IMG/VR virus record: IMGVR_UViG_3300030060_001497
Span: 1 to 32,191 of that record
Direction: 5' to 3' (one strand)
From: a virus
DNA length: 32,191 nucleotides
Shown: piece by piece, positions 1 to 32,191 of the stretch
Numbering within the stretch: the first letter of the stretch is position 1
Layout: the number at the start of each line of letters is the position of its first letter
Position numbers and translations under genes: made by a program
Notes under the pieces: generated by a model
What the model saw: the letters and a program-made list of their open reading frames with translations, nothing else
Told to the model about the DNA's origin: nothing
The model's database searches: none

Positions 1-451
1 GCCTAGCGACTTAGACGATCAAAAGAAACTTGCACGTTTGCAAAGTCAAAGTATTGCTGGTTTAATGTTTGGTCGTAGCAATAACGTAATAGATTTTACT
101 GCAACGCAAAACGCTGCATCGTCAACGATAACTGACTCTAGGCTTGGCGTGAATACAGTTTTATTGTTTATGCCAACAACAGCCAATGCCTCTGCTGAAA
201 TAGGGGCTGGCACAATCTATGTAGGACAGTCAAGCAGGGTAAATGGTTCTGTTGTAGTTACTCATGCGAACAATTCACAGACAGATAGAACATTTAAGGT
301 AGTAATGGTAGGTTAATGCTGGATCACGTATTAGTTTTGTTGGCACAATCGCCAACGCATCATTATTGGACGATAAAGGAAGTAGCAAAACGCATAATAC
401 CGCCTGTTAATCTAAATCAAAATGTAGGCATAATAGAAAATGGTTATTTGC
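1..451. repeat. Terminal near-direct repeat, left copy
   Basis: Bases 1-451 align without gaps to 31741-32191. I count 24 mismatches, about 95 percent identity. The first 60 bases are identical, and the differences cluster at third codon positions. The simplest reading is that the contig runs slightly more than once round a circular map of about 31,740 bases. The divergence means the two ends come from different alleles or that the gene pair is duplicated in the phage. Confidence 0.9.
2..316 (+). CDS. Small beta-rich virion-module protein, 5' truncated copy
   Basis: This is the left-end copy of the gene that is complete at 31715-32056. The window edge removes the first nine codons, and reading in frame starts at base 2. 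The visible part ends in the same conserved motif, HANN-x-QTDRTFKVVMVG, as the full copy. It differs at five residues (SS for TT, V for A, L for F and S for A). It looks beta-strand rich with no membrane segment. Small proteins of this kind sit next to tail or head-tail genes in many podoviruses, so a minor structural role is likely, but no function is known to me. Its stop codon overlaps the start of the acyltransferase gene (TAATG). Confidence 0.8.
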   Translation, partial: PSDLDDQKKLARLQSQSIAGLMFGRSNNVIDFTATQNAASSTITDSRLGVNTVLLFMPTTANASAEIGAGTIYVGQSSRVNGSVVVTHANNSQTDRTFKVVMVG

Positions 452-696
452 AAGCGTGGGCAAGTTGGGGGTTTCTTTCTGAAGAAAAGAGTGATAAGTT
501 TTTAAATGGTGATTATGAGTTGATGCCAGAAGATTGGAGAAGCGGCAACGTTCTGGTCTTTATGGATTTTGTAGCCCCTTATGGGCATACAAGAAAATTG
601 TATAGAATGTGTCGCAATCTATTTCCAAAATACCCAAAAGCTGAGTGGAGGCGACACCTTAAAAACAAGAGGGTAGGAGTGGCTTTAAATGTCTAG
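316..696 (+). CDS. HlyC-like toxin-activating lysine acyltransferase
   Basis: The 126-aa product matches the HlyC/RTX-toxin acyltransferase family (PF02794) from memory. In E. coli HlyC the catalytic residues are His23 (in SSPLHRNW) and Asp92 (in FIDWIAPFG). Here His15 lies in QSPTHHYW and Asp84 in FMDFVAPYG, so the spacing between the two residues is the same, 69. The EDW-x-SG motif (72-77) and the A-x-W-x-F-LSEE stretch (49-57) also correspond. The family transfers a fatty acyl group from acyl-ACP to internal lysines of a protein. The gene is fused into the late operon by overlapping codons on both sides, between the head-tail genes and the ejection-protein candidates. No RTX toxin is visible, so the substrate is probably a virion protein or a host protein. 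It is somewhat shorter than HlyC (about 170 aa), lacking C-terminal residues. Confidence 0.85.
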   Translation: MLDHVLVLLAQSPTHHYWTIKEVAKRIIPPVNLNQNVGIIENGYLQAWASWGFLSEEKSDKFLNGDYELMPEDWRSGNVLVFMDFVAPYGHTRKLYRMCRNLFPKYPKAEWRRHLKNKRVGVALNV

Positions 697-1444
697 TGGA
701 TCAAGTGGTGGTGGCATGAGTGGGGATGACCCCAATGACCCAAATTCACCAACCTATGGTGGAATAGCTGCCCCTGCTTCTAGAGGAGATGACGCAGACG
801 ATCCAAGTTCACCTAATTATGGTGGAATGGCTGATCTATATGCTGCTGATGCTGCGTTGCAATTTGACGGAACTTATCCAGAAGTTAATGAGTTGGATGA
901 TTTTGCAGAACAACTTAGACCAGCAGAATTGCAACAACCACAAACTTTTATGGATAAAGTTGTTGAAGAGGTAAAGGACAAAGAACTAGGGGATTTTTTG
1001 TATAGTGCTGCTACTGCTGCGTTGCCACAGCCCTTTGGGTTATTTGGAATGGGTCTTAATGCTTTAGCTAATGCAATGTATGATCCAACAAAAGGGAGTT
1101 ATAGACCAAACATGATGCCAAGGACTGATTATACTTTAGGTAACAAGTTTGGGTTAGGAGAAAAAGGTGCATTTCCTAACAATGAAATGGCCTATGAATT
1201 TGATCCAACTTATACAAGAGATGTGTTTACTGATCGTAGTAGGATAACAGATGATCAGTCAGAGGGAGGAAACCAAGACCCTGACCCTTATGGAAGACGT
1301 TATTTGTTACCAACACCACAAACAACAGCACCTGTAGAGCCAATGGTAAACAATCCTTTGCCATTGACCCCTTATGATTACCAAAAGCAAAAGTGGATGG
1401 GTAATCAGTTTATACTATCACCTATTAGGAGAACACAGCTATGA
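689..1444 (+). CDS. Virion-module protein with duplicated acidic YGG motif
   Basis: I do not recognise a family for this 251-aa protein. The N-terminus is low complexity (Gly/Ser/Asp/Pro) and carries a repeated pattern, DDPNDPNSPTYGG then DDADDPSSPNYGG, near residues 14-46. A hydrophobic alanine/leucine stretch lies near 106-128. The C-terminus is rich in Pro, Tyr and Asn. It overlaps the acyltransferase gene by 8 bases and the next gene by 4 (ATGA), so all are co-translated late genes. Position next to the ejection-protein candidates suggests a minor virion or DNA-ejection role. It contains lysines and hydrophobic segments and is one possible acylation substrate, which is inference only. Confidence 0.8.
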   Translation: MSSGSSGGGMSGDDPNDPNSPTYGGIAAPASRGDDADDPSSPNYGGMADLYAADAALQFDGTYPEVNELDDFAEQLRPAELQQPQTFMDKVVEEVKDKELGDFLYSAATAALPQPFGLFGMGLNALANAMYDPTKGSYRPNMMPRTDYTLGNKFGLGEKGAFPNNEMAYEFDPTYTRDVFTDRSRITDDQSEGGNQDPDPYGRRYLLPTPQTTAPVEPMVNNPLPLTPYDYQKQKWMGNQFILSPIRRTQL

Positions 1445-2280
1445 GTAGCGGTAGCAAGCCAGCCACTTATTCAACAACCACGCAAAGCTCTGCGCCTTGG
1501 TCTGGACAGCAAGAATATCTTACAACTGGCTATCAAAGAGCTAGGGATGATGTTTTAAACAGGCCAACAGAATTTTATCCTAATTCTACAGTCGTGCCGT
1601 TTTCACCTGTATCTGAGCAAGCATTGACAATGCAAGAGCAAAGAGCATTAGCTGGCTCACCTGTCACGCAAGCTGCACAGTCTCAAGTGCAAAGCACAAT
1701 ACAAGGAGATTTTCTTAATTCTAACCCTTATTTGTCACAAGCTATTACAGACGCTACGCAGCCTGCTATAGAGAGATTTCAAGAAGATATTGTTCCAAGC
1801 ATACAATCAGCATACAGCAGTGCCGGACGATATGGATCAGGGTTACAGCAAAGAGGCGAAGAAAGAGCAGCGCAAGCTGCTTTAGATCAAGCCTCAAAAA
1901 TTGCTACAGATATGTCGTATCGTAATTTTGCTGATGAAAGAGCAAGGCAGTTGGCAGCGTCTGCATTAGCCCCAGAGATGGCAAGACAGGATTATGTAGA
2001 CTTGCAAGCCTTAAAAGGAGTAGGCGTTGAGCGTGAGGGCATGGCTGGCGCACAACTACAAGAAGACATACAAAGATTTGCACAGCAACAGCAAGCACCT
2101 AAAGATGCACTAGCGCAATATATGGCACTAGTAGGAGGTGGTGGCTACACAGATCAAACAAGAACAGAGCCATTATATAGAAACACGGCTGGTGATATAT
2201 TAGGTGGTGCAGCAACAACAGCTGGCATAGCAGGGCAGTTATTTGGTCGTCAAGGCATCTTTCCGTATGGGGGTAATTAA
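1441..2280 (+). CDS. Putative DNA-ejection / internal virion protein
   Basis: This is a 279-aa, Ala/Gln-rich, mostly helical protein. It starts with a Ser/Thr-rich tail, MSSGSKPATYSTTTQSSAPW, and then a PWSGQQEYLTTGYQRA segment that I associate with internal virion or tail proteins of marine and alphaproteobacterial podoviruses. A long helical region (about 75-215) is followed by a Gly-rich end. The start ATG overlaps the previous stop (ATGA). It fills the slot of the P22 ejection protein set (gp7, gp20, gp16) by gene order. I see no enzyme motif. Confidence 0.75.
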   Translation: MSSGSKPATYSTTTQSSAPWSGQQEYLTTGYQRARDDVLNRPTEFYPNSTVVPFSPVSEQALTMQEQRALAGSPVTQAAQSQVQSTIQGDFLNSNPYLSQAITDATQPAIERFQEDIVPSIQSAYSSAGRYGSGLQQRGEERAAQAALDQASKIATDMSYRNFADERARQLAASALAPEMARQDYVDLQALKGVGVEREGMAGAQLQEDIQRFAQQQQAPKDALAQYMALVGGGGYTDQTRTEPLYRNTAGDILGGAATTAGIAGQLFGRQGIFPYGGN

Positions 2281-3483
2281 ATGATTATGAACAAAAAGTA
2301 TCCTGGTTTACTTGTTACCCCTGCTGACAAGGAGCAAGCCCTTTATAGTGGATTAATGGGACTAGGCTCACAGCTTGCACAAGGCTACACGAAACAGCCA
2401 TCATCATTTTTGCAAAGATTTACACAAGGTGGTCAGGCATTTCAAAAAGCCTATGGTGACAAGATAGCCACAACGAAGGCAGAGCAATTGCAAAATATGC
2501 AAGCTCAAGCTGCACAGGCATCATTGGCAGAGCAGCAAAGGAAAATACAAGCCGCAGCAGATCAAAAGAAAGCAAGAGAGGCATTTTTTAACATACCAAG
2601 AACAGGAACTTACAGCCCTAACATGATGGGTGGTATGGAGCAAACGGATGATATGGGCAATGTAACTAACACGATGTCACAGGCTGAAAAAGAAAACTTG
2701 TTTGCACAGGCATTTCCAGATGAATATGCCAAACAAAAAGCACAAGCCTTATTGCCCACTACAGCGTTAACTGGTAGACCAGCAGCAGATATACAAAAAT
2801 ATCTTTTTCGTCAAAAGTTGATAAGGCAATATGGTGAAGATTCAACACAAGTTAAAAGTTTTGACGAAATTGAAGGAATGGACTTTAAGAATTTAGGATA
2901 TTTAGCCCAAGTAGCAAGGATAGGGCCGACAGGAAAAGCCGGTGTAGAGATGAATGTTCAAGCGTTAAATCAAGCTGATGCTGCAATGGGTAGTTATGAA
3001 AAGGCAACATCACTATTAAAAGATTTAGAAAACCCAAATTATAAATTTGAAAGTGGAGCAGCAGCAGATTTAAGGTTGGGGGTATTAAAACTTAGAGAGC
3101 TAGTGGATAGTGATCCAGAACTTAGAGAAAGAATTATGAACACAGAGTTTATGACCTCTCGTATGGGAAGCGAAGTCTTTGGCATGATTAAGGCATTGGG
3201 CATAGGTGCAAGGGGCTTAGATACACCAGCAGAACGTGAGTTTATGCAAGAAGTGCTAACAGGAAAGGTAAGTTTAAACAGAGACACTCTTATAAAAATG
3301 GCTAAATTAAGGCAACAAACTTCAAGAGACAGAATTAGAAAATTTTATGACCGAACAAAGAGTGGTGCTTTTGATGACATTTTTGCTGAGACAGGAAGAA
3401 CAAGAGGCGAGTTTAATTTAGGTAAAGCTAATCTCAAGGCAAAACGAGTAAAGATTAACGAAAAAGGTGAAGTGGTAAAATAA
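2281..3483 (+). CDS. Putative ejection protein with coiled coil
   Basis: The 400-aa product has a strongly helical Gln/Ala/Lys-rich region at about 60-105 that looks like a coiled coil. Long mixed helices follow, and the C-terminus is basic. The segment YSGLMGLGSQLAQGYTKQPSS near residues 22-42 resembles the N-terminal part of internal virion proteins of marine podoviruses. The ATG follows the previous stop directly, and the gene ends overlapping the next start (TAATG). By position it is the second of three large ejection-type proteins. No lytic transglycosylase motif is visible. Confidence 0.75.
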   Translation: MIMNKKYPGLLVTPADKEQALYSGLMGLGSQLAQGYTKQPSSFLQRFTQGGQAFQKAYGDKIATTKAEQLQNMQAQAAQASLAEQQRKIQAAADQKKAREAFFNIPRTGTYSPNMMGGMEQTDDMGNVTNTMSQAEKENLFAQAFPDEYAKQKAQALLPTTALTGRPAADIQKYLFRQKLIRQYGEDSTQVKSFDEIEGMDFKNLGYLAQVARIGPTGKAGVEMNVQALNQADAAMGSYEKATSLLKDLENPNYKFESGAAADLRLGVLKLRELVDSDPELRERIMNTEFMTSRMGSEVFGMIKALGIGARGLDTPAEREFMQEVLTGKVSLNRDTLIKMAKLRQQTSRDRIRKFYDRTKSGAFDDIFAETGRTRGEFNLGKANLKAKRVKINEKGEVVK

Positions 3484-5195
3484 TGATTGAAGCAGAACTG
3501 CCTGATGGGACAATTTTAGAATTTCCTGATGATATAGACCCAGAGGTAATGGAAAGGTCTATTAAGAAGTACATGAAAGTGCCTGTTGGTGCGCCTACAG
3601 ATACGCCTGCACCACCGCCATCTCTTTCAATGCTAGATGTTGGGCAACAAGCTATACAAAATTTTCCAAAGTCTGCTTTGCAAGCTGGCAAAGATATTAT
3701 TAAACCTTTAACAGAACCAGTAGAAACTGCGAAAGCCCTTGGCAATTTAGGGCTAGGGGTTATACAAAAAGCAATACCAGGTAGGCAAGAAAGCGAAAAA
3801 TACGCAGATGCATTAGGTGAATATTTTTCTGATAGGTATGTAAAGCCAGGCGCAATAAAACGAACTATTGCAAATGACCCTGCTGGATTTTTGTTAGATT
3901 TGTCTACAGTATTATCAGGTGGGGCAACGGCAGGGGCAAGATTACCAGGTCAAGCTGGAGTAATCGCACAAAAGGCTGGCAAAGTTGCACAAGCAATAGA
4001 CCCTACTGTGTTAGCATATAAGGGAGTAACAAAAGCACCAGGTGTATTAGCAAGTAAAACTGCTGAAGTTGTTGGTAGTTTGGGAACAGGAACAGGTGGT
4101 GCGCCTTTAATAGAAGCTACAAAGGCAGGGGTTACTTATCCCCTTTTTGGTAGACAAGGGCAAAGATCAAAAGATTTTAGGGCTGGAATGGACGAAACTG
4201 CTGATATGCTAGAAGTGGTTGATGATGCAAAAAGGGCTGCTCTTGAATTAAAAAAAGAAAAAAATGCGAAATATCGTGAGCAACGAGCAAAACTTGGCGA
4301 AAATCCAACAATTATAGAGTTTGATGACATACAGAAAGCAGTAAATGAAGCCAATAAAATAAGCACATTTAAGGGGCAAAATTTAAGACCAGCAACCAAT
4401 GATCTGCAAATAAAAATTCAGGAGTTAGTTGATAATTGGCGCAATTTAGACCCAAAAGAGTTTCACACAGCAGAAGGTTTAGACGCATTAAAACAACAAA
4501 TTAATAATATAGATATACCTTTAGATCAAAAATCGTCATTAGCAGTAAGAAGAAATGTAACAAGTGCAATTAGAGATGCAATAAACAAGGCTGATGACCT
4601 TTATGCTGACATGATGAAAGATTATCAAAAGGCTGCTAGAAGAATAGATGATCTTGAAGGCGAGTTATCATTAGGGGCTAGAGGAAAGCCATCAACTGCA
4701 TATAGAAAATTAGCGTCTGCGTTGCGTGATAATGTGCAGACAAATTATGGGCAAAGAAAACGCATGGTTGATCTTTTGGAAAGTAAAGGAGCAACTAGTG
4801 TAGCACCAACAATAGCTGGCGAGGCTTTGCGCCCAGGTATTCCTCGAGGGTTAAATAAATTTGTAGCAACGCTTGGTACACTTGGTCTAGGTGCAGGTGG
4901 CTTGCTTGCTGGTGTTGGTACATTGCCATTAATGGCTGGTGCTGCTGCTTTGCCTTTTATGTCACCTCGCCTTATGGGTGAACTTGCATATGGAGGAGGA
5001 CGAACTGCTGGCACATTAGGCAAAGCGTTGCCAATAAAAACAGCACAGACACTAGGAAGGACAATAGGAGATATGCCTCTTGCAAGGCGTACTGGGCAAG
5101 TGTTAATAAACCCAGCTACGAGATATGGTGCTTTCCAAACAGGCCGTATGGCTAATCAACAAGAAGACCCTTACCTACTACCAACAGGACAATAA
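3483..5195 (+). CDS. Putative ejection protein with LPDGTILEFP N-terminus
   Basis: This is a 570-aa protein. Its first residues, EAELPDGTILEFPDDIDPEVME, form a short domain that I know as an N-terminal module on many phage internal virion proteins of Proteobacteria. The middle (about 230-430) is helical and charged. A Gly/Ala/Leu-rich hydrophobic stretch at about 455-505 could insert in a membrane. These traits fit a DNA-ejection protein that forms part of a trans-envelope channel. Its lysines and hydrophobic region make it the most attractive candidate substrate for the nearby HlyC-like enzyme, but this is untested. The tail-fibre gene follows after one base. Confidence 0.75.
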   Translation: MIEAELPDGTILEFPDDIDPEVMERSIKKYMKVPVGAPTDTPAPPPSLSMLDVGQQAIQNFPKSALQAGKDIIKPLTEPVETAKALGNLGLGVIQKAIPGRQESEKYADALGEYFSDRYVKPGAIKRTIANDPAGFLLDLSTVLSGGATAGARLPGQAGVIAQKAGKVAQAIDPTVLAYKGVTKAPGVLASKTAEVVGSLGTGTGGAPLIEATKAGVTYPLFGRQGQRSKDFRAGMDETADMLEVVDDAKRAALELKKEKNAKYREQRAKLGENPTIIEFDDIQKAVNEANKISTFKGQNLRPATNDLQIKIQELVDNWRNLDPKEFHTAEGLDALKQQINNIDIPLDQKSSLAVRRNVTSAIRDAINKADDLYADMMKDYQKAARRIDDLEGELSLGARGKPSTAYRKLASALRDNVQTNYGQRKRMVDLLESKGATSVAPTIAGEALRPGIPRGLNKFVATLGTLGLGAGGLLAGVGTLPLMAGAAALPFMSPRLMGELAYGGGRTAGTLGKALPIKTAQTLGRTIGDMPLARRTGQVLINPATRYGAFQTGRMANQQEDPYLLPTGQ

Positions 5196-5196
5196 C

Positions 5197-7686
5197 ATGG
5201 CTGAAATAAAAGACTTATCTGCAACAGACGCAAGCAACACCGCAAGATTTCCTGAGTCTATGCTACCTAGTGCTGTTAACAATGGTGCGAGAGCCTTGGA
5301 AGGCATGATAGCTCGATTTAATAAGGACACCAACGGAAGCGTAACGTCAAGTGGAACGAACACAGTAACCCTAGCTGCATCTTCGACATTGACAGCCTAT
5401 GCACAAGGTGATCGCTTTATGTTCAAAGCTGGTGGCACGAACACAGGGGCGGTTACGCTTAACGTAGATAGCGTAGGTGCGAAGGCTGTCCAAAAGAACC
5501 AAGCTGCATTAGTTGCTGGCGATATAACGCAAAATGATATTGTCCACGTTGTATATGACGGCACACAGTTCCAAATGGTATCACCACCAAAAGTACCAGT
5601 TGGGTATGGTACAGGTGACAGTCCTCAATTTACAGGTATTGAGCTGGGCCATGCTAGTGATACTACACTAACAAGAACAAGTGCAGGCGATGTAGATATT
5701 GAAGGCAATATTATCTATCGTGCAGGTGGGACTGATGTCCCTGTTGCTGATGGAGGTACTGGCGTATCAACGCTGACTGATGGCGGAGTATTACTAGGAT
5801 CAGGCACAGGCGCAATAACAGCCATGTCTGTATTGGCAGATGGTGAAATGATTGTTGGCGATGGTTCTGGTGACCCAGTAGCAGAATCAGGAGCGACTTT
5901 ACGGACTTCTATAGGTTTGGGTACTGGTGACAACGTACAATTTACCAACTGCGTTCTAACAGGCAATTTGGACGTTCAAGGCACTACGACAACCATAGAC
6001 ACAACTAACATGGTTGTAAAAGACAGTTTAATTGAACTTAGCAATGGAAGCACATCAGCGAGCAATGATGCTGGTGTCGTAGTTGAACGAGGGTCAACTG
6101 GGAATAATGCAATTGTTGCATGGGATGAATCGGCTGACGCTTGGATAGTTGGAACTACTACAGCCACAGGGGCAAGTACTGGCAACCTTACAATAGCTGC
6201 TGCGCCATTTAGTTGTTCAGCACTTACAGCTACGACTATAACAGGCTCTACAAGCCTAGCCCTAGCATCTGGTGCTACTGTTACAGGCATCAACGACACA
6301 GATTCTATGAGCGATGCAAGCGCAACTACCCTAGCCACAAGTGAAAGTATCAAGGCGTATAGTGACGCTAATGTGAAAGCCCCTGGTATTCAAATGACCT
6401 TTGAGACCAACACAGCAGACAGTGACCAAGGTCAGGGCCGCGTCCATGCAAACAATGCAACTTTATCAAGTGCCACAGTATTATATATTGATGACCTTGC
6501 TAACGATGGCACATCAATCAATAGCTTTATAGACACGCTTGATGATCCCACAGCACCCAACTCTGCTTTAATTTATATACAAGAGGCAGGGACAGGCACG
6601 GCTGGCGTTATTTATCAAGTAAATGGCGATGTGGTTTCAGCCAGCACATATAGTAAAGTTCCTGTATCTCATGTGGCTACATTTGGCACTTTATCTGATG
6701 GCGATATTATAGGCGTTGTAGTGGCTTATAGCGGCAACAATGGCGCAGGTGATTTAACATCAGCCAACAATCTATCGGATGTTGCAAGTGCAACAACATC
6801 CAGAACTAATTTAGGAGTTGGCACAGGCGATAGCCCACAGTTCACTGGTGTAAATGTAGGGCATGCCAGCGATACAACTTTAACTCGCGCAAGTTCTGGA
6901 GATTTGAACATTGAAGGAAACATTATTTATCGCAGCGGAGGTCAAGACATAAGTGTTTCTGACGGTGGGACTGGGGTTAGTAGCCTAACTGACGGGGGGA
7001 TCCTTTTAGGTTCTGGCACGGATGCGATCACCGTAATGGCTGCTTTAGCAAAAGGTAGTATAGTCGCAGGAGACGGAGCAACAGATCCTGTCGCACTGGC
7101 GGTAGGTGCTAATAACACGGTATTAACTGCCGATTCCTCTGAAACGTCTGGTCTAAAATGGGCTGCTGTTGGAGGTGGGGGTTATGAACTTTTGTCCGCA
7201 ACGACTTGCTCTAGCACTGCTAGTGTTGCTTTAGAGAGTATGGAAGCTGGGTATCACTATCGATTAATTGGAAGTAACTTAATTCCCGCTAGCAATAATC
7301 AAGATCTCTACGTACAAGTGGGTACGTCTGGGCCAAGTTACGCAACATCTGGTTATCAATATCTGGTTGGTGGTTACGTTGGAACTTCTCATACAAAAGA
7401 ACATTCAACTTCTGCAAGCCAATTTCGAGTAATTGGGCAGGGGGCTGGAACCGCAACTGGTGAACAATACTTCGTTGATATTCACATATTGAACCCTGCG
7501 CTTGCAACAGCAAGGACGCACCTCTACGGAAACGTGGGAGGTAAGGCCCACGATACCAATATGATTGAGCAAAATTTTGTTGGCTTTAGAAGCACAGCAG
7601 AGGCTAATACGGCAGTGAAAATTTACTTTGCTTCTGCAAACATTGCTAGTGGAACCGTTTATTTTTATCGCATAGCAGACGCATAA
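5197..7686 (+). CDS. Tail fibre protein
   Basis: The 829-aa protein is rich in Gly, Thr, Ser and Ala with many short beta-type repeats. It includes GTGDSPQFTG and ADGGTGVSTLTDGGVLLGSG motifs that recur in phage fibres of marine phages. I chose the ATG at 5197, one base after the previous stop, rather than an upstream in-frame start inside the preceding gene. The N-terminal part (about 1-130) should bind the particle. Residues 138-210 and 542-614 are a duplicated block. The C-terminal region (about 670-829) has a different composition with aromatics and is the likely receptor-binding tip. Confidence 0.88.
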   Translation: MAEIKDLSATDASNTARFPESMLPSAVNNGARALEGMIARFNKDTNGSVTSSGTNTVTLAASSTLTAYAQGDRFMFKAGGTNTGAVTLNVDSVGAKAVQKNQAALVAGDITQNDIVHVVYDGTQFQMVSPPKVPVGYGTGDSPQFTGIELGHASDTTLTRTSAGDVDIEGNIIYRAGGTDVPVADGGTGVSTLTDGGVLLGSGTGAITAMSVLADGEMIVGDGSGDPVAESGATLRTSIGLGTGDNVQFTNCVLTGNLDVQGTTTTIDTTNMVVKDSLIELSNGSTSASNDAGVVVERGSTGNNAIVAWDESADAWIVGTTTATGASTGNLTIAAAPFSCSALTATTITGSTSLALASGATVTGINDTDSMSDASATTLATSESIKAYSDANVKAPGIQMTFETNTADSDQGQGRVHANNATLSSATVLYIDDLANDGTSINSFIDTLDDPTAPNSALIYIQEAGTGTAGVIYQVNGDVVSASTYSKVPVSHVATFGTLSDGDIIGVVVAYSGNNGAGDLTSANNLSDVASATTSRTNLGVGTGDSPQFTGVNVGHASDTTLTRASSGDLNIEGNIIYRSGGQDISVSDGGTGVSSLTDGGILLGSGTDAITVMAALAKGSIVAGDGATDPVALAVGANNTVLTADSSETSGLKWAAVGGGGYELLSATTCSSTASVALESMEAGYHYRLIGSNLIPASNNQDLYVQVGTSGPSYATSGYQYLVGGYVGTSHTKEHSTSASQFRVIGQGAGTATGEQYFVDIHILNPALATARTHLYGNVGGKAHDTNMIEQNFVGFRSTAEANTAVKIYFASANIASGTVYFYRIADA
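5608..5826 (+). repeat. Tail-fibre internal duplication, copy 1
   Basis: This 219-base block encodes fibre residues 138-210, from GTGDSPQF to GAITAM. It is repeated in frame at 6820-7038 with the same length and no gaps. The DNA has drifted but the protein stays close, so the duplication is old or recombined from a related fibre. Confidence 0.85.
6820..7038 (+). repeat. Tail-fibre internal duplication, copy 2
   Basis: This is the second 219-base copy, fibre residues 542-614, from GTGDSPQF to DAITVM. It sits just before the putative C-terminal tip. A third, weaker GTGD-x-VQFT start near base 5920 suggests a modular repeat unit. Confidence 0.85.
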
Positions 7687-7695
7687 GGAGTTGGC

Positions 7696-8001
7696 ATGGC
7701 AAATGATACAAAAGTGGTAGATGGTAAAGTTGTTACCTTAACTAATGCGGAGCAAGTTGCGCGTGATGCAGAGATAAAAACATATGATGATTCTGCTCAT
7801 ACAAGAGCTTGGGTATCAGTACGAACAACAAGAAACGAACTTCTTGCTGAATGTGACTGGACGGTTGTAAGTGATACTGCACTGTCAGACAGTAAGAAAA
7901 CTGAGTGGATTAATTATCGTAAATTGTTGCGCGATTTTCCTGCAACGCTTAATGATACTACAGTGTTAGGCACAATCACTTGGCCTACAAAACCAAGTTA
8001 A
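7696..8001 (+). CDS. Tail assembly chaperone-like protein (Phage_tail_APC type)
   Basis: The 101-aa protein has a C-terminal half matching the phage tail assembly chaperone pattern (PF16778): RNELLAECDWTV, then SDSKKTEWINYRKLLRDFP, and a final WP-x-KP. The family is often encoded next to or fused with tail fibres and is thought to help fibre folding or attachment. It follows the tail-fibre gene with a strong AAGGAG ribosome site at 7685-7690. The domain name is from memory of the motif, so the family is fairly secure and the exact action is not. Confidence 0.75.
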   Translation: MANDTKVVDGKVVTLTNAEQVARDAEIKTYDDSAHTRAWVSVRTTRNELLAECDWTVVSDTALSDSKKTEWINYRKLLRDFPATLNDTTVLGTITWPTKPS

Positions 8002-8012
8002 AGGAGATAGGC

Positions 8013-8201
8013 ATGGCAAAAAAAATGACAAAACAACAAAAAATTAAAAGGTTAAAAGCACAGAAGCCAGGGTTGTATCGCAACATTAATTTAAAAAAAC
8101 TAGGTGCTGGCAAAACAAAGACAACACGCAAGGTTGGCAGCAAAGGCGCACCAACAGCTGCTGCTTTTAAAAGGTCTGCCAAGACTGCAAAAAAGAGTTA
8201 A
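8013..8201 (+). CDS. Small lysine-rich basic protein
   Basis: This 62-aa protein is dominated by Lys, Arg, Thr and Ala, with no acidic residue that I can find. I took the ATG at 8013 because AAGGAG lies at 8001-8006, directly upstream. A longer in-frame version would start inside the previous gene. The composition suggests nucleic-acid binding or a role in DNA condensation inside the head. It is paired with another basic protein (8207-8500). Confidence 0.75.
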   Translation: MAKKMTKQQKIKRLKAQKPGLYRNINLKKLGAGKTKTTRKVGSKGAPTAAAFKRSAKTAKKS

Positions 8202-8206
8202 CTCTT

Positions 8207-8500
8207 ATGGCTAAATCAAAGCCAATACGAAGGACTACGACAGGGAAAGGTGCTAACTATCGCCCAACTAAAAGTGGTGCTGGCATGACCAAAAAGGGTG
8301 TGGCAGCTTACCGCAGAGCAAATCCTGGCTCTAAACTACAAACAGCCGTAACAGGAAAAGTAAAAGCAGGGAGCAAAGCAGCCAAGCGTAGAAAATCCTA
8401 TTGTGCTAGATCACTAGGTCAATTAAAAAGAAGTTCTGCTAAAACAAAAAACGATCCAAACTCAAGAATTAGGCAGGCACGTAGACGCTGGAAGTGCTAA
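8207..8500 (+). CDS. Basic protein of the DUF6321-like phage family
   Basis: The 97-aa, very basic protein carries the segment KKGVAAYRRANPGSKLQTAV, then KAGSKAAKRRKSYCARS, and ends in DPNSRIRQARRRWKC. I recognise this as a family frequent in marine tailed phages (DUF6321, from memory). It has two cysteines, one in KSYCARS and one as the last residue. Function is unknown. The high charge suggests DNA contact. It lies five bases after the previous basic gene. Confidence 0.75.
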   Translation: MAKSKPIRRTTTGKGANYRPTKSGAGMTKKGVAAYRRANPGSKLQTAVTGKVKAGSKAAKRRKSYCARSLGQLKRSSAKTKNDPNSRIRQARRRWKC

Positions 8501-8501
8501 C

Positions 8502-9065
8502 ATGGTTGTTGCTGAATCCCTTGCAATATTTGCATTAGCAAAAAAAACTATTGATGTGGTAAGCTCCGCAGTAGATACGGCTGAGTCTGCTACGTCCTTG
8601 TATCAAGGGCTTGACAAGCTGTTTCATGTTAAGGATCAAGTTGCACGAGAAGTAAACAAGCAACAGCCTAAAAAACCAAAATCCAAACTCCACAATATAT
8701 TAAACAGGGTAACTAAAGAAAATACAGACGATGATCTAAGTGTTGGTTCTGTTGCTGCTATGGTTCTTGAACAAAAAAAACTTGACCGAAAAATACTCAA
8801 CCTTAGTATTCGCATAGATACGAAGTTTGGTGTAGGAACTTGGGACGAAATACTTGAAACTCGTGAAAAAATGATAGCCGAGCGAAAAGAAAAAAAACGA
8901 AAAGCAAAACAGAAACAAAAACAACTTGAAGAAGAACAAGAGGAGCGTTGGGAAAAGGTCTGGAAAGCGTTAATTGATTTTTTTAAACTCATTATTGTTG
9001 GAATAGCTGCTGGTGGAATTGGCTATTTAATTTGGATTAATCGTTGTATGTCAGGAAATTGCTGA
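8502..9065 (+). CDS. C-terminally anchored coiled-coil membrane protein
   Basis: This is a 187-aa protein. A helical N-terminus (1-45) is followed by a long charged Lys/Glu/Gln-rich coil (about 100-150) and a single membrane span near 160-180, then a short tail with two cysteines. Its position at the start of the lysis region suggests it acts at the cell membrane. I do not recognise a named family. It starts one base after the previous stop, and its TGA overlaps the next start (ATGA type). Confidence 0.7.
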   Translation: MVVAESLAIFALAKKTIDVVSSAVDTAESATSLYQGLDKLFHVKDQVAREVNKQQPKKPKSKLHNILNRVTKENTDDDLSVGSVAAMVLEQKKLDRKILNLSIRIDTKFGVGTWDEILETREKMIAERKEKKRKAKQKQKQLEEEQEERWEKVWKALIDFFKLIIVGIAAGGIGYLIWINRCMSGNC

Positions 9066-9295
9066 TGAGTGACTATGAGATAGGCGTGTATAACCGCAAA
9101 GTTCGTGAAACAATACGAAATGGTGACGAATGGAATGAAGATACAGGCATAAGCGCAGATTATGAAAACACCTTATATTTTCCCATACGAAACGCTGCCT
9201 CTATTGAAGAAGTAGAAAGGAGAGCGGCAAAATCTTTTCCACCAGAAAAAGGCTACGTTATAGATTACATTAAACTGGTTGGGCGCACACAATAA
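9065..9295 (+). CDS. Small unknown protein
   Basis: This is a 76-aa protein with no membrane segment and a mixed acidic/basic composition. It starts MSDYEIGVYNRKVRE. I chose the ATG at 9065, which overlaps the preceding stop, over an upstream start inside the previous gene. Its stop overlaps the next start (TAATG). Similar short proteins occur in marine podovirus genomes, but I cannot assign a role. Tight coupling makes it a real gene. Confidence 0.7.
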   Translation: MSDYEIGVYNRKVRETIRNGDEWNEDTGISADYENTLYFPIRNAASIEEVERRAAKSFPPEKGYVIDYIKLVGRTQ

Positions 9296-9633
9296 TGGAC
9301 GGCTCTGTTGATATTAAATTACTTGTTACGCTTGGTGGCATTATTGTTTCTATGGCTGGTGCTGCTGCTGTTGCAAAAAATCAAATCCAACGTTTAACGG
9401 AAATGATTAAAGATATGGAAGGCCGTATGCGTAGTTTTGATGGCCGTGCTGACAAGCTAGAAAATTCGCAAAGCACCACACAGCAAAGGCTTGACGTAAT
9501 TGCTAAAATGATGTCGCCTGAGACTATGGAAAGGAGAGCGAGGGAGGCAGCTACGGTCTTGGCGAGGCTTGAAGTGCTTGAGCGTACTCAGCATAAGATT
9601 GAAAATAGAGTTGGCTTAAACGGAGAAAAATAA
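9295..9633 (+). CDS. Membrane-anchored coiled-coil protein
   Basis: The 112-aa product has one N-terminal membrane span (about residues 8-26) and then a long heptad-like coiled coil (about 28-108). This shape fits an inner-membrane spanin-like or holin-associated protein in the lysis region. No catalytic motif is present. Coupled to the previous gene by TAATG. An inner-membrane spanin role is only one possibility, because 10041-10397 has the same architecture. Confidence 0.7.
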   Translation: MDGSVDIKLLVTLGGIIVSMAGAAAVAKNQIQRLTEMIKDMEGRMRSFDGRADKLENSQSTTQQRLDVIAKMMSPETMERRAREAATVLARLEVLERTQHKIENRVGLNGEK

Positions 9634-9634
9634 A

Positions 9635-9742
9635 ATGAAATTTATATTTCAGAATAAATTTATGAGAAAGATAGCTTCATGTGTTAGCACATTAGATGCT
9701 TGGCTGTGGCGTAAATGTTGGGGTTCTAAAAAAAGAAAATGA
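9635..9742 (+). CDS. 35-aa basic micro-protein
   Basis: The ORF starts at ATG 9635 just after the previous stop, with GGAG at 9622-9625 as ribosome site. Its TGA overlaps the ATG of the lipoprotein gene (ATGA at 9739-9742). The peptide is basic with Trp and Cys (ending in RKCWGSKKRK) and might be membrane-active. The perfect coupling on both sides supports real translation. It may also serve mainly to couple translation of the lipoprotein gene. Confidence 0.6.
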   Translation: MKFIFQNKFMRKIASCVSTLDAWLWRKCWGSKKRK

Positions 9743-10044
9743 AAAAACTTTTTCTATTGTTATTTCTTGTTGGTTGTCAAACAACTGACAAAACGATAGA
9801 GACAGCAAATCCATTGATATTGCGTTGTGACAATGCAGAAGAACTCAGCACATACTTGGAAACTAAATATAAAGAAGTGCCACAATATGCTGGCATACTG
9901 AATCAATACAACTTAGTTATGATCTTATATATAAGCAAAAATCAAACTTGGACGATTGTACACACTTTAGGCGGGAAGTCTTGCATAGTAAGCTCAGGAA
10001 CTAATTGGAATAAAGTGAATTGGCGTGAGTATAAAAAAATATGA
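9739..10044 (+). CDS. Lipoprotein in lysis region
   Basis: The 101-aa protein starts MKKLFLLLFLVGCQTT, a short lipoprotein signal with lipobox LVGC and acylated Cys13. The mature part contains a pattern, WTIVHTLGGKSCIVSSGTNW, that I have seen in secreted small proteins of alphaproteobacteria and their phages. It overlaps the next gene, a membrane coiled-coil protein, by four bases. An outer-membrane spanin role paired with that protein is plausible from context. It is not Pro-rich as lambda Rz1 is. Confidence 0.72.
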   Translation: MKKLFLLLFLVGCQTTDKTIETANPLILRCDNAEELSTYLETKYKEVPQYAGILNQYNLVMILYISKNQTWTIVHTLGGKSCIVSSGTNWNKVNWREYKKI

Positions 10045-10397
10045 AAGTTAGCTCAGAGACAGCCGTTGCCCTACCCATTAGGAATTTAGTTGGTATAGTA
10101 GCTGCTGTTGCTATGGGTGTTTTTGCTTATACAGAGATTACGGCTAGGCTTACTTCTCTTGAAACAAGTCGTGAGCTTATGAACGCTGATCTTTTAAAAG
10201 CAAGTGAACAAACAACAGTAGATAAAGAACAATTTTTACTGCTCGAAAATCTGTATAAACAGGTTGAGGGGCATCAAGAGCTTCTCGATAAAAATATCCA
10301 CAACCAAGTGATGCTGACACATGTAGAAAAGCAATTAGAAAAGGCTTTAAAAGATATTGAAAAGCTAAAAGATAAAGTTAGAGAAAACGGAAACTAA
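10041..10397 (+). CDS. Membrane coiled-coil protein, candidate inner spanin
   Basis: This is a 118-aa protein with one membrane span near residues 12-31 followed by a long periplasm-facing coiled coil (about 35-115). The topology is that of an inner-membrane spanin. The gene overlaps the lipoprotein gene (ATGA), so the two could act as a pair linking inner and outer membranes at lysis. This is inference from architecture and context, as no family motif is diagnostic. Confidence 0.68.
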   Translation: MKVSSETAVALPIRNLVGIVAAVAMGVFAYTEITARLTSLETSRELMNADLLKASEQTTVDKEQFLLLENLYKQVEGHQELLDKNIHNQVMLTHVEKQLEKALKDIEKLKDKVRENGN

Positions 10398-10399
10398 AA

Positions 10400-10615
10400 A
10401 TGATTGAAACAGTCATAGCCCTACTTATGCTGACGAACAATCAGATCACTGAGCATCGAATCCAGCCATCTATGTCTGCCTGTTTAAAGGGTAAGCGAAT
10501 TGCGATGAGGCAAATAAAATCAAGTAGCAATATACGATTTGAATGTTTAAAATCGAAAGCAGAATTAGAAATGTATATGGGTAAAAAACATATTGTTAAG
10601 CTTATCTTAAAATAG
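10400..10615 (+). CDS. Small secreted or membrane-linked unknown protein
   Basis: The 71-aa protein has a short hydrophobic start (MIETVIALLMLTNN), then a Cys at residue 28, another at 49, and a basic C-terminus. Such proteins with the pattern of a short hydrophobic strand, NG or NN turn, H-R-x-QPS and two cysteines are common in marine phages, but their function is unknown to me. The minus-strand genes 11628-11789 and 11837-12058 look similar in layout. Confidence 0.68.
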   Translation: MIETVIALLMLTNNQITEHRIQPSMSACLKGKRIAMRQIKSSSNIRFECLKSKAELEMYMGKKHIVKLILK

Positions 10616-10623
10616 GAGTTGTT

Positions 10624-11070
10624 ATGCTTAGTTTACTAGGATCAGTTTTAGGTTTTGGCACTAGCTTTCTGCCTAAAGTTATGGATTTTTTTCAAGACAA
10701 ACAGGACAAGGCACACGAGTTGAGGTTGATGGACAAACAGCTGGAAAGTCAACAGGTCATAGGCCAACAAAAACTGCAAATGACGCACGTTGAGGCAGAT
10801 ATTAGAGAGAGCGAAGCGTTATTAAAGCACGATGCAAAGCTACAATCAAAAGCAAGCCCTTGGTGCGTGAACTTAGCTGCCTCTGTGCGTCCTGTTTTGA
10901 CGTATGCCTTAGCACTTGAGTTTGGTGTTTTAACGCTGTGTGTGAGTATGGATTGGATGACAATGGAGCAATTTAAAATGATCTGGAATGATGAGTTTCA
11001 AGCTATCTGGGCTGCTGTAGTGTCGTTCTGGTTTGGCAGTAGAACTATGGCTAGGAAACAGCAAACGTGA
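10624..11070 (+). CDS. Holin, three-transmembrane (GTA-type) family
   Basis: The 148-aa protein has a charged helical middle and then two clear membrane segments (about 88-108 and 124-140), plus a hydrophobic N-terminus. The SVRPVLTYALALEFG and VVSFWFGSR motifs match the 3TM holin family (PF11351) known from gene transfer agents and phages. It would form the membrane lesion that releases the endolysin. It is immediately upstream of the endolysin and overlaps it (GTGA). Confidence 0.8.
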   Translation: MLSLLGSVLGFGTSFLPKVMDFFQDKQDKAHELRLMDKQLESQQVIGQQKLQMTHVEADIRESEALLKHDAKLQSKASPWCVNLAASVRPVLTYALALEFGVLTLCVSMDWMTMEQFKMIWNDEFQAIWAAVVSFWFGSRTMARKQQT

Positions 11071-11516
11071 ACATCAACAAGGCTGGTTTGGAAATAATTA
11101 AGTCTTTTGAGGGTTGGTCTTCTGATCCGTATCTTTGCCCAGCTAATAGGTGGACAATCGCCTACGGCTCAACCTGGGATATTAACGGACATCCTGTCAC
11201 CGCTGACCATCCTAGCATTACGAAAGACCAAGGCGAGGCTTTGCTCCGAAAAGAAGTGCATCATATTGAAGGAGCAATTAGACGTCTTATCAAAACGCCA
11301 TTGACTATAAATCAGTTTTCTGCGCTTTGTAGCTGGGGTTTCAATGTCGGTAGCGGTAACGTACAAAATTCTACATTAAGAATGAAGTTAAATCGTGGCG
11401 ATGTTGAGGGTGCAGCAGATGAGTTTCCTAAATGGCGAAAGGCTTCGGGGCGTGTATTATCCGGTTTAGTCAGACGGAGGGTTGCTGAAAGGGCTTTGTT
11501 CCTCACGCCTGATTAA
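11067..11516 (+). CDS. Endolysin, GH24 lysozyme
   Basis: This 149-aa muramidase of the phage lysozyme family cuts the glycan chain of peptidoglycan. The catalytic pattern is E-x8-C-x5-T: Glu15, Cys24 and Thr30. The Cys variant of the usual Asp is known in other GH24 phage lysozymes. The motifs FSALCSWGFNVG (98-109) and LSGLVRRRVAER (131-142) are typical. It has no signal-arrest segment at the N-terminus, so it depends on the holin upstream. It starts with GTG overlapping the holin stop. Confidence 0.92.
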   Translation: MNINKAGLEIIKSFEGWSSDPYLCPANRWTIAYGSTWDINGHPVTADHPSITKDQGEALLRKEVHHIEGAIRRLIKTPLTINQFSALCSWGFNVGSGNVQNSTLRMKLNRGDVEGAADEFPKWRKASGRVLSGLVRRRVAERALFLTPD

Positions 11517-11627
11517 TTTATTATGTAGCCACTTTGGTATTTTAATGACAGTTATGCGGTCAATATTACTTTCGTATTCACGACTACCATCGTCATATAA
11601 ATACCAAACGCCAACTAGTTCTTTCAT
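11466..11627 (-). CDS. 53-aa micro-protein, last gene of minus operon
   Basis: The start ATG (11627) follows directly on the stop of the upstream gene (TAA at 11628-11630), so the two are coupled. The product starts MKELVGVWYLYDDGSREYE and is acidic then basic. The 3' third lies antisense to the end of the endolysin gene. The overlap makes it less certain, because part of the frame could be a shadow. No signal peptide is visible. Confidence 0.5.
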   Translation of the reverse strand: MKELVGVWYLYDDGSREYESNIDRITVIKIPKWLHNKLIRREEQSPFSNPPSD

Positions 11628-11789
11628 TTAATTAACGCCTAGATTTTGCAACAACCCAACTTCAATACATACTGCACCATGCCCTAATGCTATAGCTGCC
11701 TTAGTGCAAATTTCTAAAGATGGATAGGTTTGGAATAGCTCAACGTAACCATCCAAAAACATAACTAAGCTATAATATAAGTCACTCAT
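11628..11789 (-). CDS. 53-aa micro-protein with two cysteines
   Basis: The peptide starts MSDLYYSLVMFLDGYVELF and has Cys at 28 and 41. Its layout (hydrophobic strand, DG turn, aromatic, P-S, Cys) parallels the protein at 10400-10615. It is coupled to the following gene by a TAA-ATG junction. An in-frame stop lies a few codons upstream, so the ATG at 11789 is the correct first start. The ribosome site is weak (AAGG). Confidence 0.55.
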   Translation of the reverse strand: MSDLYYSLVMFLDGYVELFQTYPSLEICTKAAIALGHGAVCIEVGLLQNLGVN

Positions 11790-11836
11790 TCGTGTGCTTT
11801 ACCTTCTGCACCAAATTCCAAGGAATTACGTTTTTA

Positions 11837-12058
11837 TCACTTTTTTACACAAAATATTTGTCCAACGGTTGCTTTACCATAATGAAAATCCTCGGTGTAT
11901 TTTTTTAATTCGTCAAAATGTTCTGCAACGTGAATAAAACAATTTTTTTGATTGGCAAATTGTAAGGGAACTCCAGCGTAATGAGTAATCTCTAAATTTT
12001 GAAAATCATTATTTGCTAAATCAAACCAAAAAAGTTGAATCAAAATAATATATTTCAC
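11837..12058 (-). CDS. 73-aa small protein with hydrophobic N-terminus
   Basis: It starts with GTG (12058) overlapping the stop of the 35-aa gene (GTGA). The N-terminal MKYIILIQLFWFDL segment is a signal-like strand. The remainder has two cysteines and ends GQIFCVKK. The pattern belongs to the same loose group of small, hydrophobic-start, two-cysteine proteins as those at 11628 and 10400. The function is unknown. Confidence 0.62.
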   Translation of the reverse strand: MKYIILIQLFWFDLANNDFQNLEITHYAGVPLQFANQKNCFIHVAEHFDELKKYTEDFHYGKATVGQIFCVKK

Positions 12059-12162
12059 AACTTTGTCCTAAAAATCCCTGCTAGGCTACTTAACCTAGCA
12101 AGGAATAGTTTGCTTTGATTTGTGGGAGAAACAAATCTATTAATTTTAATTTTTTTATTCAT
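12055..12162 (-). CDS. 35-aa basic micro-protein
   Basis: Not a long frame, but its ATG overlaps the previous stop (ATGA at 12159-12162) and its TGA overlaps the next GTG start. Such double coupling is unlikely by chance. The peptide is basic and Leu/Ser-rich (ends GIFRTKL). Its coding DNA contains a hairpin (12075-12104) followed on the minus strand by five T, which could slow or stop transcription inside the operon. Confidence 0.5.
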   Translation of the reverse strand: MNKKIKINRFVSPTNQSKLFLARLSSLAGIFRTKL

Positions 12163-12347
12163 AATTTTCTATAAGTTTTTTTTGCTTTTTTTATTAAATT
12201 CCAATCTATTATATTTTTGCTATTCTTAAAAATAACATCAACAAATTGTTTCCCCTTCATTTTTTTTGCAATCATGCGTTCACGTTCAATTGGATTTTTT
12301 TCATGTTTCGGCCAGCCAGCGTTGTCTTTTTTTGCGCGTATTGGCAT
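12159..12347 (-). CDS. 62-aa lysine-rich protein
   Basis: A basic protein starting MPIRAKKDNAGWPKHEKNP, without membrane segment. Its ATG follows directly on the stop of the upstream gene (TAG at 12348-12350), and its stop overlaps the next start. The composition (many Lys, Met and Ile) suggests a nucleic-acid or host-protein binder. No family recognised. Confidence 0.62.
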   Translation of the reverse strand: MPIRAKKDNAGWPKHEKNPIERERMIAKKMKGKQFVDVIFKNSKNIIDWNLIKKAKKTYRKL

Positions 12348-12488
12348 CTATTGGCTCTTTACAATAAATACTTCTTGGTAAGGGTCACGGTTTTTTACTC
12401 GCTTGCGCTTTGCATAAGCTGCAAATTCTAGACTAAATCCACCGTGGCAACTTAATTTGCCATTTCGTCTAACCATAACGTAATACAT
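12348..12488 (-). CDS. 46-aa micro-protein
   Basis: This ORF has a good ribosome site (AGGAG in the upstream coding end, about 8 bases before ATG 12488). Its stop abuts the next ATG. The product starts MYYVMVRRNGKLSCHGGF and has a central aromatic/basic region. The sequence style is that of small phage proteins, but I cannot name a family. Confidence 0.62.
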   Translation of the reverse strand: MYYVMVRRNGKLSCHGGFSLEFAAYAKRKRVKNRDPYQEVFIVKSQ

Positions 12489-12559
12489 TACACCCACTCC
12501 TGTCTGTGTCTAATCCATATTCGTAGCTTGCGTGTTAATCTGTGGTACAGTTTAATCAT
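12488..12559 (-). CDS. 23-aa basic micro-peptide
   Basis: ATG at 12559 lies 8 bases inside the end of the upstream gene. Its TAA overlaps the next ATG by one base (12488). The peptide is Arg/Trp/Leu-rich and could form an amphipathic helix. It contains the ribosome site for the following gene, so it may simply be a translational coupler. Confidence 0.42.
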   Translation of the reverse strand: MIKLYHRLTRKLRIWIRHRQEWV

Positions 12560-12824
12560 TGTTCAACTTCATCGGATAATGCTGGTTATTATCAATGTTT
12601 ACATGGACTAATAAAAAACGTAGCAAGCCTTTTTTGTCGGTAGGAATGTCAAAACAATCAACGCTGTCTGAAAGCATATATTCAACATCCCTCATATCTT
12701 CATCGTAAGGATTATTTTTTACTTCTTCCCTTAACGTCTTTTCTGCTTCTGCCTTGTTTGTAAACCAATACATTGCGCTTTCACCAGTTTCTTGTTGTAG
12801 TTTTTGAAAACAATAAAATTTCAT
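12552..12824 (-). CDS. 90-aa unknown protein
   Basis: This is a 90-aa acidic protein with an aromatic N-terminus, MKFYCFQKLQQETGESAMYW. A helical Lys/Glu region (about 22-50) follows, then a hydrophobic strand near 66-76. The N-terminal FTNKAEAEKTLREE run resembles small phage proteins with a charged helix. The start overlaps the previous stop (TAATG at 12824). No known domain. Confidence 0.7.
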   Translation of the reverse strand: MKFYCFQKLQQETGESAMYWFTNKAEAEKTLREEVKNNPYDEDMRDVEYMLSDSVDCFDIPTDKKGLLRFLLVHVNIDNNQHYPMKLNND

Positions 12825-13015
12825 TATCCAGAATCCTTTCGATCTTCCTCGTTATCGTAGCCAATATTGTAAGCATTAATCTGAGCTTGTGTCATCTCTG
12901 ACATAGGCACTCTAATACCAGTTATGCTACCGCCAATATAATAATGTGGTTCTCGCACTCGCCAATAATAGGCGTCCGCTGACCCTCTGTCCTTTGGTGA
13001 GCCGTGTTCATTCAT
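12824..13015 (-). CDS. Small conserved phage protein, HGSPKDRGSADAYYWR type
   Basis: The 63-aa protein opens with HGSPKDRGSADAYYWR and ends with INAYNIGYDNEEDRKD. Both match a widespread small family of phage proteins with the pattern HGSPxDRGSADxYY and AYxxGYxxxEDRKD. The family has no proven function. It looks soluble and acidic. Seven bases separate it from the gene upstream. The match lends weight to the whole operon being real. Confidence 0.75.
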   Translation of the reverse strand: MNEHGSPKDRGSADAYYWRVREPHYYIGGSITGIRVPMSEMTQAQINAYNIGYDNEEDRKDSG

Positions 13016-13022
13016 GCTGTCC

Positions 13023-13229
13023 TCACTTTAACTTATAAATGATATAATCTTGACAATTGGCACAGTCTCGCAAAGGCAAAGATTTGCTGTTTTTATCCGT
13101 TGGTTGCATACCTACATAGTGCCACTTTTTGCCCTGTTCTATTTGAGACTTCGATGTTTTAAAAAAATCTTCGTTGCCAGAAATAAATAAGCTAACAAAA
13201 AAGATTGCTACACTTGATAAAATTTCCAT
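13023..13229 (-). CDS. 68-aa secreted or membrane protein
   Basis: I chose ATG 13229 because AAGGAG lies 7 bases upstream. A longer start eight codons earlier lacks a site. An N-terminal hydrophobic segment (about residues 5-18, SSVAIFFVSLFI) is followed by a polar domain with Cys50 and Cys53 (CANC). Could be exported with a disulfide, or membrane anchored. Function unknown. Confidence 0.68.
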   Translation of the reverse strand: MEILSSVAIFFVSLFISGNEDFFKTSKSQIEQGKKWHYVGMQPTDKNSKSLPLRDCANCQDYIIYKLK

Positions 13230-13239
13230 TGATAACTCC

Positions 13240-13302
13240 TTAAAAAAGTAAGCCAATATAAATCATTGCGAAAATTAAACTTGCTGATAAAAAATTTGCC
13301 AT
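13240..13302 (-). CDS. 20-aa membrane micro-peptide
   Basis: ATG at 13302 lies one base after the previous stop, with AGGG in the upstream coding end as a ribosome site. The whole peptide is one hydrophobic segment (SASLIFAMIYIGLLF). Its stop codon runs into the AAGGAG site of the next gene, so translation is tied. Single-span phage micropeptides can modulate membrane proteins. Existence needs mass spectrometry. Confidence 0.45.
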   Translation of the reverse strand: MANFLSASLIFAMIYIGLLF

Positions 13303-13303
13303 G

Positions 13304-13492
13304 TTAAACCCTCTGCCCATAACAATCGCTACCCCTAAATGCAAACCAGCCATAGCTAGGGCTTTTGATGCAAAGCATCAAACCACCATTCTCATAGCGT
13401 ACAAATTTATATGGTGCGCCTACCCGCTTGCACTCGTCAATTGCTACTTGGTAGCTCCAAGGTTGGTTGTTATTTGAGTTGTAATTTATCAT
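13304..13492 (-). CDS. 62-aa protein, first gene of micro-gene operon
   Basis: The ATG at 13492 has the strong site GAGGAG 8 bases upstream. A longer in-frame ORF would start at 13537, inside the promoter, and should not be transcribed. The product starts MINYNSNNNQPWSYQ and contains a mixed basic and aromatic region with two cysteines. It is the first gene behind a promoter shared with the recombination operon. No family recognised. Confidence 0.72.
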   Translation of the reverse strand: MINYNSNNNQPWSYQVAIDECKRVGAPYKFVRYENGGLMLCIKSPSYGWFAFRGSDCYGQRV

Positions 13493-13520
13493 AGTTAAGC
13501 TCCTCGTTGTTTGTTTCCAT
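13470..13520 (-). other. Overlapping leader ORF, METNNEELNY type
   Basis: A 16-aa ORF starts at ATGGAAACA (13520), at the expected transcription start, and runs out of frame across the ribosome site and start of the 62-aa gene. The parallel leader at 16609-16653 encodes METTNEELDY. Similarity at peptide level may reflect only conserved ribosome-site DNA. Confidence 0.4.
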
Positions 13521-13526
13521 GAAGCT

Positions 13527-13554
13527 ATTATACACATATCTATAATATAGGCAA
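13527..13554 (-). promoter_or_regulatory. Promoter of micro-gene operon
   Basis: Read on the minus strand: TTGCCT (13549-13554), a 16-base spacer ending in TGTG, and TATAAT (13527-13532). The extended -10 (TGTG) is shared with promoters at 16660-16687 and 16701-16728. The expected start falls near 13520, at ATGGAAACA. Confidence 0.75.
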
Positions 13555-13567
13555 CCCCTATTATTAA

Positions 13568-13951
13568 TTAAATGTAATTATTATCATATGGCCTTGGCAA
13601 AGCTATTCCCATCTCAGTAGCTGTGCGCTCAATGCCCTCAAGGTAAGCCGTCATTTCTTTCACCTTGAGCTTCTTGGTGCTGTACACTTCAACCATGCCA
13701 GAGGGGGTGTTAACAATGGTTGGTGTTAAAAGTTTCCGCATAAATTCTTCATGGATTTCTTCTGTCGTATAGCCAAGGTCATTAGCGATAATAGTATACC
13801 ATTTCCACATTAAGCTGTTTTGTTCAAGGCTTCGATTGCGCTTGTACGGCTTTATGGTGACCTCGTAGACAGTGGCTATGTCTAACGCCTTGATAGTGTC
13901 GAGTGCGTGGTTGCGGTGGCGTTCCTCTCGTATGTAAATCTTATCGGACAT
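13568..13951 (-). CDS. ninB: NinB-family recombination protein
   Basis: The 127-aa protein matches the NinB (Orf) family (PF05772), with KPYKRNRSLEQNSLMWKWY at about 28-46, then a helical middle and PSGMVEV with STKKLKVKEM. NinB assists RecF-like loading on ssDNA in phage recombination. I took ATG 13951, as GGAGG lies 7 bases upstream, rather than an earlier ATG at 13990. It overlaps the HNH gene by 11 bases. It is the last gene of the recombination operon. Confidence 0.88.
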   Translation of the reverse strand: MSDKIYIREERHRNHALDTIKALDIATVYEVTIKPYKRNRSLEQNSLMWKWYTIIANDLGYTTEEIHEEFMRKLLTPTIVNTPSGMVEVYSTKKLKVKEMTAYLEGIERTATEMGIALPRPYDNNYI

Positions 13952-14255
13952 TGCTTGACCTCCAAAGTTTATCTGCCAACTCTTTGCCATTTACATTGTG
14001 TGTTGCAAGATAAAAGTTTTCATTGCCATTTAGGTGCAATTCTTGGTGATGCTTGTAGCAAAGCGGAATTGTGAACTCGTCTCCACTTCGCCTGCTCATT
14101 CCACGCTTACTGTCGGCTCGTAACAAGTGGTGAACTTGCACACCAAACTTTCCACAAATACAGCATGGGAGAGTAGCCACCCACTCAAGATGTTTCTTGT
14201 TGCTGGTGCGCTTTGGTTTGTTGCGTTTTGGCTTTACGCCTTTGGGTATCATCAT
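13941..14255 (-). CDS. HNH-type zinc nuclease-like protein
   Basis: The 104-aa protein has a basic N-terminus (1-22) and a zinc-binding HNH-like core: Cys31 and Cys34, His42-His43, Cys66, His69-His70 and His74. The pattern LPC-x2-CG then VHHLLR and PLC-x2-HH-x2-LH resembles the DUF968 and Ref/Rap recombination nuclease group. Likely a junction or strand-specific nuclease in recombination. The start overlaps the upstream stop (ATGA), and NinB overlaps its end. Confidence 0.8.
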   Translation of the reverse strand: MMIPKGVKPKRNKPKRTSNKKHLEWVATLPCCICGKFGVQVHHLLRADSKRGMSRRSGDEFTIPLCYKHHQELHLNGNENFYLATHNVNGKELADKLWRSSNVR

Positions 14256-14440
14256 GATTTGAGGTACTGACTAACAGACCAATCATGGGCTGCCTCTTTT
14301 CGATTGTACGGTTCGTTTAATATTTTATCTATTCTCCTCCATGCACATGCATTTGTTTTAAATGGGCCATCAATAGGTTTTTTGCTTGCAATGTCAACAA
14401 CCCACCATTCGCCTTTAATTTTACCTGCTGTTAAACTCAT
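14252..14440 (-). CDS. 62-aa unknown protein
   Basis: The 62-aa protein starts MSLTAGKIKGEWWVVD and contains a Trp/Lys-rich region. No known domain. The AGGGAG site lies about 6 bases upstream of the ATG. It is coupled to the HNH gene by ATGA. Upstream, a long imperfect hairpin occupies the gap to the next gene. Confidence 0.65.
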   Translation of the reverse strand: MSLTAGKIKGEWWVVDIASKKPIDGPFKTNACAWRRIDKILNEPYNRKEAAHDWSVSQYLKS

Positions 14441-14459
14441 TTTTGTCTCCCTAATTGGT

Positions 14460-14499
14460 GTGACCTACTGAAACCACGGAGGTAATCTCAGTAGGCCAC
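14460..14499. promoter_or_regulatory. Intergenic hairpin, 12-bp imperfect stem
   Basis: The arms 14460-14471 and 14488-14499 are inverted repeats, 11 of 12 pairing, with a 16-base loop. There is no following T-run on either strand, so it is not a clear terminator. It may protect or process the mRNA, or mark an internal regulatory site within the recombination operon. Confidence 0.6.
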
Positions 14500-14537
14500 T
14501 AGGCAGAGTTGGAAACGCTGCGAGGACAGCCCCTGCC

Positions 14538-14723
14538 TTAACTGCAAAATCCGTTATGCGGTATCTGCACAATTTCATTTTCCTGTTCCTCGATTTTTAT
14601 TTCTTGTCGCTCTATGACATTAGCTGCTGCCAACATTAAACTAGCCAGTTGCAAGTTCTCCTGTTCATGCGATGCTATCCGCAGATATTCGATTATCGGG
14701 TTCAAGGTTTTGTAGCCTCTCAA
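14538..14723 (-). CDS. 61-aa helical protein overlapping exonuclease end
   Basis: The 61-aa frame overlaps the last 59 bases of the exonuclease gene. It is helical, Glu/Ala-rich, with LASLMLAAANVIERQE in the middle that looks like a small coiled-coil protein. The true start could be the later ATG at 14639, which would remove the overlap. Neither start has a good ribosome site. Function unknown. Confidence 0.5.
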   Translation of the reverse strand: MRGYKTLNPIIEYLRIASHEQENLQLASLMLAAANVIERQEIKIEEQENEIVQIPHNGFCS

Positions 14724-15303
14724 TTTTCTCGTTCATTTCATTTAGGAATATTTGCACTTCTGTTTCCAACTCGTCAATCAATTTGTCATCACGCTCAATG
14801 CGGCAGATAAAAGTATTTAAATTAACAGGCAATCTGTCATCATAACTCATAAAATCGCACCACTCTTTTTGACAACAAGCCATTTGCCATTGCATTTGGG
14901 TAACATATTTTTTTGGCACTTTCTCTTTAAGTAACGTGTCAATATGAGTTGCTGGCTGTGGGCATTTAATCTCGACAAGACCCTTGCCAACGATACCATC
15001 TGGGCTTGCGCCTGTTTGTTTAATCGTAGGGTGATCGACAAAACCAATTAACTCAACATCAACGTCATGCAAAAATTCATAAGCTGCTTTAGCCTGTGGT
15101 TCTGTATCAATCCCATGTTGCATGGCTGCGTTGGTGTAGCTATCGGCAACATTTCCTGTCAAGATTTCAGCTATTAATTGCGCTTCGTAATTAGCTCGAC
15201 TAGCACCCCAGCCTGTTTTGGTTTTGGCTACGACATCAGCCACCCTTGAAGCAGTGACCTTACCTAAACGAGCCGCAAACCATTCATCTGTGCCTTGTTC
15301 CAT
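14665..15303 (-). CDS. YqaJ/lambda-type exonuclease
   Basis: The 212-aa protein belongs to the YqaJ-like viral recombinase family (PF09588), 5'-3' dsDNA exonuclease. Catalytic residues are visible: Asp102 in SPDG, then Glu111 and Lys113 in VEIKCP. The N-terminal GTDEWFAARLGKVTASR (4-20) is the family signature. It degrades one strand so the ERF protein can load on the other. The stop of the ERF gene overlaps its start (TAATG), consistent with a stoichiometric pair. An acidic helical tail closes the protein. Confidence 0.92.
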   Translation of the reverse strand: MEQGTDEWFAARLGKVTASRVADVVAKTKTGWGASRANYEAQLIAEILTGNVADSYTNAAMQHGIDTEPQAKAAYEFLHDVDVELIGFVDHPTIKQTGASPDGIVGKGLVEIKCPQPATHIDTLLKEKVPKKYVTQMQWQMACCQKEWCDFMSYDDRLPVNLNTFICRIERDDKLIDELETEVQIFLNEMNEKIERLQNLEPDNRISADSIA

Positions 15304-15884
15304 TATTCTGCTACCTTCTTTTTTAAAGATTTTATTACTTCTTCATAAAATTTTGCTGGCATCTCATCCACGCTGGTAGCGTTATCTGTGTAAGCTAACA
15401 ATTTCTCAACATCCTGATTTGATTCCTTTATCAGATTTTTTATTTCAGATGCTTGGTCTGTTGTTATAGTTTTTGGTGCTTGTGGCTTGTCTTGCGTCAG
15501 GCTTTCGCCATCGTCATCTTCTGGCGCAATGCCAACCATGCCACATAAGCCATACCGCCTAGCATAAGTCTGACCTGACCCAAATGCTTGCGCTGGGTTT
15601 TTAGCACCTTGCCATCCAACAATAGGCACACCAAAGTCTTGCATAGCCTCGCCACTTGTGTGTGTCAATATCGTGCGTATTACAAACAAGTCGCCCTCTT
15701 GCATAGTTGGCTGGCTTATGTGTATGCCATACTCATTAAGGATGTCGCTACAAGCGTTAAAGCACTCTTTAAGATCAGCGTACTTACTTTTGAAATGTGG
15801 GTTGGTTGAGGTCTTTCGTGCGCCACCTATTTTTTGTTGTGCAGCGCAGAAGGCTTCGTGAATTGTCATTTTTTTGTCAGTCAT
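15303..15884 (-). CDS. erf: ERF-like single-strand annealing protein
   Basis: The 193-aa protein has ERF superfamily (PF04404) features: NPHFKSKYADLKE at about 28-40, then THTSGE at about 75-80, and QTYARRYGLCGMVGIAPEDDDG at 103-125. ERF proteins from P22 and relatives anneal complementary single strands and circularise or concatenate phage DNA. A short helical C-terminal domain follows. Partner of the exonuclease directly downstream. A site (AGAGGA) precedes the ATG at 15884. Confidence 0.9.
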   Translation of the reverse strand: MTDKKMTIHEAFCAAQQKIGGARKTSTNPHFKSKYADLKECFNACSDILNEYGIHISQPTMQEGDLFVIRTILTHTSGEAMQDFGVPIVGWQGAKNPAQAFGSGQTYARRYGLCGMVGIAPEDDDGESLTQDKPQAPKTITTDQASEIKNLIKESNQDVEKLLAYTDNATSVDEMPAKFYEEVIKSLKKKVAE

Positions 15885-15916
15885 TTGTTTGTTCCTCTTT
15901 TAATTGTAAAGAGAAG

Positions 15917-15932
15917 GGGGCTGTTAAGCCCC
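15917..15932 (-). terminator. GC-rich hairpin at end of 233-aa gene
   Basis: GGGGCT and AGCCCC form a 6-bp stem with a 4-base loop, and the stop codon of the upstream gene lies in the loop. On the minus strand it is followed by a pyrimidine-rich stretch without a full T-run. It may partly terminate or attenuate transcription into the ERF gene. Confidence 0.5.
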
Positions 15933-16625
15933 TATCTCAATAAGTTTCCTTGGTGTCCAATTAGCTAGACGCTCTGTTTGATACACAACTGATTCTTGCA
16001 AAGACTTGATAACCTTTTTGTTTGAAACTTTGCAGTCACGCCCATAGCGGTTTTTGTATTCACGAAAACCCTCTGGGTCAATTGTGGAAATTAAAACTAC
16101 CATGTCGTTAATATGGTTTTTTAGAAAGTCACACGAAACCTCAAAAGGAAGTTGATGCCCACCATTGCACTCGCCATTAAAAAAATTATGCTCAACTGTG
16201 TAACCATGAGTAGCTAACGTGCCACTCTTGTTGCCAACCTTATGGACGCTACCACAAACCTGACAAGTGCCTTGGTGTGTTGCTTGGTTGCCAGTTGGTT
16301 TTGCAACAGGCTTGGGGGCTGGCTTGATAACAGGCATTGCCCGAATGTCATTACGCATCTTAATTAGTTTTTGAACCAAATCCCAATCAAAGCCAGCAGC
16401 CTTGAAGATTGGCTCATGCTTTTCTCTAACCTGATGTAAATCATTGCAAATGTGAAACCATTTATAACCAGCAGCTTCTAAGCCGTCATAATTTTTTACG
16501 GCTTTAATTTGGTCAAAAGCACGATTTAAATCATCAAGAGCATCTTTTTGAGAGGCTTTACTGGGAAAACTATTTTTAGCCATAGCAACATTGGCTTGGG
16601 TCATATATTCAGCAATTGTTCTCAT
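15924..16625 (-). CDS. Cys/His-rich protein at head of recombination operon
   Basis: This is a 233-aa protein, first gene of the recombination operon. I chose ATG 16625 with GAGGA 8 bases upstream; an earlier in-frame start (16670) overlaps the promoter. A helical N-terminus (about 1-100) leads to a Pro/Lys linker (100-112) and a zinc-binding region with Cys121-x2-Cys124, His140, His146 and Cys153. Similar Cys/His blocks appear in unnamed phage early proteins. Function unknown; DNA binding is plausible. Confidence 0.78.
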   Translation of the reverse strand: MRTIAEYMTQANVAMAKNSFPSKASQKDALDDLNRAFDQIKAVKNYDGLEAAGYKWFHICNDLHQVREKHEPIFKAAGFDWDLVQKLIKMRNDIRAMPVIKPAPKPVAKPTGNQATHQGTCQVCGSVHKVGNKSGTLATHGYTVEHNFFNGECNGGHQLPFEVSCDFLKNHINDMVVLISTIDPEGFREYKNRYGRDCKVSNKKVIKSLQESVVYQTERLANWTPRKLIEIGA

Positions 16626-16653
16626 AATCAAGTTCCTCGTTTGTTGTTTCCAT
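16609..16653 (-). other. Overlapping leader ORF, METTNEELDY type
   Basis: A 14-aa ORF starts at ATGGAAACA (16653), where transcription should begin, 6 bases after the -10. It overlaps the start of the 233-aa gene out of frame. It is the counterpart of the leader at 13470-13520. Confidence 0.4.
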
Positions 16654-16659
16654 ACTGCT

Positions 16660-16687
16660 ATTATGCACATCTAAAAACCTATTGCAA
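16660..16687 (-). promoter_or_regulatory. Promoter of recombination operon
   Basis: On the minus strand: TTGCAA (16682-16687), a 16-base spacer ending TGTG, and CATAAT (16660-16665). Downstream bases match the 13527-13554 promoter from the -10 through ACGAGGA. It lies back to back with a plus-strand promoter. Confidence 0.72.
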
Positions 16688-16700
16688 GAAAAAAAAGGAC

Positions 16701-16728
16701 TTGCCTATACTTTTTTTTTGTGAATAAT
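16701..16728 (+). promoter_or_regulatory. Promoter of plus-strand early genes
   Basis: TTGCCT (16701-16706), 16-base spacer containing nine T and ending in TG, and AATAAT (16723-16728). The -35 elements of this and the minus promoter lie 13 bases apart, so one regulator could control both directions. Confidence 0.72.
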
Positions 16729-16758
16729 AGATGAATAGTAAAAATAGCGAGGATAGAT

Positions 16759-17121
16759 ATGGCAGATTTTAATATTACCACAACTCAAACGTATAAATTT
16801 GAAATAGCTTTTGAGCGTCAGCTAAAAGTAACAGTAACAAAAAAAGAAATTGTTCAAGCTGGTTATTGCGAAAATGTTGTAGATGGTGATCCAACAGCAT
16901 GGAAGGATTATGTGCAAGATTACATAAATGATCATGGGGTGACAAGCTTTATAGAAAAAAACAAAGCCTCGATAAGTAAAGAAGATAATGCGGACGATAT
17001 TTTTAAAAAGTTAAAAGAACATATTGATGTAGCAGTATCAGATAAGACTTCTTTATCAGCAGATGAATTTATTCCGTACAAAGAAATTGACTGTAATGTT
17101 GATTATATTGATTGGCTATAA
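16759..17121 (+). CDS. 120-aa unknown early protein
   Basis: First gene behind the plus-strand early promoter, with GAGGA 6 bases before ATG 16759. The product is acidic and helical with Lys-rich strands near the start (TQTYKFEIAFERQLKVTVTKKE). No known domain. Early location suggests host takeover or regulation. Confidence 0.72.
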   Translation: MADFNITTTQTYKFEIAFERQLKVTVTKKEIVQAGYCENVVDGDPTAWKDYVQDYINDHGVTSFIEKNKASISKEDNADDIFKKLKEHIDVAVSDKTSLSADEFIPYKEIDCNVDYIDWL

Positions 17122-17123
17122 AC

Positions 17124-17438
17124 ATGAGTAACAATAAACAGACAGCTAAAGAAGAACTATTAGAAAAAATTGAATTTAATGATCAGCCCAATTTATTAGA
17201 TGCTATGGGCGCAACGAAAGATTGGGAAAAAGAATGGCAGTCAATGCCAGAGTTTGTAATGGGAAACACAGAGCCATTTCAAAAAATAACAATTAGTTTT
17301 CAAAGCCAAGAAGATGTTAAACAGTTTGCAGAATTAATAGGGCAGACAATAACAAGTAAAACAGCAAGTCTGTGGTATCCCCAACAAGAGGGATATGTTG
17401 CACCTAAAAATTTTTTATATGTAGATCAAAAAAAATGA
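17124..17438 (+). CDS. Small partner protein of the glycosyltransferase
   Basis: This 104-aa protein precedes the glycosyltransferase and overlaps it by 4 bases. The segment FQKITISFQSQEDVKQFAELIG (54-75) and the SLWYP near 90-94 match a small conserved protein I have seen upstream of similar glycosyltransferases in phages. I chose the ATG at 17124, as the upstream alternative is TTG within the previous gene. Function unknown; it may bind the nucleic-acid or enzyme partner. Confidence 0.68.
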   Translation: MSNNKQTAKEELLEKIEFNDQPNLLDAMGATKDWEKEWQSMPEFVMGNTEPFQKITISFQSQEDVKQFAELIGQTITSKTASLWYPQQEGYVAPKNFLYVDQKK

Positions 17439-18271
17439 ACCCAGAATATCCGATATATATTTTATCAAAAGGGCGTTGGGAAAGTCGTTTAACAGTAAAA
17501 ACGCTTGAAAAGAAAAACGTCCCCTTTCGAGTAGTGGTTGAGCCTGACGAATATAAAGAATATGCAAGAGTTATAAGCGCACAAAAACTTTTAACGCTTC
17601 CTGATAATTTTAGTGAATTAGGGCAGGGGTCAATACCTGTAAGGAATTGGATTTGGGAACATTCAATAAAAGAAGGTTGGGAAAAGCATTGGCTAATAGA
17701 TGATAATATCGTGAATTTTCTACGCCTTAATTTAAATCGAAGAATACCAGTAGGCAGTGGAACAATTTTTAAATGCGCTGAAGACTTTACTGATCGTTAC
17801 ACCAATGTAGCATTTAGTGGTTTTAATTATGTTGGTTTTGCAGCAGATAGAAACGAAAACGTACAGCCATATACATTAAATACACGGGTTTATTCAACAA
17901 CGCTGATTAACAATGCAATACCTTATCGTTGGCGTGGGCGATACAATGAAGATACAGACATTTGTTTAAGAGCCTTAAAAGATGGTTGGTGTACTATACA
18001 ATTCAATGCGTTTTTAGCAGACAAAGCGACAACGATGACAATGAAGGGTGGCAATACAGACACGATTTATAATACAGGTGATGAGCGAAAAGAATTTGCT
18101 GAAAGTTTGGCAAGGCAACACCCAGACGTTGCTAGAGTTGTCTGGAAGTTTGATAGGTGGCATCATCAAGTAGATTATTCACCTTTTAAAAGAAATAAAT
18201 TAAAACGAAGTGCAGGAACAATCGTTAAAGAAGGCGTAAATAATTATGGCATGGAATTGGTAAGGGTATGA
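17435..18271 (+). CDS. TET-associated-type glycosyltransferase (GT-A fold)
   Basis: The 278-aa protein has the layout of TET-associated glycosyltransferases (TAGT), which glucosylate hydroxymethylated bases in phage DNA. Residues 5-10 (YPIYIL) with SKGRWESRLT form the first strand and loop; the DD motif lies in WLIDDNI (Asp89-Asp90); RGRYNEDTDICLRAL at 167-181 gives the acidic catalytic loop; the C-terminus is basic. No TET/JBP dioxygenase or hydroxymethylating enzyme is seen in the genome, so the acceptor may be a different modified base, a host-made base or a protein. Confidence 0.75.
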   Translation: MNPEYPIYILSKGRWESRLTVKTLEKKNVPFRVVVEPDEYKEYARVISAQKLLTLPDNFSELGQGSIPVRNWIWEHSIKEGWEKHWLIDDNIVNFLRLNLNRRIPVGSGTIFKCAEDFTDRYTNVAFSGFNYVGFAADRNENVQPYTLNTRVYSTTLINNAIPYRWRGRYNEDTDICLRALKDGWCTIQFNAFLADKATTMTMKGGNTDTIYNTGDERKEFAESLARQHPDVARVVWKFDRWHHQVDYSPFKRNKLKRSAGTIVKEGVNNYGMELVRV

Positions 18272-18468
18272 TTGAACGAAATGAGATAACAGCCAAAGCA
18301 TTGAAGAAAGCTGGCGGTGCGAAAGCACTTGCAGACCTATTAAAAATATCGCAACCATCTGTATCTGGTTGGAAAAGAATACCCGCAGATCGTTGCATTG
18401 CTGTAGAAGCAATAACAGGCATCTCTAGGCACAAGCTACGGCCTGATGTATTTGGGAGGCAGCCATGA
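18268..18468 (+). CDS. Cro/YdaS-like helix-turn-helix regulator
   Basis: The 66-aa protein has a helix-turn-helix at about 18-38: AKALADLLKISQPSVSGWK, then IPADRCIAVEAITGISRHKLRPDVF. This matches the Cro/YdaS family. It would bind an operator as a dimer. It is the only clear repressor-like gene, so it is the first candidate to act on the TTGC-type promoters. ATGA couplings on both sides. Confidence 0.85.
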   Translation: MIERNEITAKALKKAGGAKALADLLKISQPSVSGWKRIPADRCIAVEAITGISRHKLRPDVFGRQP

Positions 18469-18782
18469 AGCGTCATAAGTACAACGCTGTAAAAACAAAG
18501 CTAGATGGGATCACCTTTGCATCTAAGGCAGAGGCCAAACGCTACGCTGAATTAAAATTACTTGCACAAGCTGGCGTTATATCAAATTTGATTTTGCAAC
18601 CACGTTTTGATTGTGTGGTGGCAAATGTAAAAATTTGCACATATGTAGCTGACTTTATGTATCTGGAACGTAGCAAGCAAGTAACTGAAGATGTGAAGGG
18701 TGTTAAAACGCCAGTATACAAGCTCAAGAAAAAATTGGTTGAGGCTATCCACAATATTAAAATTACAGAGATTAAGCGATGA
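18465..18782 (+). CDS. DUF1064 nuclease-like protein
   Basis: This 105-aa protein matches DUF1064 (PF06356) of phages, related to the PD-(D/E)XK nuclease fold. Candidate active-site residues are Glu23, Asp63 in VADFMY, and Asp76-x-Lys78 in EDVKG. The N-terminal HKYNAVKT and FASKAEAKRYAEL segments are characteristic. A role in Holliday-junction or flap processing is likely but not shown. Confidence 0.85.
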   Translation: MKRHKYNAVKTKLDGITFASKAEAKRYAELKLLAQAGVISNLILQPRFDCVVANVKICTYVADFMYLERSKQVTEDVKGVKTPVYKLKKKLVEAIHNIKITEIKR

Positions 18783-18982
18783 CCTGTTACATTTGCAAGG
18801 GCGAAAAAATGATTGCGTTGAAAACAAAACGCTTTCACAAAAAAATTAAAAAATACACCGAAGACCAAGAAATGATTGTTACAATCTTTGGTGGTGTAGA
18901 TGCCTGTTACTTTTGTGCAAGGGCAGCAGAACTTGATTATCAAAATTGGAAGGACGGAGAAGACTATGACAGATTTATTTGA
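18779..18982 (+). CDS. Small CxxC zinc-binding protein
   Basis: The 67-aa protein has Cys3-x2-Cys6 and a second pair, Cys43-x2-Cys46, spacing of a zinc ribbon. Between them lies a basic region. It could bind nucleic acid or RNA polymerase. Overlaps the upstream stop (ATGA). Confidence 0.68.
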   Translation: MTCYICKGEKMIALKTKRFHKKIKKYTEDQEMIVTIFGGVDACYFCARAAELDYQNWKDGEDYDRFI

Positions 18983-19283
18983 CTTGCCAACAAAGGCACA
19001 CGCAAGAAAAGAAGATCCTTGGACAAGCCATGAAGCTGCCAGTTCTATGTCATCTGAAGTGCTAGGCAATCAGCATAGAGCAATTTTGGACGTTATGATG
19101 GATATGAAGTTTCCATTAGCAGCAGAAGAAATTGACAACGTGCTTGGATGGCCTGGGCATAGACGTATGAGCGAGTTAAAGAAAAAAGGATTGATTGAAG
19201 ACGCTAATGAAATTTACATTGGCAAAAGTGGACGAAAGGCTATTAAATATAAACTAACAACTAAGGGGCTTGCTTGCATATAG
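18966..19283 (+). CDS. Winged-helix DNA-binding protein
   Basis: The 105-aa protein has a DPWTSHEAA segment and a winged-helix core (about 35-100): HRAILDVMMD, then AEEIDNVLGW and RRMSELKKKGLIED, ending in a GRKAIKYKLTTKG wing. I chose ATG 18966, because the longer frame overlaps the zinc protein and lacks a site. Possible early-gene regulator or replication accessory. Confidence 0.75.
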   Translation: MTDLFDLPTKAHARKEDPWTSHEAASSMSSEVLGNQHRAILDVMMDMKFPLAAEEIDNVLGWPGHRRMSELKKKGLIEDANEIYIGKSGRKAIKYKLTTKGLACI

Positions 19284-19298
19284 GATTGTAATTATAAT
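19270..19298 (+). promoter_or_regulatory. Promoter upstream of replication genes
   Basis: TTGCTT (19270-19275), 17-base spacer, TATAAT (19293-19298). The -35 lies in the end of the winged-helix gene. Transcripts would start near 19305 and run into the hairpin at 19335-19374. Confidence 0.62.
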
Positions 19299-19334
19299 AA
19301 CATTGTGGTGAAAAAAACAATTTGGTTGCTCTTA

Positions 19335-19374
19335 TTGTGGCCCTTCATCTGACCAGCCCGCCACAAATTTTTTT
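19335..19374 (+). terminator. Terminator/attenuator hairpin
   Basis: TTGTGGC (19335-19341) and GCCACAA (19360-19366) form a 7-bp stem with an 18-base loop, followed by seven T (19368-19374). It lies between the promoter at 19270 and the replication gene. An earlier TTGTGG (19303-19308) could compete for the same right arm, so an attenuator is possible. Confidence 0.68.
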
Positions 19375-19402
19375 AGGACAGATGTGAAAGGTTGGATGAC
19401 TT

Positions 19403-20164
19403 ATGGCACAATTTCCCTCATTGCCTTTATGGACTGACGCTTACCTTGGCGATACAACCCATTTAACAACGCTAGAGCATGGGGCTTATTTATTATTATT
19501 AATTGCAGCTTGGCGTAGCCCAAATTGTCGATTGCCTAATGATGACAAAATGCTTGCAAGGTATACTAAGCTAACACCAACACAATGGAAGCGAATTAAA
19601 CCTATGATTTTAAGCTTTTTTGATGAGAAAGATAATTGGCTTTATCAAGGAAGATTGTCTGATGAAAGCAGTTTCGTCAAACAGAAAAGCAAAAGACAAT
19701 CAGACAAAGCAAAGGCTAGATGGTTGAAATATAAAGAAACACCTGATGCCGTGGCATCTTCTGGGGATAGCCGTGGCAATACCCCCACACCCACACCCAC
19801 ACCCATAGTTATTAAAGATACTAACGTATCTTTATATAAAACGAGGAAATCAAATAATGGAAAATTCAGGCTTAAAGACGATTGGAGACCTAACGGAAAA
19901 TCTGACGAAATCGGTGCAAGTGAAGGATACACTGCACAAGAGATCGAATGGGCATCAGTCGGATTTAAAGACTATTGGATTGGTGAAGGCAAGCTCAAAA
20001 CTAAAACAGGCTGGGACAGAAGTTTTTATAACTGGTTACGATCTAGCATCACACGCAAAGCAATACTCGAAAAACGTAAATCCACTAGCGGTAACGATGG
20101 CCGTAGAGGATTTGGTGAAATCGCACACGACACTATTGCAGAAATGGAGCGACAAGGCACATGA
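19403..20164 (+). CDS. DUF1376 replication protein (initiator/loader type)
   Basis: The 253-aa protein has an N-terminal DUF1376 domain (PF07120): PSLPLWTDAYLGDTTHLTTLEHGAYLLLL at 5-33, then PNDDKMLARY and WLYQGRLSDE. A low-complexity TPTPTPTP linker leads to a C-terminal region with a phage-replication-protein look (DDWRPNG, then WASVGFKDYW, and WDRSFYNWLR). Such proteins are thought to act like lambda O or helicase loaders. The gene holds a candidate origin inside the linker. The stop overlaps a downstream ATG, but the next conserved gene uses another frame. Confidence 0.85.
   Translation: MAQFPSLPLWTDAYLGDTTHLTTLEHGAYLLLLIAAWRSPNCRLPNDDKMLARYTKLTPTQWKRIKPMILSFFDEKDNWLYQGRLSDESSFVKQKSKRQSDKAKARWLKYKETPDAVASSGDSRGNTPTPTPTPIVIKDTNVSLYKTRKSNNGKFRLKDDWRPNGKSDEIGASEGYTAQEIEWASVGFKDYWIGEGKLKTKTGWDRSFYNWLRSSITRKAILEKRKSTSGNDGRRGFGEIAHDTIAEMERQGT
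19784..19834 (+). other. Candidate replication origin inside the DUF1376 gene
   Basis: Three tandem CCCACA units (19784-19801) plus a fourth partial unit are followed by a perfect 9-bp inverted repeat with a 4-base loop (19813-19821 and 19826-19834) and AT-rich DNA. They fall in the protein linker, as lambda ori falls inside gene O. Iterons, palindrome and AT-rich spacer together fit an origin, but no replication data exist. Confidence 0.5.
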
Positions 20165-20189
20165 GCCAATTGGCTACGAGGTTGGTGAG

Positions 20190-20504
20190 GTGACAGATGA
20201 GCTGAAAGATTTTGTTGTCAAGCAATGTCTACCATTAACGGCAAAGGAGATGAGCCACGAACTTACTACCTTGGCAGCCCTGACAAAGCGCAGAGATAAT
20301 GGTGAGATAGACACAAAGACCTTTGTGCAAGCCTACGTTGTTAAGCTCGCTGATTACCCAGCTGACGTTGTGAAGTATGTGTTGTCTAACGCTGCAAGGG
20401 ATAGCAAGTTTTTCCCAGCATGGGCTGAGTTGTATGACGAGCTTGAGTATTGGGGTAGAAGCAGATTGAGATTAAAAAACGCAATAATTAAAAAAGGAGA
20501 ATAA
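20190..20504 (+). CDS. Replication-module protein, unknown
   Basis: This 104-aa protein follows the initiator. I placed the start at GTG 20190, in frame with the open frame that also extends back to 19857. The C-terminal half has YPADVVKYVLSNAARDSKF and FFPAWAELYDELE, a pattern I associate with phage replication accessory proteins. It may be a helicase-loader partner. The alternative start at 19857 would give a 215-aa overprinted product. Confidence 0.6.
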   Translation: MTDELKDFVVKQCLPLTAKEMSHELTTLAALTKRRDNGEIDTKTFVQAYVVKLADYPADVVKYVLSNAARDSKFFPAWAELYDELEYWGRSRLRLKNAIIKKGE

Positions 20505-20505
20505 G

Positions 20506-20751
20506 ATGGCAGATTACTACGAGTTAAAGACTAAACGTAATGATAAAAATGGAAAAACATATTGGACTAAAGTAGGTGTGGCTTTTCCGCAAAAGAATGG
20601 CACAGGCTTCAACATTCAATTAGAAGCGTTGCCCTTGCCACAAGTAAACGACAATGGTCAGGTGGAAGTATTTATCTCAATGATGCTACCATTTGAAAAG
20701 AATGGTGTTACACAAAAGGATGCGTCAATAGATGACCATATACCTTTTTAA
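20506..20751 (+). CDS. Small protein with SSB-like C-terminal tail
   Basis: The 81-aa protein opens MADYYELKTKRNDKNGKTYW with beta-strand-like segments and ends IDDHIPF. E. coli SSB ends DDDIPF, the tip that recruits repair and replication proteins. The small size fits a trimmed OB-fold protein with this tail, or a decoy that binds SSB-interacting proteins. Strong AAAGGAG ribosome site at 20493-20499. Confidence 0.65.
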   Translation: MADYYELKTKRNDKNGKTYWTKVGVAFPQKNGTGFNIQLEALPLPQVNDNGQVEVFISMMLPFEKNGVTQKDASIDDHIPF

Positions 20752-21416
20752 TGGTTGAGGAAGATTATCAGGCGTGGGTAGCCTACCCACAATATCGCTG
20801 GATATACAACAAGTTAGAGCTTTCTTTAGAATTAGGCTATGAGGCTGGACCAGCCTGTGTTCCTGTAAAGAAGACAGGTGATTATATTGTGCGCCCTGTT
20901 TACAACCTGTACGGCATGGGCATAGGTGCAGTTAAAAAACATTTTGATCGTTACAAGGACGCAGAGGATTTAATAAACCATAAGCATATATCACCTGGTT
21001 ATTTCTGGTGTGAATGGTTTGAGGGCAAGCACCAAAGCGTTGATTTTATCAAAGAGAATAACAAGTGGGTGGCCTTTCATGCTATGGTAGGCAAGCACGA
21101 AAGCACAGACAATTTAACAAAGTTTGTTGAGTGGGAAGTAACCAAGCCAGATATTGAACTGCCTGATTGGTTGCATAACGTCACAACAGAAAAATATTTG
21201 AATGTTGAAACAATAGGGGATAAGATCATTGAGGTGCATCTGCGAAGTGGTAATGATGTTAGCTGGGACTATGATGTTGGAACTAAGATAATACCAGCGT
21301 GGAAGGGCGATAAAGCAAAGGACATGAAATTTTTGCCCAACTTGCATAGCGACATGAAACGATATGAGGCGCATGGGCAACTAAGCGATGTCAGAATTGG
21401 GTATTATGTAGCATGA
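20751..21416 (+). CDS. Unknown 221-aa protein, marine-phage type
   Basis: The 221-aa protein carries motifs RWIYNKLELSLELGYEAGPA (16-35), VRPVYNLYGMGIGA (47-60), PGYFWCEWFEG (82-92) and KIIEVHLR (158-165). The combination of a lysine/arginine-Pro-x-x-N-L-x-G-M-G loop and an IEVHLR strand slightly recalls ATP-grasp enzymes, and similar unnamed proteins occur in marine phages. The assignment is weak. TAATG coupling with the SSB-tail gene. Confidence 0.65.
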   Translation: MVEEDYQAWVAYPQYRWIYNKLELSLELGYEAGPACVPVKKTGDYIVRPVYNLYGMGIGAVKKHFDRYKDAEDLINHKHISPGYFWCEWFEGKHQSVDFIKENNKWVAFHAMVGKHESTDNLTKFVEWEVTKPDIELPDWLHNVTTEKYLNVETIGDKIIEVHLRSGNDVSWDYDVGTKIIPAWKGDKAKDMKFLPNLHSDMKRYEAHGQLSDVRIGYYVA

Positions 21417-22891
21417 TATTAGAAAACAAAAGATTGCCTGTTAACGCAAGTGGAGGTTTGTTGCCAGTAAGATCACGGCAAATAATGAAGTTTTTAGATA
21501 ACGATCCAACTGTTGTGCATCGAAGCCCATTATATCCTATTGTAAGGCGCAGGAGGTTTAGGCCTGATGATATGGAGATACAATATACTGAGTTCGGGGT
21601 TCCTGGAATACTGTATGACGCAGTTAAAGGTGCTGTAACCATTGGCGCAATGAGCCAAGGTGATATACCTTTAAATGAAAATCTTTTGACAAAATCGGTT
21701 TTGGACGCTCCATTTACTGGTGGCTTGCTTGCTGGTGCTGCTGGCATGATGCCAAAAGGTGCAGTTTTGGGTGCAAATGTAGGAGGAAAAATTCCATCAG
21801 GTATAAGAGCAGAATATGCAAGGCAAGGGCGTATGCAACCAGCCGAAGCACCAATAGGCGCAAAAGGACAAGAGTTAGGTGTGCCAACATCATATTCAAA
21901 AAATCTAAAAATTCCACAGGAGGAGATTGATAGACTAGAAGCTGGCTTAGTAAGAAGCAAAGCACCCAACATGAGCAAAAGAAAAATATTAAATTTAGAA
22001 GATATTGAGGGTCAAAAAATATTTCCATTAGTTGGTGATCGCACAAGCCGTGAAATTATAAGCGCAATTGGTGGTCAGAAATTAGATCAGCCAATAATGA
22101 CACAGGGTGGCTTTGGTTACAGCATGGGGAAAGACACAGGTGGATGGGCATCAAAACAAGGTATAATTACACGATTAAAAAATAAAATAAGAGATGAAGA
22201 GGGTGCAATTGGAGTTTCTATGCCAATGGCTGGAACAGGATCAGATTATAGTATGCACAGCATAGACGTTTTGTACGCTTTAGACTTGCCAAAGCAAATG
22301 ACAAAAAAAGCGCAACAAACAATCAAAAATTTAATAAATAATAAAATAGCAAGTAAAAACAAAAAAATAAAAAATAAAGACAACAGAATACAAAAGTTTC
22401 CTGGTTTAGAAGATAAAAACGCATACAATTATTTTCTGCAAAATCCAGAAGCAAGAAAATTTCTAATGGAAGAATTAGACAAAAGTGCAGTACGGAAAAT
22501 ACCAACAATGCCAGATGCGGTTATGTTAAGGCAAGCGGTAACTGATGCAAGTTTAAAAGATATGCGAAGGGGAGATACAGACGCATTGGCTGGACAGTCT
22601 TTTGTAAAGTTTGAACAAGATGCACGAAGTCAACCAAGTGGTTTATTATTATCGCCACATAAATCTTACGACACAGATTTATCTGGGGAATATTTGGGAG
22701 GCTTACCGCAGGCTGTGCCAAGATCATTGCTTATGCCTGATTATGTAGAACGTAGACTTATGGAAGGATATGAACCATTTAGAATGGATTATCTGATGAC
22801 ACGAGATATACCATTTCAAACAGTAACGCCAAAAATGGTTGATACTGTTGGCAAATATATAGAAGACCTTACTCGTAGGGGAGGCAAGTAA
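21413..22891 (+). CDS. Unknown 492-aa protein before terminase genes
   Basis: I do not recognise a full-length family. The N-terminus is basic and polar, then a Gly/Ala-rich segment (about 95-125) could associate with membrane. The C-terminal half (about 220-480) resembles domains in large polyvalent phage proteins that are delivered with DNA, including MPMAGTGSDYSMHSIDVL and MPDAVMLRQAVTDASLKDM segments. It could be an ejected virion protein placed outside the ejection block. The minus-strand gene 22869-23033 overlaps its 3' end. Confidence 0.65.
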   Translation: MILENKRLPVNASGGLLPVRSRQIMKFLDNDPTVVHRSPLYPIVRRRRFRPDDMEIQYTEFGVPGILYDAVKGAVTIGAMSQGDIPLNENLLTKSVLDAPFTGGLLAGAAGMMPKGAVLGANVGGKIPSGIRAEYARQGRMQPAEAPIGAKGQELGVPTSYSKNLKIPQEEIDRLEAGLVRSKAPNMSKRKILNLEDIEGQKIFPLVGDRTSREIISAIGGQKLDQPIMTQGGFGYSMGKDTGGWASKQGIITRLKNKIRDEEGAIGVSMPMAGTGSDYSMHSIDVLYALDLPKQMTKKAQQTIKNLINNKIASKNKKIKNKDNRIQKFPGLEDKNAYNYFLQNPEARKFLMEELDKSAVRKIPTMPDAVMLRQAVTDASLKDMRRGDTDALAGQSFVKFEQDARSQPSGLLLSPHKSYDTDLSGEYLGGLPQAVPRSLLMPDYVERRLMEGYEPFRMDYLMTRDIPFQTVTPKMVDTVGKYIEDLTRRGGK

Positions 22892-23033
22892 TAGTTTTAC
22901 CAATAGATATAGCAAGTTGGTCAATTTGTTTGATGATGTGTTCTGGCAACTTATCACCATCATCTGCATTTATTTCTAACAGTTCTTCAACTAATTCAGT
23001 TATATCATTAGAAATAGTTTGTAATTCAACCAT
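22869..23033 (-). CDS. 54-aa acidic micro-protein with own promoter
   Basis: ATG 23033 has GAGGA 5 bases upstream and an ATGGAAACA element further upstream (23053-23061) like the two other minus operons. The product starts MVELQTISNDITELVEEL and is acidic and helical. It lies convergent with the 492-aa gene and upstream of terminase, outside all minus operons. Possibly a regulatory or anti-host protein of the early regulon. Confidence 0.6.
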   Translation of the reverse strand: MVELQTISNDITELVEELLEINADDGDKLPEHIIKQIDQLAISIGKTITCLPYE

Positions 23034-23071
23034 GTAATCCTCGTAAAAATAGTGTTTCCATAAGAAAGATA

Positions 23072-23100
23072 ATTATAATAGAAAAAAAGTAAAAATGCAA
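23072..23100 (-). promoter_or_regulatory. Promoter of the 54-aa minus gene
   Basis: On the minus strand: TTGCAT (23095-23100), 17-base spacer, TATAAT (23072-23077). The -35 overlaps the start codon of the small terminase gene on the other strand. Plus-strand TATAAT also lies at 23074-23079, but has no good -35. The transcript would include ATGGAAACA and ACGAGGA. Confidence 0.6.
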
Positions 23101-23490
23101 GATAAGCTAACACCAAAACAGAAGGCTTTTATTAAAGAATACTTGATAGACAGGAATGGAAAACAGGCAGCTATTCGTGTGGGTTACTCACCAGCAACAG
23201 CAGAAAATCAAGCCTCTCGATTGTTAAGTAAAGATAAGGTTAGGCTAGTGGTTGAAAAAGAAATGCAGAAACACGCAGACAAGTGTGAAATAACGAGAGA
23301 TGCAATACGCCAAGAGTATGAGCGTGACAGGGAAACAGCACGATCTTTAGAGCATCCACAACTAAACGTAAGCGTAGCAGCTACAGAAAAAATAGCCAAG
23401 ATGTATGGTTTAGATGGTGTGACTAAGGTTGAGCATAGCGGACAGGACGGAGGGCCGATATTGTTATGGGGAAAGAAGCCTACGCAGTAG
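23095..23490 (+). CDS. terS: Terminase small subunit
   Basis: The 131-aa protein matches the terminase small-subunit family (PF03592): LTPKQKAFIKEYLIDRNGKQAAIRVGYS forms the helix-turn-helix that recognises the packaging site. A coiled-coil region follows (about 55-100), and a Gly-rich C-terminus should contact the large subunit. The ATG has almost no ribosome site, so expression may be low. It overlaps the large subunit by 25 bases. Confidence 0.92.
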   Translation: MQDKLTPKQKAFIKEYLIDRNGKQAAIRVGYSPATAENQASRLLSKDKVRLVVEKEMQKHADKCEITRDAIRQEYERDRETARSLEHPQLNVSVAATEKIAKMYGLDGVTKVEHSGQDGGPILLWGKKPTQ

Positions 23491-24716
23491 GGGCAGCGTC
23501 CAGCGTCTTTAATGATTTCTTTGTGCCGAGCCGTTACAAAGCGTTATATGGGGGCAGGGCTAGTGCGAAGTCTCATTTTTTTGCAGAGTGCATGATTGCC
23601 AACGCAGCCATGAACCTTGGCTTTCGTGGGCTGTGTGTTCGTGAGGTGCAAAAGTCATTGAAAGAAAGTGCGAAACGATTACTGGAGGATAAGATCAATG
23701 TCATGGGCTATGGTTCTCAATTTAATATTAAGCATGACGAGATAGGAACACCTGGGGGTGGTGTAATAAGTTTCGCTGGCATGAACCAACAAAATAGCGA
23801 AAGCATCAAGTCGTATGAGAATTACAGCGTTTGTTGGGTTGAGGAGGCTAATGTGTTTAGTGCAAGATCATTGGAGCTAATACGCCCAACTATTCGTGCG
23901 CCAAGCTCAGAGCTATGGTTTAGCTGGAACCCTCACCACGCATCTGACCCTGTAGACAAATTCTTTAGAGGCTTGTCACCGCCTGATAATGCAATTATTC
24001 GCAAAGTAACTTATGAGGACAACGAGTTCTTGCCACATGAGATGATTGAAGAAATGCAAATGGACAGGAAGAACAGCCCTGATAGATTTGCACACATTTG
24101 GTTGGGCGAGTATGCACCGCAAGCTGTGGGTGCTATCTGGAACATGGCAAACATACATGAGAACAGAAGGCATGAGATACCGCCACTCAAAAGAATACTA
24201 ATAAGCGTTGACCCAGCCATTAGCAACACAGACCATAGTGACGAACATGGCATAATCTGTGGTGGCATAGGCGAGGATAATAGGGGCTACATCATAGACG
24301 ATGTATCCATGAACGGCAGTCCACAACAATGGGCAGAACGAGCCGTTGCAACTTATGACAAGTATGAGGCAGACGCTATTGTAGTTGAGCGCAACCAAGG
24401 CGGTGACATGGTGCGCCACACAATTAAAACAGTCAGGCCACAAATAAAAATAGTTGAGGTGACTGCAACAAGGGGCAAGCACGTTAGGGCAGAGCCAATA
24501 AGCGCATTGTACGCAACCAACCAGGTAAGTCATATTGGAAGTTACCCAGAGCTAGAGGCGCAAATGTGTCGCATGACAAGTGCTGGTTATGAAGGCGATG
24601 GTAGTCCAGATCGTTGTGATGCGTTAGTTTGGCTATTAACAGAGCTATTTCCATCTATTATAAAACGCCCAAAAAAACGAAATTATGCGCCAAAAGCGTC
24701 AAGTTGGATGGGGTAA
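23466..24716 (+). CDS. terL: Terminase large subunit
   Basis: The 416-aa protein is the packaging motor and nuclease. Walker A is GGRASAKS (29-36), Walker B region SVCWVEEAN (121-129), coupling motif near FSWNP (152-156), and the RNase-H-like nuclease starts with Asp249 in ISVDPAIS. Another acidic residue falls in VVERNQGG and in SPDRCDA. Cuts concatemers and fills the head. The order terS-terL-portal fits P22-like phages and likely headful-type cutting. Confidence 0.95.
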   Translation: MGKEAYAVGAASSVFNDFFVPSRYKALYGGRASAKSHFFAECMIANAAMNLGFRGLCVREVQKSLKESAKRLLEDKINVMGYGSQFNIKHDEIGTPGGGVISFAGMNQQNSESIKSYENYSVCWVEEANVFSARSLELIRPTIRAPSSELWFSWNPHHASDPVDKFFRGLSPPDNAIIRKVTYEDNEFLPHEMIEEMQMDRKNSPDRFAHIWLGEYAPQAVGAIWNMANIHENRRHEIPPLKRILISVDPAISNTDHSDEHGIICGGIGEDNRGYIIDDVSMNGSPQQWAERAVATYDKYEADAIVVERNQGGDMVRHTIKTVRPQIKIVEVTATRGKHVRAEPISALYATNQVSHIGSYPELEAQMCRMTSAGYEGDGSPDRCDALVWLLTELFPSIIKRPKKRNYAPKASSWMG

Positions 24717-24775
24717 TTGATTGTCAAGATAATTTTTTAGTGGTAGCTTGATGCAAAATTAGGATAGGGTATCGC

Positions 24776-26992
24776 ATGGCAGAACAAGATAACGAGCTTA
24801 TAGAGCTTGCTAAAGAACAGTTTGCACAGGCACTTGATGCTTTTGAGGCGAACCAGACACGTTATGAAAAGGACGTAAAGTTTGGGCGCATGGGCGAACA
24901 ATGGAATGCTGATGATATTGAGGAGCGTAAAAACCAAGGCAGGCCAAGCCTAACTATCAACAGGATGCCCAGTTTTATTCGTCAAGTAGTCAATGACGCT
25001 AGGCAAAATAAACCATCTATCAAAGTCCACCCATTTGACGATACAGCAGATCCAGATACAGCAGAAGTAATAAACGGCATTATTCGCAACATAGAACAAG
25101 TATCAAAAGCAGACTTGGCGTATGACACAGCTATAGACTGCGCCACAAGTGGTGGCTTTGGTTATTTTCGTATTGACCTTGATTATGCTGATGACGATAC
25201 CTTTGATTTAGACATACGCATTAATCGCATACTAAATCCTTTGACAATATATCCAGACGCAGCATCCACGAGCGCAGATAGTAGCGATTGGAATTATTGC
25301 TTTGTTACAGAAATGATGCCTAGAGATGAGTTTGATGAGCAGTATCCAAACGCAGAGGCCATAGATTGGTCACCTACACATTTAGACGATAATGATCAAG
25401 CGTGGTATGACAAGGATCAGGTGCGAGTTGCAGAGTATTGGGTGCGTGAGCCTATTAATAAAACCATTTACCTGATGTCAACTGGCGATGTAGTAAGCGA
25501 AGAAATATACAATGAGTTGCAAGCAGAGTATGAAGCAACTGGCATAGAGTTGTTGAACACCAGAGAAACAACAAGCCACAAGGTAACTCAGTACATAATG
25601 AATGGTCAGGAAGTTTTAGAAACAAACGAATGGCCTGGCAAGTATATCCCGATTGTGCCGTTGTATGGTGAGGAAATATTTATAGATGGCGAAAGGCATT
25701 TCTTCAGCCTCATTCATTTTGCCAAAGACGCACAAACTATTTACAATTATTGGCGCACCACTACGACAGAGCTAGTGGCAATGGCTCCGAAGACCCCTTG
25801 GATCGGACCAGCAGGGGCATTTGATACTGACCTTGATCGTTGGCAAAACGCTAACACAGAGACTTATTCTTACTTGGAATATGATGGTGAAGTGCCACCA
25901 CAACGCCAACCCTTTGCTGGACCGCCTGCTGGGGCATTGCAAGAAGCATTAAATGCTAGTGATGATATGAAATCAGTTATGGGCTTACACGATGCGAGCA
26001 TGGGGGCGCAGTCTAATGAAATTAGTGGTGTTGCCATAAGCAAGCGAGTTCGTGAGGGCGATACGTCTACCTATCATTTTATTGATAATATGGCGAGAGC
26101 GATAAGACACGCTGGCGTAATCATAGTTGATCTAATGCCACTAATTTATAGCAAGCCTAGAATGATGCGAGTGCTTGGTGAGGATGGTATGGCGCAAACA
26201 GTTGCGGTAAATCAGCAAATTACAGAAGAACAACAAATGTTGCAAGGTCAGCAGATGATGGAAAGATTTGAGGCCATGTCTGCTATTTATGATCTTACAG
26301 TTGGCAAGTATGACGTTACAGTAAAAGCTGGTCCTAGCTATACAACGCAACGAGAGGAAGCAAGAGAAAGCATGATTGCTTTGTTGCAAGCCTTTCCACA
26401 AGCTGCAAGTGTTACAGGTGATCTTGTTGTTGACGCTATGGATTGGCCTAACAGCGATGTTTTTGCAAAGCGATTAAAGGCATTGTTGCCACCTGGTGTT
26501 GCTGATGATCGTGATGACCCACGAATAGCACAAATGGCGCAACAGATGCAGGGAATGGAACAAGTTATAAATCAATTGATGGCCGATCGTGAAGGCAAAC
26601 AGGCTGCAATACAAGTTGATCGTGAAAAGCTGGTGATAGACAGCCGTAAGGTAGATATTGACTATATGCAAGCTGAAACAAAGCGCATGGAGGCAGAAAT
26701 CAAGAACAAAGAGGCTGACATAAAGGCAGCAGAGGCCATGCGAGAAGACAGCCCCAACAACACGCCCATTATGGTTAAGCAAATGGATAATGCTATGAAG
26801 GAAGTTGCGCTAACGCAAGAGGCGCAAATAGCAACTGATAAACTAGACATAGAAAGAGAAAAGTTAGATTTAGAGCGTGATAAGCTCAACCTAGAAAAAT
26901 ACAAAGCTGATATGGATGCCTCTGTTAAAATGGCAGGCAAGACAGACGTTGATGTAACCATTAACGATATTGAGGTATCGCCAGCAGAGTAA
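24776..26992 (+). CDS. Portal protein, P22-like
   Basis: The 738-aa protein matches the P22-type portal family (PF16510): GEQWNADDIEERKNQGRPSL (40-59), NRMPSFIRQVVNDARQNKPS (61-80) and SGGFGYFRID. The C-terminal 150 residues form a Gln/Lys/Glu-rich coiled coil, like the barrel of P22 gp1. It forms the ring through which DNA passes and binds terminase. Length is close to P22 gp1 (725 aa). Confidence 0.92.
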   Translation: MAEQDNELIELAKEQFAQALDAFEANQTRYEKDVKFGRMGEQWNADDIEERKNQGRPSLTINRMPSFIRQVVNDARQNKPSIKVHPFDDTADPDTAEVINGIIRNIEQVSKADLAYDTAIDCATSGGFGYFRIDLDYADDDTFDLDIRINRILNPLTIYPDAASTSADSSDWNYCFVTEMMPRDEFDEQYPNAEAIDWSPTHLDDNDQAWYDKDQVRVAEYWVREPINKTIYLMSTGDVVSEEIYNELQAEYEATGIELLNTRETTSHKVTQYIMNGQEVLETNEWPGKYIPIVPLYGEEIFIDGERHFFSLIHFAKDAQTIYNYWRTTTTELVAMAPKTPWIGPAGAFDTDLDRWQNANTETYSYLEYDGEVPPQRQPFAGPPAGALQEALNASDDMKSVMGLHDASMGAQSNEISGVAISKRVREGDTSTYHFIDNMARAIRHAGVIIVDLMPLIYSKPRMMRVLGEDGMAQTVAVNQQITEEQQMLQGQQMMERFEAMSAIYDLTVGKYDVTVKAGPSYTTQREEARESMIALLQAFPQAASVTGDLVVDAMDWPNSDVFAKRLKALLPPGVADDRDDPRIAQMAQQMQGMEQVINQLMADREGKQAAIQVDREKLVIDSRKVDIDYMQAETKRMEAEIKNKEADIKAAEAMREDSPNNTPIMVKQMDNAMKEVALTQEAQIATDKLDIEREKLDLERDKLNLEKYKADMDASVKMAGKTDVDVTINDIEVSPAE

Positions 26993-27056
26993 TTGCACAG
27001 AGTAGATTACAGCATGGTGTTGTAATTTCTGTTTGATTATCGTGGAGAGCAAAGAT

Positions 27057-27998
27057 ATGATTATAGATGACGAAGTGGGTAGCGTAGCAGAAACGTCCAC
27101 GCCCGAAGCCGAAGAAGTCGTAACAGACCAGCCCGAAGCTGAAGACCAAGACTCTGAGAGTGTTACCCAAGAAGGTGACTACGAAGAACCCGAAGAAGCC
27201 GAAGAAAGCGAAGAATCGGAGACAGAAGACGAGCAGCCCACCGAGGGTTCATTTTCTGAAACTGTTGAAGTTGAATATGATGGCGAGGTGTATGAAGTAC
27301 CAAAACGGCTAAAAGACGCTGTGATGGCTACAAAAGATTACACCGAAAAGACCCAATCGCTTGCTGATGAGCGTAGGAACTACGAGGCCGAAAAAGCAGA
27401 CTTCACACAGTATATGGAGGCATCAAAGGCACAGTCAGAGCAAATGGCTAATTTAGCTGCTATAGACCAGCAGATAAAAAGTTTTGACGCTTATGATTGG
27501 AACGCAGCTTTTGATGCAGACATAACTCAGGCAACGAAGTTACAGCATCAAGCACAGCAACTTCAAAGCCAACGTGACCAACTTGTAGGAGCTATCCAGC
27601 AAGGCGAGACAGAGCGACAACGGCTACAGCACGAAAGTATGGTGCGAATAGCTGAAAAGACAGACGCAAAGTTAAGCAAGGAAGTTACAGGTTGGGGCGA
27701 TGAGATGAAAACTGATTTAGGCAAGTTTGCCGTTGATATGGGTTTGCCAGCCGACATGGTTAGTCGTGCTGTTACTTACCCAGAAATCAACATATTAAGA
27801 CTAGCTCAAATTGGTTATAAAACAGAAAATCAGGTGAAGGCAGCCGTGAAGTCAAAGGATAATAAAGTGGTGCGTGTAAAGCCCTCGAAAAATCTAAAGC
27901 CTAAACGACAGTCTGCGCCTAAATCACTCTCAAACGTGACTGACCCTGTTGCCTATCGGGAACTAAGGTTGGCACAAAAAAGGAAAGCGAAAGGCTAA
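27057..27998 (+). CDS. Scaffold protein
   Basis: This is a 313-aa protein. The first 65 residues are very acidic (Glu/Asp/Ser/Pro), then a VEYDGEVYEVPKRLKDA segment, long helical region with DYTEKTQSLADERR, and a basic C-terminus (KPSKNLKPKRQS) that would bind coat. This is the classical scaffold layout between portal and coat genes. I chose ATG 27057 with GGAG 7 bases upstream; a TTG start earlier is less likely. Confidence 0.88.
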   Translation: MIIDDEVGSVAETSTPEAEEVVTDQPEAEDQDSESVTQEGDYEEPEEAEESEESETEDEQPTEGSFSETVEVEYDGEVYEVPKRLKDAVMATKDYTEKTQSLADERRNYEAEKADFTQYMEASKAQSEQMANLAAIDQQIKSFDAYDWNAAFDADITQATKLQHQAQQLQSQRDQLVGAIQQGETERQRLQHESMVRIAEKTDAKLSKEVTGWGDEMKTDLGKFAVDMGLPADMVSRAVTYPEINILRLAQIGYKTENQVKAAVKSKDNKVVRVKPSKNLKPKRQSAPKSLSNVTDPVAYRELRLAQKRKAKG

Positions 27999-28001
27999 AT
28001 T

Positions 28002-29195
28002 ATGGCTAATACAAACCTGACTATTGATCAGATCACCAACGAAGCGTTGATGATTTTGCATCAAGAACTAAACTTTGTTGGTACGATTAACCGACAATAT
28101 GATGACAGTTATGCAAAAACTGGAGCTAAGATTGGTGATAGCTTGCGTATACGTCTTCCAAACCAATACACTGTAAGAAGTGGCGCAACTCTTAGTACTC
28201 AAGACACAACAGAGCAAAGCACCACCCTACAGGTAAGCACTCAAAAAGGTGTAGATGTAAACTTTACGTCAGAAGAACTAACAATGGATATTGATAGCTT
28301 TTCTGATCGTATTCTTAAGCCAGCCATGTCTGTGCTTGCTGCTAACATTGAGTCAGACGTTATGAACGTGGTTTTGGATGTTCCAAACCAAGTTAATAAT
28401 GTTGGTAGTGCTTTTACATTTGCAAAAGCTCTTAACGGCAATAAAACCCTAACCGACAACCTTGCACCATACACTGATCGTTGCCTTAACATGGCTACTC
28501 AAGACAATGTTGACTTGGTTGACGCTCTTAAAGGGTTGTTTAACGCACAGGATGGCTTGTCAAGCAACTACAAGAAGGGACGTCTAGCTGGCCCATTTGC
28601 TGGCTTTGATGGCATCTATGAGAACACCTTGTGGCCTACATTGACCACAGGCTCAGACGATGGCACAGGCGATCACAAAGTGAATGGTGCTGACCAAACT
28701 GGTGCATCCATCACGCACTCAAGCAACGGCAGTGGTACATTTGTAGTTGGCGATATTATTACTTTCGCTGGTGTTAATGATGTACACCCTGAGACTAAAG
28801 CCGATACTGGTAGCCTCAAGCAGTTTGTTGTAACTGCTGCTATGTCTGCATCCGCTACAACTGTAGCCATCAGCCCTAGCATTGTTATAACAGGTGCATT
28901 GCAAAATTGCTCTGCTGCACCAACAAACACTGGCGCAATCACGAAAGTTGGTGGTGCAAGTGCTGTTCACAACATCTCACTAGGTTATCACAAAGACGCT
29001 GTTGCCTTCGCAACTGCTGACCTTGTTATGCCTACTGGTTGTGACATGGCTGCTCGTAAAAACATGGACGGCATCTCAATGCGAATTGTTCGTGACTATG
29101 ACATTAACAACGACAAATTTCCTTGTCGGATAGATGTTCTGTATGGTTACAAGCTAATTCGCCCTGAGTTGGCTGTTCGTTACGCAAACAACTAA
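28002..29195 (+). CDS. Major capsid protein, P22 coat-like
   Basis: The 397-aa coat protein has an N-terminal helix, ITNEALMILHQEL, and an E-loop-like segment, GDSLRIRLPNQYTVRSGATL (44-63). An inserted beta domain (about 210-320) holds Gly/Thr-rich strands (GTFVVGDIITFAGV). Family P22 coat protein (PF11651) by pattern. The gene starts three bases after the scaffold stop. The hairpin at its end suggests high expression. Confidence 0.9.
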   Translation: MANTNLTIDQITNEALMILHQELNFVGTINRQYDDSYAKTGAKIGDSLRIRLPNQYTVRSGATLSTQDTTEQSTTLQVSTQKGVDVNFTSEELTMDIDSFSDRILKPAMSVLAANIESDVMNVVLDVPNQVNNVGSAFTFAKALNGNKTLTDNLAPYTDRCLNMATQDNVDLVDALKGLFNAQDGLSSNYKKGRLAGPFAGFDGIYENTLWPTLTTGSDDGTGDHKVNGADQTGASITHSSNGSGTFVVGDIITFAGVNDVHPETKADTGSLKQFVVTAAMSASATTVAISPSIVITGALQNCSAAPTNTGAITKVGGASAVHNISLGYHKDAVAFATADLVMPTGCDMAARKNMDGISMRIVRDYDINNDKFPCRIDVLYGYKLIRPELAVRYANN

Positions 29196-29204
29196 AAAAG
29201 GAAA

Positions 29205-29241
29205 TGTGGGTGGTGGACAATCTGCCACCCACAAATCTTTA
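29205..29241 (+). terminator. Terminator-like hairpin after coat gene
   Basis: TGTGGGTGG and CCACCCACA form a perfect 9-bp stem with an 11-base loop, 10 bases after the coat stop. The following AATCTTTAA is only partly T-rich, so it may reduce rather than stop transcription, keeping coat levels above downstream genes. It may also protect the 3' end of coat mRNA. Confidence 0.75.
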
Positions 29242-29256
29242 ACGTAGGAACTTTTA

Positions 29257-29385
29257 ATGGTTACAAAACGCAACGCAAAAAAGATTAAAAAAGTTGTAAA
29301 AAGTTTAAAGAAAGCGTCAAAGGCTCATGCAAGCCAAGCAAAAAGTTTAAGTAAAGTAATTAAACCCAAAGGCAAGAAAAGGTAA
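29257..29385 (+). CDS. 42-aa lysine-rich protein
   Basis: The ATG at 29257 has AGGAA 6 bases upstream. The product is almost half Lys and Arg, without acidic residues, starting MVTKRNAKKIKKVVKSLKK. A histone-like DNA-condensing or capsid-binding role is possible. It resembles in composition the proteins at 8013-8201 and 29390-29563. Confidence 0.7.
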   Translation: MVTKRNAKKIKKVVKSLKKASKAHASQAKSLSKVIKPKGKKR

Positions 29386-29389
29386 AATT

Positions 29390-29563
29390 ATGAAATATTA
29401 TATACGTGACTTGGAAGATGGCACAGTACAAAGGGTTGCGTTTGCAGAAGACCCTGGCAAATCAATACCACAATGGCGATTAGATGACACGCCACGCAAC
29501 ACAACAGAAAAGAAAACAAAAACAGTTAAAAAAACAACGGCAAAAAAGAAAGCTAAAAAGTAA
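29390..29563 (+). CDS. 57-aa protein with lysine-rich tail
   Basis: N-terminal half looks folded (MKYYIRDLEDGTVQRVAF) and the C-terminal half is Lys/Thr-rich and disordered. The stop overlaps the next start (TAATG). Short, positively charged proteins between coat and adaptor are frequent in P22-like phages. Possible minor head or decoration protein. Confidence 0.72.
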   Translation: MKYYIRDLEDGTVQRVAFAEDPGKSIPQWRLDDTPRNTTEKKTKTVKKTTAKKKAKK

Positions 29564-30210
29564 TGGCAATTACAGACTACGCTAGTTTAAAGACAACTAT
29601 TGCAGACTATCTGCATCGTAGTGATTTATCTGATGCGATCATAGCAAATTTTATTCAATTAGGTGAGGTAAGGCTAAATAGAAACTTGCGAGTTTTACAG
29701 CAAGAGGCAACTTCAACCTTAACATTAAGTGCGGACGCTTCAAGCGTTAGTTTGCCTAGCGATTGGATAGAGACAATTGATGTAATTTATAGTGATGACA
29801 AGCGTAACATACAGCCACAAAACATACGCAATTTAAACTCGCAACGCACGACAGACACAACTAAAGGCAGACCTCACTTATATGCTACGACTAATGGCAC
29901 AATGATTTTTGAGCTTATTGCTGATCAAACGTACAGTATTTTGTTAAATTACTTTAAAAAGTTTGACGTTGCATCCGATAGCACAAACTGGCTTTTAACC
30001 AATGCGCCAGACGCTTACCTGTATTCTGCGCTCATTGAGGCAAAGGGATATATTAAAAACTTGCAAGATTTGTCTTTGTGGGCTGATGGCTTAACTGTGG
30101 CAATAAATGATCTTAACAGGTTGGATAACAGAACGAGGCGCAACGCTACTATGAGGCTGGATAGTGCGCTAGTCAGAACAGGACGATTTGATATTAACAG
30201 AGGCTTCTAA
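29563..30210 (+). CDS. Head-tail adaptor, gp4-like
   Basis: The 215-aa protein starts with a helical segment, ASLKTTIADYLHRSDLSDAIIANFIQLGEVRLNRNLRV, a pattern of the phage adaptor proteins that sit below the portal. LSADASSVSLPSDWIE follows and then a helix-rich end. It fits the P22 tail accessory factor gp4 position. The motif match is from memory; the exact homology to gp4 needs checking. Confidence 0.8.
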   Translation: MAITDYASLKTTIADYLHRSDLSDAIIANFIQLGEVRLNRNLRVLQQEATSTLTLSADASSVSLPSDWIETIDVIYSDDKRNIQPQNIRNLNSQRTTDTTKGRPHLYATTNGTMIFELIADQTYSILLNYFKKFDVASDSTNWLLTNAPDAYLYSALIEAKGYIKNLQDLSLWADGLTVAINDLNRLDNRTRRNATMRLDSALVRTGRFDINRGF

Positions 30211-31715
30211 TGTTGCAATTTGGCGAGTTTTTACCAGATCAGTCTGATTATACAAATGTTGGCGCAACAGATGCCAAGAACTGCATACCATTAACTAATA
30301 AAAGCTATGCGCCCTTGCGTGATTTATCGCCTGTTATAGATGCTTTGACAAATCGCATACAAGGTGCTGTTTCAATGCAAGAGTCAGATGGAACACAGCA
30401 CACGTTCTGTGGAGACAATCAGAACTTGTTTTTATTAGGCTCAAGTGCCTTTGCTGAAATATCCAAATCAACTAACGCCTATACTTGCGCTACAGACGAT
30501 CATTGGGATTTTGTGCAGTATGGAAATAGGGCGATTGCGGTCAATGGTCACACGGACGCTCCACAAAGCTATGTAATGGGAACATCAAGCGACTTTGCTG
30601 ATTTAGGAGGCAGTCCACCACAGGCGAAGCATTGTGGCGTTGTTGGCGAGTTTGTTATGTTTGGCAACATAGACGATGCAACAGACGGAGTAGTTCCACA
30701 AAGGGTTCACTGGTGTGCTATTAATGACCCGACAGATTGGCCTACAATTGGCAGTAGTGACGCAGCACAAAAGCAGAGTGACAGGCAAGACCTTAAAAGT
30801 GGCTTAAGTGTGCAAGCTATCATAGGGGCGGTTGGCGGTGCTGATGGTGCTATATTTATGCGGAATAGTGTGTTTCGAGTGTCATATGTGGGTGCGCCTC
30901 TTGTGTTTGAGTTTAAAGAGGTAGAAAGAGGACGAGGAACTATTGCATCAAAGTCTGTTGTCAACGTTGGAAGTGCAGCATTTTATTTGGCAGAACAGGG
31001 GTTTTTTGTCTATAACGGCACTACCTCACAAGCGATTGGCAACCAAAAAGTTGATAAATTCTTTTTTGCTGACTTGGATTTTAACTTTTTACATCGCATA
31101 ACAGCAGCACAAGACCCAGTAAACAAGTTAGTTTATTGGAGTTACCCTGGTGCTAACAACATAGATGGCAGGCCAAATAAGGTCATTATATACAACTGGG
31201 AAATAGGGCGTTGGTCGTATGGCGAGATAACGGTTGATTTAATTTTCACTGACACCTCACCTGGCTACACAATGGACAACATTGATGGCTTTGGCAACAT
31301 TGACGCTATTGACACAACCTTTGATGACAGGTTTTGGGTTGGTGGTTTGTCTTCATTGTCAGCTTTTAACAGCGCACATCGGTTGTCTACTTTTACAGGC
31401 TCTGCATTGGCTACAACTTTAACAACAACAGAGTTCGGGGGCATGGAATTGTTTAGCAAGCCTAATGAGCGATTGTATGTTAATGGAGTTAGACCTTATG
31501 TTGATGGTGGCACAATAACAGTTGAGCTAGATTATCGTGATAGCCCTAGCGGTTCTGTAACTACAGACGGACCGAATAGCGTAGATGCTAATGGCACAGC
31601 TCACTTTACACGTTCTTGTCGTTATGCAAGGGCAACAATAAAAGTAGCAGCTGGTGGCACATGGACACACGCACAAGGTGTAGATTTAGACGTTAGTGAG
31701 GATGGTACAAGTTAG
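30210..31715 (+). CDS. Tail hub / DNA stabilisation protein, gp10-like
   Basis: The 501-aa protein is mostly beta-stranded, with repeats of the WD-like type, and carries DAKNCIPLTNKSYAPLRDLSP near the start. Sequences such as AAFYLAEQGFFVYNG and YIYNWEIGRWSYGEI-like strands match the gp10-like stabilisation proteins of podoviruses by pattern. It would close the portal and hold the tail spikes or fibres. The stop overlaps the GTG of the following gene. Confidence 0.82.
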   Translation: MLQFGEFLPDQSDYTNVGATDAKNCIPLTNKSYAPLRDLSPVIDALTNRIQGAVSMQESDGTQHTFCGDNQNLFLLGSSAFAEISKSTNAYTCATDDHWDFVQYGNRAIAVNGHTDAPQSYVMGTSSDFADLGGSPPQAKHCGVVGEFVMFGNIDDATDGVVPQRVHWCAINDPTDWPTIGSSDAAQKQSDRQDLKSGLSVQAIIGAVGGADGAIFMRNSVFRVSYVGAPLVFEFKEVERGRGTIASKSVVNVGSAAFYLAEQGFFVYNGTTSQAIGNQKVDKFFFADLDFNFLHRITAAQDPVNKLVYWSYPGANNIDGRPNKVIIYNWEIGRWSYGEITVDLIFTDTSPGYTMDNIDGFGNIDAIDTTFDDRFWVGGLSSLSAFNSAHRLSTFTGSALATTLTTTEFGGMELFSKPNERLYVNGVRPYVDGGTITVELDYRDSPSGSVTTDGPNSVDANGTAHFTRSCRYARATIKVAAGGTWTHAQGVDLDVSEDGTS

Positions 31716-32056
31716 TGACTGTAACAGAGTTTAACACACCGCCTAGCGACTTAGACGATCAAAAGAAACTTGCACGTTTGCAAAGTCAAAGTATTGCTGG
31801 CTTGATGTTTGGGCGTAGTAATAACGTAATAGATTTTACTGCAACGCAAAACGCTGCCACGACTACAATAACTGACTCTAGGCTTGGCGTGAATACAGCT
31901 TTGTTTTTTATGCCAACAACAGCTAATGCCTCTGCTGAAATAGGGGCTGGTACAATCTATGTAGGACAGTCAAGCAGGGTAAATGGCTCTGTTGTAGTTA
32001 CTCACGCTAACAACGCACAGACAGATAGAACGTTCAAGGTAGTAATGGTAGGTTAA
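31715..32056 (+). CDS. Small beta-rich virion-module protein, complete copy
   Basis: The 113-aa protein starts at GTG 31715, overlapping the previous TAG. It begins MTVTEFNTPPSDLDDQKKL, then a conserved FGRSNNVIDFT and FFMPTTANASAEIGAGTIYVG, and ends HANNAQTDRTFKVVMVG. The last part is widespread in phages as a small structural protein. Together with the partial left-end copy it gives two alleles. The next gene (acyltransferase) starts at its stop. Confidence 0.8.
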   Translation: MTVTEFNTPPSDLDDQKKLARLQSQSIAGLMFGRSNNVIDFTATQNAATTTITDSRLGVNTALFFMPTTANASAEIGAGTIYVGQSSRVNGSVVVTHANNAQTDRTFKVVMVG

Positions 32057-32191
32057 TGCTAGATCATGTATTAGTTTTGTTGGCACAATCGCCAACGCAT
32101 CATTATTGGACGATAAAGGAAGTAGCAAAACGCATAATACCGCCTGTTAATCTAAATCAAAATGTAGGCATAATAGAAAATGGTTATTTAC
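31741..32191. repeat. Terminal near-direct repeat, right copy
   Basis: This is the right-hand copy of bases 1-451, covering most of the 113-aa virion gene and the first 45 codons of the HlyC-like gene. The mismatches cause five amino-acid changes in the first gene. The three in the acyltransferase part are silent. Codon-aware divergence argues against random sequencing error. Confidence 0.9.
32056..32191 (+). CDS. HlyC-like acyltransferase, 3' truncated by window end
   Basis: This is the right-end copy of the acyltransferase gene at 316-696. The first 45 codons are visible, including the SPTHHYW motif with catalytic His15, and the three base differences are silent. The catalytic Asp lies beyond the window edge. 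Confirms that the gene belongs to the late operon directly after the 113-aa gene. Confidence 0.85.
   Translation, partial: MLDHVLVLLAQSPTHHYWTIKEVAKRIIPPVNLNQNVGIIENGYL

Follow-up and report, generated by a model that had tools for sequence, protein, structure and literature searches.

Among the enzymes closest to the one described here is the beta-glucosyl-HMC alpha-glucosyltransferase of phages T2 and T6, a TET-associated-type glycosyltransferase (TAGT) that belongs to the same family (PF20691) and also has a GT-A fold (PMC13216743). The T6 enzyme, which modifies DNA (PMC13216743), adds a second glucose to glucosyl-hmC and is encoded beside the gp42 dCMP hydroxymethylase; in the T-even-type phage records inspected, the TAGT gene adjoins gp42. 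It differs from the TAGTs that are accompanied by the small partner domain reported below (hereafter partner-type): no partner was seen adjacent to it, it reaches only 10 bits against the partner-type profile, and, with a branch length of 10, it had no reliable position in the tree. The PF20691-type TAGT of Nonlabens phage P12024L scores 107 bits against this profile, but lies beside a TET gene (PF12851) and a DNA methyltransferase gene, has no partner, and falls outside the 95-row partner-type clade.

Solitary TAGTs have been found in 288 of 753 phage genomes (PMC13216743), and Aeh1ORF087c was described as 'presumably modifies DNA, unknown base' (PMC8056088). Orphan TAGTs are thus already in print and are not new in themselves. 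Aeh1 ORF087c and its counterparts in phages phiAS5, 65, POP12, and PTm1 belong to the same clade as the enzyme studied here, carry the partner domain, and have no convincing gp42 or TET gene. However, these are large phages in which the partner is fused N-terminally and lacks the QxxLF motif.

Two other systems are relevant to the way in which such enzymes may reach their substrate. The alpha-glucosyltransferase of T4 modifies DNA and binds the sliding clamp gp45 (PMC13216743), and therefore provides a precedent for a clamp-tethered DNA glycosyltransferase, a link that is predicted from a motif in the present case. In contrast to the enzyme described here, it has a GT-B fold, binds gp45 itself without a separate adaptor, and needs hmC. 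Binding to gp45 is not the main reason for the dominance of alpha-linkages in T4 (PMC13216743). Similarly, ParBc proteins are reported to occur in phage cytosine-modification clusters and, in some cases, as fusions with DNA methyltransferases (PMC12783734). As in some prophages considered below, a ParB_N protein adjoins a DNA-modifying enzyme in such clusters (e.g., CmoX; PMC12783734); CmoX is a carboxymethyltransferase, whereas in partner-type prophages the partner domain is part of the ParB_N protein, whose companion is a TAGT.

What appears to be new here is the partner domain and its near-obligate pairing with one TAGT clade, for which we claim no priority: the literature searched, which did not extend to the 2013 paper defining the TAGTs, contains no report of the partner, the pairing, the ParB fusions, or the clamp-like motif.

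The Locus and Its Glycosyltransferase

The window, i.e., the whole stretch of DNA analysed, is IMGVR_UViG_3300030060_001497, a linear viral contig of 32,191 bp from a P22-like phage, a virus of bacteria. It carries genes for a terminase, a P22-type portal, scaffold, coat, an SU10-type adaptor, and ejection proteins, as well as for tail-fibre assembly, lysozyme, NinB, ERF, and YqaJ. The genomes of the portal protein's relatives measure 33-40 kb; perhaps 1-8 kb are therefore absent from the contig, which is perhaps ~80-97% complete. Between a structural ORF and a DNA-ejection gene lies an HlyC-family acyltransferase gene (PF02794, 1e-21), an unusual location for that family (Table 1).

The glycosyltransferase (GT) and partner genes are located in the rightward early operon, the replication operon of the window, where consecutive genes for the partner, the GT, a YdaS/Cro-like regulator, and a resolvase-like protein share 4 nt at each junction. 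The ORF directly upstream of the partner is probably outside the module, since it is conserved only in very close relatives. A promoter scan was uninformative (12 sites vs 10.7 expected).

Table 1. Features of the window and of related loci (L numbers designate loci of our survey).
Feature	Record	Position	Strand	Remarks
HlyC-family acyltransferase	window	316-696	+	PF02794
Unknown ORF, 120 aa	window	16759..17121	+	directly upstream of partner
Small partner, 104 aa	window	17124..17438	+	ATG at 17124; stop overlaps GT start by 4 nt
QPNLL, partner aa 21-25	window	17184..17198	+	weak match to beta-clamp-binding consensus Q-phi-x-[L/M]-[F/L]
TAGT glycosyltransferase, 278 aa	window	17435..18271	+	GT-A fold; PF20691, phrog_842, AF2/Foldseek
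DDN, GT aa 89-91, DXD-type motif	window	17699..17707	+	invariant in 41-sequence alignment
EDTD, GT aa 172-175, acidic motif	window	17948..17959	+	invariant or nearly invariant in 41-sequence alignment
YdaS/Cro-like regulator	window	18268..18468	+	PF15943; 4-nt overlap with GT stop; operon context
DUF1064/Holliday-junction-resolvase-like gene	window	18465..18782	+	same early operon; context
Methyltransf_23-like gene	L002	724-1566		
Methyltransf_23-like gene	L177	5194-6042		
Methyltransf_23-like gene	L027	9168-10001		
Methyltransf_23-like gene	L185	5209-6072		
Methyltransf_23-like gene	L071	10825-11652		
Methyltransf_23-like gene	L064	5107-6021		
NAD-dependent/NDP-sugar epimerase	L028	10846-11703		PF01370; directly 3' of GT
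Divergent DnaN-like clamp	L021	10818-11900		near TAGT
Divergent DnaN-like clamp	L126	6708-7712		near TAGT

A preliminary description of this DNA had proposed that the 278-aa protein is a TAGT. This identification was borne out by a match to PF20691 (142.1 bits, E 2.9e-41, cut-off 27.5) that covers the full profile (1-205/205); the protein also matches phrog_842. A GT-A fold is likewise predicted: the AlphaFold2 model, built from 41 aligned sequences and separately from that of the partner, has a pLDDT of 90.3 and a pTM of 0.90, and retrieves GT-A enzymes in Foldseek (E about 3e-6). The nearest solved folds include the protein glycosyltransferases COLGALT1 and POMGNT1. These matches reflect the generic GT-A fold only, and the acceptor is not indicated by the fold. 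An acidic pattern like EDTD is also present in the TET-linked TAGT of P12024L. A search of PDB sequences returned nothing convincing for the GT, and no plasmid carried it at E 1e-3 in a plasmid search.

The Partner Domain and Its Pairing With the TAGT

The partner consists of an N-terminal extension (aa 1-32) followed by a conserved WxxxWxxMPEF...F...SLWYP domain (aa ~33-100), and both FQKITISF and SLWYP are present. A Pfam scan of the window partner and its relatives assigned it to no family; a hit to DUF5620 (0.0088) was below the cut-off, was not repeated in most partners, and was rejected as chance. No fold match was obtained with Foldseek or VIA-align, nor anything convincing from a PDB sequence search. 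As a domain, the partner is distinct and unnamed, and it is close to obligate for one TAGT clade.

The coupling of the TAGT to a small conserved partner, also put forward in the preliminary description, was upheld by the comparison of genomic neighbourhoods: the two are adjacent or fused in nearly all loci with enough flanking DNA. Other samples contain pairs that are 97-98% identical, and dozens of unrelated phages carry the same two genes, so the association is more than chance. Matches to the partner profile lie directly upstream of the GT, or are fused to it, in 84 of 86 loci, the other two being contigs that start at the GT. Among 80 viral loci found through the GT, the partner is directly upstream in 73, near in two, and fused in three, while two contigs begin at the GT. 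Conversely, a profile search with the partner gave 80 viral loci, with a GT adjacent (58), fused (three), nearby (15), or missing from the available DNA (four). Three of these last four end right after the partner, and relatives of the fourth have a GT 2.7 kb downstream.

The same association extends beyond these records. The partner is present at 43 of the 47 GT loci in bacterial genomes, and one of the exceptions starts at a contig end. In a phage collection, tblastn with a relative of the partner gave matches only in records that also hold a partner-type TAGT. All nine named partner-type phages have the partner, fused to the GT in eight; fusions were seen in Aeh1, phiAS5, 65, POP12, Kuja, PTm1, and the Vibrio phages 1.076.O and 1.124.O. 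When 11 near-whole phage genomes were compared, GT plus partner was the only family common to all 11, the next best being shared by four, and neither this comparison nor the neighbourhood search revealed a third gene family shared alongside them. In three loci (L088, L089, and L093), a small ORF downstream of the fused GT has a weak second partner-like domain.

Exchangeable N-Termini of the Partner

The N-terminus of the partner is swappable: it may hold a QxxL[F/L] motif or, in prophages, a ParB_N domain, and it carries neither when partner and GT are fused. The motif occurs in 17 of 74 non-redundant stand-alone extensions, against 0.9 expected and a maximum of five in 300 shuffles, whereas forms with E, K, D, S, or N in place of Q show no clear enrichment. 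It resembles the beta-clamp-binding peptide consensus, Q-phi-x-[L/M]-[F/L] (PMC11139829). However, the aliphatic second residue of that consensus is present in only four of the 74 extensions, and over half of the stand-alone partners are without the Q form. The window's own version, QPNLL, is weak and not strictly conserved, being replaced by ETPTLL in a 74%-identical relative from the closest relative group. More generally, a broader [LMF]F[DEGN] signal is in excess in the extensions (40 vs 7.9), which shows that they hold a conserved hydrophobic peptide also when Q is lacking.

At many prophage loci, a ParB_N protein (PF02195) ends in the partner domain, whereas the window partner has no ParB_N; some prophage loci have a terminase-small-subunit-like gene after the GT. 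Taken together, the exchangeable clamp-motif-like and ParB N-termini make DNA a more probable target than an unrelated protein or sugar, and suggest that the partner may be a recruiting adaptor.

A phage DnaN-like clamp family is encoded near the GT in several loci (PDB beta clamps, 5e-18; phrog_947). Divergent DnaN-like clamps near the TAGT in L021, L126, L029, L177, L062, and L026 are below Pfam cut-offs and clear by profile comparison with the PDB. Clamp genes of this kind, like the optional methyltransferase genes found within the module in some lineages (see below), are further hints of a link to DNA.

Absence of Known Base Hydroxylases

The preliminary description reported no TET/JBP oxygenase, thymidylate-synthase-like hydroxymethylase, or nucleotide kinase in this genome. 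This holds true for the 32,191-bp record, from which some kilobases of the genome may be missing: the window has no match to PF12851, PF00303, T4 gp42, or PF00145, and no hydroxylase or nucleotide kinase was seen among the window ORFs scanned. PF12851 (TET/JBP) was found in none of 40 partner-type metagenomic viral records and in none of the nine named partner-type phages; as a positive control, the search detected it in P12024L, whose TAGT has no partner. Similarly, PF00303 (thymidylate-synthase type) was found in none of 43 partner-type records. The large named phages do carry PF00303 genes, which are best read as thymidylate synthases. A search with T4 gp42 was convincing only in the T6 control and in none of the nine named phages, PTm1 giving a marginal partial match (3e-4). 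C5-methylases (PF00145) are rare, with two cases in 50 records overall.

Most of the viral records surveyed are fragments, and the absence of hydroxylase genes applies to the available DNA; it is thus never fully proved. These searches support the view that the lack of a known hydroxylase extends over the whole partner-type clade and is not a quirk of the window contig. Since only GT and partner are common to the 11 near-whole genomes, a shared unrecognised hydroxylase is unlikely; different phages could use different ones.

A Possible Mechanism and Its Alternatives

We propose, with about an even chance of being right, that the two genes form a replication-tethered DNA glycosylation module whose acceptor is supplied by no known hydroxylase. 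The TAGT would transfer a sugar to the phage's own DNA. Gene order and fusions suggest that the conserved MPEF/SLWYP domain of the partner docks onto the TAGT, and the N-terminus of the partner would bring the enzyme to replicating DNA. The tether would be a beta-sliding-clamp-binding-like peptide in stand-alone partners and ParB_N in many prophage versions, while in some large phages the GT would itself carry the adaptor as a fused part. A hydroxymethyl base produced by a known TET/JBP or gp42-type enzyme is probably not the acceptor, which may instead be a canonical base or one that a yet unrecognised activity has altered. The likely benefit would be evasion of host nucleases. A stronger version, in which GT and partner glycosylate an unmodified DNA base directly at the replication fork, without prior hydroxylation, via the swappable clamp-binding or ParB adaptor, is possible but doubtful.

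An ordinary TAGT, whose acceptor is hydroxylated by an unrecognised enzyme from the host, from another divergent phage gene, or from the part of the genome that the contig lacks, would fit with a feature common to every characterised TAGT context, the involvement of a hydroxylated pyrimidine or its glucoside (T6 with gp42, PMC13216743; P12024L with TET and a DNA methyltransferase), and with the incompleteness of a linear contig. However, PF12851 and PF00303 were found in none of 40 or more partner-type records, the named phages have no convincing gp42 gene, and no third family is common to the near-whole genomes, so that we consider this explanation unlikely. The clamp-like motif and the early replication operon could also be understood if the motif directed the GT to a replisome protein such as the host sliding clamp, whose glycosylation would redirect replication, and COLGALT1 and POMGNT1 are among the nearest solved folds. 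These Foldseek matches, though, reflect only the generic fold, some relatives encode a clamp of their own, and the motif is replaced in prophages by ParB_N, ParBc being a mark of phage DNA-modification clusters (PMC12783734); protein glycosylation is thus distinctly improbable. Modification of the cell surface or of another carbohydrate, for lysogenic conversion or receptor masking, appears very improbable: it is compatible with the GT-A fold and with the NDP-sugar epimerase gene located after the GT in three records that are close relatives, but no membrane or lipid-carrier gene recurs beside the GT, and the replication-operon location, the ParB and clamp-like links, and TAGT family membership all argue against it.

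A near-obligate candidate adaptor with clamp-like or ParB ends offers a concrete, testable mechanism for solitary TAGTs, which are common in phages, and the MPEF/SLWYP domain provides a marker for finding such systems. If the acceptor were a canonical base, DNA would be modified by a new route, which could be exploited for sequencing and DNA labelling and would bear on phage evasion of host nucleases. Cultured carriers exist (Aeh1, phiAS5, and Vibrio phage 1.076.O), in which the module is directly testable.

Optional Genes Around the Module

In several lineages, a class-I methyltransferase gene is located between, before, or after the GT and partner genes (Table 1); it is present in sister phages that are 98% identical and absent from the window. 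Directly 3' of the GT, an NAD-dependent/NDP-sugar epimerase gene (PF01370, 9e-45) is found in L028 and also in the closely related L042 and L044. In addition, tandem TAGT copies occur in L022, L035, L043, L048, L119, and L092 (Kuja). The methyltransferase, the epimerase, and the tandem GTs suggest an optional tailoring of the sugar. One of the GT copies in L043, and likewise one in L048, is highly divergent and clusters with the TET-type TAGT in a long-branched tree.
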